A stretch of 58,158 nucleotides of DNA, taken from positions 1-58,158 of the forward strand of contig PEAN01000022.1 in NCBI GenBank assembly GCA_002753735.1. Reading direction: 5' to 3'. The notes under the pieces are model-generated. The model was not told the origin of the DNA. It was given only the letters and a program-made list of their open reading frames with translations, and ran no database searches. Positions 1 through 58,158 of this stretch are shown in pieces. Position numbers and translations under genes: made by a program. The stretch comes from Magnetococcales bacterium DCbin4 (GTDB lineage Bacteria > Pseudomonadota > Magnetococcia > Magnetococcales > UBA8363). Within the stretch, counting starts at the first letter, position 1. Each line of letters begins with the position of its first letter.

Positions 1-37
1 CCCCAGACCCCTTTTTTCTTTCAATAATTTTTTGAAT
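1..37. repeat. Partial copy of the dispersed terminator-like repeat
   Basis: The window opens inside a copy of the dispersed repeat: the CCCCAGACCCC block followed by a T-rich run. The same block appears near 12560, 29510 and 51645. It lies just upstream of the first DUF58 gene, so it could end transcription arriving from a gene left of the window. The left half is cut off by the window edge. Confidence 0.6.
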
Positions 38-70
38 GTCAACACGCCTTAACGATGGGAAAACCGTCAC

Positions 71-1066
71 ATGTTGACCAGTGAAATCATCCGCCGCGTC
101 AAGGAAATCCAAATCCGCACCGGTCGTCAGGTGACCGACATCCTCGCCGGTGAATACATGTCGGTCTTCAAGGGGGGGGGTGTCGAATTTGACGAAGTGC
201 GGCCCTACGTCCCCGGCGATGACATCCGTACCATCGATTGGAACGTCACCGCCCGTGGCGGTCAACCCTTCGTGAAACGGTTCCAGGAAGAGCGGCAACT
301 GTCACTCATGATGGTGGCCGATGTCTCCGCCTCCCAGGATTTCGGTTCGCAAACCCGGACCAAACGGGAAATCACGGCCGAGCTTTGCGCCTTTCTGGCC
401 TTTTCCGCGATCCATAATGACGACAAGGTCGGACTCTTGTTGTTTCATGGCGGGATCGAACAATACATCCCCCCCCGCAAAGGACAAAGCCACGCCCTGA
501 GGGTCATCCGTGAAGTGCTGGCCCATGGACGGGAAGATCGGGGGGCGCCCCCGCAACAAGAACCCGTGGCCAACCGTTGGACCGGCATGATCGACTGGTG
601 GCGGCAGAGGGGGGATCTCAAGCGACGCCAACCCTCCGTCCCGCCGCCGCACCGGACCACCAACATTTCCCAGGCCATGGATTTTTTGATGACGGTGCGC
701 AAACGTCGCGGCATCTGTTTTTTGATCAGCGACTTTTTTGACCATGACTTTGAGCGGGCCGTGGCGGCCGCCAACCGCAAACATGATGTCATCGCCGTCC
801 TCATCAGTGACCAGCGGGAAACCACGTTGCCCGATGTCGGGCTGATCACCCTGCAGGATGCCGAGACAGGAGCGGTACGGGTGGTGGATACCGGATCCCA
901 GGGGTTTCGCGATGGGGTGGCGCAGGCGGCCAATCAACGGATCGCCGATTTGAAAAAACGGTTGGGATCCCTGGGAATCGATTGCATCCATGTCGATACC
1001 GGAGAAAACGTCGTCGATCCCCTGATCCGTTTTTTCCGGATGCGGGAACGGAGAATACGGCGATGA
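71..1066 (+). CDS. DUF58 domain protein of a MoxR/Bat operon
   Basis: This 331-residue protein carries the DUF58 signature around residues 40-62 (FDEVRPYVPGDDIRTIDW). A von Willebrand A-like fold follows, with a DVSAS version of the metal-ion (MIDAS) motif near residue 84. DUF58 proteins are usually encoded next to a MoxR AAA+ ATPase and membrane-anchored VWA proteins, and are thought to help assemble or protect envelope or periplasmic complexes. Its stop overlaps the next start (ATGA), so translation is probably coupled. No MoxR gene lies between it and the left edge, and one is expected just outside. The family call is secure, but the biochemical role is not known. Confidence 0.9.
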   Translation: MLTSEIIRRVKEIQIRTGRQVTDILAGEYMSVFKGGGVEFDEVRPYVPGDDIRTIDWNVTARGGQPFVKRFQEERQLSLMMVADVSASQDFGSQTRTKREITAELCAFLAFSAIHNDDKVGLLLFHGGIEQYIPPRKGQSHALRVIREVLAHGREDRGAPPQQEPVANRWTGMIDWWRQRGDLKRRQPSVPPPHRTTNISQAMDFLMTVRKRRGICFLISDFFDHDFERAVAAANRKHDVIAVLISDQRETTLPDVGLITLQDAETGAVRVVDTGSQGFRDGVAQAANQRIADLKKRLGSLGIDCIHVDTGENVVDPLIRFFRMRERRIRR

Positions 1067-2058
1067 TCCACCGTTGGCTGCTGCTGTTATGGGTGCTGCT
1101 ACCGACTCCGGGATGGAGCGATCCAACCCGGGAGGCGCCCGGGGATGCATGGGTCAAAACGACCCGAAGCGGGCCGGTGACGGCACGGGTCATCCTCACC
1201 CCCACCCAACCACGCCTGGGAGATCCCCTCACCCTGACCCTGGAGGTGGAAGCGGAATCGGGCGTCGAACCGCTGCTGCCCGAATTCGGTCAATCCCTGG
1301 GACGGTTCGTGATCGTGGACTTCGTCCCGGGAGAAAAAACCATCGACGGAGACAAAACCATCTCCTGGCAGCGTTATACCCTGCATCCCCCGATGTCGGG
1401 CAAACAGTCCATTCCCCCCCTGATCATCGGGTTTGTGGATCATCGCCCCGGCCAGCGCCCCACCCCGGAAGGGGCCGATTCCCATGAACTGATTACCGAA
1501 CGGATCACCTTTGATGTCGCCTCGGTGGTCCCCGAGGGGAGCACGGCGGAACTCAAACCGCCGCTGGCCGCCCTGGAGCCGCGTCCTGAACCCGGCGACA
1601 CCGACCCGGGCCGGGGATGGCTGCTGGCATGGCTCCTCATCCCCTGCGCGGGGATGGCCGCATGGATGTGGTGGCGGCGCCAACAGCGGACGACCGTGAA
1701 CCGAACCCCTTTCGAGATCGCCATGTTCCGCCTGCAACGGCTCGAAGCGGAACCCCGTCCCACCCCGGAGGAGATGGATCCCTTTTTCGTGCAGCTTTCC
1801 GACATCATCCGGCACTATCTGGAAGACCGGTTCCACATCCGGGCACCGGAGAAAACCACCCAGGAATTCTTCGAGGCGGCGACCCATTCCCCCGATCTGA
1901 CGGCGGAACACCGGGGATTTCTGTTCCGGTTCCTCGAATTTTCCGATCAGGTCAAGTTCGCCCGGCACCAGCCTTCGCTTGATCACGTCGATCAGGCATT
2001 GGTGGCCGCCAGGAATTTTCTGCATCAGACCGGCCAGCGGGGGTCGCATCATGATTGA
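1063..2058 (+). CDS. BatD/DUF4381-like membrane protein
   Basis: The ATG at 1063 overlaps the stop of the DUF58 gene and begins a clear signal peptide (IHRWLLLLWVLLPTPGWS), so it is preferred to an upstream in-frame start. The 331-residue product has a periplasmic beta-rich part resembling the N-terminus of BatD. One membrane helix follows near residues 184-205. The cytoplasmic tail contains LSDIIRHYLEDRFHIRAPEKT, a pattern typical of the DUF4381 and BatD-tail proteins of MoxR operons. It overlaps batA by 8 bases. It is probably a structural partner of the VWA proteins. The exact family name is less certain than the operon assignment. Confidence 0.7.
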   Translation: MIHRWLLLLWVLLPTPGWSDPTREAPGDAWVKTTRSGPVTARVILTPTQPRLGDPLTLTLEVEAESGVEPLLPEFGQSLGRFVIVDFVPGEKTIDGDKTISWQRYTLHPPMSGKQSIPPLIIGFVDHRPGQRPTPEGADSHELITERITFDVASVVPEGSTAELKPPLAALEPRPEPGDTDPGRGWLLAWLLIPCAGMAAWMWWRRQQRTTVNRTPFEIAMFRLQRLEAEPRPTPEEMDPFFVQLSDIIRHYLEDRFHIRAPEKTTQEFFEAATHSPDLTAEHRGFLFRFLEFSDQVKFARHQPSLDHVDQALVAARNFLHQTGQRGSHHD

Positions 2059-3109
2059 CAGCTTGTTCCCCGGATTGGAATTCCGGGAGCCTTTGGCACT
2101 TCTGGTCATGATCCTCGCCCCCTGGATCTTCAAACGTGCCCTGCATACCCCGGGGGCGGTCGTCACTTCCAGCCTTCAGTTGGTGGCGGCGGTCCCCATC
2201 CGTGGACGGGCACGCTGGATCGGATTGCCGGGGGGGATCCTGGCATTGGCGGTCGTCTGCCTGGCCATCGCCCTGGCAGGGCCACGCACCGGGGATGACA
2301 CCACGCAAATCCGCAGCGAAGGGATTGCCATCGTCCTGGTCATCGACCGCTCCGGCTCGATGGATGCCCGTGATTTCGTTGAGGGCGACTATGGCGTCAG
2401 CCGTTTGGACGCATTGAAGAAAATCATCCGTGAATTCGTCAAGGGGGGGGGAGTCGGCCCGGGACGCCCCAATGATGTCATCGGCGTCGTCGCCTTTGGC
2501 ACCTTTGCCGACAGCATTTCACCCCTGACGATGGATCACGACAACCTGTTGGCCATCCTCGATCAGGTCGAGGTGGCCCGGGATCCCGCAGAGGCTTCGA
2601 CCGCCATTGGTGAAGGGTTGGGGCTGGCGGTGGAACGGTTGCGCATGCTGGAAGAAGATAACCCGCTGGGACGGGTCCGTTCCAAGGTGATCATCCTGTT
2701 GAGCGACGGCGTCAACAACGCCGGCGATATCGAACCGCTGCACGCCGCCGACCTCGCCGCCTCCCACCACATCCAGATTCATGCCATCGCCGCCGGGACC
2801 ACCGGCAACGTCCCCATCCCCGTCCCCACCTTGAACGGCGGCAGACAATTGGTCCGGCAATACATGGAAGTCGATGAAAAAACCCTCGATGCCGTCGCCA
2901 AACGGACCGGTGGCCAGTTTTTCCATGCGGAAAATGCCGAAGCGCTTGCCCAGGCGTATCATGCCATTGACCAACTGGAAAAAAGTGAAATCAACGAAAT
3001 CCGTTATGTCCAGTATCGCGAACATTATCCGTTCTTTGTCGTGGCGGCCATGGTCCTGATCGCCATCTGGGCCTTGTTGAACGCCACCCTCCTGCGGAGG
3101 TTGCCGTGA
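2051..3109 (+). CDS. batA: BatA-like VWA membrane protein
   Basis: The start is the ATG at 2051, inside the end of the previous gene. The 352-residue protein has two N-terminal membrane segments, a von Willebrand A domain with a complete MIDAS motif (VIDRSGSMD, residues about 97-105), and a final membrane helix (FFVVAAMVLIAIWALLNATLL). This is the BatA arrangement, where the VWA domain faces the periplasm between membrane anchors. Bat proteins were named for Bacteroides aerotolerance, and their molecular target is unsettled. The stop overlaps the GTG of the next gene (GTGA). Confidence 0.85.
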   Translation: MIDSLFPGLEFREPLALLVMILAPWIFKRALHTPGAVVTSSLQLVAAVPIRGRARWIGLPGGILALAVVCLAIALAGPRTGDDTTQIRSEGIAIVLVIDRSGSMDARDFVEGDYGVSRLDALKKIIREFVKGGGVGPGRPNDVIGVVAFGTFADSISPLTMDHDNLLAILDQVEVARDPAEASTAIGEGLGLAVERLRMLEEDNPLGRVRSKVIILLSDGVNNAGDIEPLHAADLAASHHIQIHAIAAGTTGNVPIPVPTLNGGRQLVRQYMEVDEKTLDAVAKRTGGQFFHAENAEALAQAYHAIDQLEKSEINEIRYVQYREHYPFFVVAAMVLIAIWALLNATLLRRLP

Positions 3110-5511
3110 ACGACCTTCAGTTTGCCCGACCGGACTGGATCATCCTGCTTTGGGGCGTGGCCGCCCTGATCGTGGGATTGTGGATGTTGGATCGACGTGC
3201 CCAGAACATCCTCCCCCGATTCGTTGCGGTTGCCCTCCAAAAAAACCTGGTCCGTGGCACCGGTCCCCTGCACCGATGGTTGCATCTGACCTTCCTGTCA
3301 TTGGCCTTCCTGTGTCTGACCCTCGCACTCATGCGGCCACAGTGGGGCGTCCATTGGATCACCCCGCCCCGAAGTGGTGCCAACCTCATGATCTGCCTCG
3401 ATGTGTCCAAATCGATGCTGGCGGAGGATGTGGCCCCCAACCGGCTGGAACGGGCCAAGGCGGAATTGCGCGACCTGTTGTCCTACCTTCGGGGCAACCA
3501 ACTGGGATTGATTGTTTTTTCCGGTCGGGCGACGGTGCTTTCCCCCCTGACCCCCGATTTTGGTTTTTTCCGCCTGGCCCTCGATCAGGCAGGGCCGCAC
3601 AGCGTCCCCCGTGGCGGAACCCGTCTGGAAGAGCCGATCCGCAAGGCCATCGACGGATTGGGCAGTGGTGGTGATGTTTCCCGTTCGATCCTGCTGATCA
3701 CCGATGGTGAAGACCAGGATTCCTTCCCGCTGGAAGCGGCCAAGGAGGCGGCCAAACGAGGGATCCGCATCCTGGCCATCGGATTCGGCGACGAACAGGG
3801 AAGCGAACTCCAGATCACCAACCCCAAAACCGGGGTCCGTTCGGTGGTGCGCGACGCCAATGGCAATGTGGTCAAGAGCCGCCTGGATGGCGCCTTGTTG
3901 CGGCAGATCGCCTTGATCACCGAAGGGGCCTATATCCCGGCCGGGGTTGGCGTTCTCGATCTCAAGTCGATTTATGAACGTCACATCGCCCCCCTGACCC
4001 GGGGTGGCAGCGATGGTACCCGCCGCACCATTCAAAACGATGCCTTCCAATGGGCGGTCCTCATGGGATTGATCTTTCTGTTGGCAGCACTCATCAGCAC
4101 CTCGGGCAGAAGCGCAATCACCGGGCTGATGTGCGTTGCCCTCATGGGAGCACTCCTGGCACCCAACGCGATGGCGGCGGAGGAACCGGCCACAAAGAGT
4201 GACACCGCAGCAACCGCGGCAACCCCCACGAACCCGGCAACCCATACCCCACGCGAAGAATTCAATCTGGGGGTGGAACAATTGGAGCGCCAGGAATTCG
4301 ATGCCGCCCTGACGTTGTTGTCAACCGCCAGGGATCGGGCCGGAACCGATGGCGAGCTTCGTTTCCGGGCCACCTACAATCTGGGTTGGGCCGAAGCGGG
4401 ACGGGCGGGAACCCGGATCAAGGACAAACCGGAGGAGGCACTGCAAGGATTCAATCGTGCCGCCGCCTGGTTGCGCGAAGCCATCGCATTGCGCCCGAAC
4501 CATGAGGAGAGCCGTCACAATCTGGAGGTGGTGCTGGGGCGGGCGATGGCATTGGCCGATACCCTGGCCGCTGCGGGCAAGGGCGATCTCGCCACCCATC
4601 TGGATGCGCTGATTCAGGCACAAAGAGATCTGATTGCGGCGATGACCCCGGTCGCGACGCAACAGGCCGCGATGGCAACCCCTGCACAACCTTTGGCGGT
4701 CGAGCCCGGGCTGCGACAACAATTCCGCGATCTGTCGGCCCGCCAGTTGGAAGTCATCGCCCAGGGGGAAGAGCTGGGGGCCATGGCGGGGCTGGAACTG
4801 GAACAACTGCGCCAGAAAAAGGAACCGACCCCGCAGGAACGGATGCGGCTGCATCAATTGGAACTGTTGCAGGAAGACCTCCACGAAGCCCGGGAACGGA
4901 TGGGACAGGGGCGCGGTGCGTTGCGTGGGTTTCAGGGGGTACAGGCATTCGGCAAGGGAAACGTGGCCCTGTCACGGTTGAAGCAGGCCCGGGAACGCCT
5001 GGCGGAATTGCCGGCCCGGCTGGATGCATTGTTGGCGGATGCAACCCAACTGGCGCAGCTGACCGCCCTCCCCCCGGCCCCGGAAGCGACAGGAGATGCG
5101 CCGCCCCCCTGGCTCACGGTCGAATGGTTGCAGGAAATGCAGGGGGTCATCAAGGATCGGACCGAGGCGTTGCGGCAGGGAATTGAAGCGGGGGTGCCCC
5201 CCGAAGCCCGGGGATCACAACCGGGGTCGCCGACCCCCGGGAAACCCGGGGAAGCCGCTTCCGAGGGGACCGCCCCCCTTGAGGAGGCCCATCCCCTGGT
5301 TGCCGACGCAGTGACCCGGTTCGGGCAGGCGGGAACCGCGCTCCAGGGGGGAGACCGGGTTCAGGCGTTGAATCATCAGGAACAGGCGCTTGCCGGACTC
5401 ACCCGGGCCAGGGAATTGTTCCTTGCCCTCAAAGGATTGTTGGATCTGGCCTGGCGGGACGAACAACAGATCAAGGAACGGCTGCAACCCGATCCCCCCC
5501 CCGACCGATGA
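3106..5511 (+). CDS. batB: BatB-BatC fusion (VWA plus TPR/coiled coil)
   Basis: The GTG start overlaps the batA stop. Residues 1-330 form a BatB unit: two membrane helices, a VWA domain with MIDAS motif LDVSKSM near residue 97, LITDGED near 198, and a helix near 313-332. A second hydrophobic stretch with a signal-peptide look (about 338-358, ending PNAMAAE) follows. After it come a TPR-like region (375-475) and a long helical, Gln/Glu/Arg-rich region to residue 801. The internal signal-like segment suggests that separate batB and batC genes fused. The frame continues open past the TGA into the next coding region, so the true protein may be longer. Confidence 0.8.
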   Translation: MNDLQFARPDWIILLWGVAALIVGLWMLDRRAQNILPRFVAVALQKNLVRGTGPLHRWLHLTFLSLAFLCLTLALMRPQWGVHWITPPRSGANLMICLDVSKSMLAEDVAPNRLERAKAELRDLLSYLRGNQLGLIVFSGRATVLSPLTPDFGFFRLALDQAGPHSVPRGGTRLEEPIRKAIDGLGSGGDVSRSILLITDGEDQDSFPLEAAKEAAKRGIRILAIGFGDEQGSELQITNPKTGVRSVVRDANGNVVKSRLDGALLRQIALITEGAYIPAGVGVLDLKSIYERHIAPLTRGGSDGTRRTIQNDAFQWAVLMGLIFLLAALISTSGRSAITGLMCVALMGALLAPNAMAAEEPATKSDTAATAATPTNPATHTPREEFNLGVEQLERQEFDAALTLLSTARDRAGTDGELRFRATYNLGWAEAGRAGTRIKDKPEEALQGFNRAAAWLREAIALRPNHEESRHNLEVVLGRAMALADTLAAAGKGDLATHLDALIQAQRDLIAAMTPVATQQAAMATPAQPLAVEPGLRQQFRDLSARQLEVIAQGEELGAMAGLELEQLRQKKEPTPQERMRLHQLELLQEDLHEARERMGQGRGALRGFQGVQAFGKGNVALSRLKQARERLAELPARLDALLADATQLAQLTALPPAPEATGDAPPPWLTVEWLQEMQGVIKDRTEALRQGIEAGVPPEARGSQPGSPTPGKPGEAASEGTAPLEEAHPLVADAVTRFGQAGTALQGGDRVQALNHQEQALAGLTRARELFLALKGLLDLAWRDEQQIKERLQPDPPPDR

Positions 5512-6543
5512 ACGATTGCCACCGCATGGGCGTTGCAGGAGACCAATCTGGCACGCATGCGCCGGGTGGGGGACAAAATCGCCGCGGCCAAAAAAAGCGC
5601 CCAACAGGCCGGTTCAGCACCCCCTGCGGAAGATCAGGCCACGACCAAGGAGCGGCCCACCGGGGAAGAGGAACGCCAACGTCTGGAACGGGCGGGTGAA
5701 TTGCAGGCGCTGACGGTTGAAAAGATGGACCTGGCGCGACAGGATTTGTTGGCGGCGAAAGAGAAATCCACTTCTGCCGACTCCGGGAGCAAGGACCTGG
5801 GCTCGGCACGGGTCCGGATCGATACCGTTCTTGGGATCCTGGAAGAACTCAGGCAATTGTTTTTTTCGGTGGTGGAACATTTGCGCCAGACCGCGGCGCG
5901 CCAGCAGGATCTTGTGGATGACACGCAAAAACTGGAACCCTTGACGACCCGCCCGGACGAAACATCGTTGACTCAGGCGGCAGGACCGGTCATGGAGCGC
6001 CAGACGGGTCTGGCCCGGACCACCCGGGCGATCCGGGACGCCCTGGCCCAGCAGGTCGAAACGATGAAAAAGAATACGCCGTCACCCGATGCGGCAAAGA
6101 CCTCTGAGGATGCCACATCCGGAAAAGAGGCGGGAAAAGAGGCGGGAAAAGAACTCCAAAATTTTGAAAAGGTCATCACCCATGTTGAACACGCCAGGGA
6201 GGCGATGGACGGGGCGGCACAAAAACTCAAGGATCCCAAAAAGGAACTGACGGGGATCAAGGAGTTGCAGCATCGTGCGCTGACGGCGCTGCATGAAGCG
6301 TTGGCCCTGTTGTCGCCACCTCCTGAGGCTGAACCCAAACCGCAGCAGGATGCCAACGGTGACTCGGGGAAGGAACAGAGCGGAACCGAAGGGCAGTCGC
6401 CGCAGGCGGCAGCACAGGAGAAACCGTCTGATATCGCCGGCTCCCGCATGTTGCAGGGGATTCGCGACCGGGAGGCGTTGCGACGGCGACAGCGTGATGC
6501 CCGTGGAACCATGAACTATGAACCGGTGGAGAAGGATTGGTGA
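5512..6543 (+). CDS. Coiled-coil continuation of the BatB-BatC protein
   Basis: This region is in the same frame as the preceding gene, separated only by the TGA at 5509-5511. No ATG or GTG begins it: the first usable start is TTG at 5533, without a convincing ribosome binding site. The ATG at 5508 is in another frame and runs out at 5699. The product of about 336 residues is charged, helical and low in complexity (Ala/Glu/Lys/Gln), like the end of the upstream protein, and has no catalytic motif. It may be a separate coupled gene, the 3' half of a gene split by a nonsense mutation, or a readthrough extension. It ends overlapping batD. Confidence 0.55.
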   Translation, partial: TIATAWALQETNLARMRRVGDKIAAAKKSAQQAGSAPPAEDQATTKERPTGEEERQRLERAGELQALTVEKMDLARQDLLAAKEKSTSADSGSKDLGSARVRIDTVLGILEELRQLFFSVVEHLRQTAARQQDLVDDTQKLEPLTTRPDETSLTQAAGPVMERQTGLARTTRAIRDALAQQVETMKKNTPSPDAAKTSEDATSGKEAGKEAGKELQNFEKVITHVEHAREAMDGAAQKLKDPKKELTGIKELQHRALTALHEALALLSPPPEAEPKPQQDANGDSGKEQSGTEGQSPQAAAQEKPSDIAGSRMLQGIRDREALRRRQRDARGTMNYEPVEKDW

Positions 6544-8366
6544 TGCGCTCCAGGCGATGGCGGACGTTGATGGCAGGTCTGTTCTGGCTGCTGCAGGCAG
6601 GTCTGTCCCTGGCTCAGGAAGCGGAACTGCATGTCGAGGAAGGGCCATGGCAGGCGGAGGTTCCTGTGGCCATTGAGGTCGTGGCCAAAGGGTTTGAAGA
6701 ATCCCCGGAACCCCGGGTACGGGTGCCGGCCCCCCCCTGGGGGCGATTGGAGCTGGTCGGGGTCAGTCCGGAAATCAGCAGCAGTGTCCAAATCATCAAC
6801 GGCCAGATGAGCCAGTGGAAAAGCGTCCGTTTCAGCTTTCATTACCGATTCGTCGGCGACCGGACCGGAAGCATCACCCTGGGTCCGTTTCATGTCATGC
6901 AAGACGGGAAGGAAGCGACGACCCGACCGGTCACCCTGGAACTGGGGGCGATTCCGACGGAAGGGAAGGATCAACGGATCATATTGAGTGTACCGGAAGA
7001 TCCGGTCTATGTCGGTCAACGGGTGCCGGTCCGTCTGCAATGGTGGATCGAGGAACACATGGTGGAACGCCTGGTGGGACATGAGGCCCGGGTACCCTTG
7101 TTTGAAATGCAGGAGGCGTTTGGATTTGAAGAGGTCGATCCGGGGAAGCGGAACAATGCCATGGCCATTACCTCGCCATCGGGGACGAAAAAGTTTGCCG
7201 CCGAAACGACCAAGGGAACCTGGGATGGGCGTTCGTGGCTGGTGTTAACCCTGGATCGTGTATTGATTCCCTTGAAGGAAGGCGATCATGCCATCCCCGC
7301 TGCCAGCGTCATTCTGGAGGAAGGGGTGCGTTGGCAACGCAGTTTTTTTGGCGAACGCACCGCCACCCGGGTACGACGGTTACGGGTCGCCGACACCCCC
7401 AGGGTGCTGCATGTCAAACCCCTGCCCGAGGCGGGACGCCCCCCCGGCTTTGCCGGGGCGATTGGTCAGGATTTTTCCCTGGAAGTGGCGACGGAACGTT
7501 CGGTGATCCAGGCGGGCGACCCCATTCATCTGACGTTGACCCTCAAGGGGGAGGGATCGCTGGCGACGGCGTCGTTACCCCCGTTGGCACGGGATGAAGG
7601 GGGGTTGCCGGAGCGGGATTTCCGGGTTCCGGAAGGAGACGTGGCGGGAGTGGTGCGGGATGGGGTCAAAACCTTTGAGGTGATGGTACGGGTACTGCAC
7701 GAAGGGGTGCGGGAACTCCCCCCGATCAGTTATTCCTGGTTTGATCCGAAGAAAGGGGGCTACGAGACCACCCATTCCCGTCCCATCGCCCTGTCGGTTG
7801 GCGCGGCCAGGAAGGTATCGGCGGAAGATGTGGTCCGGGGGGCAACACACAAGGAGGAACAACCGCAGCCCGCACCCGCCCCCCCACAACGGGAATCCCC
7901 GGCGCCTGCTGCAACCGATGCCCCAACCACCGCAGCCCCATCGGCCTGGATCGGTGCCGATCTGGCCCTGGAACGGAATGTGGAAAAACTGCTGGGAGGG
8001 GATGCTTCGACCTCATGGTTTCAGATGGTGGCGTTGGGCGGGTATGTGGGAGGCTTGGGGCTGATCGGGATTGCACTGTGGTGGCGGCGCAAAAGGCAGG
8101 TGGATCCGGAGCTGGTGCGGCATCGAGGACAGTTGCATCAATTGGCCCAAACGGTTGCCCGGGCGCAAACGCCCCAGGCATTGGCCGATGGTTTGCGGCG
8201 CATGGCGGCATTGGTCGCACAAGTGCCCCGGGAAACCTTGGATCCACTGTTGGAAACCCTGGACAATCTGGCCTTCGCCCCCCAGGGGAATAAAGAGGCC
8301 GTGCCTGCGGAATTGAAGTCCAGAGCCGTGGCATTTGCCCGACAGATGGCGGGAGAAGGGTCATGA
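6543..8366 (+). CDS. batD: BatD-like membrane protein
   Basis: The ATG at 6543 shares its first base with the upstream stop (TGATG). GTG 6540 is an alternative start. The product of about 607 residues begins with a signal peptide ending near SLAQ. It has a long periplasmic part of repeated beta-sandwich modules, such as PVYVGQRVPVRLQWW and VIQAGDPIHLTLTLKGEGS. A Pro/Ala-rich linker follows, then a membrane helix near 492-518 with a basic WWRRKR stop-transfer, and a helical cytoplasmic tail. This is the layout of BatD (oxygen tolerance) proteins. Its stop overlaps the batE start (ATGA). Confidence 0.8.
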   Translation: MRSRRWRTLMAGLFWLLQAGLSLAQEAELHVEEGPWQAEVPVAIEVVAKGFEESPEPRVRVPAPPWGRLELVGVSPEISSSVQIINGQMSQWKSVRFSFHYRFVGDRTGSITLGPFHVMQDGKEATTRPVTLELGAIPTEGKDQRIILSVPEDPVYVGQRVPVRLQWWIEEHMVERLVGHEARVPLFEMQEAFGFEEVDPGKRNNAMAITSPSGTKKFAAETTKGTWDGRSWLVLTLDRVLIPLKEGDHAIPAASVILEEGVRWQRSFFGERTATRVRRLRVADTPRVLHVKPLPEAGRPPGFAGAIGQDFSLEVATERSVIQAGDPIHLTLTLKGEGSLATASLPPLARDEGGLPERDFRVPEGDVAGVVRDGVKTFEVMVRVLHEGVRELPPISYSWFDPKKGGYETTHSRPIALSVGAARKVSAEDVVRGATHKEEQPQPAPAPPQRESPAPAATDAPTTAAPSAWIGADLALERNVEKLLGGDASTSWFQMVALGGYVGGLGLIGIALWWRRKRQVDPELVRHRGQLHQLAQTVARAQTPQALADGLRRMAALVAQVPRETLDPLLETLDNLAFAPQGNKEAVPAELKSRAVAFARQMAGEGS

Positions 8367-9172
8367 AACGTTGCCAAAACGCATTCCGGCCATGGTGGAT
8401 CCCCCTGGGATGGCTGATGGCGTTGATGTTTGCCAACGTTGCCTGGGCCACCCCGGAGCAACAGGTACACCAAGCCCTGGAACGTTACCGGCAGGCGCAG
8501 GAAACGCAGGATCCATCGGCACGCCAGGAAGGATTCCGTCAGGCACAACGATTGTTCGCCACCCTGGTGGAAACGGTCACCCCCAATGCCGACATGTACG
8601 CCAATCTTGGCGCCGCAGCGCTCCAGGCTGGCGACATCGGACGGGCCATTTGGGCATTCCGGAGTGCCCTGGCACTCGATCCGGGCCATGAACGTTCCCT
8701 GACCAACCTCCATTTCGCCCGAGGATTGCTCCCCTCATGGCTCCCCCGTCCCGAAGCGCATGAACCATGGGACCGCCTTTCTGGATGGGCGCTGATTCCC
8801 GCCGCACAACGAAGCCTCCCGGGAGGCGTGCTGTTCCTTCTGGCAGCGGCAGGGATCGCCCTGGCCATCCGTTTCGACAGCCTGCTCACCCGCTCCCTGG
8901 CGCCAATACCGATCCTCCTGTGGTTGCTGGTCTCCTTTCCCGGCCTGCTTTTCGACCGGGAAAAAAATGATCATGGCGTCATTCTCCAGGAAGAAACCCT
9001 GGCCCGCGCCGCCGATTCCATCAATGCCCCCGTCAGCTTTTCTCATCCCCTCCCCGCAGGGACCGAAGTCCGGGTGTTGGAACACCGTGATGGGTGGACC
9101 CGGATTGCCCTGGCCAATGACCACAATGCATGGATCCGTGCCTCTGCTTTGATCATGATTGATATTAAATAG
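8363..9172 (+). CDS. batE: BatE-like TPR/SH3 membrane protein
   Basis: This 269-residue protein has a signal peptide (residues 1-29, ending VAWA). A TPR-like pair follows, near 70-110 (MYANLGAAALQAGDIGRAIWAFRSAL). Two membrane helices lie near 153-170 and 181-198. The C-terminus is an SH3-like module (PAGTEVRVLEHRDGWTRIAL). TPR plus SH3 is the BatE arrangement. It is the last gene of the operon, followed by about 270 bases without a gene. Confidence 0.75.
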   Translation: MKRCQNAFRPWWIPLGWLMALMFANVAWATPEQQVHQALERYRQAQETQDPSARQEGFRQAQRLFATLVETVTPNADMYANLGAAALQAGDIGRAIWAFRSALALDPGHERSLTNLHFARGLLPSWLPRPEAHEPWDRLSGWALIPAAQRSLPGGVLFLLAAAGIALAIRFDSLLTRSLAPIPILLWLLVSFPGLLFDREKNDHGVILQEETLARAADSINAPVSFSHPLPAGTEVRVLEHRDGWTRIALANDHNAWIRASALIMIDIK

Positions 9173-9442
9173 GCAATTCATGCATCATGTTGATTAAAGA
9201 TTGATCATGCATGCCGCCGGCTGCTATTTTATTAGGCGATCATGAGCATGACGGTTTGAAATACTTCGAGATTCCTGCTCAGTCTTCCAAGACAAAGACC
9301 ATACCCCATGTGACCGGATCGTGGTGTGATCGTTCAGCGACGAATTCACGGGGGTGTATTATTTTCCAAATTTAGAACAAAAATTTTGTGTTATAAAAAA
9401 ACAAATCAAATATATACCACGGTTTTGGGGAGCGGAAGCGAG
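9173..9442. other. Intergenic region upstream of the chemoreceptor
   Basis: No gene is visible here. The stretch is more AT-rich than its surroundings, especially from 9355 to 9420, and presumably carries the chemoreceptor promoter. I could not identify a convincing sigma-70, sigma-28 or sigma-54 site or a terminator. Confidence 0.4.
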
Positions 9443-11629
9443 ATGGCACTTTTTGATATGAAAGTCGGTTCAAAACTTGGATTTGGATTTGGCATGATCA
9501 CCCTCATGTTTTGCGCGGTCATTGCCATGTTCAATCATGCCCTGTCCAACCTTGATGACAACTACTCCTATCTGTTCGATATCACCCAGGCAAAAATTGA
9601 ACATTTGATCGATGCGGATCGTCATGTTTTGGAAATTCGGCATGAACAGGCCGAATTCCTCGTTGAACGCAAACCGGAAGTCCTTGAAGAAATCAAGACA
9701 TTACAAGGAAGCACCATGGGGCTGTTGTCCCAATTGATTGAATTGGAATTGAAAGACAATAACAAGGAAGGCGCCCAACAGTTTGAAGCCATCAAGGAAC
9801 ATGTGTCAGGCTACGTGGAAGCGATCATGGAGTTGGGAAAGGTCATACAAACCCAGGGGTATACCCCGGAAGAAGGGTTGCAGGGCGAATTCCGTGCAGC
9901 CGCTCACGCCTTTGAGACAAAAATCAAGGAATTGGATACGACCAGGTTGCAGATGATTTTTTTCCAGATGGGACAGGCTGAGAAAGAATATTTCATGTCC
10001 CATGAGGAGCAGGATTTAGCCCGCCACAAAAACCTGCTCGAAACCATGATCAAAAAGGCAGAAGCATCGACCTTGCCCTCGGAAATCAAAAATCATATCG
10101 GCCTTGGCATCAAAACTTATGAAAAAGCGTTTGCGGAGCAGGTATTGCGCACCAAGGAAGGAGAGACGACAACGGAGACGACAGCAACGCTTGAGGCAGC
10201 CCGGCAGAAGATGGGAATCCTTCTATTGGAACACCATGTTGACGATACCAACATAAATTATCTGACATTGAGACGGCATGAGAAGGATTATCTATTGCGC
10301 GGCAGCCAAAAGTATGTGGATTCCGTCCACAAAGTGGCCGCAGAGATGGTGAAACAGGTCAACGCCTCTGGGATTTCCCAAAAGGACAAGGAATCCATGA
10401 CCGCTTCCATCAACAAATATATCGCATCCTTCGACGCCCTGGTCAAAGAAAGCAATCGGATCACGACAATCGAAAATGCCATCCAGGAAAAAGAACAAAA
10501 TGTATCGAAGGGCGTCGATGAACGATTGGAAGTATTGCAAAAACAGGGAGAGGCCAACCGAAAAAAGGGAGATGAAACGGCCAGTCAACTGAAACAATGG
10601 GCCTTGGTCATCGCCGCCATCACGGTCCTGGCGGTTGTGATGCTGGCCTATTTCCTGACGACCTCGATCATCCAACCGATTCATCAGGCAGTCAAAGCCA
10701 CCAATCGCCTGGTCGATGGCGACCTGACCATCAGCCTCAATGCCCAATGCACCCGGGACGAACTGTGCAGCCAGTTGCTGTACGGAATCCAAAGATTGGT
10801 TTTCAAGTTGCGCGAAGTGGCGGTCAATGTCAAAACTTCAGCCGAGGGGGTGGCAACGGAAAGTGATTCGTTGAACGAAAAAGGGCGTCTTCTTTCGGAT
10901 GGAACCCAGAAACAAGCGGCTTCCGTGGAAGAAACATCCGCCGCCATGGAAGAGATGGCCGGCAATCTGCAACAGAGCATGGACAATGCCCGGCAGACGG
11001 AGCAAACCTCAACCCGGGTGGCCACCAATGCCAACGAAAGTGGCGAGGCGGTCATCAAAGCGGTCGATGCCATGAAAGAGATTGCGGGAAAAATTTCCAT
11101 CATCGAGGAAATCGCGCGCCAGACCAATCTACTCGCCTTGAATGCGGCGATCGAAGCTGCGCGTGCCGGAGAACATGGGAAGGGGTTTGCAGTGGTCGCG
11201 GCGGAGGTGCGCAAACTGGCCGAACGCAGCCAGACTGCGGCGGGTGAAATCAGCCAACTTTCAACGTCCACCGTCACGGTTGCCGAAAAAGCACGACAGA
11301 TGCTGCACGCCCTGCTGCCAGAGATTCGCCGAACGTCCAGTCTGGTCCAGGAAATCAGTACCGCCTCGGTCGAACAAAACAGCGGGATCGGTCAGATCAA
11401 CAATGCGTTGCAACAGTTGGATCATGCCATCCAGGATAATGCAACCGTGGCCTCACATGTCGCAAGCGCAGCGGAATCCTTGGCGGGAAAATCGGAAGAC
11501 CTACTTGTCAGCATCGGATTTTTCAAACTGCCCAACGATATGGGCACAAATCATCCTGCCGGGCTGACCGTCAACCGACCCGCAGCCGCAGGCAATGCCC
11601 CCCCAGCCCTTGCTTATTCCGAATTTTAA
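9443..11629 (+). CDS. Methyl-accepting chemotaxis protein with helical sensor
   Basis: The ATG at 9443 follows GGAAGCGAG. In-frame extension upstream is possible, but it lacks a ribosome site and would precede the natural N-terminal membrane helix (residues about 11-31). The 728-residue protein has a roughly 350-residue all-helical periplasmic domain whose [11 protein letters not shown] resembles helical bimodular (HBM) sensors. A second membrane helix lies near 386-410, and a HAMP region begins at [13 protein letters not shown]. The cytoplasmic signalling hairpin has the canonical tip [20 protein letters not shown] near residues 555-575. It should signal to CheA/CheW. The ligand is unknown, and no other che genes are present here. 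Confidence 0.9.
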
Positions 11630-11830
11630 ACCCTCCCCGCTTGGAATGCCGGGTTGGAAACATCATTCCCACGCAGGCGGGAATCCCAAAACGGTGAAGG
11701 CTCCTTCACCCCCTGGGATCCCCGCTTGCGATGCGGATGGCGCGAACCTGTTTTGTCACCCGCCCAACTCCCCATCCACGACATGCTACAAAGATGATCC
11801 CGCACGTTAAAGAGATTCAGAAACCCTGAT
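11630..11830. repeat. Intergenic region with dispersed inverted repeats
   Basis: No gene is supported here. The region contains CACGCAGGCGGGAATCCC and, further on, GGGATCCCCGCTTGCG. These are arms of a common dispersed inverted repeat. Between them is a perfect short hairpin (GGTGAAGG next to CCTTCACC, around 11694-11711). It may terminate the chemoreceptor transcript, but no T-run follows closely. Confidence 0.4.
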
Positions 11831-11886
11831 ATTTGCCTGATTTTGGATTTTTTTTGCACATTTTCCTTTTTTTTGCATAAATTTGT

Positions 11887-11914
11887 TTGCTTCCGGGCTG
11901 CAACATGTTATAAA
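11887..11914 (+). promoter_or_regulatory. Possible sigma-70 promoter for the cold-shock gene
   Basis: TTGCTT at 11887-11892 and TATAAA at 11909-11914 are 16 bases apart and lie about 40 bases upstream of the cold-shock start. This would leave a short 5' leader. The assignment is by pattern only. Confidence 0.35.
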
Positions 11915-11954
11915 CGCCTTGTACATTGATCAAACCAACAGGAGTTTTTCATAC

Positions 11955-12164
11955 ATGTCTGACAGGGAAACAGGAACCGTCAAATGGTTCAACGATAGCA
12001 AAGGGTTTGGATTCATTGCTCGCGAGCATGGTGAGGATGTGTTCGTTCACTTCTCGTCAATCAAGAGTGACGGGTTCCGCTCACTGAAAGAAGGCCAAAA
12101 GGTCGAGTTCACCGTTGTTCAAGGCCAAAAAGGCCTCCAAGCCAATGACGTGGAGGTGGTATAG
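11955..12164 (+). CDS. cspA: CspA-family cold-shock protein
   Basis: This 69-residue single cold-shock domain has both RNA-binding motifs: KGFGFI (RNP1) and VFVHFS (RNP2). The N-terminus GTVKWFN is typical. It is expected to bind single-stranded RNA or DNA and act as an RNA chaperone. The ATG at 11955 follows an AGGAG site at about 11940. Length and motifs match the family closely. Induction by cold cannot be judged from the sequence. Confidence 0.95.
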
Positions 12165-12360
12165 TCGATTATCCCAGAACCAGAACCAATCGATCCACTC
12201 GATCAGTAGCAGACCCGAACTGATGTTCGCAACAAGCGCTCAATCAGTTTGTCATCTCCAAGGGAACGGATTTGCTGGTGGGTTCTGCTCCGGTGCATGA
12301 GTATCATGAGCCGTTGTAGTGGCTAAACTCTTCTTCTGGGACCTTTTCCGGGTTGATGGA

Positions 12361-12408
12361 GTGGGCTGATGGATTAGCCCACTTCACGCCCGGGCGGTCC
12401 TTTTTTTA
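12361..12408 (+). terminator. Probable terminator after the cold-shock gene
   Basis: GTGGGCT at 12361 pairs perfectly with AGCCCAC at 12376 around an 8-base loop. A T-run begins at 12401. The gap between stem and T-run is longer than usual, so termination is likely but not certain. The rest of 12165-12360 shows no gene. Confidence 0.5.
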
Positions 12409-12532
12409 TTTCTCCCTTTCTCCTCCTCCCTGTTGCTGATTCCACGCCATAGTGAACCCATCGGGTTGCCATGGATTGATGGAATATTGATTCATTCCAG
12501 GGCATATTGGCATTCAAAACATTTTTTGAAAG

Positions 12533-12575
12533 AAAAGGGGCCTGGAAGATTGCCCCCAGACCCCTTCTGATTTTT
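12533..12575. repeat. Half copy of the dispersed terminator-like repeat
   Basis: A diverged half copy lies between cspA and the 3' end of transketolase. It shows an A-rich run, AAAGGGGCC, then ATTGCCCCCAGACCCC. It sits just beyond the transketolase stop on the minus strand and may help end that transcript. Confidence 0.55.
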
Positions 12576-12596
12576 TGATCAATCGGTCAACAAACG

Positions 12597-14624
12597 CTAG
12601 TTTGTCTTATATTTTTCCAGCAGTTTCAATGCCTTTTCCAAGGCGACCTTGACACTGATCCCCAGTTCTTCCATGACCGTCTTATAAGGGGCGGAAGCAC
12701 CGAAGCGGTTGAGACCGACGACATCCCCCCGCACCCCGACCCATTCGCGCCATCCCAGGGTCACACCCGCCTCGATGGCAAGACGGGCGGCCACCTTGGT
12801 GGGAAGGATTTCTTCGTGATAGGATTCGGGCTGCTCCTTGAACAGCTCCCAGGAAGGCATGGAAAGAACCCGGACCCGGGCGTGACCCAGCTTTGCCAGT
12901 TCCTGTTTGGTTTCGACGGCCAGATGGACTTCCGATCCACTGGCCATGATGATCAGATCGGGATCCCCATCACAATCATCCAGGATATAAGCCCCTTTGG
13001 CCACCATCTCACGCGAGCGTTCCGTCAATACGGGAACCGCCTGGCGCGTGAGGCACAGGGCAACGGGTCTTTTATTGGCGACCGCCACCTTCCAGGCCCC
13101 CGCCGTTTCAAAGGCATCGGCAGGGCGGAGGGTGGTCAGATGAGGGATGAGCCTGAGGCTCATGACATGTTCGATGGGCTGATGGGTGGGTCCATCTTCA
13201 CCCACGCCGATGCTGTCGTGACTGAGGATGAAGATGACGTGGGTTCCCATGACAGCGGCCAGACGGATGGAGCCCCGCATATAGTCGGAAAAGACCAGGA
13301 AGGTTCCGCAAAACGGAAGGGTTCCACCGTGAAGTGCGATGCCATTGGTAATGGCTGCCATGGCATGTTCGCGGATCCCATAATGGATATACCGGTCATC
13401 GGAATCCCAAATCCAGGTTTGGTTGGAGTCGGTGAGATCGGCCGAACCACCAATCATGGAAGGAAGGCGGCGGGCAATGGCATTGAGCGCCTTGCCGGAC
13501 GCTTGACGGGTGGTCACCATTTTGCCGCCGAAGTCGATGTTGTACAATCCCTTGTCCCAATCCTTGGGCAGGATTCCCGCCATCCAATCGCGCAATTTTT
13601 GCGCTTCTTCGGGGAAACGGGAGGTAAAGGCACCCATGCGTGCCTCCCATTCCTCCATGAGTTCCCGTCCCCGATTGATCATGTTGCGACAATGGTTCAA
13701 GGCTTCGGGTGGGACGTGGAACGGAACTTCAGGCCAGTTGAAAAACGCCCGGGTCTGGGCCATGTCCACAGGTCCAAGGGGAGCGCCATGACTGGCACTG
13801 GTCCCCTCTTTTGGGGAACCATGTCCGATCCGGGTACGGACCATGATCAGGGAAGGACGCTCTTCTTCCGCCTGGGCTTCGCGCACGGCCCGTTCGATGG
13901 CCGCCATGTCCTCACCATCGTCCACGCGCAACACCTGCCATTGATAGGCTTCGAAACGGGCCTTGACATCTTCGCTGAAGGAGAGATCGGTCGGACCATC
14001 GATGGTGATCCGGTTGTCATCATAGAGATAGATCAGTTTACCCAGACACAGATGCCCCGCCAGGGAAGCGGCTTCACATCCCAAGCCGACCATCAGATCC
14101 CCATCGGAAACGATGGCATAGGTGAAATGGTCGATGATGGGAAGGAATTCCTGGCGGTTGAAGTTTTGCGCCAGATGGCGTTCGGCGATGGCCATTCCCA
14201 CCCCCATGGCGAAGCCCTGACCCAGAGGACCGGTTGTGGTTTCCACCCCGGGCGTCACCCCATATTCGGGATGCCCCGGAGTACGGCTGCCCCATTGGCG
14301 GAATCTTTTCAATTCATCGAGTTCCAGCCCGAATCCGGTCATATACAACAAGCTGTACAAAAGCGCCGAACCGTGCCCCGGTGACAGGATGAAGCGATCA
14401 CGATCAGGCCAGGAGGGATCCTTGGGGTTATACCGCATGATCCGTGACCAGAGGACATAGGCCATCGGTGCCGCACCGAGGGGCATCCCGGGATGACCCG
14501 AACGGGCTTGTTCCACCTGATCAACCGCCAGCATGCGTAACGTCGTCACGCAGAGGCGGTCCAGATCGGTGAATGGGGTGATGGGGCGATTTGCAGCAAC
14601 GGAATGCGAGGAGGTATCTTTCAT
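12597..14624 (-). CDS. tkt: Transketolase
   Basis: Transketolase moves two-carbon ketol units between sugar phosphates in the pentose phosphate and Calvin cycles, using thiamine diphosphate. The 675-residue length is normal. Visible landmarks are [15 protein letters not shown] near the N-terminus, [12 protein letters not shown], the cofactor region [18 protein letters not shown] followed by [10 protein letters not shown], and the pyrimidine-domain signature [19 protein letters not shown]. The cofactor motif reads SDGD where GDGD is commoner. The ATG at 14624 is preferred over an upstream TTG. The gene stands alone and divergent from hpnC. No other Calvin-cycle gene is in the window. Confidence 0.95.
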
Positions 14625-14924
14625 TTGCGGTCCAAACAAAGCGCTATACGTGGTTTGTTCATGAGAGGTTCCATCATGGATTCAAAGACATGAAACACCG
14701 TCAAATTTTGGTCCCTGAGAGGCATCCATGGTGGAATCGATCACACGGTCGTGTTCATGGGTTACAGATCGAAAAAAGGGTTAAAGTAACCTGAAAACCG
14801 GTGACGGGTCCAGACTTGAAATGAAAAGGGAATCCAATTTCTTCAATTTTCCGGCGACGATTTTTTCCTGAAGGGATGAAGAGCACTTCATTCCGGACGA
14901 AAAACTGGTTATAGTAAGCCTGCC
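14625..14924. other. Divergent intergenic region between tkt and hpnC
   Basis: About 300 bases separate the two divergent starts. No gene is supported. Promoters for both directions must lie here. TATAGT near 14911, just before the hpnC start, could be a -10 element, but its -35 partner is poor. Confidence 0.35.
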
Positions 14925-15836
14925 ATGTTTCATGCCCCGAACATACCCATTCATCTGGAAGACGATTTCCACTATTGCAGGGAAGTCGTCCGCAAGAACT
15001 CCGATCAGCACACCCTGGGATCGTTGTTGGTCCCGCGCAGGTTGCGTCCGTTTCTCTATGCCATTTTTGCCTTTGCCAAAACGGCCGACGAATTCACCGG
15101 CCTGCCGGGCCGGGATGACAGTGCACGGTTACGGCTTCTGGACGATTGGTCGCGGCGCTTGTTGCAGGCGGAAGCGGGCGAACCCGACCATCCCATATTC
15201 CGCTCGCTGGCGCATACGCTTGAGGTGACCGCCCTGCCCGCCACCTACCTCCACGAACTCCTGATCGCATGCCGCATGAATGTGACCAACAAACGGTTCA
15301 ATACCATCAGCGAACTGGAGGAATATTGTCGCTATGCCGCCAATCCCATCGGCCGGATCGTCATGCATCTCGCCGATGAAGCCACCCAACAGCCCCATCA
15401 ACAGGTTCCGCTGAAAATACGTCTTTCCGATTCCATCTGCACCGCTCTGATGCTGACGCATTTATGGCAAAACCTTGGCCAGGACCCCTGGAGTGGCCGA
15501 CCCTTGTATCTTCCCATTGAAGAGATGAATCGTTTTGGCGTCACCGAAGAGATGATCCTGGCGCGCCGCTTCACCCCTTTGATGGGTGAACTGATGTTGC
15601 ACCTGGTGGCCGAGACCCGACAATTGTTTGAGCGCGGCCAGTTATTGCTCGACATGGTCCAGTGGCCCCTCAGACTTGAATTGGCCACCATGCTGGAACA
15701 GGGGACGGCCATTCTGGATAAGATCGAGGAAAATGGCGGCAATACCCTGCGTTCCAAACCGCAGCTCACGCCATGGAATCGGGTCAACTGCCTGTTGCGT
15801 GCCCTCAGCCGATCCTCAGCACCCCCACAGACTTGA
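14925..15836 (+). CDS. hpnC: HpnC-type squalene synthase (hopanoid pathway)
   Basis: This 303-residue protein belongs to the squalene/phytoene synthase family. The N-terminus (DDFHYCREVVRKNSDQHTLG, then VPRRLRPFLYAIFAFAKTADEF) and the motif YCRYAANPIGRIVMHL match HpnC, where the first Asp-rich motif is reduced to TADEF. In the bacterial HpnCDE route HpnC turns presqualene diphosphate into hydroxysqualene, the step before squalene and hopanoids. A second synthase-family gene lies 370 bases downstream, convergent. No hpnE or squalene-hopene cyclase is in the window. Confidence 0.82.
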   Translation: MFHAPNIPIHLEDDFHYCREVVRKNSDQHTLGSLLVPRRLRPFLYAIFAFAKTADEFTGLPGRDDSARLRLLDDWSRRLLQAEAGEPDHPIFRSLAHTLEVTALPATYLHELLIACRMNVTNKRFNTISELEEYCRYAANPIGRIVMHLADEATQQPHQQVPLKIRLSDSICTALMLTHLWQNLGQDPWSGRPLYLPIEEMNRFGVTEEMILARRFTPLMGELMLHLVAETRQLFERGQLLLDMVQWPLRLELATMLEQGTAILDKIEENGGNTLRSKPQLTPWNRVNCLLRALSRSSAPPQT

Positions 15837-15864
15837 ACCCTGACGCTTCAAGGTCAAGGAAAAC

Positions 15865-16110
15865 AATGGGGGCCTCCCAGGGCAATCGCATTTGGAAATT
15901 ATAAGAAAAAAAGGGGGCTTAAGGGATTGCCCCCAGGGTTTTGACTTTAGAAACAAAGTCAAAAACTGAAGCATGGAAACCTTTTTGTTTAAATTCAAAA
16001 ACAAGATCAACACCCTGGGGGCAATCCCTTAAGCCCCCTTTTTTCTTTCGATAATTTTTTTCATACATGCCAATTTCAAATGCGATTGCCCCGGGGGGCC
16101 TCCCCTTTGC
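15865..16110. repeat. Large inverted repeat pair between convergent genes
   Basis: Two arms of the dispersed repeat lie in inverted orientation. The inner cores are at about 15912-15938 and 16012-16038. Similarity continues outward: GGGCAATCGCATTTGGAAATT near 15880 is mirrored near 16070-16092. The spacer resembles that of the element at 27786-28010, but in the opposite orientation. Each core is itself a GGGGGC/GCCCCC hairpin with a T-run on one strand. The pair lies between convergent genes and so could terminate both. The structure is also compatible with a non-autonomous (MITE-like) element. Confidence 0.75.
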
Positions 16111-16207
16111 AAAGAATGACGGGGGCTGGCACCCGATTTCAGCGTCCGTTTCATTCCTCCACCGGGGTGCCGGAGGATGAATTCATGAAGGATCACGGGT
16201 AGATCAA

Positions 16208-17074
16208 TCATTCAAGATGTTGCTTCATCTCTTCATGGAGCCGGGTATAATGTCCGATCAGTTTTTTTAAAATTTGTTTTTCCAACGTTGGCAAGGCAAC
16301 CCCTTGCATCAGGCGATCCATCCCCCGTTCAAGGCATCCCCCTGCCTGTTCCAACAGCAGACGACGCAACGGCAGAATGCGGTGGGGTGCTTCGGTGATC
16401 CAACGGGCGAGGAGCGCCTTGTCCAACCCTGCCGCCGATAACAATTCATCGGGAATGGTCACCAGTTGACTGGCGCGTGCGACATCGCGTTCCAGATCGC
16501 GCAGGATGTGGATGACATAGCAGAAAACCGCCATTTCCCGCACCGTTTCGCGATAAAATTCGGTCGGTTCAGGGGTGGTGAAACGATCCTTGCGGAAACG
16601 ACAGGCCAGGATGAAGAGGAAAACGGTCGCCGGGGCCACCGTCGCCCCTTCCGAATACATCAAGAAATCGTTCCAGGTCACCAGAGGATGTTGTTTGATA
16701 TCCCCCTTCATCGCCTCAGCCAGGGCATTCCAGGGCCACACCCCCAGGTCGGAGCGACCCGCCGTTTGATTGAGCGCCTCGAACACCAGCGGTTCAAACG
16801 CATCTTCGGAGGATTGGAATCGTCCATTGGCGGCATCACACGCCTGGCGTTGCCACCGATCCACCTGGAGGTATACCGCCTCGGCCCCCGCGGGTTCAGC
16901 GGCGGCGGCAATCAGGAATTGTTCGTCGACCAGATCATCAACCAAACGCATGGCGGCATAGGAGGCCAGGAACAACCGGCCTTTTTCCTGCGGAAACAGA
17001 CGTGACACCTGAAACAGGGGCGAACGGTTATGTGCGGCGATTGCAAAACATCGATCAAAGGGTGTCGTGTCCAT
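16208..17074 (-). CDS. Second squalene/phytoene synthase family protein
   Basis: A 288-residue prenyl synthase with both Asp-rich motifs: MRLVDDLVDE near the N-terminus and RDLERDVARASQL in the second half. A head-to-head prenyl condensation is the likely reaction. Next to hpnC it is a candidate for the HpnD role (presqualene diphosphate formation). However, SEGATVAPATVFLF replaces the usual glycine-rich segment, so it may be a different subclass. The ATG at 17074 has GGGGA ten bases upstream; starts at 17080 and 17143 are also possible. It lies 30-100 bases downstream of the membrane protein gene and probably shares its transcript. Confidence 0.75.
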   Translation of the reverse strand: MDTTPFDRCFAIAAHNRSPLFQVSRLFPQEKGRLFLASYAAMRLVDDLVDEQFLIAAAAEPAGAEAVYLQVDRWQRQACDAANGRFQSSEDAFEPLVFEALNQTAGRSDLGVWPWNALAEAMKGDIKQHPLVTWNDFLMYSEGATVAPATVFLFILACRFRKDRFTTPEPTEFYRETVREMAVFCYVIHILRDLERDVARASQLVTIPDELLSAAGLDKALLARWITEAPHRILPLRRLLLEQAGGCLERGMDRLMQGVALPTLEKQILKKLIGHYTRLHEEMKQHLE

Positions 17075-17172
17075 TCCCATCCCCGAATGGTTGAAACGGA
17101 TGCATGGCATGACCGGTACGGCGGATCGGTCGTACGATGTCATTGGCCATCAGCGTTTCATGAAACATCCCA

Positions 17173-18192
17173 TCAAGTCAATGAATCGATGGAGGGGACC
17201 TCCGGTGCATGGGGAAGAAAATGTTTGCGGAACAGGAAAAACAGCAACCCTGGGATCGTCGCCAGAATCATGAACAGACGATTGACCAGAAATATGGTCC
17301 CAAAAGCGGCAGAGACCGTCACGGGAGACAACCATTGACACAGTTGATCAAACGCGGCCTCACCCACCCCGAGTCCTCCCGGCGAGATGGGGAGGATATT
17401 GGCAATCCAGGCCCAGGGACCGGCAAGAAAGAAGGTTTTGACAGGGATGATGAGCATGGAGAGATGGTAGGCGATCCACACGAGCGACATGACTTCCAAC
17501 GATTGTCCGAACAGGGAGATGCCCAACGCCATGAAAACGTGTTTTTTGCCGGAGTTGAAACAGTTGGCGAATTCGCTGCCCAGTTGCAGCAACCGGTGCC
17601 ATCGGCCACCAGGATGTCCTTTGATCCATGCGGGGAAGCGGTCGGTGCGCCGCAGGAGCCAAAGCAGGAGCAGTGCCCCCGGAGGGCCGCCAATGACCAG
17701 GAGGAGGGTGGAGAACACCAGCATCATCAAGGGTGGCGAGGCCAGGATGTGATCGAACATCAGCAATGAACCCAAGGCGGCGATCAACAACATGGAAAAC
17801 AGGCCCAGGAAGCGGTCCAGAATGATGGTCAAGGCCGCCTGTCCTTTACGGGCATGGGATTGTTTGAGGACGAACGCCAAACGCATGGCGTCCCCCCCGA
17901 TCCCCCCCGGGATGAGTTGATTGAAGAACGCGGTGACATAGGTCAAATGGTGGGCGAACTTGAAGGGGAAATCGACCCCCTGCCCTTTCAGCAGCCAATG
18001 CCAACGCACCCCCGCTGAAGAGACCAAAGCCAGATTGCATAAAATACCGACCCCGATCACATCGAACGACAAGGCACCTTCCAACACCATGCTCCAGTCC
18101 AGCTTGCCCCCTTTGAACATCCAGATCATGACGGTTGCGGCAATGGCGAATTTAAGGACCAGAAGGATCCAGCGCAGATACGGTTTATTCAT
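17173..18192 (-). CDS. LPG-synthase-TM (UPF0104) family membrane protein
   Basis: This 339-residue integral membrane protein has about eight hydrophobic segments. It shows the family signatures FFNQLIPGGIGGDAMRL near residues 90-106, ILDRFLGLFSM near 125, and SPGGLGVGEAAF near the C-terminus. The family contains the membrane half of lysylphosphatidylglycerol synthase and HpnL-type proteins. Some members of hopanoid gene clusters are thought to move lipids. It is co-directional with the prenyl synthase (16208-17074) and probably co-transcribed. A role in hopanoid or lipid handling is an inference from the neighbours. Confidence 0.8.
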   Translation of the reverse strand: MNKPYLRWILLVLKFAIAATVMIWMFKGGKLDWSMVLEGALSFDVIGVGILCNLALVSSAGVRWHWLLKGQGVDFPFKFAHHLTYVTAFFNQLIPGGIGGDAMRLAFVLKQSHARKGQAALTIILDRFLGLFSMLLIAALGSLLMFDHILASPPLMMLVFSTLLLVIGGPPGALLLLWLLRRTDRFPAWIKGHPGGRWHRLLQLGSEFANCFNSGKKHVFMALGISLFGQSLEVMSLVWIAYHLSMLIIPVKTFFLAGPWAWIANILPISPGGLGVGEAAFDQLCQWLSPVTVSAAFGTIFLVNRLFMILATIPGLLFFLFRKHFLPHAPEVPSIDSLT

Positions 18193-18253
18193 GGTTGATC
18201 GTTTCCGATGGGATACAGGGGAGATCCTGAGGATGGATCGAAATAACTTTTGC

Positions 18254-18718
18254 TTACTGTAAGGTTTTCAACCAGGCGATCAGATCGCGGCGGTTGGCCG
18301 AACTGTCCATCCCTTCAAAGGCATAGGGGTGTTCGATGGTATGCTGCGCCATCTGGATTTGAGGGATGAACAAGGCGGGATTGGTGATGAAGCGTTCGAG
18401 GTTTTCCTCGGTCCAGACCACGGGACGTTCCCGAATACGGTTCAAGAAGGGACCACTGTAGGGGAACTCGACCGAACCGGCAGGCCGGTTGACGATGCCC
18501 CAAAGGTAGGGACCTTTTTCATTCTTTTTGGCCCGGGTCAGGTCATGACAGACATCACAATTGTTTCTGGCCAACAGTTCACCCACCCGGAGATCGGAAC
18601 GCATGCGAATCCACAACCCGACCACCATGGCCAATGATGCCAGGACGATCAATCCCACGACCAGGATACGCCATTTTTTCACCCGCACCTCCCGCCACGA
18701 TTCATCCAGGATTGCCAT
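18254..18718 (-). CDS. Membrane-anchored class I cytochrome c
   Basis: This 154-residue protein has one N-terminal membrane helix (residues 18-40) and one CxxCH haem site (NCDVCHD, near residue 54). The C-terminal GMDSSANRRDLIAWLKTL supplies the probable Met haem ligand in the usual position. PYLWGIVNRPAGS is typical of class I cytochromes c. It probably acts in electron transfer on the periplasmic face. It lies about 60 bases upstream of the membrane protein gene on the same strand. Its electron partners are not visible here. Confidence 0.85.
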   Translation of the reverse strand: MAILDESWREVRVKKWRILVVGLIVLASLAMVVGLWIRMRSDLRVGELLARNNCDVCHDLTRAKKNEKGPYLWGIVNRPAGSVEFPYSGPFLNRIRERPVVWTEENLERFITNPALFIPQIQMAQHTIEHPYAFEGMDSSANRRDLIAWLKTLQ

Positions 18719-19032
18719 GTACGCCGGGTGAATGGACGTTCACCCACATGCGGTCATCATGCAGAGTATGCCACAGGAAGGGAGCGGACGAAACGGAATA
18801 GATGAAAAAATGAGTCTCAGGATGACTCCAACCGTTCTAAAGTTGCTTTCAATGTTCACCAAGCGCCCATCTGAATGATCTCGCACCCAGACAAACCAAA
18901 CACACCATTCGATGACCGTCATTGCCAAAAGATCCACCTGAAACCGGCGCATGATCGAAGGCTCCTGTCACCCCTCCTCAAAGTCCGCAATGGAAGCTTT
19001 ACCGAACAATCACTGTAGCGATCAAACAAACG
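18719..19032. other. Intergenic region between cytochrome c and the flaG terminator
   Basis: No gene is convincingly supported. A 70-codon open frame on the minus strand (18740-18952) lacks a ribosome site and family resemblance. The cytochrome promoter presumably lies near 18720-18800. Confidence 0.35.
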
Positions 19033-19058
19033 AGCCCGGAACCTTGCGGTTCCGGGCT
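19033..19058 (-). terminator. Strong hairpin ending the flagellin/flaG cluster
   Basis: AGCCCGGAACC at 19033-19043 pairs perfectly with GGTTCCGGGCT at 19048-19058 around TTGC. It lies 14 bases beyond the flaG stop, and a T-rich stretch (CGTTTGTTTGAT) follows on the minus strand. It is a good intrinsic terminator for the flagellar transcript. Confidence 0.8.
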
Positions 19059-19071
19059 TCGTATTCCATCC

Positions 19072-19458
19072 TCATGCCGTCGCCTTCAACAACACCCCCT
19101 CCAGGTCGCGCATCTGTTTGACCAGATCCACCATGCGTTCCCCCGGAATCTGGCGGATGACATGGTTGCTGCGCGCATCCATCACCCGGACCACCACCTG
19201 GTTCAACTCCCGATCCATACTCAAATGCAAGGATTTGAACCCCGATAACGCCTGGGTGATCTCGTCGGCCAATCCCTTCAGTTCGTCTTTTCCCACCACC
19301 GCAAGCTTGCTTTCCACCTTCGATTCAGCCCGAACCAGTTCGGCATCAAATCCACCTCCCCGATCAATCCCCGGATGAAGTTTGCCCGCCAATGGTTTCA
19401 TGACCGACCCAACCTTCTCTCTCTCCGTCCTGATGGCTACATCATTGATGCGCTCCAT
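19072..19458 (-). CDS. flaG: FlaG family flagellar protein
   Basis: This 128-residue protein has a variable N-terminus and the conserved FlaG C-terminal half: LHLSMDRELNQVVVRVMDARSNHVIRQIPGERMVDLVKQM. FlaG proteins are encoded next to flagellin in many bacteria and affect filament length or stability. The gene is the last of the flagellin cluster and lies 88 bases after the divergent flagellin. The ATG at 19458 follows AAGGAGAAATAC, a good ribosome site. Confidence 0.88.
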   Translation of the reverse strand: MERINDVAIRTEREKVGSVMKPLAGKLHPGIDRGGGFDAELVRAESKVESKLAVVGKDELKGLADEITQALSGFKSLHLSMDRELNQVVVRVMDARSNHVIRQIPGERMVDLVKQMRDLEGVLLKATA

Positions 19459-19545
19459 GTATTTCTCCTTGTCGGACCGCCCCTCCCGCTGATTCCCTCC
19501 GGATCCAGAGGGGGGGCGGCCTGTTTGGCCGTCTGCGACCTCAAT

Positions 19546-20361
19546 CTACCCATCCAACAATTCCAGAATCACCTTCAGCCCTTGATTGGCCTGGGTATCG
19601 ATGGCCACATCGGCATTTTGTATGAGTTCATCCCTGACCGATTCCACCGTCCACATCGCTTCGTTGACCTCATCCTTCCGCAATATGGGCATCGCCCGCC
19701 GTCCCTTCACCTGTTCCAGATTGGCCAGCAGGCCACACACCTGATCCTGATAATCCTCCAACCGTGTACTGAGATCAGTCGCCAAATCCAAAGCCTGCTC
19801 AATCCGGTCGACCGTGAAATCCTCCCGACCCTCGCGGATCACCTGGCCCATACGCATCAACGATGCTGAAGCAGCCTCCTTGATCGCACCGATCATGTCG
19901 TGATTGCCATCAACTTCACTTTGAACCCCCATGGCAACCCCCAAACCTTTCTTCCTTTGCCCATCAACCGCCGATGATCCAGCAATGCGGTCGATCTCCT
20001 CAAGCAATTGGCGTACACCATCATGTAAACGCCACCGACCCCCGGTCGTCGTGGCGTCGTTGGCGGCCTTGATCGCCAACTCGCGAATCGTCTGCAATGC
20101 GTTGACCGTCTCATCGATTGCCCCCTGGGCAACCTGTACCATCGAAATGGCCTCGTTGGCGTTACGCATGGTTTGGTTGATGCCGCGAATCCGGGCCGTC
20201 ATGCCCATCCCGATCGACAACCCCTGGTAATCATCAACCGTCTTTTTTATTTCCAGTCCTGAAGCGACCCTACCGACAACCCCTCCGTTCTCTCTGGTCA
20301 TCCGTAATACGTTGCGTTGGGCGTTCATGGACTGAATATCATTGTGAATTGCAAGTACCAT
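19546..20361 (-). CDS. Divergent flagellin-like protein
   Basis: This 271-residue protein has flagellin architecture but lacks key residues. The N-terminus reads VLAIHNDIQSMNAQRN instead of MALxINTNxxS. The motif SGLEIKKTVDDYQGLSIGMGM replaces [17 protein letters not shown]. The C-terminus (NQGLKVILELLDG) matches the usual [13 protein letters not shown] only loosely. The central part is charged and unrelated to the four neighbours. It is preceded by the same leader hairpin and CsrA-like motif, and by the excellent ribosome site GGAGGG. It may be a minor filament, junction or sheath component, or an assembly factor, rather than a bulk flagellin. The ATG at 20361 is chosen over 20439. Confidence 0.75.
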   Translation of the reverse strand: MVLAIHNDIQSMNAQRNVLRMTRENGGVVGRVASGLEIKKTVDDYQGLSIGMGMTARIRGINQTMRNANEAISMVQVAQGAIDETVNALQTIRELAIKAANDATTTGGRWRLHDGVRQLLEEIDRIAGSSAVDGQRKKGLGVAMGVQSEVDGNHDMIGAIKEAASASLMRMGQVIREGREDFTVDRIEQALDLATDLSTRLEDYQDQVCGLLANLEQVKGRRAMPILRKDEVNEAMWTVESVRDELIQNADVAIDTQANQGLKVILELLDG

Positions 20362-20406
20362 GTCACTACCCTCCTGGAAGCGAATCTCCCTGTGGTTCGC
20401 CGCGAT

Positions 20407-20452
20407 CCTTCCCTGGCTGGAGGTGAGCCTGTCATTCATTCGGGGTCAGCTC
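20407..20452 (-). promoter_or_regulatory. Flagellin leader, copy A
   Basis: On the minus strand GAGCTG (20452-20447) pairs with CAGGCTC (20431-20425), with one bulge, around a loop containing AATGA. CCAGGGAAGG (20416-20407) follows and matches the CANGGANG site of CsrA/RsmE proteins. The motif lies about 46 bases before the start of the divergent flagellin. Confidence 0.65.
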
Positions 20453-20481
20453 TGCCCCTTGGATTGATTCATCCAGTCCCC

Positions 20482-21330
20482 TTATCCCAACAATTGCAAA
20501 GCGATTTGGGGTTGTTGATTGGCCTGGGCCAAAATCGCCGTTCCCGCCTGTTGCAAAATCGCATTCCGGGTCAGATTGGCGGTTTCCGAGGCGATATCGG
20601 CATCCAAAATCCGTGACCGCGCCGCCTGGGTCGATTCGACAATACTGCTCAGATTGGCGATCACCGCCTCGAACCGGTTTTGATAGGAACCCAGATTGGA
20701 ACGGATGTCGGACACCGAATCCAGAGCGGAATCAACCCGACCGATCAAACCATTGGCCATCGACTGCATCTGGGTCGCCGTCATCGTTGCACTGTAGAGT
20801 TTGGCGTTGGTGGAGTTGACCCCCAAAGCCCTGACGCTGGCGGCATTCACCGTCACCGCAATCGTTTGCCCACCATCCGGACCCACATGAAATTTCTTGG
20901 TGGCAAACGAACCATTCACAACCCGCTGGTTATTGAATTCGGTTTCCGATGAAATCCTTTGAACCTCATACACCAGTTGCGTGATCTCTCTCTGCAAATC
21001 TTCCCGATCACCGGCAATCAGGGTATCGTTGGCCCCCTGAACCGCAAGTTCACGAATCCGCTGCAATGCGTTGTTGGTCTCATCCAACGCCCCCTCGGCC
21101 ACCTGAACGGCAGAAATCGCATCATTGGAATTGCGAATCGCCTGGTTGGTACCACGAACCTGTGCCGTCATCCGGGTGGCAATGGACATCCCGGCGGCGT
21201 CATCAGCGGCGCGATTGATGCGCAATCCCGAGGATAACCGTTCAAAAGTTTTGCCCAGGGCATTGGTTGACTTTTGCAGTTGCCGCTGCGCACCGATGGA
21301 AGCCATGTTGGTATTGATTGCGAGTGCCAT
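20482..21330 (-). CDS. fliC: Flagellin (type I centre), fourth in the cluster
   Basis: This 282-residue flagellin has intact D0/D1 ends: [17 protein letters not shown] at the N-terminus, [20 protein letters not shown], and [18 protein letters not shown] near the C-terminus. The short centre ([20 protein letters not shown], then TNAKLYSATMTATQMQSM) is nearly the same as in the gene at 23367-24215. There is no large D2/D3 insert. It would be exported by the flagellar type III system as a filament subunit. The ribosome site GGAG lies 12 bases before the ATG. Confidence 0.95.
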   Translation of the reverse strand: MALAINTNMASIGAQRQLQKSTNALGKTFERLSSGLRINRAADDAAGMSIATRMTAQVRGTNQAIRNSNDAISAVQVAEGALDETNNALQRIRELAVQGANDTLIAGDREDLQREITQLVYEVQRISSETEFNNQRVVNGSFATKKFHVGPDGGQTIAVTVNAASVRALGVNSTNAKLYSATMTATQMQSMANGLIGRVDSALDSVSDIRSNLGSYQNRFEAVIANLSSIVESTQAARSRILDADIASETANLTRNAILQQAGTAILAQANQQPQIALQLLG

Positions 21331-21376
21331 CTTCTTGCTCCACGAGATGGGATCATCATGATCCCCGTTAATTTCA

Positions 21377-21420
21377 CCTTCCCTGGAAATCGAGGCCGCT
21401 CATTTTATCGCGGGCCGGCC
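21377..21420 (-). promoter_or_regulatory. Flagellin leader, copy B
   Basis: On the minus strand GGCCG (21420-21416) pairs with CGGCC (21398-21394) around a loop with AAATGAG. CCAGGGAAGG (21386-21377) follows, 47 bases before the ATG at 21330. The stem sequence differs from the other copies while pairing is kept. Confidence 0.65.
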
Positions 21421-21445
21421 CCATACCCTCGAAGTCCCGTGGAAG

Positions 21446-22285
21446 TTATCCCAACAGTTGCAACGCAATCTGCGGTTGTTGATTGGCCTGGGCCAAAATC
21501 GCCGTTCCCGCCTGTTGCAAAATCGCATTCCGGGTCAGATTGGCCGTCTCGGACGCGATGTCGGCATCCATGATCCGTGACCGGGCCGACGCAGTCCCTT
21601 CCACGATGCTGCTGAGGTTGGCAATCACCGCCTCAAACCGGTTCTGGAACGCACCCAGTTTCGAACGGATGTCCGACACCGAATCCAGGGCGCTGTCGAT
21701 CCGACCGATGACAAAGTTGGCTTTGCTCTGCTTTGAAATCAAAACCATCCCCGCACCCGCCGCCGCTGCACTGATCAACGAGCCGGTCGTGGCGCGCATG
21801 ATGGAGACTGCAATGGTTTGCCCGCCGTCGGGACCCACATGGAATTTCTTGGCCGTTTCATAACCGCCGCTGAGCAGTTTTTGATTGTTGAACTCGGTGT
21901 CGATGGCAATACGATCAATTTCCGACAACAGTTGATTGACCTCGTCCTGCAAGTCGGAACGATCACTGGCAACCAGCGTATCGTTGGACGCCTGCACCGC
22001 CAATTCCCGGATCCGTTGCAGGGCATTGGTGGTCTCATCCAGGGCTCCTTCTGCAACCTGGATCAACGAAATGGCATCGTTGGAGTTGCGGATCGCCTGA
22101 TTGGTACCCCGGAGTTGCGCCGTCATCCGGGTCGAAATCGACATGCCCGCTGCATCATCCGCGGCGCGGTTGATCCGCAAGCCTGACGATAATCTTTCAA
22201 AGGTTTTTCCGAGCGCGGAAGTCGATTTCTGCAGTTGGCGTTGGGCGCCGATTGAAGCCATGTTGGTGTTGATTGCGAGTGCCAT
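21446..22285 (-). CDS. fliC: Flagellin (type II centre), third in the cluster
   Basis: This 279-residue flagellin has complete ends. The centre is type II ([18 protein letters not shown], then [20 protein letters not shown]) and is almost identical to the next gene upstream (22398-23237). The start at 22285 follows GGAGATGATC, a good ribosome site, so it is preferred over 22297. The high identity of the paired copies implies recent duplication or gene conversion. Confidence 0.95.
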
Positions 22286-22331
22286 GATCATCTCCATGAG
22301 TTCGGAATCATCAAGATTCCAGAAATAGTTG

Positions 22332-22373
22332 CCTTCCTTGGCGCGTGAGACCGTTCATTTGCGAGGGCCGGTC
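22332..22373 (-). promoter_or_regulatory. Flagellin leader, copy C
   Basis: On the minus strand GACCG (22373-22369) pairs with CGGTC (22353-22349) around a loop containing AAATGAA. CCAAGGAAGG (22341-22332) follows. Here GCC and GGC close an AAGGAA hexaloop, the preferred presentation of a CsrA site. It is 47 bases before the start at 22285. Confidence 0.7.
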
Positions 22374-22397
22374 CAAACCCTCCCCCCTGCGTTATCC

Positions 22398-23237
22398 TCA
22401 ACCCAGAAGCTGCAAGGCGATCTGGGGTTGTTGATTGGCCTGGGCCAAAATTGCCGTTCCCGCCTGTTGCAAAATCGCATTCCGGGTCAGATTGGCCGTC
22501 TCGGACGCGATGTCGGCATCCAAAATCCGTGAGCGCGCCGATGCCGTTCCCTCTGCAATGGTACTCAGGTTGGCAATCACCGCCTCAAACCGGTTCTGGA
22601 ACGCACCCAGCTTCGAACGGATGTCCGATACCGAATCCAGGGCGCTGTCGATCCGGCCGATGACAAAGTTGGCTTTGCTCTGCTTTGAAATCAAAACCAT
22701 CCCCGCACCCGCCGCCGCTGCACTGATCAACGAGCCGGTCGTGGCACGCATGATGGAGACTGCGATGGTTTGCCCGCCATCGGGACCCACATGGAATTTT
22801 TTGGCCGTTTCATAACCGCCACTGAGCAGTTTTTGATTGTTGAACTCGGTGTCGATGGCAATGCGATCAATTTCTGACAACAGTTGATTGACCTCATCCT
22901 GCAAGTCGGAACGATCACTGGCCACCAGCGTATCGTTCGCCGCCTGCACCGCCAATTCCCGGATCCGTTGCAAGGCATTGGTGGTTTCATCCAACGCTCC
23001 CTCGGCAACCTGGATCAACGAAATGGCATCGTTGGAGTTGCGAACCGCCTGATGGGTCCCACGAAGTTGGGCCGTCATCCGGGTCGAAATCGACAACCCC
23101 GCTGCATCATCCGCCGCACGGTTGACACGCAACCCCGAAGAGAGTCTCTCAAACGTTTTGCCCAGAGAGTGGGTTGATTTCGCCAGTTGCCGGTTGGCGT
23201 TGATGGATGCCATATTGGTATTGATCGAAAGTGCCAT
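22398..23237 (-). CDS. fliC: Flagellin (type II centre), second in the cluster
   Basis: This 279-residue flagellin has the N-terminus [18 protein letters not shown] and the same type II centre as the following gene; the two differ by only a few residues from about position 80 onward. The terminal export and polymerisation regions are intact. The ATG at 23237 has GGAGAATGAGTC upstream. It forms a filament subunit, and its division of labour with the other copies is unknown. Confidence 0.95.
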
Positions 23238-23288
23238 GACTCATTCTCCATGAATGCGGCCTCAAACCTTCAGCCGCCAATGTCATTT

Positions 23289-23334
23289 CCATCCTTGGAT
23301 ATGCCTGGACCGTTCATTGATCAGGGTCGGTCCA
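23289..23334 (-). promoter_or_regulatory. Flagellin leader, copy D
   Basis: On the minus strand TGGACCG (23334-23328) pairs perfectly with CGGTCCA (23312-23306), a 7-bp stem with a CAATGAA loop. CCAAGGATGG (23298-23289) follows, with TCC/GGA closing the loop. It is 51 bases before the start at 23237. Confidence 0.7.
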
Positions 23335-23366
23335 TCCCTTCATTGCCTCGTGATCCAGCTTCCGCA

Positions 23367-24215
23367 TCAACCGAGCAGTTGCAGGGCAATCTGCGGTTGT
23401 TGATTGGCTTGCGCCAAAATCGCCGTCCCCGCTTGCTGCAAAATGGCGTTCCGAGTCAGATTGGCCGTCTCGGTTGCGATATCGGCATCCAAAATGCGCG
23501 ACCGGGCGGACATCGTCCCTTCCACAATCGAACTCAGATTGGCAATCACCGCCTCGAACCGGTTTTGATAGGCACCCAGATTGGAACGAATGTCAGATAC
23601 CGAATCCAGCGCCGAATCGACCCGGCCGATCAATCCATTGGCCATCGATTGCATCTGAGTCGCCGTCATCGTCGCACTGTACAGCTTGGCGTTGGTGGAA
23701 TTGACACCCAGTGCCTTCACACTCGCTGCATTGACCGTCACCGCAATCGTTTGCCCACCATCCGGACCCACATGGAATTTTCTGGCGGCAAACGAACCGT
23801 TGATCACCCTTTGGTTATTGAACTCGGTTTGTGACGAAATCCTTTGAACCTCATACACCAACTGACTGATCTCCAGTTGCAAATCTTCACGATCCCCGGA
23901 GATCAACGTATCGTTGGCCCCCTGCACCGCCAGTTCGCGAATCCGTTGCAAGGCATTGGTGGTCTCATCCAGGGCACCCTCAGCGACCTGCACCAGCGAA
24001 ATCGCATCATTGGTATTGCGAATCGCCTGATTGGTTCCGCGAACCTGAGCCGTCATCCGGGTCGAAATCGACAATCCCGCCGCATCATCCGCCGCACGAT
24101 TGACACGCAATCCCGAAGACAACCGTTCAAAGGTTTTGCCCAAGCTGTTCGTCGACTTTTGCAGCTGACGTTGAGCATTCAAGGCCGCCATATTGGTATT
24201 GATGGAAAGAGCCAT
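23367..24215 (-). CDS. fliC: Flagellin (type I centre), first in the cluster
   Basis: This 282-residue flagellin ([18 protein letters not shown] at the N-terminus) has a type I centre shared with the gene at 20482-21330. The start at 24215 follows CAAGGAGGAAG, an excellent ribosome site; the longer in-frame extension to 24356 reads through the leader and is rejected. It is the promoter-proximal flagellin of the cluster and probably well expressed. Confidence 0.95.
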   Translation of the reverse strand: MALSINTNMAALNAQRQLQKSTNSLGKTFERLSSGLRVNRAADDAAGLSISTRMTAQVRGTNQAIRNTNDAISLVQVAEGALDETTNALQRIRELAVQGANDTLISGDREDLQLEISQLVYEVQRISSQTEFNNQRVINGSFAARKFHVGPDGGQTIAVTVNAASVKALGVNSTNAKLYSATMTATQMQSMANGLIGRVDSALDSVSDIRSNLGAYQNRFEAVIANLSSIVEGTMSARSRILDADIATETANLTRNAILQQAGTAILAQANQQPQIALQLLG

Positions 24216-24254
24216 GGAACTTCCTCCTTGAGTGGAATCATTACGTATGATGAA

Positions 24255-24297
24255 CCTTCCGTGGTCTATCGTGAGCCGTTCTTTTTCAGGTTGGCCC
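24255..24297 (-). promoter_or_regulatory. Flagellin leader, copy E
   Basis: On the minus strand GGGCC (24297-24293) pairs with GGCTC (24277-24273), including one G-U pair. CCACGGAAGG (24264-24255) follows, closed by ACC/GGT. It is 39 bases before the start at 24215. The loop (AAAAAGAA) is the most diverged. Confidence 0.6.
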
Positions 24298-24546
24298 GAA
24301 CCTGCTCTTTTTTGGACTGCTGCGAACACCGGATCAATCGTTTCACCGGGGCACATTAATCCTTAAAGTAAGCAAATAATATCTGCTTGCGACAATTATT
24401 TTCATTTAACTTGACAAAACAAAATTCCTCTCTCGCGTTGGAAGTGAAGCACAAAACTAAAAGACGATACAGGGCAAGACAGATATTGGATTTTGGTTTC
24501 AGCATCAAGTGTTGAGCAACCTGCTTTGAAACCGTCTGAGGGACTA

Positions 24547-24645
24547 CTACATGGGTCCCGGTCCGTTCGTAGATTTCGCTTTGAACAAACGGCCCCGGAA
24601 TGGTCTTGGCAACAGAAGACCCGAGGGGAGAAGAAAGGCTGGCAT
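24547..24645 (-). CDS. Possible 32-residue peptide behind the orphan leader
   Basis: An ATG at 24645 follows AGGAGGTGACGACC, the best ribosome site in the region, and opens a 32-codon frame (MPAFLLPSGLLLPRPFRG and on) that stops at a TAG at 24547. It is not flagellin-like. It may be a real small protein, a leader peptide, or the out-of-frame stump of a lost flagellin gene. Confidence 0.3.
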   Translation of the reverse strand: MPAFLLPSGLLLPRPFRGRLFKAKSTNGPGPM

Positions 24646-24686
24646 GGTCGTCACCTCCTGAATACGGATTCAATCCGTCTCATTTC

Positions 24687-24733
24687 CCGTCCGTGGCTGG
24701 AGGTGGGTTGTTCATTCAATTTCGGGCCAACCC
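24687..24733 (-). promoter_or_regulatory. Orphan flagellin-type leader, copy F
   Basis: On the minus strand GGGTTG (24733-24728) pairs with CAACCC (24710-24705) around a loop ending AATGAA. CCACGGACGG (24696-24687) and a perfect AGGAGGTGA ribosome site follow. The next flagellin starts more than 400 bases further on, behind its own leader, so this copy has no flagellin gene of its own. Confidence 0.65.
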
Positions 24734-25037
24734 TAGCCCGTTTCACTCAATCAGAGATTCAAAACCGAGGTTTGAATCCTGGGCGCGGCATCCTGCCGAC
24801 ACCGAACATCGCGATCCATCCAATGGGGCGATGTTGCAAACTTTACCTTCTTATCGGCTGCCTGCATCCGATTCTGAATCTTTTTTTCTCGGCCCAGGCA
24901 TTTGATCAAGAGGGCTCAAGGTCGTGGCCGAACCACATTTCCTCACGCCCTACTCTTATCGGACCCTGAGGAAGAGGGCTTGAACATTTTTTTCAAACTG
25001 GACGATTTATTTATTGATCCATTTGTTTTTACGGAAT
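24734..25037. other. Intergenic region upstream of the flagellin cluster
   Basis: No gene is supported. The promoter of the flagellin transcript should lie here or at 24300-24540. On the minus strand GCCGATAA (24858-24851) and TAAAGTTT (24845-24838) match the two halves of the sigma-28 (FliA) consensus, but in the wrong order, so this is not a standard promoter. TTTTTTT near 24880 could belong to a terminator of the MotE-like gene. Confidence 0.35.
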
Positions 25038-25559
25038 TTATTCACCACGGCGCCTTTTATCGGACAAGGGCATGCCGAGTTCATCGGCCAGCCTCCCCGC
25101 CGACGTGGAATCCATTTTATTGAGGATTTTGGCGACAATCTTTTCCGACATCACTTTCAACACCTTGACCGCTGTTTCCTGGTCCAGGGCCTTGAGACCT
25201 TCGGCGGCGGCACCTGGCTTCATGCTGGTATAGATTTTCCCCAGGCGGGCAATATTTTTGTCGTCGAACTGTTTTTCCTGCTCCAGATCATTACGGATGG
25301 CATCGCGCAGTTTTTCCAAGGCATCAATGCGCGCCGCCAGTTTTTCTTCCAGACGTTTCAGATCCGCTTCGCGAATTTCGAGTTTTTTGGCCTGTTCATC
25401 CAACTGGACGCGACGATTTTCCAAGGTTTCCAGGAGATGAAGGGGATCCTGCGCCACTTTACCCTCATCCAACGCCCAACCCTGGGAATGGAACATCAAA
25501 AAGACCGCCAATCCCACGAATCCCCATCCGGCCCGGTGGCCTTTGCCTGTTTGGTTCAA
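25038..25559 (-). CDS. MotE-like flagellar chaperone
   Basis: This protein of about 173 residues has an N-terminal hydrophobic segment (GFVGLAVFLMFHSQGWA) and a coiled coil (LENRRVQLDEQAKKLEIREA and on). The C-terminal MgtE-N-like domain reads IYTSMKPGAAAEGLKALD, then KVLKVMSEKIVAKILNKMD. This is the MotE arrangement; MotE chaperones the motor-associated protein MotC in rhizobia and is usually near fliJ-type genes. The TTG at 25559 has a strong AGGAGGA site; the alternative GTG at 25589 overlaps fliJ and lacks one. It is immediately downstream of fliJ, with which it is almost certainly co-expressed. Confidence 0.75.
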   Translation of the reverse strand: MNQTGKGHRAGWGFVGLAVFLMFHSQGWALDEGKVAQDPLHLLETLENRRVQLDEQAKKLEIREADLKRLEEKLAARIDALEKLRDAIRNDLEQEKQFDDKNIARLGKIYTSMKPGAAAEGLKALDQETAVKVLKVMSEKIVAKILNKMDSTSAGRLADELGMPLSDKRRRGE

Positions 25560-25585
25560 GGATTCCTCCTGTAGCTGACCCGATA

Positions 25586-26017
25586 TCACAATCTCGAATG
25601 CGACGCCCCCAGAATACCCGCCATGTCCAATTCCTTGCCCTCCTTGCGCCGCGCCTCGACCTTTCTGGCGGCATCATCCTTCAAAGCCAGTTTTTCTGCC
25701 TGTTGCAACAACGTCCTGGCCTCGAACCATGCCTGCCGGGCCACCTGGGCTTCCACCTGCAATCGGGATTTACGTTCTTCCAACCGCCGCCGCCGCCAAA
25801 CCTGGCCACGAAAAAAATCTTCGTACATTTTTGGCGGAAGCAGACACCCCGAAGCAAGGTTTTCCTTGGCCGCCCGACTTTCCGCTTCTGTTTCCCGATC
25901 CAACCCGACGATTTCCTCCTGGGTCTTTTGGATACGGCCCTGGACCCGAGCCAACGCATTGGCCGCGGTTTCTTCGCGAATCTGTCGCAGTTCGACCAGA
26001 CGTTGGAATCGATTCAT
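25586..26017 (-). CDS. fliJ: FliJ-like flagellar export protein
   Basis: This 143-residue, almost fully helical, highly charged protein begins FQRLVELRQIREETAANALARVQ. The layout is that of FliJ, a long coiled coil of about 145 residues that links the FliI ATPase to the export gate. Sequence conservation in FliJ is low, so the call rests on length, coiled coil and position next to the MotE-like gene and flagellins. fliI is not in the window. AAGGGA precedes the start. Confidence 0.75.
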   Translation of the reverse strand: MNRFQRLVELRQIREETAANALARVQGRIQKTQEEIVGLDRETEAESRAAKENLASGCLLPPKMYEDFFRGQVWRRRRLEERKSRLQVEAQVARQAWFEARTLLQQAEKLALKDDAARKVEARRKEGKELDMAGILGASHSRL

Positions 26018-26370
26018 GATCCCTTCAGACTCCGAATGAACACCACATTGCCCGCATGAAAAGATACTGCTGTTTCATGATTAATGCTCGCAAAAATCCC
26101 GACAATGGGTGAAAATCATCGATGGAATGCCGGGTGTCGCCATGGAATCCCACCATTGCGACCATCATCCCTGGCAGCTTGTTGGACGTGTCCAGATCAA
26201 GCTGACGCCTTGACCCGCGCAACGCGCCATGAACCAGGGTAAATACGCAATAAACATGCCATATCATCGCCATTCCGAAAGAGCCGTTCACCCATCGGGA
26301 TCCCACCCTGGTTTGACCCATGGGTGACGAGCATATGGGTCTTGCGCCAACGATTCAAAAGGGATCTCCC
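26018..26370. other. Divergent intergenic region between fliJ and the M48 protease
   Basis: About 350 bases without a supported gene. Open frames on both strands lack ribosome sites and family resemblance. Promoters for both divergent genes are expected here, but none stands out. Confidence 0.35.
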
Positions 26371-27774
26371 ATGCATGTTGCTCCCGGGTTCATCAGAATG
26401 CTTCGCCTCGGCCTCATCCTTGTCTCCGGGGTTGGATTCATTTTTTGCGGCCTCCCCCTGGTACACGCCAAGACTGCCGAGAAGAAAGAATCGGTGGTAG
26501 TCCTGGACAGCCCCGAAATCGAAGAACTCCTGACAACTTTGGGAAAACCTTTGGTCAAAGCGGCCGGTTTGCCGGAGGCGATGATTCAGTTCCACATCAT
26601 TCTCAACGATCAGATCAACGCCATGGCGCTTCCCAGCGGCCATCTGGTCTTCAACAGTGCCCTGGTGGGGCAATGCGACGCCCCCGAGGAGCTGGCCAGT
26701 GTCATGGCACACGAAATCGCCCATCTGGCGGCAGGGCATCATATGCGGCTGCAAGGAGAGATGCGTTCGGTTTCCATTCAGGCATTGCTGACCACCGTGG
26801 TTGGACTGGCCGCCGGCGTTGCCACCGGCAACAACAGCATTTCCAGCGCCGCCATGGTCGGCGGTCAGGCGGCGGCACAATCGATGATGCTTGATTCCAT
26901 GCGGGAAAAAGAGAGTCAGGCGGATCGCCTGGCGGTCCACTATCTGGCCAATACCGGTTACAACCCCGACAGCATGGCGACCTTTCTCAAGCATCTGCTC
27001 GGAGAACAACGTAAGGCGAGCATTCCCGCCCCCTATCTGTTGACCCATCCTTTAAGCACTGAACGGGTGCTTGATGCGGAACGGACCGCCGCCAATGTGC
27101 ATCCTGCCAAGGATAAGATGATCAAAACAGATCCCGTCGCCCTGAAACGGGTTCAGGCATCCCTGATCGCTGCCAGTGAAACCGATCCGAAAAAAGCGGA
27201 GACACTTTTTCTCGGCCAGTTGAAGTCCCATCCCGATGATGTGCCTGCCCGTTATGGCCTGGCACTGGTTTATCGTTATGCCGGGGAGACCCGGAAAGCC
27301 AACGCTGCCATCGATGCATTGCTTGCCAAACATGGCGACGACCCCTATTTTCTGCGGGAAAAAGGATTGTTGCTGCTGGATGATGGAAAACCGGCTCAGG
27401 CTGAAGCGGTCTTTTACCAAGCCTTGGCACTCAGGCCCGACAATCCCGATCTGCGTTACCGCCTTGCGGTCAGCATGAGTGAAGGGGGAAAACTGGAACC
27501 CGCCGCCCGGTTGTTGCGCCGGTTGACGGTGGAAAAACCGACGGTGCCATTGTACCAGTATCAATTGGGGGTCGTGGAAGGTCAACGCGAACGTCTGGGG
27601 CATGCCCATCTGGCCATGGCCCGGCACTTCGCCCTGTTGATGGATGAACCCATGACCCTGTTCCACTACAAGGAGGCGCTCAACCGGTTTCCCCCCTCGG
27701 ACAAGGAATACGATATTGCCAAAACGGAGTTGAAACGGTTCCAGGAGGAACACAAAAAGGGACGTACACGTTAG
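26371..27774 (+). CDS. Periplasmic M48 metalloprotease with TPRs (BepA-like)
   Basis: This 467-residue protein starts with a signal peptide ending near VHA. The zinc site HEIAH (residues about 114-118, preceded by ELASVMA) and the third-ligand region EKESQADRLAVHYL near 179 are intact. The C-terminal half is a chain of TPR-like helices. This is the layout of BepA/YfgC, a periplasmic protease-chaperone that guards outer-membrane protein assembly. The ATG at 26371 has AGGGAT upstream; the longer form from 26320 is less likely. It is monocistronic and ends just before a large inverted repeat. Confidence 0.88.
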   Translation: MHVAPGFIRMLRLGLILVSGVGFIFCGLPLVHAKTAEKKESVVVLDSPEIEELLTTLGKPLVKAAGLPEAMIQFHIILNDQINAMALPSGHLVFNSALVGQCDAPEELASVMAHEIAHLAAGHHMRLQGEMRSVSIQALLTTVVGLAAGVATGNNSISSAAMVGGQAAAQSMMLDSMREKESQADRLAVHYLANTGYNPDSMATFLKHLLGEQRKASIPAPYLLTHPLSTERVLDAERTAANVHPAKDKMIKTDPVALKRVQASLIAASETDPKKAETLFLGQLKSHPDDVPARYGLALVYRYAGETRKANAAIDALLAKHGDDPYFLREKGLLLLDDGKPAQAEAVFYQALALRPDNPDLRYRLAVSMSEGGKLEPAARLLRRLTVEKPTVPLYQYQLGVVEGQRERLGHAHLAMARHFALLMDEPMTLFHYKEALNRFPPSDKEYDIAKTELKRFQEEHKKGRTR

Positions 27775-27785
27775 GACGTGTTGAC

Positions 27786-28010
27786 ATTCAATAAAATTAT
27801 TGAAAGAAAAAAGGGGGCTTAAGGGATTGCCCCCAGGGTGTTGACTTTGTTTTTGAATTTAAATAAAGGTTTCCATGCTTCCGCTTTTGACTTTATTTTT
27901 AAAATCAAAGTCGTTGATTATTTCCCCACAGGGTTTTGATTTTGGTGATCGATCAACATCATTCAAAGTAAAACCCTGGGGGCAATCCCTTAAGCCCCCT
28001 TTTTTTTCTT
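27786..28010. repeat. Second large inverted repeat pair between convergent genes
   Basis: Repeat cores at about 27813-27837 and 27974-28002 are inverted around a spacer. The spacer shares GGTTTCCATGCTTC and flanking AT-rich sequence with the element at 15865-16110. The right core, followed by a T-run, is an intrinsic terminator for the plus-strand protease gene. The left core serves the minus strand. The minus-strand glycosyltransferase gene ends inside the right arm. Confidence 0.75.
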
Positions 28011-29492
28011 GATCAATTGTAAGAACACCTGATCGATCACGGCATCCCAGTCGCCGATCCGGGGTTGGCGAAAGGGACGAACGGAAGGATACCATGGACA
28101 ATCATCCCCCTCGGCACCCCAACGCCAGTCCGGAACCTTGGGGAGAAGCACCCAGGCGGGATGATTCATGGCCCCGGCCAGATGGATGACGGCACTGTCC
28201 ACGGCGATCACCAGATCGAGTTGCGCAATGATTGCAGCGGTGACGGCAAAATCATCGAGCCGGGAACCCGGGTCAATCCACCGATGACAACCGGCGAACG
28301 CCGCCAGATCGCTGGCAGACGGATGTTTTTGCAACCCGATGAAGGTACACCCCTCCAACGTCCATAATCGGGAAAATCGATGGGGATCGATGGAGCGGTT
28401 GCGATCATTTTTATGCTTGGGATTGCCACGCCAGGACAGGCCCACTTTGAGATGAAACGGGGGAATGGATTGCTGCTGAAAAAAAGGGGGACATCGAGCA
28501 TCCATCTTCAGATAGGGTGTTGACCGGGGAAGGGTGGCACGGGTCATTCCCAGGAGATGGGGCAGACTCATGAGGGGCGCCTGAAGGTCACAGGGGGGAA
28601 GCGTCCCGGCGGTGGTGACCAGATGATCGATCCCGGGCATGGTGAGAAACAAGGTGTACAACGCCGGGGGACACTGGACGACGACGGTTCCTCCTTTTCG
28701 TTTCACCCACGGGACGAAACGGATGAATTGAATGCTGTCGCCAAAACCCTGTTCACAATGGAGCAGCAGGGTTTTCCCGGAAAAATCACCGCCGTCCCAA
28801 AGGGGTTGCGGATGACCGTGCGGATGGACCCCTTCGACCTGCCAACGCCATTCATGAAGCGGCCAGCCCGCCGCATCCTCCCCGAGGAGGAGCAGAATCA
28901 GACTTTCGGCCAGGGGGGCGTCCGGATCGGTGGGATCGAGTCCCCGGGCCTGACGCAACGATTGCAGGGCTTCGGTATAATGTCCCTGGGCTTGCAACGC
29001 CAGTCCCAGGTTGTACCAGGCGCGGGCGAAATGGGGATCAAGCTTGATGGCGGTACGGAAACACCCTTCCGCCTCGGCATACCGGTCTTGTTCCTGGAAG
29101 GTCGTCCCCAGATTGGCGTGGGCCTCGGGAAAGTCGGGTTGCAGTTGGAGTGCGTGTTGAAATGCGGCACGGGCCGCTTCGGGGTCGCCCAGTGCCATGA
29201 GGGCCAAACCACGGTTGGAAAGGGCAGAGGAATAGTGCGGCTTCAGGGTCAATGCCTGCTGGTAACACACGAGGGCGTCGGCAAGTCGTCCGAGCTGATG
29301 GCAGGCAATTCCCATCAGGTTGGCGGTCAGTTGGGGTTGATCGGAGCCGGGGGGAATCAGGGTCGTCGGGTTGCGGTCGGGAATGGAACGCAGGGCTTGC
29401 ATGAAGTGGCCGATGGCCTCGTTCATGGATCCTTGTTGTTGCAGGAGGATTCCCAGGCGGATATGTTCTTGGCATGATTGCGTCAAAATCAA
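27990..29492 (-). CDS. TPR protein with GT9-like glycosyltransferase domain
   Basis: This protein of about 500 residues has TPR repeats over its first 200 residues (EAHANLGTTFQEQDRYAEAEG and similar). The C-terminal region resembles GT9 heptosyltransferases: LLHCEQGFGDSIQFIRF, VGLSWRGNPKHKNDRNRS, and LVIAVDSAVIHLAGAMNHPA. It is a paralogue of the proteins at 29657 and 45651. Position beside the flagellar genes suggests flagellin or surface-polymer glycosylation; this is inference. There is no ATG: the first codons are TTG 29492 or 29486, at the edge of a repeat copy. The last residues (KKKKGA) and the stop are encoded by another repeat copy. Either end may have been altered by repeat insertion. 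Confidence 0.8.
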   Translation of the reverse strand: MILTQSCQEHIRLGILLQQQGSMNEAIGHFMQALRSIPDRNPTTLIPPGSDQPQLTANLMGIACHQLGRLADALVCYQQALTLKPHYSSALSNRGLALMALGDPEAARAAFQHALQLQPDFPEAHANLGTTFQEQDRYAEAEGCFRTAIKLDPHFARAWYNLGLALQAQGHYTEALQSLRQARGLDPTDPDAPLAESLILLLLGEDAAGWPLHEWRWQVEGVHPHGHPQPLWDGGDFSGKTLLLHCEQGFGDSIQFIRFVPWVKRKGGTVVVQCPPALYTLFLTMPGIDHLVTTAGTLPPCDLQAPLMSLPHLLGMTRATLPRSTPYLKMDARCPPFFQQQSIPPFHLKVGLSWRGNPKHKNDRNRSIDPHRFSRLWTLEGCTFIGLQKHPSASDLAAFAGCHRWIDPGSRLDDFAVTAAIIAQLDLVIAVDSAVIHLAGAMNHPAWVLLPKVPDWRWGAEGDDCPWYPSVRPFRQPRIGDWDAVIDQVFLQLIKKKKGA

Positions 29493-29525
29493 AACCCTGG
29501 GGGCAATCCCCCAGACCCCTTTTTT
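29491..29525 (+). repeat. Half copy of the dispersed repeat, terminator-like
   Basis: CTGGGGG and CCCCCAG form a perfect 7-bp stem around CAAT, followed by ACCCC and a T-run on the plus strand. The copy abuts the 5' end of the minus-strand TPR-glycosyltransferase gene. Confidence 0.65.
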
Positions 29526-29567
29526 ATTTTAATATTTTTATATATATCAATAAATTGACAAATCAAC

Positions 29568-29654
29568 GAATGTGACAAAGCAGAATTAATATTTTTATGC
29601 GTGTCCGTCAATCGCCAGCCATCCCCTCCAGTTAATGAATGTGACAGGGTAGAA
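29568..29654 (+). repeat. Two left-hand copies of a 23-bp repeat
   Basis: GAATGTGACAAAGCAGAA at 29568 and GAATGTGACAGGGTAGAA at 29637 are near copies of one unit. It recurs inverted in two exact tandem copies at 31575-31620, so the copies flank the TPR-glycosyltransferase gene. The second left copy ends two bases before the start codon. Confidence 0.75.
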
Positions 29655-29656
29655 CC

Positions 29657-31579
29657 ATGAGCAGACCGTTGAAAAGGAGAAATAAACCAAACCGATCCTC
29701 ACTGCTGGAGCAGGCATGGAACCATCTGACCGCGGGACGGTGGGACGAAGCGGAACAACACTACCGCAACCTTCTCGCCCAAACCCCCCAAGACCCTGAC
29801 CTTCTCCACTTCATGGGCATCATCGCCCATCAACGAGGACAACTGGAACAGGCCGTCATGTGGATTTCCAGAGCGGTGGCCATTCACCCCGGCTTTGCCG
29901 AAGCCCATAACAACCTGGGCCTCGCCCTGGAAGGATTGCAACGGTGGCAGGAAGCCGCGTCAAGCCATCGCCGGGCACTGACCCTGCAACCCCGTCTGGC
30001 CGCAAGCCATAACAACCTGGGCAACGTATTACGCCAACAGGGAAAACCTGGAGAAGCCATTGCCTGTTTCCACCAGGCGCTCACCCTCCAACCCGATTAT
30101 TTCCAGGCATACAACAATCTGGGCAACGCCCATGCCGATCTGGGCCAATGGGATGAAGCCATCGCCTGTTATCAAAAGGCGCTCACCCTGCATCCCCACT
30201 TCACCGAAGCCCGCCACAACCTGGAGCGAACGCTCAACCACAAAGGACTGCTCGCCCTCGAACAACGACACTGGCACGAAGCCGCCACCTGCTTTGAAAC
30301 GATGCTCCACAGCCAGCCGGGACATGTGGAGGCATTGTCCCATCTGGGGATCATCTATCAGGAGTTGGGCCGATTGGAAGAGGCGGTCGCCTGCCTGCAA
30401 CAGGTGGCGCAGCGACGGCCAAACCTTGCGGCCACCTACAGCCATTGGGGATTGGCGTTGCAAAAGATGGGACAACATACCCTGGCGGCGGAACAAATGG
30501 AACATGCCCTGAGGATCGATCCCAACGATTGTGGCACCTTGACCAATCTGGGCTTCGTCCGACAGGAACAGGGTGATGTGGCGACCGCCCTGGCGTTATA
30601 CCATCGGGCGTTGGCGCTCGATCCCCAATTTGCCGAAGCGCATTTCGGCAAAGGATTGGCGCATCTGCTCCTGGGTGAATTCACCACCGGCTGGCAACAC
30701 TATGAATGGCGTTGGAAAAAATGGGATTTCACCCCTCATGGTCGTCCCGAACCCTTGTGGGACGGCAAAGATCTCCAGGGGGAGACCCTTTTAATCCATT
30801 GCGAACAGGGATTCGGCGACAGTTTGCAATTCATCCGTCTGGCTGCGTTGGTCCGTCAACGGGGTGCCCGGGTGGCTGTTCTATGTCCCCAACCTTTGGA
30901 AGCATTGTTTCGCAGCCTGAAGGGAATCGATTTTCTTGCCAGTCGCCCCGAAGCGCTTCCCCGGTGCGCATGCCAAATCCCATTGTTGAGCCTTGCGGGT
31001 GTGTTGCAGGTCGATCCGGCAACCCTGGTGACCGACATGCCCTATCTCCATGCTGACCCGGTTCGTCAACAGCGGTTCTTGGATATCGGCCAAAGAAAAG
31101 GATTCAAGGTGGGCCTGGTCTGGCGGGGTCATCGTGGACACAAGAATGACCGCAATCGTTCCATTGCCCTGCACCGTCTGGCCCCGCTGTTCGCGGTCAC
31201 GGGGTGTCTATTTTTCAGTGTGCAGAAGGATCCCGAGCCGAATGAACGGGCGTTGCTTGCGGGGCGGGACAACGTCCATGATCTGAGTGACCGGCTGGTT
31301 GATTTTGCCGATACGGCGGCGGTGTTGATGATGATGGATCGGATCATTGCGGTTGATACTGCCGTGCTGCATTTGGCGGGGGCGTTGGGGCGACCTGCAT
31401 GGGGGATGTTACCGTTCGTTCCCGACTGGCGCTGGTTGCTTTTTCGTGATGACAGCCCGTGGTATCCGACGGTGCGTTTGTTTCGGCAACGGCAATCAGG
31501 GGATTGGGATGGGGTGATCACGCGGATCAGGGAGGCGTTGGCGCAATCAGAGGGAGGGTCTGTTGGCATTCATGATTAA
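29657..31579 (+). CDS. TPR protein with GT9-like glycosyltransferase domain
   Basis: This 640-residue protein has about nine TPR units in residues 12-340 (for example AHNNLGLALEGLQRWQEAAS and YNNLGNAHADLGQWDEAIAC). The GT9-like domain shows LLIHCEQGFGDSLQFIRL near 377-394, VGLVWRGHRGHKNDRNRS, and IIAVDTAVLHLAGALGRPAW. TPR arrays of this kind usually recognise protein acceptors, so glycosylation of a protein such as flagellin is plausible but unproven. The gene is divergent from its paralogue at 27990 and lies exactly between inverted 23-bp repeats; the stop codon is inside the right-hand repeat. Confidence 0.85.
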   Translation: MSRPLKRRNKPNRSSLLEQAWNHLTAGRWDEAEQHYRNLLAQTPQDPDLLHFMGIIAHQRGQLEQAVMWISRAVAIHPGFAEAHNNLGLALEGLQRWQEAASSHRRALTLQPRLAASHNNLGNVLRQQGKPGEAIACFHQALTLQPDYFQAYNNLGNAHADLGQWDEAIACYQKALTLHPHFTEARHNLERTLNHKGLLALEQRHWHEAATCFETMLHSQPGHVEALSHLGIIYQELGRLEEAVACLQQVAQRRPNLAATYSHWGLALQKMGQHTLAAEQMEHALRIDPNDCGTLTNLGFVRQEQGDVATALALYHRALALDPQFAEAHFGKGLAHLLLGEFTTGWQHYEWRWKKWDFTPHGRPEPLWDGKDLQGETLLIHCEQGFGDSLQFIRLAALVRQRGARVAVLCPQPLEALFRSLKGIDFLASRPEALPRCACQIPLLSLAGVLQVDPATLVTDMPYLHADPVRQQRFLDIGQRKGFKVGLVWRGHRGHKNDRNRSIALHRLAPLFAVTGCLFFSVQKDPEPNERALLAGRDNVHDLSDRLVDFADTAAVLMMMDRIIAVDTAVLHLAGALGRPAWGMLPFVPDWRWLLFRDDSPWYPTVRLFRQRQSGDWDGVITRIREALAQSEGGSVGIHD

Positions 31580-31626
31580 TTCTACTTTGTCACATTCATT
31601 AATTCTACTTTGTCACATTCATTAAT
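31575..31626 (+). repeat. Tandem right-hand copies of the 23-bp repeat
   Basis: Two identical 23-base units (31575-31597 and 31598-31620) plus six bases of a third. The unit contains TACTTTGTCACATTC and is the inverse complement of the copies at 29568 and 29637. It adjoins the IS4-like transposase remnant. Confidence 0.9.
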
Positions 31627-31678
31627 CAGGGATTATTGACACTCAAAAAATCATTCTTGTCGCGGAGCGGGCGCCCGT

Positions 31679-32210
31679 GTGATCGTGGAAAGGATTGAAC
31701 AAGGCAAGTCGCCATGTTCTCCTGGAACCGGTGCATACCGTCAGGCACGCCAGAGGCTACCGATTGAGTTGATATTACAACTATTACGCGCAGTTGAGGC
31801 CAAACTGCACAGAGATACCCCATCCTGTTGGCTGTGGAAGGGGCGCAGGGTTATGGTGGCCGATGGCACGACGGTATCGATGCCTGACACACCTGAAAAC
31901 CAAGTTGATTTTCCTCAACCGGTCTGCCAGAAGCCGGGGCTTGGATTTCCTCTGGCACGCTTGGTAGTCTTGATTTCGTTGGCTACTGGAGCCGTTTAGG
32001 ATATGGCCGTGGGACCAGGTCAGGGGAAGGCAACCGGAAATGGGTTCATCTCATGGATCAAATGCTGCGAGCCATTGCCTACCATCGAATTGGCAACCGC
32101 TCTGGGCGGGCAGAACCACGCGCAGTACAACGTCGTCCAAAGGGATACCGCCGACTGGGTCAACCGCGAGATGTGGCCAGATTGTCCCTGAAGAAGCATG
32201 ATGTTACGGC
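31679..32210 (+). pseudogene. IS4-family transposase remnant
   Basis: The translated pieces GRRVMVADGTTVSMPDTPENQ and QKPGLGFPLARLVVLISLATGAV are the hallmark DDE region of IS4-type transposases. A TAG at 31997 interrupts the frame right after ATGAV. Downstream in the same frame (from 32003) the similarity continues weakly (DMAVGPGQGKATGNGF, then DTADWVNREMW) with an apparent internal deletion. Both protein ends are missing. It is inactive debris of an insertion sequence. Confidence 0.85.
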
Positions 32211-32234
32211 TATCTAAGCGCCATTGGGTTAAAC

Positions 32235-32357
32235 ATGGGCTACGCCTACCTCCGCAAAGTTTTCAGTGCGATTCCCAATGCAACCACGGTGGAAGAGTTT
32301 GCAGCCCTCCTTCCCTGGAACTGCAAAAATTCAGAAAAAAGCAAGTCACTTTGCTGA
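32235..32357 (+). pseudogene. IS66-family transposase C-terminal fragment
   Basis: A 40-codon fragment reads GYAYLRKVFSAIPNATTVEE, then FAALLPWNC. This matches the conserved C-terminus of IS66 transposases, which typically end near LLPWN. The rest of the element is missing. Its right edge, near 32380, coincides with the point where the minus-strand hsdR fragment breaks off, so this insertion or a later deletion truncated hsdR. Confidence 0.75.
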
Positions 32358-32381
32358 TAGGGTTCGTTCGGCGCTTACCGT

Positions 32382-32825
32382 TGATCAATAGCATCACGTC
32401 GAAGCGGCGTCCCCCTTCCACCTTGGGATAAACCCACCGGCTGGTGACCACGCAATGGTTCTGGAGAGAATGGGAGAAATCGATGAGTCGGATGGAGACA
32501 TGCTCGCCGTTGTGGCCGAAGGGCATGGATTTTTCGCCCCGCAGCCACTCGGCGAAGTGCTCGTTGGCCCGGACAAGGCCGTCGGAGTTGACCGAAAGCG
32601 GGATGGCCCGCAGGCGATAGAGTACCTCGTCGGCCCGGTCGGGCTGGGCGGCGATGTCGGGATTGAGGCGGATCAACGCCTCTTGGACTGGACCATGGAT
32701 TCGACGAAAACATCGTTGTGGGCGCGTCCCAGCGCGTCAGCGGCCACGAAACGCCATCCCTGCCTGGGGAGGGTATCCAAAACCATCTGCTCGACGGTGT
32801 TTTCTTCGTTGAAAAGGGTAGCCAT
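32382..32825 (-). pseudogene. hsdR: Truncated, frameshifted type I restriction hsdR
   Basis: Reading from ATG 32825 gives FNEENTVEQMVLDTLPRQGW, then AHNDVFVESMVQS. After a frame change near 32690 it continues as EALIRLNPDIAAQPDRADEV, then LRAIPLSVNSDGLVRANEHF and RRFDVMLLING. This is the N-terminal nuclease region of HsdR, where the next residues should complete the catalytic core, but the sequence runs into the IS66 fragment instead. Only about 145 of roughly 1000 residues remain. hsdM and hsdS are absent, so no working type I system exists here. Confidence 0.8.
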
Positions 32826-32828
32826 GGC

Positions 32829-33839
32829 TCATCCAGAGAATTGATTCGATGGTAGAAAAGCGTTCCCTGTTTGGGCCGCATGACGTTTGACTCGACGGAT
32901 CACATCAGGTAACGACATGATCTCCCGCAAGACAATGCTATAAATATGCGTTCCATCCAGCAAAAGTAAGGGGGTACGTTCTCTGGATGCTGTCTTGATG
33001 GCCCCATCATTGTAGCCGGACATCGAAACGAAGATTCCCATCGTGTTGTCAGCTTTCGATGAGACCTTACGGTCAAAGATATCGATTTCTGGTGAACCCG
33101 TCGGCTCACTTGTAAATTTCAATTCAATAAGATAAGTTGTTCCATCAAGAGTCATTGATCCGTCGAACTGCCGTCCATCAACTTTGTATGGACGCCTGGA
33201 TTCAATTTCAAAGAACTGGGTAAGCTCATAGAACCAAGATTCAAAGTCATACCCGGCCTTTTGGCTTCCCAGCCTGGCAGCACAAGATCATTCAGAGTGC
33301 TTTCAAGTTTCTCCAGCGTTTGCTGTTGCTGGATGACTTGTTGCTTTCGCTGGGCAGTCTCTTCTTTTCGTCGCTGCAGCTCCTTTTCGTCTTTTACTTG
33401 CTGATCTAGCTTCTCAATCTCATTTTTTAAGATTTGAACCGCCTGTCTTGCAGACGAGATCTTTTCTGTGGAATCCTCCCAATTTTCCAAATCAGGAAAG
33501 CTGCTGAACTCGGCAAGAGATCTCGCCATTTCAAGGATGACTTGGTGCCCCGCCGGGCCTTGTTTGATCAAGCCTTCAAACAACCGATCCAAAAAATCCC
33601 TTTTGCTTTCGTCCTGTGGCCACGAGACGAGCAAAATCTCGGAAATGCGTTGTTGCGTTAAAAATCGCCGCAACGCTTTTTTCCTCCAGAACGCTTTCAA
33701 GCAGGCGTCCAGGGTGATCTGAATGAAATTGTGGGTAAGAACCTTCTGCATCATTCCATTTTCCGGCATTGAAGAGGATATCCAGGACTTGATCTACGGT
33801 TTTTCCTCGTTGAACATCCAGGATGCTCCCTATGGGCAA
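32829..33839 (-). pseudogene. Frameshifted restriction-endonuclease-like gene
   Basis: Three frames join into one protein of about 335 residues. They are PIGSILDVQRGKTVDQVLDI through EEKSVAAIFN; then LTQQRISEILLVSWPQDESK, a coiled coil, and NDLVLPGWE; then QKAGYDFESWFYELTQFFEI through the C-terminus. The last part contains DGRQFDGSMTLDGTTYLIELKF, a likely PD-(D/E)xK nuclease core of Mrr-like type with IELK as the catalytic segment. Frame changes lie near 33660 (a T-run) and 33275. It is either a decayed gene or an intact gene with two base errors. It lies 4 bases upstream of the hsdR start and is co-directional with fic. Confidence 0.7.
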
Positions 33840-33902
33840 ATCACCACAACGGTTTCCATATTATCTTTTAGCGGCATAAAATCACAATAAGAAATTCCAT
33901 AT

Positions 33903-35042
33903 TCATTTTTCGGCTTGGAAGATATCCAGGTAGGGCCGGAACCGGAACAAGCGGTTCCTCTGGAAACCGGTGACCTCCTCCAGCAATTGCAGCTCGCCGA
34001 GTGCCGCCACCAGTTGGTTGGCGGCCTGGTATTGGAGTCCCAATTCGGACGCCACTTGTCCGACGTTGACCACCGGACGTCGGTAAAGGAATTGAATCAA
34101 TCGCCGCCCGTTCTCCGCTCGCCGTCCCAGGGTGACGATGCGGCTGTCGATCTCCTGGCGCAGGACCAGCAGTTGGCGGAAGGTCTCCTTGCCTTTCTCG
34201 GCGGTCTCCTCCACGGCCTGGAGGAAGAAGCGGCACCAGTGGCCGATATCGTTGGATTCCCGCACCCGGGTCAGGGCGTCGAAATAGGCACCCCGATGTT
34301 TTTCCAGGTGGGCGGAGAGGTAGAGGGAGGGTTTGGCCAACAGTCCGTGGCTGATCAGATAGAGGGTGATGAGCAGGCGACCGATGCGGCCATTGCCATC
34401 GAGGAACGGATGGATGGTCTCGAACTGGTAATGGGAAAGGGCGCAACGGATGAGGTGGGGCACCTGGATGGCGTCGTTGTGCCAGAAGGCTTCCAGGTCG
34501 CTTAAGCATTCGGGCAGGTCGTCGTGGTGGGGCGGGATGAAAGCGGCGTCGGCCAGGGTGGCCCCGCCGACCCAGTTCTGACTGCGGCGGAACTCGCCCG
34601 GCGTTTTCCGCTCGCCACGCACCCCCTGCATGAGGGTGGCGTGGGTCTGTTTCAACAGACGTAGCGAAAGGGGCAGCTCGCGCAGACTGGCAATGGCCTC
34701 GTTCATGGCGCGGACGTAGTTTTGCACCTCGCGCCAGTCGTTGCGCCGTTCCGGCAGAATCTCCTCCTCCTCCAGCACCGCCTCGTCCATCTCAGTGCGG
34801 GTACCCTCGATGCGACTGGATAGGTTGGCCTCCTTGAGAACGTGCATTTGCAGGTACAGGTCCACCTCGGGCACGATCAGGGTGAAGGCGTTCAATTCGC
34901 CCAACGCCTTGGACGCCCGCTCCAACAACGTGCCGATGCGCGGGTCGTCCCAGGACCACTCCTGGTTGATGGGCGCGGGGTGGAAGCTCTTGTACTGGTA
35001 CTGCTGACAGAGCTTGCCGGATTGGAATGCCTCGAATTTCAT
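33903..35042 (-). CDS. fic: Fic family protein with built-in inhibitory motif
   Basis: This 379-residue Fic protein carries the full active motif HPFLDGNGRIGR near residues 201-212 and, before the Fic core, SSRIEGT, which fits the inhibitory (S/T)xxxE(G/N) helix of class II Fic proteins. A winged-helix-like tail ends the protein (VGQVASELGLQYQAANQLV). Fic enzymes usually transfer AMP to protein hydroxyls. Fic genes often sit inside type I restriction operons, and this one lies next to restriction debris. It appears intact. The ATG at 35042 is preferred; the upstream extension is proline-rich and unlike Fic proteins. Confidence 0.9.
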   Translation of the reverse strand: MKFEAFQSGKLCQQYQYKSFHPAPINQEWSWDDPRIGTLLERASKALGELNAFTLIVPEVDLYLQMHVLKEANLSSRIEGTRTEMDEAVLEEEEILPERRNDWREVQNYVRAMNEAIASLRELPLSLRLLKQTHATLMQGVRGERKTPGEFRRSQNWVGGATLADAAFIPPHHDDLPECLSDLEAFWHNDAIQVPHLIRCALSHYQFETIHPFLDGNGRIGRLLITLYLISHGLLAKPSLYLSAHLEKHRGAYFDALTRVRESNDIGHWCRFFLQAVEETAEKGKETFRQLLVLRQEIDSRIVTLGRRAENGRRLIQFLYRRPVVNVGQVASELGLQYQAANQLVAALGELQLLEEVTGFQRNRLFRFRPYLDIFQAEK

Positions 35043-35121
35043 GGTTCCGACCGGTTGCGGAGGGAGGGGGCGTTGCGGGGGATGCCCTGGGCCACCTGGT
35101 TGGAGAGGGTGTGTGGGGCCA

Positions 35122-35146
35122 TCTGTTCGACGGCGTTTTCTTCGTG
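35122..35146 (-). repeat. Short duplicate of the hsdR 5' end
   Basis: This 25-base stretch matches 32783-32807, near the start of hsdR, with two differences. On the minus strand it encodes EENAVEQM where hsdR has EENTVEQM. It suggests a second remnant of an HsdR-like 5' end upstream of fic. Confidence 0.5.
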
Positions 35147-35253
35147 TGCTCCTCCCACATGCCAATTCCGCAAAGAACGACAAACCTGAAGAGATTCCTC
35201 AATATGTCTGGACACCCCATCAACTTGCATTCTGAACCCTTCGAGAATCTTCA

Positions 35254-35403
35254 CGATCTCAATTGATACAGGATCCCGTTGAAAATATCGCGGAATGGTA
35301 TCGGTTTCGTTCCCCCTCGCCGTGTCCGTTGATACGGTTCCAATAGTGGTTCAATTCGCTCCCAGAGTTCCTCCGACACTTCTTCTGCCATCGTTACCTC
35401 CAT
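35254..35403 (-). pseudogene. IS5-type transposase N-terminal fragment (DUF4096)
   Basis: About 48 residues read VSEELWERIEPLLEPYQRTR, then PFRDIFNGILYQLRS. This is the N-terminal DUF4096 segment of IS5-group transposases, which normally continues after ILYxLRTG. The frame stops right after LRS. The rest of the element is missing. Confidence 0.8.
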
Positions 35404-35466
35404 ATCTGGACCGAGGTAGATCATGCAGATTGAAAACAATTAATGCAAGTCAAAAGCCGGATATCC

Positions 35467-35495
35467 TCTTAAGGGATTGCCCCCTTTTTTTTCTC
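35467..35495. repeat. Half copy of the dispersed repeat
   Basis: TTAAGGGATTGCCCCC and a T-run. On the minus strand this encodes the last residues (KKKGAIP) and the stop of the GT9 gene that ends here. Confidence 0.7.
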
Positions 35496-36695
35496 AATCA
35501 TGTCATCTTCTACAAGCAACTCACGCGCCACCCCATACACCTCCTCCACAGTAATGGCCTGCATGCAACGATTGTCCGTGCAGGGAGAACGTTTCTGATT
35601 GTAGACCGACACACAAGGACTGCACGCCAAAGGATGATGGATCACCCGGGCATGAGGACTCACCGGACCAAACAAACGCGGGGTTTCCGGACCGAACAAG
35701 GCAACCAACGGAATGTCGGTCACCGAGGAGAAATGGACCGGCCCCGAATCATTGGTCACCATCAGATGGCACAAGGAATAAAGATCAATCAAGGTTTCCA
35801 GAGTCGTCTCACCCGCCATGTTGATGACACGCGGGTCACCGATCTGTTCACACAACCGTTCCAGGGCAGGACGTTCCGCAGGGGATCCGGTCAACAAGAT
35901 CACCATGGCCTCATGCGCCGCCAAAAAACGTTGGGCCAGAGCGACAAACCGTTCCGCCTGCCAACGGCGCGCCGGGATCAGATCGCTGGCATTGGCGTTG
36001 AGGATCACCCGCAGAAATTGCGGCGTCAAAGGGGGATGAAGACGTTGAATCCTGGCCCACATCGCCTCACGGGCGGCAACCGGACGGTCGATCTTCAACC
36101 GTTGCAATGGCTCATGATCCAAACGCGCTTTAAGCATGGGTTCGCCTGAGGGGGATTCCTGAAGTGCCATGGCCAAGGACAAATAGGAACGGGTGATGTG
36201 CTGGTGGGGATTGTAAATCAATCCATGAGTCAAAAGCCGACCCATGTAATGTCCCTCTTCAAAGAACCGGTGAAATCCAATGCGCCGACCCGCACCACTC
36301 AGAAAAGCCAGCAAGGTGCTGAACCGGGTATACACCTCCAGATTGATCGTGGCATCCAATCGTAAGCGACGCAATTTCAGGATGGCCCGCCAGGTATCCA
36401 GGACAAACAAAGACAAGGGAGCGGAACGCAGGATGATCTGGTGGTCAGACGCCAACCCCATGAGGTTGAGGATCCCTTGTCCGCTTTTGAAGGAAAGGAA
36501 ATAAAGCTCGGCATCAGGATAACGCCGGCGAATCCATTGCAGTGCCGGATGAGCCAACACCAGGGCACCCGTTTCGGCAATGCAGATCAACAGGATGCGG
36601 CGCGGTTCCCGAGGAGGTGCCGGACGACGGATCCGAGCCATGCAGGAAGCAATGCAACAGAGCGGACTGCCCAGCCAACGGTCGATCAGGCGCAT
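35469..36695 (-). CDS. Glycosyltransferase family 9 (heptosyltransferase-like)
   Basis: This 408-residue GT9 protein has an N-terminal Rossmann half beginning PRRILLICIAETGALVLAHP and a C-terminal nucleotide-sugar site: LMVTNDSGPVHFSSVTDIPL, then ALFGPETPRLFGP. The late Cys-rich stretch SPCVSVYNQKRSPCTDNRC is typical of this group. Likely substrates are ADP-heptose or a related sugar for LPS core or another surface glycan. The ATG at 36695 is favoured over TTG 36710. The C-terminus derives from a dispersed-repeat copy. It is co-directional with the membrane protein upstream. Confidence 0.85.
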   Translation of the reverse strand: MRLIDRWLGSPLCCIASCMARIRRPAPPREPRRILLICIAETGALVLAHPALQWIRRRYPDAELYFLSFKSGQGILNLMGLASDHQIILRSAPLSLFVLDTWRAILKLRRLRLDATINLEVYTRFSTLLAFLSGAGRRIGFHRFFEEGHYMGRLLTHGLIYNPHQHITRSYLSLAMALQESPSGEPMLKARLDHEPLQRLKIDRPVAAREAMWARIQRLHPPLTPQFLRVILNANASDLIPARRWQAERFVALAQRFLAAHEAMVILLTGSPAERPALERLCEQIGDPRVINMAGETTLETLIDLYSLCHLMVTNDSGPVHFSSVTDIPLVALFGPETPRLFGPVSPHARVIHHPLACSPCVSVYNQKRSPCTDNRCMQAITVEEVYGVARELLVEDDMIEKKKGAIP

Positions 36696-36775
36696 GTAGT
36701 CGGGATGCAAGGATCGGATACCTCTGCGTGAACCTGTGAGTCGTCAAGAAAAATGGGATTCAGGACCATTCCCCA

Positions 36776-38596
36776 TCATTCCCGCAACGGCAAAATACGA
36801 TTTTTTTTCTTGAATGATGACAAGAACATCAGCAGCAGAAGCAGAAGTGCCGTCAAGCCGATCCATTCAGCAAACCCCTGACCCTGCGGTTTATGAAACG
36901 GAAAAGGGCGATAATGGAGAAAAAGATCCAATGCCTCCCGTTGTCGGAAATGGTCCCCCACCTTGCACTGATTTTCAAGGGGTGCCAGATAACAGGCCGG
37001 GTTTTTCATGTTGAACCCGGCATCGGTGGTGGCATGGACCATCCCCATCGCCAAGGGTGCAAAGGGAAAACGCTGCAACGCCGGACCCCATACCGGTTCA
37101 TTGCAGAAAAGCATGGAAATTCCCAATACCATACTGTCGTTGCGTGAGAGCGGAAGCACAACCTGCCGGGTCTCAGGATCAATCATGGCACTCAACTGGT
37201 AAATGAACGCCGAACCGGGGTCGGAACGGTAGCGGGTCAGGATCGGGTTCGGATCATACCCCTCCTGGAGCAAGGGACCCCGATCGGTCGCCCCATGAAA
37301 TACCAAGGTCATCAGTATGGCGCCAAAGGCCAATTCGCGACGATGGCTGACACTCCAGTCCACACGATCATGGAAGATGCATACCCAAAGGATGACCAGG
37401 GTGACATAGGCAGACCATCCATGGACCAGAAAAACCCCTTCACGGAAAATGGGGGCCGCCCGCAGAATGGGATCCCACAAAGGCGAACCAATCGCCATGG
37501 CCAGAGGAATGACGGCCAGGAGGACCGTGACCAGCCAGAGGGTTACCCGTTGACGGGGCACCACGATCCCCCCTCGGGCACCCCGGAACCGCTGCAACGC
37601 CAGACCCGAAGACAATACCAACAACACCAAGGGGACGGGCGTCAGGCCAAAGACATGATCATTGGGGTCCAGCGGAAAAGCGGGATCCTGCACATGGGGG
37701 AGCAGGCTCTGGGCATCCAGCGGAGAAAAGAACAGGCTGCGAAACAACAGCACGAAGGCATCATCCAGTCCGGAAAGATTGGACAGGGGGACCGGTGCCG
37801 GATCCAGGTGGTTCATGAATTGAATCCCTGGCCACCACTTGGCCGCCGACAGGGCCGCAGCCAAGGAAAGCGACACGGCAAAAGAAGACCAGAACAGATC
37901 ATTCACCCGGGCGTTGCATCCCCGCAACGTCAGATGGATCACCATGAGGACCATCAACATCGACGGAACCAAAAACAGGGCGCCACTCCAGACCACATAG
38001 GCCGAAAGAACACTGGCGGCAGCAATGGAACTCAAACGGAGCCTGAAGAACCAAGGTCTCCGGGAGTCCGCCGCAGAGGGTCGGGTCAAAAGCCAGGCAA
38101 TCCATGGCGTGAGCATCAGGGAATGGACCGCGATCTGTCCCAGAATCATCTGATGGGTATAATAGCCGTTGAAGGCGAACAAAACCGCGCCCATCCAGGC
38201 GGTCGAGGAGGAACACCTGAAACTTCGAACCAACAAAAGATACATGCCGAACAACCCCACGAGGGCAAACAGATGAAAAGTCACCTGAATGCTCTGCAAG
38301 GGGTCCATGAACAACGTCAACCATTGTGGTATGGAATAGAAAGGATTTCCCGGGTTGGCAAACGCGGGGATTCCACCACAAAAGGAGGGGGTGAACCAGG
38401 GCGGATCGAACAAGCCGTTGTTGCGCAGCCAGAAAACGCCATCCAACAGACGGGGCAGGGCAACCGCATACGCATGCCCGAGCAGCCCCTGGCCGTTGGG
38501 CAAAAACCTGCCAGAAAACACCCCCCCGGCTGCCAATACCAGCAAACCCATGCCCGGGAACGGTACCCACGGTTGCCGCCACCATGGTGTGTTCAT
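36776..38596 (-). CDS. Large polytopic membrane protein (YfhO-like)
   Basis: This 606-residue protein has about twelve hydrophobic segments. The pattern WFTPSFCGGIPAFANPGNPF, then FNGYYTHQMILGQ resembles YfhO-family and other GT-C-like membrane proteins thought to glycosylate surface polymers. Start and ribosome site (GGAGGATGC) are clear. It lies 80 bases before the GT9 gene and is probably co-transcribed with it. No substrate can be named. Confidence 0.65.
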   Translation of the reverse strand: MNTPWWRQPWVPFPGMGLLVLAAGGVFSGRFLPNGQGLLGHAYAVALPRLLDGVFWLRNNGLFDPPWFTPSFCGGIPAFANPGNPFYSIPQWLTLFMDPLQSIQVTFHLFALVGLFGMYLLLVRSFRCSSSTAWMGAVLFAFNGYYTHQMILGQIAVHSLMLTPWIAWLLTRPSAADSRRPWFFRLRLSSIAAASVLSAYVVWSGALFLVPSMLMVLMVIHLTLRGCNARVNDLFWSSFAVSLSLAAALSAAKWWPGIQFMNHLDPAPVPLSNLSGLDDAFVLLFRSLFFSPLDAQSLLPHVQDPAFPLDPNDHVFGLTPVPLVLLVLSSGLALQRFRGARGGIVVPRQRVTLWLVTVLLAVIPLAMAIGSPLWDPILRAAPIFREGVFLVHGWSAYVTLVILWVCIFHDRVDWSVSHRRELAFGAILMTLVFHGATDRGPLLQEGYDPNPILTRYRSDPGSAFIYQLSAMIDPETRQVVLPLSRNDSMVLGISMLFCNEPVWGPALQRFPFAPLAMGMVHATTDAGFNMKNPACYLAPLENQCKVGDHFRQREALDLFLHYRPFPFHKPQGQGFAEWIGLTALLLLLLMFLSSFKKKNRILPLRE

Positions 38597-38886
38597 GCAT
38601 CCTCCTTTCTGCCATTATGGAAGCAGTAGAGCAATGATCGTATTCTCTTGAAATTAGACATAATTAATTATATTCGGCAACTTCAGATCAATGTTATCCC
38701 AGCCTATGCTGGACATTCGGCCATATTTCTGATATTTATGCCCGACCTCCGTGACAAAATTAAATCCCTTCAGAAAAACAGCTTCTTCCATTAATTGAGG
38801 GTAACGACCCCCATTTTCCCCTGCAAAAAAAAGACATGCAAAAGAAGTAAAAATGTAACATTGAAGGCGATTGCGATCACAATACA
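38597..38886. other. AT-rich divergent intergenic region
   Basis: About 290 bases between two divergent membrane-protein genes, clearly more AT-rich than the left flank. No gene is supported. Promoters for both genes are expected here. Confidence 0.35.
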
Positions 38887-41364
38887 ATGGGCAGAAATCT
38901 ATTTCGTATCAGGACAATGACAAATATGGAACAACTTGCCGACAGAATCAATGACAAACCAGCCGGTGTTAAACAAAGATCTGACCTTATTCCCGGACTG
39001 TTTTTTGCTGCCATCGTATTCATCTTATTCTTCCCATACCTCGTGCTTGGAAAAACAGATATACCTTTTGACTTACTGAAATGGTCCTTGCCCTGGGGCG
39101 ATGGCAGTTTCCTCGATGTCCAACACCATTTCAGCCTGGATGTCCCTCGCCACATGTTTCCATGGATCCGGTTTATCGCCGATAGTATTCACCGGTTCGA
39201 ACTTCCTCTGTGGAACCCGTTCAATAATTTCGGCTCTGAGCTTATCTCCTTCACTGATCCAATATTTTTTGACCTGTTTTTTATATTTTACTTGATCTCT
39301 TCCCATATGATCATGGATGTAATCATTGCTGCGTTGAAACTTTGGACTGCCGGGATGGGAATGTTCTTTCTTATGAGGTACTATGGAATCTCCGTATCGG
39401 GTGCAATCCTGGGTGGCGTTACCTTCATGTTCAATGGCTCATTCGTCACACTGCATTCGTTCTATTGGGCATTGGGAGCAATGATCTGGTTGCCCTACAT
39501 TATATTATTCTTAGAAAGAAGTCTGAAAGAAAATCCTCGCGTTCCTAACATGGTCATGGCAGGTCTATTTCTTGCTTGCTCTCATCTTGGCGGCAGTATT
39601 CAAAACATTATTCAAATCTGGGTATTCCTCTTGATTTGGATGCTTTCGAAAACCCTCGTTGCCAGTTCCAGTCATGAAAAAACAGGAATTAATCCATTCC
39701 TGATCTTGGTAATCGCCTATACGGTGAGCCTGTTTCTAGCAGCAATAGGGTTCGTCCAATTTTTCAATCTTATGTGGCAGGGACCTTATAATCACATCGC
39801 CTCCAATGGTTTGCCACTCCTACAGGAGTGGTGGAGCAATATTATTAATCGTATTCAGATGATACCTTTTATAATTTCTTTCGCCATACCACATTTTTTT
39901 GGCCATGACAGTATATTAAGTCCTGTCTCTCTGGTCGGTGGCAAATGGTCCGATTTTCTCTATGGGTATACAGGATTTATCTCTTTCATCCTGGCTATTG
40001 CTGCCGGAATCTTCACCCGGGAAAAAGAGTATAGAACATTCAGAAACATGGGAATTATATATCTGATCTTCCTTATTCTTACACCGTTAATCATATTTAT
40101 CTATATGAGATCCCTCGTATTATTCACATTCTGCGTTGCATTTTTGAGTGGTGCAGGAGTTGATTATTTTCTGAAGTATCACAACAGAGAACACCTGTTA
40201 CAAATTGCGCGCCTGGTCGCAATATTTTGTGTATTCCTGGTCCTTGGATGGGTCATCATTCATTACATTATCGTTGCCTATCAATCAGAAATAGCGACAG
40301 TCGTTAATTCACATATCGAAAGTATAAATTACGACAATTTTATGTTTTTAAAAGATTTTTATAAATACAGATTGGTGAGAACTTTTTCATATTATAATTT
40401 CGATAACCCAAAATTGATCGCAACCGTTCTAATCATATTTCTATTCAGCGCATCGCTGTTTTTATATTATTTTGGATATATTACAAAGAAGGCAACTTCG
40501 GTTACCATCATCCTTTTGACGTGTATTGATCTGTCGATCTTTTTCTTCTCGTACGTGCCCGTTCTCGATATGAAAGAATTCAATATCAATACAGATGATG
40601 GTTCAACAGATCTATTAAATAATAATTTGAACCTGGATCGAATCATGATCATCAACAACAGCAAAGACACCTTTATCTTCCCCTATTTTTCCAATCTCTA
40701 TTTTAAATTTTATTCAACATCAGGCTGGATGGAATTCTCGATTCCAAGGGATGGACTGGAAGAATTATTATCCAAAGAACACCCTTCCTTTCTCAACCTG
40801 GCCAACGTCAAGTTCATGCTGACCCAATCGAACCAACTGGATCAGAACCGGTTTCCTCTGGTCCATGAAGGAAGAATCAAAATCTACCAAAACCCACAGG
40901 TACTGCCACGAGCCTTCACCGTAGGTCGGGTTCATATCCCAAAATCTGAAGAAGAGACGCTCAAACTATTAAACAGCCCTGATTTTGATCCCAAGAACAC
41001 CGTCTACCTGTCGGAGGTTCCCAACATCGATAACCTGGGTCCCGAGGCTCCTGAAGATGTCGTCGTCATGGAAGCCTATGAGAACAGAAGCGTCCGCATC
41101 CGGACGAAAAACAGAAGCAATCGTATTCTTGTTCTCTCAGATACCTGGCATTCAGGATGGACCGCCACTATAGACGGGCAACCGGTTCCAATCCTGAAGG
41201 CCAATGCATTTTTCCGGGCTGTTGCCCTTCCCTCCGGAGAACATATCGTGGAATTTCGTTACCGGTCTGTTGCCACAGAAATTGGTGGGTGGATTTCGCT
41301 GATCTCCTTGGGGTGTGTCCTCCTGTTTTTGCGTTCATCCACAAGAAAAAAAAAGAATGCCTGA
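38887..41364 (+). CDS. YfhO family membrane protein
   Basis: This protein of 815-825 residues has about thirteen hydrophobic segments and a soluble C-terminal module. The family's features are visible: LPLWNPFNNFGSELISFTDP, FNGSFVTLHSFYWALGAMIW, and the C-terminal VLSDTWHSGWTATIDGQPVP followed by FRAVALPSGEHIVEFRYRS. In Gram-positives YfhO modifies lipoteichoic acid with sugars; here a role in glycan modification is inferred. ATG 38917 (after AGGA) may be the true start. The gene is much more AT-rich than its neighbours, suggesting transfer from another genome. Confidence 0.8.
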   Translation: MGRNLFRIRTMTNMEQLADRINDKPAGVKQRSDLIPGLFFAAIVFILFFPYLVLGKTDIPFDLLKWSLPWGDGSFLDVQHHFSLDVPRHMFPWIRFIADSIHRFELPLWNPFNNFGSELISFTDPIFFDLFFIFYLISSHMIMDVIIAALKLWTAGMGMFFLMRYYGISVSGAILGGVTFMFNGSFVTLHSFYWALGAMIWLPYIILFLERSLKENPRVPNMVMAGLFLACSHLGGSIQNIIQIWVFLLIWMLSKTLVASSSHEKTGINPFLILVIAYTVSLFLAAIGFVQFFNLMWQGPYNHIASNGLPLLQEWWSNIINRIQMIPFIISFAIPHFFGHDSILSPVSLVGGKWSDFLYGYTGFISFILAIAAGIFTREKEYRTFRNMGIIYLIFLILTPLIIFIYMRSLVLFTFCVAFLSGAGVDYFLKYHNREHLLQIARLVAIFCVFLVLGWVIIHYIIVAYQSEIATVVNSHIESINYDNFMFLKDFYKYRLVRTFSYYNFDNPKLIATVLIIFLFSASLFLYYFGYITKKATSVTIILLTCIDLSIFFFSYVPVLDMKEFNINTDDGSTDLLNNNLNLDRIMIINNSKDTFIFPYFSNLYFKFYSTSGWMEFSIPRDGLEELLSKEHPSFLNLANVKFMLTQSNQLDQNRFPLVHEGRIKIYQNPQVLPRAFTVGRVHIPKSEEETLKLLNSPDFDPKNTVYLSEVPNIDNLGPEAPEDVVVMEAYENRSVRIRTKNRSNRILVLSDTWHSGWTATIDGQPVPILKANAFFRAVALPSGEHIVEFRYRSVATEIGGWISLISLGCVLLFLRSSTRKKKNA

Positions 41365-41414
41365 GTGTTAAATGGCAGATGAGCGCCAAGGCACGGACTA
41401 ACGAATCATCCCGT

Positions 41415-42707
41415 CTAAAATTGAATCAGAAAGACCATATGCGGCAAGGAATTCATCCCCTGAGCTTCGATCTTCGAGCGCACATGGTCAAGCAATTTCG
41501 GATTATGGCCGATGGACTTGGAAAATTGTTGCATGGCATGAACCGCATGCTGTTCCAGAATTGACGTTTTCTCTTCCCGATTTTTTTCCATGACATTCCG
41601 CTCCCCCGCCAACAATCCGAACAGGATGAATTTGAAGACGGCGACGAACACAAGGAGTTCTCGAATATAGGAAAGAAGATTGGCTTCCTTGATGTACGGG
41701 TTGCTCATGAGATGATTCACCACATAATGGGTCAGATACTGATCCAGTTCCCAGGGGAATTCGGCACTCCAGAACCGTTTGGCATCCTGGTAGTTGGCGA
41801 GAATCCGGTCAATACCGATGGCAACACCGTGCAGATCGGCATCGGCACCATAACCCACCAGGGAACGTATCAGCAGGGCACGAAAGGAAGGGGTTCCCGC
41901 CCGGGAAAAGCCCGCATCCATCACCTGGGCAATCAATTCCATGCATTTTTTTTCCGACAGCGCAATGCGGGAAAACTGATGATGCACCTCCTGCCGGATC
42001 CCGGGTCGATTGATGTGCATGAATTCATGGTTGAGTGCCGAAGAGGAATCATCGTGACCACCAGAGTTGAAAAACGATCCGATGCGGCTGGCGAAATAAC
42101 TGATGAAAAACAGTTTTGTCGCCAGGGGATAATCGTTCAACCGGCACAGGAGGAACAATTCTGCGCGCACACGGTCAAACTGGGCGATGTAGGGGTTGCC
42201 ATGATGCAGATTGATGAAAAAATTGTGCGGAATGTTATCGGCGATCATCCCCTCGGGCATGGGGACCATCGTCATCGCCCGGGGATCGAGGAGGCACCGG
42301 CGGGCCGTTTCGGGACAGGCGAGTGTGGCGGAAATCTCCAACCGTTGCCCGACAATCGACACAATGCGCGGAAAACGGGAACACAACCGGGGCAACACCG
42401 GTTCACCATCCCTTTGTTGCAGGGAACACCAACGATCCCGGGTCAAAAAAGAGCAACTCGCATCCCCCCTCAGCGCAATGGAATGATGTTCCCGACCCTC
42501 CCCATCAAGGGTCGTGACGATGTTGCCGCGCAACAGGGCCTCCCCCGCGGCAGTAGTGGAAAGATGACGCTGCAATGTTCGATGGTCATCATCACTGAGC
42601 GCAATCCCCCAACCCGTGCAGCAGGAATCGCTGCACAACGCCCCGACACAACGAAAATCTTTCAGATAATGTAGCGTAATCGATTCGATGAACATCCCTG
42701 CGCCCAT
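41415..42707 (-). CDS. fliB: Flagellin lysine N-methylase FliB
   Basis: This 430-residue protein has the Cys-rich N-terminal pattern of FliB: LHYLKDFRCVGALCSDSCCT GWGI, then CSFLTRDRWCSLQQRDGEPV, PRLCSRFPRIV and LACPETARRCLLD. The cysteines probably hold an iron-sulfur cluster. FliB methylates lysines on surface-exposed parts of flagellin in Salmonella. With five flagellin genes 17-23 kb away, the target is obvious. The ATG at 42707 has GGAGG upstream; 42695 is the alternative. It is convergent with the YfhO gene. Confidence 0.85.
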   Translation of the reverse strand: MGAGMFIESITLHYLKDFRCVGALCSDSCCTGWGIALSDDDHRTLQRHLSTTAAGEALLRGNIVTTLDGEGREHHSIALRGDASCSFLTRDRWCSLQQRDGEPVLPRLCSRFPRIVSIVGQRLEISATLACPETARRCLLDPRAMTMVPMPEGMIADNIPHNFFINLHHGNPYIAQFDRVRAELFLLCRLNDYPLATKLFFISYFASRIGSFFNSGGHDDSSSALNHEFMHINRPGIRQEVHHQFSRIALSEKKCMELIAQVMDAGFSRAGTPSFRALLIRSLVGYGADADLHGVAIGIDRILANYQDAKRFWSAEFPWELDQYLTHYVVNHLMSNPYIKEANLLSYIRELLVFVAVFKFILFGLLAGERNVMEKNREEKTSILEQHAVHAMQQFSKSIGHNPKLLDHVRSKIEAQGMNSLPHMVFLIQF

Positions 42708-42883
42708 GAATTTCAATCCTCCACTGATCCGCACCAGGGGTTAACCCCTCCTGCGCTTCCGGCATGGACCGGTTGACGCCTGTCAGACGGAGGGGCATAA
42801 TCCAGGGCAGATGACGTTTGTTGGGCACCGCAACCGGGTTATGGCGGGTGTTCCGACGCAATACCCAACAGCGGTAAAGACCC

Positions 42884-45625
42884 ATGGCTGCCCTCGATCA
42901 CATCACCGTCAAGGCACTGCCACCCAACGCCCTTCTGTTTTTGTTGCTTCTGGTCATCGGCAACGTCCTGCGCCTGACCCACGGGCACCTCCATCCGACC
43001 CACCTGCCCATCCTGACCCTCGCACTCTTCGGCATCGGCGGTTATTTCGCCCTTTTCGATCAGCGCATCACCCCCTTGCGCCATCTCGAACGATGGTTGG
43101 CGGGGTTATGGTTTCTGTTTGCCTTCTTTCTTCTGCTGGATGAGGAAACCATTCATGCCACTCTAAATGCCAGTCATCGGGTGGTCAACATCGCGTTGTG
43201 GATCAACGCCGCACTGGCATTGTATCTTTGGGCCGGCGTCACCTTCGCCGATCCCGACGACCCGCACTGGCGGCGCTGGACGTTGGTGGCGGTGATCGTA
43301 TTGTGGCCCGTCATCCTGGTCGCCGTGCTGTACGCCTCGCCCAACCCCCATATCGACGTGTTCCATCACGGCATCGAGGCGGTCAACCACCTCCTGAATG
43401 GAAAAAATCCCTATTCCGAACCACTCTCCGATCTGTATCAGGGGGCCTACGGTTATATACCGGGCTACATTTACCTACCGGTCATCCTGATCGCCAATAC
43501 CCTGGCCTATTTTTTCCTGGGGGACATTCGCCATACCTACATCGCAGCCCAACTCGTGATCCTGTTTTCCCTGTGGCGCCTGGGTCGGCAACGTGGCCTG
43601 TCACCGCTGGCCAGCCCCCTCCTGGCCATGGTTTGGATCTCCTTTCCCGTCACCCTGTTCGTCCTGGAACAGGCATGGAACGACACCCTCCTCATCGCCT
43701 TTGTCGCCCTGCTGGCCCTGAGCCTCGACCGGCAAACCAGAAACCCGGACACTTCCGGCTGGATCCCCACCGCCATCTTCCTGGGACTGGCGCTCGGCAC
43801 CAAACAATATGCCATCATCCTGGGCTGGATCACCCTCCTGTTCGTCTGGCGCCGCTTCGGCATGGCCACCGCCATCAAGGTCACCCTGTTGGCACTGGCC
43901 GTCCTCGCAGCCACCATTCTCCCCTTCTTCCTCCGTGATCCCCAGGCATTCATCGCCCATCCCATCCTCGAAGTCGCAGGCTACCGCATCCGGGGCGATT
44001 CAATGTCCTGGATCGCCTACATCCTCGCCTTCACCCGATTTGAAACCTTCGGCAGCATCATCCTGGAACTCTATCTGCTGTTTGCGGCAACGGTCACACT
44101 CTGGTTCATCAGACTGCGACGGGTCACCATGTTCCATTGGGCCTGGGCCTCGATGCTGATCTACAGCGGCCTGTTCCTCTTTGGCAAACAGGCATTCTGT
44201 AATTATTATCATTTTCTCGCATTTTTCGTCCTCCTGGCCCTCCTCTCCGCTCAGGAACAACCCCCCCCTGAACCCGAAGCGGCAACCTTGACCGGAAAAG
44301 ATGTGAACATCGCTCCCGCCTGGCGTCAACCCATCTTCTGGTCGCTGTTGACCATGGCAGTGCTTGTCCGTATCACCTTCCTGGACATGATCGAATTCAA
44401 GGAGGATGAATTCAACGCCATCGTTCTGGCCTGGAAACAACTGACCGGTTCGTCCCTGGCCCAGGTCGGCCTGAAATCCTCCACCGGCCTGTATAATCCC
44501 CCCTTCTTCGTCTACCTCATGACGCTGCCCGTCGCCTGGACCACCGATCCCCGCATGGTGACCCTGTTTGTCATCCTGCTCAATCTTGCGGGCCTCTTCA
44601 TCCTGTACCGGCTGCTCCGATGGGCCTTTTCCGAATCGTGTGCCACCCTGACCACGCTGTTGTTCGCCTCTTCCCCCTGGGCCATCCTCTATTCCCGCAA
44701 AATATGGGCACAGGATTGCCTGTTTCCCTTCATGATGGGCCTGGTCGCGGTACTGGTCTCCCTGAGTGAACGCTACCGCCCATGGAAGGTCTGGCTGACG
44801 TTCCTGCTGCTGGCCATCGTGACGCAATTGCACATGAGCGCCTGGTTTCTCCCCCCCGCCATCCTCCTTTTCATGCTGCGTTTCCGCATCAAGCCGGCAT
44901 GGCGGGATCTGGCCATCGGCATGGCGATCTCGTTCACCCTTTATCTTCCCTACCTCCAGTTCCATGTCCAGACCGGCTTCCAAAACATTCTGGATGCCAT
45001 GAACCTCATGGGTCACCAGGAGCAACCCCTGGTTGCAGGCAATTTCCTCTGGATGTTTCTGGTCGCAACCGGCCTGGGATATCCTTATGTCATGGGCAAT
45101 GATGGTTTCACCCGTTTCTGGGACCACAGTTCCCTCGCCCTGCCCCATGTTTCCTTTCTGCTGTTCTTTTTCCTGACCGTTCTGGGTTTGATCCGGATCC
45201 TGGGTCATCACTGGCCTTTGCAACCCATGAAGCTTGCCCAGCATCGCGACGTATCCCGAAGCAACAAAACCCTGACCCTGCTCCTCATGATGTTGGCAAC
45301 GATCCAAGGAGCCTATCTCCTGTTGTCGATCCCCTCCTTTCCCCATTATGGCATCATCTTCTATCCTTCATTGTTCCTGTTTGCGGTGTTGTTCCTGGAA
45401 TGGATCCATGACCGGGTACCCTATTCTTTTCGCAGCAAGGCACTGGTCGGCATCGTCAGCACCATGGTGGTCGCCAACCTTTATTTCACCCTCTCGTTTC
45501 ACACGTTCGTCCTCTATAACCCCCAAACCATCTCCGGCGACTATGGTGTTCCCTATTTCGTCAACAAAAAGCAGTGGAACACGTTGTTGCCGACACCAGG
45601 GATGATTCCATCCCCCAAACCATGA
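42884..45625 (+). CDS. Double GT-C-like membrane protein
   Basis: A 913-residue protein with roughly 22 hydrophobic segments in two halves. Residues 1-465 resemble GT87/DUF2029 mannosyltransferase-like proteins (LLNGKNPYSEPLSDLYQGAY, then LGLALGTKQYAIILGWITLL). Residues 480-913 resemble a GT39/ArnT-type enzyme with the first-loop acidic motif FKEDEFNAIVLAWKQL and LLFASSPWAILYSRKIWAQD. GT-C enzymes use polyprenyl-phosphate sugars outside the membrane. A fusion of two such units is unusual. It lies 25 bases upstream of a TPR-glycosyltransferase gene, probably in one operon. Confidence 0.75.
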   Translation: MAALDHITVKALPPNALLFLLLLVIGNVLRLTHGHLHPTHLPILTLALFGIGGYFALFDQRITPLRHLERWLAGLWFLFAFFLLLDEETIHATLNASHRVVNIALWINAALALYLWAGVTFADPDDPHWRRWTLVAVIVLWPVILVAVLYASPNPHIDVFHHGIEAVNHLLNGKNPYSEPLSDLYQGAYGYIPGYIYLPVILIANTLAYFFLGDIRHTYIAAQLVILFSLWRLGRQRGLSPLASPLLAMVWISFPVTLFVLEQAWNDTLLIAFVALLALSLDRQTRNPDTSGWIPTAIFLGLALGTKQYAIILGWITLLFVWRRFGMATAIKVTLLALAVLAATILPFFLRDPQAFIAHPILEVAGYRIRGDSMSWIAYILAFTRFETFGSIILELYLLFAATVTLWFIRLRRVTMFHWAWASMLIYSGLFLFGKQAFCNYYHFLAFFVLLALLSAQEQPPPEPEAATLTGKDVNIAPAWRQPIFWSLLTMAVLVRITFLDMIEFKEDEFNAIVLAWKQLTGSSLAQVGLKSSTGLYNPPFFVYLMTLPVAWTTDPRMVTLFVILLNLAGLFILYRLLRWAFSESCATLTTLLFASSPWAILYSRKIWAQDCLFPFMMGLVAVLVSLSERYRPWKVWLTFLLLAIVTQLHMSAWFLPPAILLFMLRFRIKPAWRDLAIGMAISFTLYLPYLQFHVQTGFQNILDAMNLMGHQEQPLVAGNFLWMFLVATGLGYPYVMGNDGFTRFWDHSSLALPHVSFLLFFFLTVLGLIRILGHHWPLQPMKLAQHRDVSRSNKTLTLLLMMLATIQGAYLLLSIPSFPHYGIIFYPSLFLFAVLFLEWIHDRVPYSFRSKALVGIVSTMVVANLYFTLSFHTFVLYNPQTISGDYGVPYFVNKKQWNTLLPTPGMIPSPKP

Positions 45626-45650
45626 ACCCATTCGTCAATGAGATTTTGCC

Positions 45651-47807
45651 ATGACCGGGCAGCATCCACCCCCAGGGCCGGAACATCAGGCATCGATTGT
45701 TCAACCACGGTTGGCTCAGGCGATGAATCATCACCTAGCAGGTCGCCTCCAGGAAGCGGAACTGCTCTACCGTCAAATCCTCAAGGAAGATCCCAATCAT
45801 GCCGATGCGCTCCACATGTTCGGTGTCCTGGCGCACCAACAGGGGGCATTTGCCGTTGCGGTGGAATGCCTGAGCCGGGCGGTTGCGCTTCGTCCCGGGT
45901 TGATCGAGGCCCACTACAATCTGGGCAACGCCCTCAAAACATTGGGACAAAAATCCCAGGCATTGGAATGTTACCGCCAGGTCGTGCGGCTGGGATCCCA
46001 TCTGCCCGAAGCATTGTTGTTTGTCGGCAATGGGTTCAAGGAACTGGGCAGTCTGGAGGAGGCCATCACCTGTTATCGCCGAGCCATCGCCCTGAACTCC
46101 GGCTTCACCGCCGCCTGGGGTGCCCTGGGAGCGGCCCTGAAGGAACAAAAATCATGGGTGGAGGCCCGGGATGCAACGCTGATGGCATTACGCCTCCAAC
46201 CCGATGATGCCGATCTTTTGTTCACCCTGGGATTGATCGCCATCGAAACCCGAAACCTGGATGAGGCCCAAACACATCTGCGCCGGGGATTGTCGATACG
46301 GCCGGATGCCCCCGAAGCCCTGTGCAACCTGGGACTGGTGTTGCTGGAACACAACCGGGTTGACGAAGCGATTCATACCCTGGAGCGGGCACTCGAACTC
46401 AAACCCGACTATCCCGAAGCGCTGTCCAACCTGGGGACCGCCTTTCAGGAGCAGGGACGATACGAAGAGGCCATCGATCTGTATACCCGGGCGTTGACCT
46501 TGAAACCGGACCTGCCGGAAATCCGCTCCAACATGGGCCATGCCCTTCAGGAACTGGGACGGCTGGAGGAGGCGGTGGAACAGTTGCAACTGGCGTTGGC
46601 CCAGCGTCCCAATGACCCGGGCGGATTGAACAATCTGGGTAATGTCTACAAGCAGCAGGGGCGTTATGACGCGGCCATTGAGGCCTATCAAAAAGCATTG
46701 CAACAGGTTCCCGACCATCCCGAAGTCCATGCCAACATGGGGGCGTTGTATTTGGAACAGGGGCAGTGGGATCAGGCACTCGACTGGTTCAACCGGGTAT
46801 TGGCCATCCGTCCCGACCATCCCGAGGGGCATCTGGGCCTGGGATTGTACCATCTGACGCAAGGGGCGTTGGAACCGGGTTGGCAACACTATGAATGGCG
46901 TTGGCGCACCCGGGGATTCATCCACCATGGCCATCGGCAACCGCCATGGCAAGGTGAACCGTTGCCCGGAAAGACCCTCCTTTTGCATTGCGAACAGGGT
47001 TATGGCGACAGCATTCAGTTCATCCGCTATGTCCCCCTGGTCAAAAAGGCAACCGGGGCCAAAGTGGTGGTTTTCGCCCCCCCACCCTTGTTCCGCCTGT
47101 TTGCAACGGTCGCAGGGATCGACCATCTGTCCACACACTTGGACCAACTGCCCGCATGTGACGCGGGGGTCGCCCTGCTCAGTCTGCCCTACCTTTTGGG
47201 AACAACCTTGGCCACCATTCCCGCATCGATTCCCTATATGGGGGCCGATCCATCATTGATTCCCTTTTATCGAGATCATCTGCGCTCCATGCCCGGCTTC
47301 AAAATCGGAATTGCCTGGCGCGGCAATCCAAAACATAAAAATGACTACCAACGCTCCATGAATCCGTCATTCCTGCGACCTTTATGTTCCGTAGCGGGCT
47401 GTTGCCTGGTCAATCTGCAAAAGGATCCGACCCCCGCGGAACAGGCGGTGTTCGCCGGCTGCGACCACTTCATTGATCTCTCCGGCATGTTGCATGATTT
47501 TGCCGATACGGCAGCGGTCGTGGCCAATCTGGATCTGGTGATTGCAGTCGATACGGCAATCATTCATCTGGCGGGGGCGATGGGAAAAAAAGCCTGGCTG
47601 TTGTTGCCCCGGGTCGGAGACTGGCGCTGGCTGCGGCAACGGGAAGACAGCCCCTGGTATCCAGGATTGCGTCTGATTCGCCAACTCACCCCCGGCCAGT
47701 GGCAGCATTGTATCGATGTGGTCGTGCGTGAACTGCCACACCTGATCGCCAATCCCTTGCCCCGGATGGAGTCCTCGGACGATCCGAAGGCACATCCCAA
47801 TCTTTAG
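45651..47807 (+). CDS. TPR protein with GT9-like glycosyltransferase domain
   Basis: This 718-residue protein has about twelve TPR units in residues 20-410 and a GT9-like domain (LLLHCEQGYGDSIQFIRYVP, then IGIAWRGNPKHKNDYQRSMN and LVIAVDTAIIHLAGAMGKKA). It is the largest of three paralogues (27990, 29657). It lies 25 bases after the double GT-C gene, which suggests joint work on one glycan: transfer of sugar outside by GT-C and cytoplasmic transfer by this protein. The acceptor is unknown; protein glycosylation is plausible because of the TPRs. Confidence 0.85.
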   Translation: MTGQHPPPGPEHQASIVQPRLAQAMNHHLAGRLQEAELLYRQILKEDPNHADALHMFGVLAHQQGAFAVAVECLSRAVALRPGLIEAHYNLGNALKTLGQKSQALECYRQVVRLGSHLPEALLFVGNGFKELGSLEEAITCYRRAIALNSGFTAAWGALGAALKEQKSWVEARDATLMALRLQPDDADLLFTLGLIAIETRNLDEAQTHLRRGLSIRPDAPEALCNLGLVLLEHNRVDEAIHTLERALELKPDYPEALSNLGTAFQEQGRYEEAIDLYTRALTLKPDLPEIRSNMGHALQELGRLEEAVEQLQLALAQRPNDPGGLNNLGNVYKQQGRYDAAIEAYQKALQQVPDHPEVHANMGALYLEQGQWDQALDWFNRVLAIRPDHPEGHLGLGLYHLTQGALEPGWQHYEWRWRTRGFIHHGHRQPPWQGEPLPGKTLLLHCEQGYGDSIQFIRYVPLVKKATGAKVVVFAPPPLFRLFATVAGIDHLSTHLDQLPACDAGVALLSLPYLLGTTLATIPASIPYMGADPSLIPFYRDHLRSMPGFKIGIAWRGNPKHKNDYQRSMNPSFLRPLCSVAGCCLVNLQKDPTPAEQAVFAGCDHFIDLSGMLHDFADTAAVVANLDLVIAVDTAIIHLAGAMGKKAWLLLPRVGDWRWLRQREDSPWYPGLRLIRQLTPGQWQHCIDVVVRELPHLIANPLPRMESSDDPKAHPNL

Positions 47808-47972
47808 TGCCCAATTTTTTTTAATTGCCGTTTGGAAATTGAAACATTCTGGTTTATTATAGGACCCTGATAAACGTCGATTGTGTGGAACGTACGTCCC
47901 ATGACGGGCTGTTCAGATCAACTCATGATTTATGCGACTCTGTTACCAACGAATTATCTTAGGAGGATATCC

Positions 47973-48404
47973 ATGAGAAAGACTCTTGGCACTCTGGCCA
48001 TGGCTGCCCTGATCTTCAGTGCTGCCGCGATAACCGCTGATGATGCATCAGCATGGTGGGGCAATGGTCCGGGTTACAACAACTGGAACGATAATTGGAA
48101 CAACAACTGGTTGGGTAACGGCAATGGCCGGGCCTCGGGCAATTTTGGCTTCAACATGAGCGGTGACGCCAACGGTTCCGGCAACAACGGCTGGAACAAT
48201 GGCTGGAACAACGGCTGGAACAATGGCTGGTATCCCGGATACGGCTATGGTCCCGGCTGGGGTGGTCCCGGATACGGCTATGGTCCCGGCTGGGGTGGTC
48301 CCGGTTGGGGCGGTCCCGGCGGTTGGGGCGGCTATGGTCCGGGCTGGGGTCCTGCGGCCGATGCGGGTCAGGCACCCAAGAATGACGCCGAAGGCAAAAA
48401 ATAA
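47973..48404 (+). CDS. Sulfur-globule-type Gly/Asn/Trp-rich secreted protein
   Basis: A 143-residue protein with a clear signal peptide (RKTLGTLAMAALIFSAAAIT ADDASA). The mature part opens WWGNGPGYNNWNDNW, then repeats NGWN four times and PGYGYGPGWGG twice. This composition and the WWG start recall the sulfur globule envelope proteins of purple and other sulfur oxidisers, which coat periplasmic sulfur. The ribosome site AGGAGG is perfect, and two terminator-like hairpins follow, consistent with strong solo expression. Other Gly-rich envelope proteins cannot be excluded. Confidence 0.7.
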   Translation: MRKTLGTLAMAALIFSAAAITADDASAWWGNGPGYNNWNDNWNNNWLGNGNGRASGNFGFNMSGDANGSGNNGWNNGWNNGWNNGWYPGYGYGPGWGGPGYGYGPGWGGPGWGGPGGWGGYGPGWGPAADAGQAPKNDAEGKK

Positions 48405-48417
48405 TCCTGCTTCATCC

Positions 48418-48500
48418 CACCACCCGGCCATCTGCCGGGTGGTGTTGATTGGTACTTTGAACATTGATCACGGGAGCGTTTGTCCGCTCCCATTTTTTTT
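48418..48500 (+). terminator. Two hairpins ending the sulfur-globule-type gene
   Basis: CACCACCCGG at 48418 pairs with CCGGGTGGTG ending at 48444. A second hairpin, GGGAGCG at 48472 with CGCTCCC ending at 48491, is followed by ATTTTTTTT, a textbook intrinsic terminator. Confidence 0.85.
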
Positions 48501-48556
48501 ATATTCAGTTTTTCCTCGCCGACACAAGAAACAATCCACACACAAGGATCCCGCCC

Positions 48557-49144
48557 ATGTTTCCCAAGACCCCTGCCATCCAGTGTCACGATCCCCTGGC
48601 CGAACTTTTGGGGGCGGGAACCGAACCCTTTACCTATACCTTCGATGACGCCGTCAAACTGGCGGGACACGCCCGTCCCCCGGTTGCCGGGGCGTTTTTG
48701 CTGGTCAAGAAAGGGTTGGACCTGCTCTATCCCGATACGCTGCCCGAACGCGGTGACATTGCGATCACCGTTTCCGGACGGGTGGATGAAGGGGTCAACG
48801 GACCGATCACCCAAATTTTCACCCTGGTGACCGGTGCGGCCGCCGCCAATGGGTTCAAGGGGTTGGGCGGTCAGTTCAAACGGATGGATCTGCTGCGTTT
48901 TCAGCCATCGACCCACCCCCTGAACCCCACCCTTTTTGAACGGCGTTCCACGGGTCAACAGGTACGGTTGATCTATTCCCCGCAATCCTTTCCCCCGGCA
49001 CCACGGATGGAATCGCTGCTGCCCCTGGTCCTGGGACAACGGGCCACCCCGGAACAAAGGATGGAATTCGGTCAGCTGTGGCGGCAACGCGTCTTGGAAA
49101 TTCTCGCCGATGGCGGCACACACACCATCCAAACAATCCAATGA
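48557..49144 (+). CDS. FmdE-like protein of unknown function
   Basis: This 195-residue cytoplasmic protein has the spacing FDDAVKLAGHARPPVAGAFL, then GRVDEGVNGPITQIFTLVTG and GFKGLGGQFKRMDLLRF. This recalls FmdE-fold proteins (GHxCPG, then a conserved D and TG region), but the cysteine is replaced (GHARPP), so classic metal binding is doubtful. A role cannot be assigned. The ATG at 48557 has AAGGA upstream. It lies between the sulfur-globule-type gene and a protease-like gene. Confidence 0.5.
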   Translation: MFPKTPAIQCHDPLAELLGAGTEPFTYTFDDAVKLAGHARPPVAGAFLLVKKGLDLLYPDTLPERGDIAITVSGRVDEGVNGPITQIFTLVTGAAAANGFKGLGGQFKRMDLLRFQPSTHPLNPTLFERRSTGQQVRLIYSPQSFPPAPRMESLLPLVLGQRATPEQRMEFGQLWRQRVLEILADGGTHTIQTIQ

Positions 49145-49199
49145 TGACCCCGAACCCGGACGCCCGAGGCGTTGACATGGATCGTCATGGGTTGTGGTC

Positions 49200-49904
49200 A
49201 TGATTCGGGGTCCCGGACGGCGTTTCACCGTGGTCTTTGTCGTGTTGACCCTGCTGGCCCTCGGGTTACAGTTTCTCGTCACCGGGGCGATCTGGGGTCA
49301 CCCGAGCCAGGAGACCATTGCATCGGCACTGTTTTCCATCCTGATGGTCAGTTGGATGCTGTCCAGCACCCGTTGGCGGGGAGGGTTCAAAATATTCAAG
49401 ATGACCGCACCCTGGCTGGTCGTGCTGTTCATCCTGTTTTCCGGATATGTCTACCGCCATGAACTCTCCGGAGTCGGACAACGACTGCTGGCGGCGTTTC
49501 TCCCCCACGCCGGGGTCGAATCCAAACCGGGAAGCATGCAGTTTGTCCGTGCCGACGATGGACATTTTCACATCCAGGCCCGGATCAACGGCGTTGGGGT
49601 CTCATTTCTGGCCGATACCGGGGCCAGCGACATCATCCTCGACCGCAAGACCGCCTCCAGGATCGGCATTGACCTGGATCGGCTCCAATTTTCCAAGGTG
49701 TACGAAACCGCCAACGGTCGTGTCCGCGGCGCTCCGGTGCTTCTGGATGAATTCACCCTCGGTTCCCTGGTCTTCCGGCGTCTGCCCGCCAGCATCAATG
49801 AGTCCAACATGGACCAACCGCTCCTGGGGATGGCTTTTTTCAACCGCCTTCAAGGGTTCGAAGTCCAGAAGGATCGTCTGACCATTCGCTGGACCGCCCG
49901 TTGA
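49200..49904 (+). CDS. Membrane-anchored retropepsin-like aspartic protease
   Basis: This 234-residue protein has three N-terminal hydrophobic segments and a C-terminal retropepsin-like fold with the catalytic motif FLADTGASDIIL (residues about 138-149) and LLGMAFFNRLQGFEV near the end. It matches the TIGR02281 clan-AA aspartic protease family, whose natural substrates are mostly unknown. The active Asp-Thr-Gly is intact. ATG 49200 is chosen; GTG 49194 is possible. Confidence 0.85.
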   Translation: MIRGPGRRFTVVFVVLTLLALGLQFLVTGAIWGHPSQETIASALFSILMVSWMLSSTRWRGGFKIFKMTAPWLVVLFILFSGYVYRHELSGVGQRLLAAFLPHAGVESKPGSMQFVRADDGHFHIQARINGVGVSFLADTGASDIILDRKTASRIGIDLDRLQFSKVYETANGRVRGAPVLLDEFTLGSLVFRRLPASINESNMDQPLLGMAFFNRLQGFEVQKDRLTIRWTAR

Positions 49905-50014
49905 TACGAAACACGAAACGGCATGGTGTTTTCAGTCGGTTTTGACTATCATCGAAGCGGGCGGAATATCGGCCTGGATTGAAGACTTCCTTGTCAACCA
50001 ACCAGGGGATTGGC

Positions 50015-50659
50015 GTGATCATCTCGGTTATGAATCAAAAAGGGGGGTGCGGCAAGACCACCATCGCCGTCAATCTGGCAGCGGTCCTCAAGAAAGGGGG
50101 CCTCAATACCATTGTACTGGATGCCGATCCCCAACTTTCCGCCAGCCGCTGGGCCAAACAGGGGGGCGAAGCGTTTCCCCTGGTCGTCCATCCCCTGGAT
50201 ATGACCAAAGGGGCGCGCAAGGTCAAGACCGATATTCGGGAACTGGCGGAAACCGCCGACATGATCGTCATCGACTGCCCCCCCGAACTGCGTGAACCCG
50301 CCATGCTGGCCTCACTCCTGGCCGATGTGGTTCTGGTGCCCGTCACCCCCTCCCCACTCGACATTTGGGCTGCGGAAGCGGCCACCGACCTGGCGCATGA
50401 CGCACGGGAGCTCAACGGCAACAACAAACCCATCGTCATCCTGCTCCCATCGAAGACCAATACCCATACCGTCATCGCCAAGGATCTGAGCCAAACCCTG
50501 GCCACCATGGAAGGTCAGGTCGCACCCGTCAGCATCGTGCAACGGGTCGTCCTGGCTGAATGCGTCATCGCCGGCAGCACCATCGACCGTTATGCCCCGT
50601 CCTCCCCCGCCCTCAGGGAAATGGAAGCGTTGGGGCAATTCCTCCTTCAATTCAAGTAA
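50015..50659 (+). CDS. ParA-family ATPase of a positioning system
   Basis: This 214-residue ATPase has a deviant Walker A motif (NQKGGCGKTTIAVNLA, residues 7-22), LDADPQLSASRWAK as the A' region, and DMIVIDCPPELREPAM as Walker B. VPVTPSPLDIWAAEAATDL is typical of the McdA/VirC1/plasmid ParA branch. Such proteins form dynamic patterns on the nucleoid and space a cargo through an adaptor. The GTG at 50015 begins the usual MIISVMNQKGG and has AGGGGA upstream. No parB or centromere is present. The gene 17 bases downstream encodes a coiled-coil protein that is the obvious partner. Confidence 0.88.
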   Translation: MIISVMNQKGGCGKTTIAVNLAAVLKKGGLNTIVLDADPQLSASRWAKQGGEAFPLVVHPLDMTKGARKVKTDIRELAETADMIVIDCPPELREPAMLASLLADVVLVPVTPSPLDIWAAEAATDLAHDARELNGNNKPIVILLPSKTNTHTVIAKDLSQTLATMEGQVAPVSIVQRVVLAECVIAGSTIDRYAPSSPALREMEALGQFLLQFK

Positions 50660-50676
50660 CCCATAAGGAATCTGGC

Positions 50677-51528
50677 ATGCCTCCCAGAGCCACACTGGCC
50701 AAACTTAAAAAACAGATGGATGCCACCCATAAACAGGCGGCCAAACGCATTGCGGAGCCTGAGTTTTCCCAAAGCGACTCCTTGTCGGCCATGGAACAAC
50801 GCCTCATCGCCCTGGAACTGCGCCTGGAACGCCCAACCCAAAACGAACCGCCCCCTGCCGCTGCCCCGGACCTGGAACCACGTCTGGCCGCCACCGAATC
50901 CCGCCTGAGCGACATGGCCAGACTCATGGCAGACCCTGCCAAACTGGAACAACGTCTGGCCGCCACCGAATCCCGCCTGAGCGACATGGCCAGACTCATG
51001 GCAGACCCTGCCAACCTGGAACAACGTCTGGCCGCCATGGAAATGCGTCTGGGAGACATTTCTCGATCGATGGAGTCCATCCCGTCGGCCGACCTTCAGC
51101 GCCGTCTGGCCACCACTGAAATACGGCTCGGGGAAATGTCCCAAGCCATGGATGCCATTCCCGCCATGGACATGCAACGGCGTCTGGCCACCATCGAAAT
51201 ACGGCTCGGGGAGATGACCAAGGCCATGGATGCCATTCCAACGGCCCGACTGGAACGGCGCCTGGCCACCCTGGAAACGCGACTGGATGACCATCTGTCC
51301 GCAACCATCACGCCCCCATCACCCGATGCCGGTCAGGAACAGCGCATCGCCCTCATGGAACGACAGCTGGAAAAAATATCGCAGACACCCCCCCCACCCC
51401 CCTCGGCACCTGCCGTGATGCCCATCATGGGGGGACCCGAATTATTGATCCGGATGTGGTTTGCCCCGGTCATGTTTTTCCTCAGCATGCAGGAGGCGAT
51501 CAAACCCAACAAAAATGACCGGAAATAG
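50677..51528 (+). CDS. Coiled-coil repeat protein, likely ParA partner
   Basis: This 283-residue protein has a basic N-terminus (MPPRATLAKLKKQMDATHKQ) and six imperfect repeats of 24-26 residues between positions 67 and 213. The repeat pattern is LEQRLAATESRLSDMARLMA, with invariant RLA and RL positions; the first two are nearly identical at DNA level (50875-51018). A proline-rich linker and a hydrophobic tail (MGGPELLIRMWFAPVMFFLS) follow. No domain family is recognised. The tight link to parA suggests an adaptor that ties ParA to a cargo. AAGGA precedes the start. Confidence 0.75.
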   Translation: MPPRATLAKLKKQMDATHKQAAKRIAEPEFSQSDSLSAMEQRLIALELRLERPTQNEPPPAAAPDLEPRLAATESRLSDMARLMADPAKLEQRLAATESRLSDMARLMADPANLEQRLAAMEMRLGDISRSMESIPSADLQRRLATTEIRLGEMSQAMDAIPAMDMQRRLATIEIRLGEMTKAMDAIPTARLERRLATLETRLDDHLSATITPPSPDAGQEQRIALMERQLEKISQTPPPPPSAPAVMPIMGGPELLIRMWFAPVMFFLSMQEAIKPNKNDRK

Positions 51529-51602
51529 ACCTGTTTGTTCATGGCTCTTCTCGCGTTAAATGTGGGTGAACACATCGTTTTACTGCAATATGATGATTTT
51601 GA

Positions 51603-51662
51603 ATTAATTATTGAAAGGAAAAAGGGGGCTTAAGGGATTGCCCCCAGACCCCTTTTTTTTCT
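51603..51662. repeat. Copy of the dispersed terminator-like repeat
   Basis: GGGGGC at about 51624 and GCCCCC at about 51640 around a 10-base loop, then AGACCCC and a T-run. It lies between the convergent coiled-coil and transglutaminase genes, so it can act on both transcripts. Confidence 0.75.
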
Positions 51663-51665
51663 TGA

Positions 51666-53675
51666 TCATTGTTTCGTCAACCAGGCATCGACCGCCTGCG
51701 TGAAATACAAGATTTCCCCGGCATCCAACCCCTGGGGATCGAAGCGCCAACGATAATGCCACTGCAACAGCGGCATAAGGTCGGGATGCTGCTGTTCAAG
51801 GATCCATTGCGACAGGGGAACCGAGGGAATTCTCGGCGCAGCGTTTTGTTCCAGGTGTTTCACGATGGCCACAAACGGCGAATCGGCGTCCCCCGACCCG
51901 ACCATCCCAACCACTTGTTTGTCCCGGCGCATGACCTGACTGTGATCGTGGCCCTTCCCTTTTTGCCGAAAAAGGCGAAGATACACATAGATCATCAACC
52001 CCAGAAACCCCACCACCACCCAACCCAGACGAACCTCCCGGGAGGCACCCTGGCTCCATTGGGAAAACAGAAAGGAAAGTGTGGACCATCCATCCACAAC
52101 GCCTTGCCATAATGGAGCTTCCATCGCTTCCGCCCGACGCCAGTCAGGAGGTGTGAAATCGACCGAGCGCCATGCCCCGTTGACAAACACCACGGTCCAG
52201 GCGTGGGCATCCCGTTCCCGGACCCGATACCATTGGCTTTGGCGATCGGGTTCCGAGACCGCATATCCAAACACATAGCGCGCCGGAATCCCTGCCCGAC
52301 GCAGCAACAGGACCGAAGCGGTGGCAAAATATTCACAATGTCCCCGCCGTGAAGAAAGCAGAAAGTGGGACAACGGCGAATCAAACCCGGCAGGGTCTGT
52401 CAAATCAAGCGAATAAGTAAAACGCCGTCGCACGAATTCGTTCCATTTCCGAATGATCTCCTCCGAGGAGGTGATCCCTTGCAATCCTGCCTCCTGGAAC
52501 GTCAGGTCGATCCCTTTTCGTTCCACATCCGGAATCTGGAGATCAAGCTTTTCCGCCGTTCCCTCTTGAAGGGGATCGAGGTTCCCCGGTGAATGGATCA
52601 TGGTCCAGGGGGTTGGTGGTGGGCCATTGCGATACCGTACGGAACCGAAGCGATTTTTTTCCAGCATGGCAACCTCCAACCCTTCGATCCGATACGCCTG
52701 GAAGGGAAGGGCGAGGATCCCTTGATCGCGGGTCACGGAGTGATGGATCGTCACCCGCCGTCCCCCGGAATCGGCCCCACCCGTACCCGGTGTACCCAAC
52801 ATCCAGGCTCCGACGGGGGCATCAGGGGGGATGGTGACGAAGGGGGCCGGTGCCTGACTCCAACCGCCATCATAATAAATATTGTATGAACTTTCGCGCA
52901 GCAACAACGGCAGCACCAGGGGTCCTTCGTAGTGTACCCGGAACAGGATGCGGCCCGACATTTTCAACCGTCCCACCTCTCCGATGTCGGTACGGCGATG
53001 GGTCACGTCCACCGAATGGGGGTAGAACCATTCCGCCAATTCATCGGACAAGGTTTCCATCAATGAACGTTGCAGTAGGGACAATCCCCCCTGTACCAGA
53101 TATCCGGAACATGCCGCTACCGCGAAAAGAAACCACCCAAACCCCCGCCTGCCATGGCGCGGACACCAAGACCAGAGCAAAACCGCCATGAATCCCACCA
53201 ACACCGGGAAGAACCAGGAACGGTTTTCCAGCACCACACCCGCCGCCAGCAAGGTTGCAAGGGAGAAGAAATCAAACCACAATGCCATGGGTCGTTCAGG
53301 AACCACTTCATCACCGGTCGCAGCACGGTTGCGATCCGACAAAAACCGATCTGGTGCCCAAAGAGTCCGGGAATCGGCTGCCATGACCAGCACCATCGGC
53401 ATCCAGATCAACGGCGATAGACGCAGCAAGGCCATGACGAACAGTTCATCCTGTTGAACAAACCAGGCCCAACCGCCGAGCAACACCGCAATCACGCCAC
53501 ACACCCCAAGGATTCGCTGATACAGAACGTCGCTCCACAGGATGCGCCAGGGAGAAAAGGGTTGAACAAAAAGCCAACCCGCCACGGGCACTACCCACCC
53601 CCCCCCACCCGCACGCCACCCCCAGAAGAGCAGCGCCCCCCCCAACACCCACAGGGATCGATATTTGGCGTTCAT
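51666..53675 (-). CDS. TgpA-like transglutaminase-family membrane protein
   Basis: This 669-residue protein has about seven N-terminal membrane helices and a periplasmic transglutaminase-like core with a Cys-His-Asp triad. Cys lies in RRGHCEYFATASVLLLRRAG, His in DAHAWTVVFVNGAW, and Asp in SVDFTPPDW. A further membrane helix near residue 560 and a DUF4129-like tail follow. TgpA of Pseudomonas is the model; its substrate is unclear. The ATG at 53675 shares a base with the DUF58 stop (TGATG). It is the last gene of the second MoxR operon. Confidence 0.85.
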   Translation of the reverse strand: MNAKYRSLWVLGGALLFWGWRAGGGGWVVPVAGWLFVQPFSPWRILWSDVLYQRILGVCGVIAVLLGGWAWFVQQDELFVMALLRLSPLIWMPMVLVMAADSRTLWAPDRFLSDRNRAATGDEVVPERPMALWFDFFSLATLLAAGVVLENRSWFFPVLVGFMAVLLWSWCPRHGRRGFGWFLFAVAACSGYLVQGGLSLLQRSLMETLSDELAEWFYPHSVDVTHRRTDIGEVGRLKMSGRILFRVHYEGPLVLPLLLRESSYNIYYDGGWSQAPAPFVTIPPDAPVGAWMLGTPGTGGADSGGRRVTIHHSVTRDQGILALPFQAYRIEGLEVAMLEKNRFGSVRYRNGPPPTPWTMIHSPGNLDPLQEGTAEKLDLQIPDVERKGIDLTFQEAGLQGITSSEEIIRKWNEFVRRRFTYSLDLTDPAGFDSPLSHFLLSSRRGHCEYFATASVLLLRRAGIPARYVFGYAVSEPDRQSQWYRVRERDAHAWTVVFVNGAWRSVDFTPPDWRRAEAMEAPLWQGVVDGWSTLSFLFSQWSQGASREVRLGWVVVGFLGLMIYVYLRLFRQKGKGHDHSQVMRRDKQVVGMVGSGDADSPFVAIVKHLEQNAAPRIPSVPLSQWILEQQHPDLMPLLQWHYRWRFDPQGLDAGEILYFTQAVDAWLTKQ

Positions 53676-55027
53676 CAGGAGGTTCCCTTGAATCCATGGC
53701 GCAGCATTCCCGGATGCAGCAGATGGAATCCCGGAACCCCCTTGCCAGGAAGCGCCATCGAAGATGGGGAGGGTAGTTGCTCCTGGATCAAGAAAACCCG
53801 CAGGGGAATTCCCTGGGCACGCAGGGCATGGAGCCACAATTCCCGGTCACGATCCCAATGAATCAACACCACGAAGAGGGCACTCAACCTGGGCGCCTGG
53901 GACACAACGAGTTGTGCCAGTGTAGCAAATGGTTGCGCCACCTGGGGTTGGACCGATGCAAGGAGTTCAAGGATGCGGCGATGATCGCCCAATCCGCGGC
54001 CCGTGGTACATCGGAACACCTCTGGGCCAACAAACATGAACTCAAGCAAGGTATCGGGATGCCCCTGCGCCAATGCCAGGGAGGCGGTCAGGGAGACCGC
54101 TTCCTCGAACACCGCATCGGAAACGGATGCCAGGGTATCCAGAACCAGGGCATGGCGGGTAAAGAATTCTTCCAGGCGTTCCACCACGACCAGTTTGCCG
54201 GTTTTAGCCAATCCGGGCCAATGGATGGCATGCAACCGATCCCCCGCCCGATAACTGCGCAGGGCGGCAATCTCGTTGTGTTCCCCCACGGCGGCGGCCA
54301 GGGTCAGCCCCCCCGGCACATGTTTACGTCCCCTGGGATCTTCAAAGTGGGGCACGGGATGGCAGCGTGGCACCGCCAACACCCGCCCCGGCAGAGGACA
54401 ATGATGAAAAGAACGCAACAAGCCCAACGGATCAGCGCGTCCGATGAGCAAGCCGGAAAAATGGATCACCCCCCTTCGGGTTGCCGTCGCCCGAAGACGG
54501 ACCCGGAGTTCACCATGCGGCGCAATCGGTCCCAGGGCATGCATTTCGTTCCGGATGCCCTGGTTTTTCCGGGTCAGGCGGACAAACCGATGAAACCCGA
54601 CCCAACGATCATAAAAGTTATGCATCCGTTCTTCGGGGTCATTGCGTGTTCGCATGAACTGATCGAACCCGGGTCGGGGATCAGGGAATTGTTCAAAGAT
54701 GACCACATCCTGTTGTGGAACGCCGGAGGGATTGAGCAGGAGCAATTCATAGTCAAACGGTTGGCCCACCCAAACCTGATCGGGCAGGATCCGCGCCGCT
54801 TCCAGGATGACACGGGAGGAACGGGCGCTGAGGATTGAAAAAAGAAGCAATGAAAACAATAATGAGAAAACTTGATACACCAAGGACAGTTCAGTATTGA
54901 TGCCGAAGACCGCCGCCACAAAGGCAGCCGTCGTGACCCCTTTGCCCATGGGGGTTAACGAACGAGAGAACCAATGGCTCCAGGTTGACAACCGTCCCGC
55001 ACCACGCCACAGGAGCTTATGGAACAT
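53675..55027 (-). CDS. DUF58 domain protein of the second MoxR operon
   Basis: This 450-residue protein has two close N-terminal hydrophobic segments (near 25-60), a beta-rich part, then the DUF58 signature EIAALRSYRAGDRLHAIHWP near residues 260-280 and a VWA-like C-terminus (VLDTLASVSDAVFEEAVSLT). The MIDAS is not intact, as is common in the long DUF58 subgroup paired with transglutaminases. The ATG at 55027 with GGGAG upstream is preferred to the upstream extension, which is the shadow of the overlapping MNT gene. Its first 11 bases overlap the MNT gene end. Confidence 0.85.
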   Translation of the reverse strand: MFHKLLWRGAGRLSTWSHWFSRSLTPMGKGVTTAAFVAAVFGINTELSLVYQVFSLLFSLLLFSILSARSSRVILEAARILPDQVWVGQPFDYELLLLNPSGVPQQDVVIFEQFPDPRPGFDQFMRTRNDPEERMHNFYDRWVGFHRFVRLTRKNQGIRNEMHALGPIAPHGELRVRLRATATRRGVIHFSGLLIGRADPLGLLRSFHHCPLPGRVLAVPRCHPVPHFEDPRGRKHVPGGLTLAAAVGEHNEIAALRSYRAGDRLHAIHWPGLAKTGKLVVVERLEEFFTRHALVLDTLASVSDAVFEEAVSLTASLALAQGHPDTLLEFMFVGPEVFRCTTGRGLGDHRRILELLASVQPQVAQPFATLAQLVVSQAPRLSALFVVLIHWDRDRELWLHALRAQGIPLRVFLIQEQLPSPSSMALPGKGVPGFHLLHPGMLRHGFKGTS

Positions 55028-55379
55028 GGAAAACTCCCGAGTCGTCGCGACGCTCCGGGACCTGGAGCACCACATGACCCTGTTGGATCTCGCGGCGGAA
55101 GGAATCGGGCAATCGCGCCCAGTCCCGCAGGTCCACACGGAGGGGCAAAGCACTTTCCATGAAGGCCGTCCTGGCAGCGGCGACGCCCGGTTGTTCCCGA
55201 TTCGGATCATCGGGGTTGCGCGCCACCAGATCCAAATCGCTGGCCTCATGGCTCAGGCCCGTGATCCGGCTGCCGTAGGCCCACACCTCGGATCGGGGAA
55301 GGAGGCGGCGCAAAATCCCCTGCACCATGGCCAGACGCCGGGGATCCAGACACAGTTGGGAAAGATCAAGCTCGGCCAC
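55017..55379 (-). CDS. MNT nucleotidyltransferase of an HEPN-MNT pair
   Basis: This protein of about 120 residues has the minimal nucleotidyltransferase signature YGSRITGLSHEASDLDLVAR (GS, ten residues, DxD). A third acidic residue lies in LPLRVDLRDWARLP. MNT proteins of HEPN-MNT pairs add nucleotides (often AMP) to the HEPN partner and block its RNase activity. The GTG at 55379 overlaps the HEPN gene end by 14 bases. Its 3' end overlaps the DUF58 start by 11 bases, so three reading frames are chained. Confidence 0.85.
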   Translation of the reverse strand: MAELDLSQLCLDPRRLAMVQGILRRLLPRSEVWAYGSRITGLSHEASDLDLVARNPDDPNREQPGVAAARTAFMESALPLRVDLRDWARLPDSFRREIQQGHVVLQVPERRDDSGVFHVP

Positions 55380-55797
55380 GACCCAATCGCTCCCGCAGCA
55401 CCGACTCCAACCGTTTGCCATCGACGATAAAGTCCGGCAACAGCTTCAGCGTTTCGCAGGCAAACCTTTCGCCGTATTCGTGCGCCGTGTCATTGCGGTT
55501 GTCCCGGTAGGCGAACCACCGCTCCACCTCCTCCAGGCCCATCAGGCCGTGAATGGCCGCCAGGCGCAGGATCTCCTTGACAGGCAGGGAATCCAGCTTG
55601 CGCGTACCGTGGCCAAATGCCACCAACCCCTTACGCAACAGCTTGAAGGAGGTCTCCTGAGAAAGTTCATACCCTTTGATGATCGCATTGCGGAACACCT
55701 CCTGATCCATGCTGTCCGGCGCGGATTGGCCGTAGCGTTCCACCGCAGCCTCCAGGGTGAGCAGACAACGCAACAGATGATCGGTGTTCAGTTCCAT
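55366..55797 (-). CDS. HEPN protein of an HEPN-MNT pair (HI0074 type)
   Basis: This 143-residue helical protein resembles the HI0074-type nucleotidyltransferase substrate-binding family: FRNAIIKGYELSQETSFKLL, then WFAYRDNRNDTAHEYGE, which holds the HEPN Rx4-6H motif (RNDTAH). HEPN proteins of this kind can be RNase toxins held in check by MNT modification. The ATG at 55797 has AAGGAG. It starts 74 bases after the MoxR gene end, so the pair sits inside the MoxR-DUF58-transglutaminase operon. Confidence 0.85.
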   Translation of the reverse strand: MELNTDHLLRCLLTLEAAVERYGQSAPDSMDQEVFRNAIIKGYELSQETSFKLLRKGLVAFGHGTRKLDSLPVKEILRLAAIHGLMGLEEVERWFAYRDNRNDTAHEYGERFACETLKLLPDFIVDGKRLESVLRERLGRGRA

Positions 55798-55870
55798 GGA
55801 CAACTCCTTCGCTTCAATCCCGGTTCGGCCCATTCACTTTACCGCCACAGGACCTTGTAGCGCCAACAGG

Positions 55871-56818
55871 TCATGCGGGAACCGGGGTATCCTCCAGGAT
55901 ATCGGCGATGATCCGGGCGGCGGAGGCACCCGAGAAACGGGCTTCGTCGTCGAGCATCAGGCGATGGGCCAGGACATTCACCGCCACTTCCCGCACCGGT
56001 TCAGGGGTGACAAAAGGAAGATTGTCCAACAAAGCCAGCGCCTGAGCCATTTTCATCAATGCAATGGCACCACGGGAACTGGCACCCAACCGAACCCCCG
56101 GCCACGTCCTGGTTTTGGCCGTGAGGGTGACAATGTAACGCTTGATCTCCTCGCCAACCCGAATGGCACGGGAGGCTTCCTGGATCATGCGCGCCTCGTC
56201 CAGTCCGATGCGGGGTTGAATCCGGTCGAGCGGTTGTCCCGTCAGGTGATCGGAGAGGATGGCCAATTCCATTTCCTCCGATCCGTAGCCCAGGGAGCAA
56301 CACAGGGCAAACCGGTCGAGCTGGGCTTCGGGGAGGGGATAAACGCCGTGGAAGAGGGCGGGATTCTGGGTGGCGATGACGAAGAACGGGGCTGGCAGGG
56401 GTCGGATCAGGCCATCAATGCTCACCTGCTGTTCCGCCATCGCCTCCAGCAGGGCCGATTGGGTGCGGGGAGAGGCACGATTGATTTCATCAGCGAGGAC
56501 AATCCGGGCAAACACCGGCCCTTCACGAAATTCAAACCGCCGGGTTTCCTGGTTGAAGATGGAGACGCCCAGAATATCGGTGGGGAGGAGGTCCGGGGTG
56601 AACTGGATCCTTTTGAATTCCATGCCGATGGAGCGGGCAAAGGCTTTGGCGAGGGTGGTTTTTCCGGTTCCCGGAACATCTTCGAGCAGGACGTGACCGC
56701 CACTGGCAAAAGCGGCCAAAAGCCAACGGATCGCAGGCGAAGGGGTCCGAATGACCCGAACCAGGTTTTCCCGCACCTGTTCAAGGCAATCGTAAGCTTG
56801 AACGTGTGTGGACATCAT
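55871..56818 (-). CDS. moxR: MoxR family AAA+ ATPase
   Basis: This protein of about 315 residues has Walker A VPGTGKTTLAKAFA near residues 47-60, Walker B VLADEINRASPRTQSALLEA, sensor 1 FFVIATQNP, and the MoxR segment YPLPEAQLDRFALC. MoxR ATPases act as chaperone-like partners of VWA and DUF58 proteins. It heads the second operon (moxR, HEPN, MNT, DUF58, transglutaminase). Starts at 56818, 56815 and a TTG at 56824 are all possible; none has a strong ribosome site. Confidence 0.92.
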   Translation of the reverse strand: MMSTHVQAYDCLEQVRENLVRVIRTPSPAIRWLLAAFASGGHVLLEDVPGTGKTTLAKAFARSIGMEFKRIQFTPDLLPTDILGVSIFNQETRRFEFREGPVFARIVLADEINRASPRTQSALLEAMAEQQVSIDGLIRPLPAPFFVIATQNPALFHGVYPLPEAQLDRFALCCSLGYGSEEMELAILSDHLTGQPLDRIQPRIGLDEARMIQEASRAIRVGEEIKRYIVTLTAKTRTWPGVRLGASSRGAIALMKMAQALALLDNLPFVTPEPVREVAVNVLAHRLMLDDEARFSGASAARIIADILEDTPVPA

Positions 56819-56849
56819 GATCAATAAAAAATAGAGATCATTGAAACCG

Positions 56850-57443
56850 TCATTTAGTGGATTGAATCATATTAAGATAGCTCTCAGAAAAATAGGGCGG
56901 CTCTTTCACCATGAATAAAGATTTATAAATCAAAAAAATGGCATGCGGAGAAACATGTTTATAGCGCATGAAATGACAAAACGTCAGCAGATAATCATAG
57001 TCAATCTTTGGATGTTTATCGTCAGCCTCAAAATCACCGCACATGTACAAACCCACCTGAAAAGCCAAGTACTCATTTCGATATTTCAAGATTAAGTCAA
57101 GTTCCTTTCCCTTATCTCCGACAGTATCAGAAGGGATCTTAGGATCAATCGGAAAGACATCAAGAATTGGACCCATGCGTCTCAACCAGAAACACAAATG
57201 ACTTGCATGCTTGAAATGATCCAACTCCTTCCCGGACATCTCACGATCTGAGACTCTCGAAATGTCGTCAACCCAAGCCCTACGTGCATCCTCAAGATAC
57301 TGCTGCGACAATCTAGGAGCATAACCAACAGATTGAGTGATGAAAATAGAGAACCTCTCAACGTAATCGATAAAAAAACTCCTATCCTCTTTCAACCGCA
57401 ATACAATATCTTTTGGAGTTAAATCTTTTTTGGATATTGACAT
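56850..57443 (-). CDS. Unknown 197-residue protein
   Basis: A soluble, mostly helical protein with no family I recognise. It contains an aromatic and charged core (FFIDYVERFSIFITQSVGYA, then HLCFWLRRMGPILDVFPIDP and YDYLLTFCHFMRYKHVSPHA). It is more AT-rich than the neighbouring MoxR gene, which lies 30 bases downstream on the same strand. A small gene lies 80 bases upstream behind a strong terminator. The base composition suggests acquired DNA. Confidence 0.6.
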   Translation of the reverse strand: MSISKKDLTPKDIVLRLKEDRSFFIDYVERFSIFITQSVGYAPRLSQQYLEDARRAWVDDISRVSDREMSGKELDHFKHASHLCFWLRRMGPILDVFPIDPKIPSDTVGDKGKELDLILKYRNEYLAFQVGLYMCGDFEADDKHPKIDYDYLLTFCHFMRYKHVSPHAIFLIYKSLFMVKEPPYFSESYLNMIQSTK

Positions 57444-57462
57444 GGCCTATTCCACTGCATAA

Positions 57463-57495
57463 AAAACTGCTATACGTACATCGTATAGCAGTTTT
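57463..57495 (-). terminator. Strong hairpin between the two right-end genes
   Basis: AAAACTGCTATACG at 57463 pairs perfectly over 14 bases with CGTATAGCAGTTTT at 57482 around TACAT. On the minus strand a T-run follows. It should terminate the small upstream gene at 57525-57734. Confidence 0.85.
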
Positions 57496-57524
57496 AAATG
57501 GGTCATTAGAGGGAAAGAAAAACT

Positions 57525-57734
57525 TTATTCTGAATAGAATTTATCCAGATTCGCCTCTTTCTCATCACGCGCCATAATTACACCAAGCATCCTGGAATGT
57601 TTTTTCTTCCCGTTTTCCATGCCTGGAGGATTTTCAAGGTGATTGATGGGATATGACCTTTTCAGACCGCCCGCCTCCACCTCTTCCATGGTTTTGAAGT
57701 GCGTGGCACCCTTTAAATACAGCTCTTCTCTCAT
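57525..57734 (-). CDS. Unknown 69-residue protein
   Basis: A small charged protein (REELYLKGATHFKTMEEVEA at the N-terminus, DEKEANLDKFYSE at the end) with a good ribosome site (GGAGAC). No family is recognised. It is followed by a strong terminator, so it is probably expressed on its own. Pairing with the 197-residue gene downstream is possible but not shown. Confidence 0.5.
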   Translation of the reverse strand: MREELYLKGATHFKTMEEVEAGGLKRSYPINHLENPPGMENGKKKHSRMLGVIMARDEKEANLDKFYSE

Positions 57735-58112
57735 GATCCGTCTCCAAAGACAACGACTCGAGCAAAATATTCATGTTGGCATTAACCAACGAATTCTGAC
57801 CAAATCAGATGGTGTTCGGGATTAAACTGCTTCTTCGCGAAAGTCATGGTCACTAGATTTTTTAAACCTCGTGTGCAAGCGACGTTCCCCTTCGGAGATT
57901 TTTCAACCGAACACGTCCTTCCACATCAATGCTACCCCCCATTCCAGAATAAGACAATGAGAAATAGAATTGCGCATACACGACATCTAAAGAGTGCATC
58001 AACAGGCGCGCACGAACAATCAGACACAAGGGGACAAGCCTTTTTCGGCTTATTTTCTCATCAACATGACCGATACGTTTTGTTTCGGTAAGAATCGTAC
58101 CCGATCATCGAC
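57735..58112. other. Right-end region without a supported gene
   Basis: About 380 bases, lower in GC than the operons to the left. Open frames here lack ribosome sites and family resemblance. The promoter of the small gene at 57525-57734 must lie at its left end. Confidence 0.35.
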
Positions 58113-58158
58113 AATCAAAACCTTGGGGGACTTCGTCCCCCAAACCCCCTGTGGGGGC
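58113..58158. repeat. Variant copy of the dispersed repeat at the right edge
   Basis: TTGGGGGAC and GTCCCCCAA form a perfect 9-bp stem around TTC, followed by ACCCCC and a second GGGGGC-type block. It is cut by the window edge. Confidence 0.6.

Follow-up and report, generated by a model that had tools for sequence, protein, structure and literature searches.

The gene and its repeats

How does a gene come to lie between inverted repeats in so exact a fit that its start codon stands two bases after one of them and its stop codon lies inside another? The locus is found in a Magnetococcales draft genome of 4.52 Mb in 148 contigs, and the window analysed here is contig C127, a stretch of 58,158 nucleotides. 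The gene (29657..31579, plus strand) encodes a 640-aa TPR protein whose C-terminal part is glycosyltransferase-9-like. At the 3' end of the gene stand two exact tandem units of 23 bp, at 31575-31597 and 31598-31620, the first of which contains the TAA stop codon (31577-31579), and two near copies in reverse complement precede the gene, at 29561-29590 (90% over 30 nt) and at 29632-29654 (91% over 23 nt). Two bases separate the end of the latter, at position 29654, from the ATG at 29657. The positions of repeats, start and stop that an earlier note had given for this DNA were re-derived and confirmed, with an exact fit at both gene ends. Because the window holds three matches with at most three mismatches and 100 shuffled versions hold none, the repeats are not a product of chance.

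We consider it very probable that the units are the terminal inverted repeats of high-copy, non-autonomous IS701-type MITEs, which are nested and truncated and face away from a resident glycosyltransferase gene. The pattern is real and its cause is ordinary in kind; the MITE family is new.

Element structure and the orientation of the ends

Each of the 17 paired copies examined (11 from this genome and six from the related genomes G001 and G002) has two ends that face inward and enclose a sequence without a transposase gene, with a span of 48-509 bp, which is the structure of a MITE. Seven of our 11 copies measure 168-180 bp and the remaining four 72, 293, 353 and 509 bp. The ends are of two types, A (TCAGGGATTRTTGACACTC) and B (CTGGAGAGGATGGCTGGCAATTGACTGATAT), which are mostly joined via a G+C hairpin and occur in all of the combinations A-B, A-A and B-B; L028, one of the copies, forms a single hairpin when folded (z -4.85).

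Around the gene the order is the reverse, with left ends that run leftward and right ends that run rightward, and the gene lies outside both elements. The same outward order was found at one other locus (L019), where it arises between two neighbouring elements. A search of the window at up to five mismatches revealed no other end, so the far end of each flanking element is missing.

The left side is a composite remnant (29482..29654, minus strand) made up of a B-type MITE end, a second end nested inside it and the G+C hairpin. The outer end (29632..29654, minus strand) has its interior to the left, differs from the 23-mer by two mismatches and stands before CC and then the ATG. The 4-mer on its outer side, ATGG, is not TA-centred, so that this end has no TA flank at 29654. 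The inner end (29563..29585, minus strand, three mismatches) has TTAA at its outer side (29586-29589), like a nested insertion. Next comes the unstranded G+C hairpin (29496..29515) that is common to the MITEs and whose motif is present in all eight genomes of the genus examined. The left remnant gives no support for an outward promoter: it has one promoter-like site, on the minus strand, against 0.8 expected.

On the right, a TTAA target (31576..31579, plus strand) holds the TAA stop codon of the gene. The first right end (31580..31602, plus strand) is an exact copy of the 23-mer with its interior to the right, and its positions 20-23 (31599-31602) read TTAA. Nested in it is a second end of A-type (31603..31655, plus strand), which includes about 30 bp of element interior and is cut off at ATCATT (31650-31655). 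Nesting of this kind recurs among the ends examined: eight of 99 are placed just within another one, three of the eight at a distance of exactly 23 bp and five of them preceded by TTAA, and the left pair in the window is counted among the nested ends. Because positions 20-23 of every end read TTAA, nesting there gives a tandem period of 23 bp. The exact fit between gene and repeats is thus likely to have simple causes, namely a stop codon TAA within a TTAA target and nesting at the TTAA of each end.

As a separate observation, another TPR-glycosyltransferase-like frame ends exactly at an element at G000:C117:62340-62396 (L064, L138), where a double end is spaced 34 bp apart.

A resident gene with orthologs in the genus

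The genome contains 58 stretches that match the TPR-glycosyltransferase-type protein of the window gene. Over its full length, the protein in the window aligns to orthologs in G007, G006 and G004 with 60, 59 and 56% identity, respectively, and the best matches in G003, G005 and G002 have identities of 53, 53 and 49%. The best match in G001, at 44% identity, may be a paralog. Compared with the three aligned orthologs, the window protein is missing 61 contiguous residues after about residue 197, which correspond to about two TPR units. In G006, the divergent neighbour of the gene and its orientation are the same as in the window, and in G007 a contig break falls between the gene and this neighbour. 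At up to one mismatch, the 23-mer is absent from G003, G004 and G007 and occurs once in G006, on another contig, whereas in G005 a copy is located upstream of the gene's ortholog.

These comparisons bear on the most obvious interpretation of the locus, namely that a cassette or composite unit, delimited by the inverted repeats, could move or invert together with the gene. Near-identical inverted repeats on both sides and their exact fit to start and stop are what such a unit would show. However, a cassette has its gene on the inner side of its ends, and here the gene is on their outer side and the far ends are absent; moreover, G006 has the same neighbour in the same orientation on a contig without the 23-mer at up to one mismatch, and orthologs are present in G007, G004 and G003, all of which are genomes without it at this threshold. 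A cassette is therefore very unlikely, and the suggestion in the earlier note that the framing could allow inversion or movement of the gene finds no support in the outward-facing ends, the synteny with G006 or the dispersal of the repeat described below. The same note had offered an old IS passenger unit as an alternative. This was correct insofar as the repeats are IS-type ends, but the gene as a passenger is not supported, given that the element interiors point away from it, the far ends are absent and the gene has orthologs and, in G006, conserved synteny.

Elsewhere in the window, a frame on the minus strand (33903-35183) shares 94% protein identity with a frame in G001 and, over its last 45 residues, 96% with a sequence in G003, whereas nearby glycosyltransferases are far less similar across the genus. 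From these identities, a recent transfer of the frame is possible.

Copy number and spread of the repeat

A search of the whole genome with the 23-mer TTCTACTTTGTCACATTCATTAA at up to three mismatches gave 137 copies (65 forward and 72 reverse), and the control, the same pattern read backwards, gave none on either strand, so that the many dispersed copies expected of a MITE are at hand. The earlier note had asked for such a search and had named the occurrence of the repeats in many unrelated places as an outcome that would speak against its reading, which is the outcome obtained. Among the matches listed, at least 36 copies are found no more than 230 bases from the start of a contig, each of these 36 in minus-strand orientation. 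The same side of the element thus faces the break each time, as expected for a dispersed element that stops assembly, and many breaks in the assembly are probably due to the repeats of the MITE family.

At up to one mismatch, the 23-mer was present in five of the eight genomes of the genus, our own included, and in none of the 53 other genomes searched; the named records with the repeat are the Magnetococcales MAGs HA3dbin1 and nHA5abin3. The hairpin motif GGGGGATTGCCCCCAG has 176 exact copies in our genome and is found in all eight genomes of the genus, including the three without the 23-mer, and in none of the 53 others. The end pattern had no match in viral contigs, and a 125-nt element end had only three short matches of 26-27 bases in plasmids, which we take to be chance. 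The MITE family is apparently restricted to the genus. We found no such IS701-type MITE family in the literature searched (on MITEs in Magnetococcales or Magnetococcus and on IS701 MITEs), and a literature search with the 18-mer TTCTACTTTGTCACATTC gave no match.

A second repeat family, with ends GGCTCTTCNAGCGTTNRATGTGG, is represented in the window at 51543-51565 and at 35 other places in the genome (36 at up to two mismatches). It has a hairpin interior in common with the 23-mer MITEs, and several of its copies contain a TTCTAC-type end. Its own end may be ISL3-like. Empty sites were sought for this family (GGCTCTTC ends) at 30 loci, and none was clean.

The probable transposase partner

In G005 (HA3dbin1), the 23-mer adjoins one and the same 33-aa C-terminus of a transposase-like frame at 13 places, and 12 of the 15 ends read in this genome adjoin it. 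The other side of the G005 element, with a start codon, was seen at a contig end (L083), and the middle of the element was sought without success. When 398 genomes were searched with the 33-aa peptide, four matched, two of them outside the genus. There was no match in our own genome, so that the peptide search revealed no IS701 transposase there, nor was there any match in plasmids.

One of the loci outside the genus, in a genome of the same phylum (L250 in G140), contains a complete element, about 1.5 kb long, in which perfect 17-bp ends TTCTACTTTGTCACATT at 78-94 and 1603-1619 flank a 477-aa frame. The frame is an IS701-family transposase (NF033540, 313.7 bits with a cut-off of 150; DDE_5, 180.9 bits), and the 17-bp ends are identical to the MITE ends of our genome, which argues for an IS701 origin of the latter. 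The protein matched 676 plasmid records, all at less than 60% identity, and had no match in viral contigs by tblastn; the two best plasmid relatives (Thiodictyon and Allochromatium) are annotated as IS701 and have ends that differ from the 17 bases by 2-3 mismatches. The IS701 family is described as having the end signature ---YACT-Y--YR and 4-bp direct repeats (PMC2266710). Our consensus fits this signature, as do the end at 31580 and the ends of L250, L264 and L265, whereas both left ends in the window depart from it, and we regard these as decayed.

Another candidate source lies next to the gene. A degraded IS4-family transposase remnant, which is a distinct element, is located at 31650..32227 on the plus strand, with 31650-32037 well supported and 32054-32227 likely to be its continuation. 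A homologous frame in G006 belongs to the IS4 family (NF033592, 211.5 bits with a cut-off of 115), and the adjoining IS4 remnant of the earlier note is thereby verified. That the 23-bp repeats are the ends of this element, as the note had proposed to check, might be suggested by the start of the remnant right behind the right repeats, but it is hardly credible: on contig C77 the same IS4 sequence extends leftward as transposase without any 23-mer, the IS4 part gave five other strong places in the genome search, in pieces, against 137 copies of the repeat, and the complete elements that bear such ends carry IS701 transposases. The sequence ATCATT (31650-31655) is common to the MITE and the IS4 piece, which suggests that a deletion may have joined the two at this microhomology. 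Adjoining the remnant at 32241-32378 is a dispersed repeat, a 138-bp stretch that is 93-99% identical to sequences in C89 of our own genome, C17 of G006 and C111 of G003.

Target site and stop codons

TA was present at positions -3/-2 of 76 of the 97 distinct ends examined, with a background of 0.039, and TTAA directly preceded 40 of 99 ends in an enlarged set. Ten of the 17 complete copies have TA on both sides, and six have identical flanking 4-mers, all of which are TTAA. The flanking 4-mers are CTAC/GTAG in L250 and CTAG/CTAA in L264, and they are identical on both sides in L265. The target is TA-centred and mostly TTAA.

A preference for TA would also be in line with an element of the IS630/Tc1-mariner type with a 2-bp TA duplication, of which the pneumococcal RUP is an example (PMC2229807), and copies with TA on both sides (10 of 17) do outnumber those with identical 4-mers (six). 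We nevertheless regard a membership of the MITEs in this group as exceedingly improbable. PF13358 had no match in our own genome; it was found in five of the eight genomes of the genus, and nine such loci have no similar end at up to seven mismatches, whereas an end of the 23-mer type bounds an IS701 transposase.

At 45 of the 99 ends, a frame of at least 100 codons runs toward the element and stops within 60 bases. Twelve of these frames stop exactly at the target (eight with TAA, three with TAG and one with TGA), three at +23, two at +37 and one or two at each other offset seen. The frames were defined from stop to stop and several of them (for example those at L012, L148 and L158) may not be genes; the ortholog comparison among the frames that stop at the target covers the window gene. 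The excess at zero hints at a stop-codon preference, since random coding insertions would spread over 0, +23 and +37, and such a preference of the MITEs is suggestive only. A broader hypothesis would be that the elements favour stop codons, TAA or TAG in a TA-centred target, so that the frame stays closed, a strong hairpin is set behind the gene and the elements spread as portable 3' ends with little harm, which we think rather unlikely.

A proposed course of events

For the IS701-type MITEs, we envisage that an IS701 transposase moved the elements and that the left and the right pair each arose as a nested double insertion that was then truncated. The right insertion would have entered the TTAA that includes the stop codon of the gene, with the frame keeping its stop, and a second element would then have inserted at the TTAA that occupies positions 20-23 of the first, giving the 23-bp tandem. 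A deletion at ATCATT would have fused the right element to IS4 debris. On the left, the element end would have replaced the native leader of the gene and may supply its ribosome-binding site. A concrete mechanism thereby takes the place of the false lead of a framed, invertible gene, and an IS701-type MITE family is described that has more than 100 ends in a single genome from a magnetotactic lineage.

Comparison with known elements

The family resembles several dispersed elements of other bacteria. The Correia/NEMIS elements of Neisseria (PMC2229807) are also dispersed, with a length of 107-155 bp, 24-bp terminal repeats and TA at their termini, but they belong to an unrelated organism and are likened here by description rather than by sequence. 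RUP of Streptococcus pneumoniae (PMC2229807) is likewise short and exists in about 100 copies, and it has TA in its target and ends that resemble those of a full IS; it is 107 bp long and linked to IS630-Spn1, however, whereas a length of 168-180 bp is frequent among our elements and their link is to IS701. MITEPye1 of Paracoccus yeei (PMC11578231) is a MITE with full-IS-like ends and a long hairpin, but is linked to IS1182 and present in one to three copies per chromosome. The IS701 family itself (PMC2266710) differs in that our MITE copies lack a transposase, and the identical flanking 4-mers in six of 17 copies do not confirm the 4-bp duplication reported for IS701. The likeness lies in the terminal signature and in the identical 17-bp ends on a complete IS701 element.
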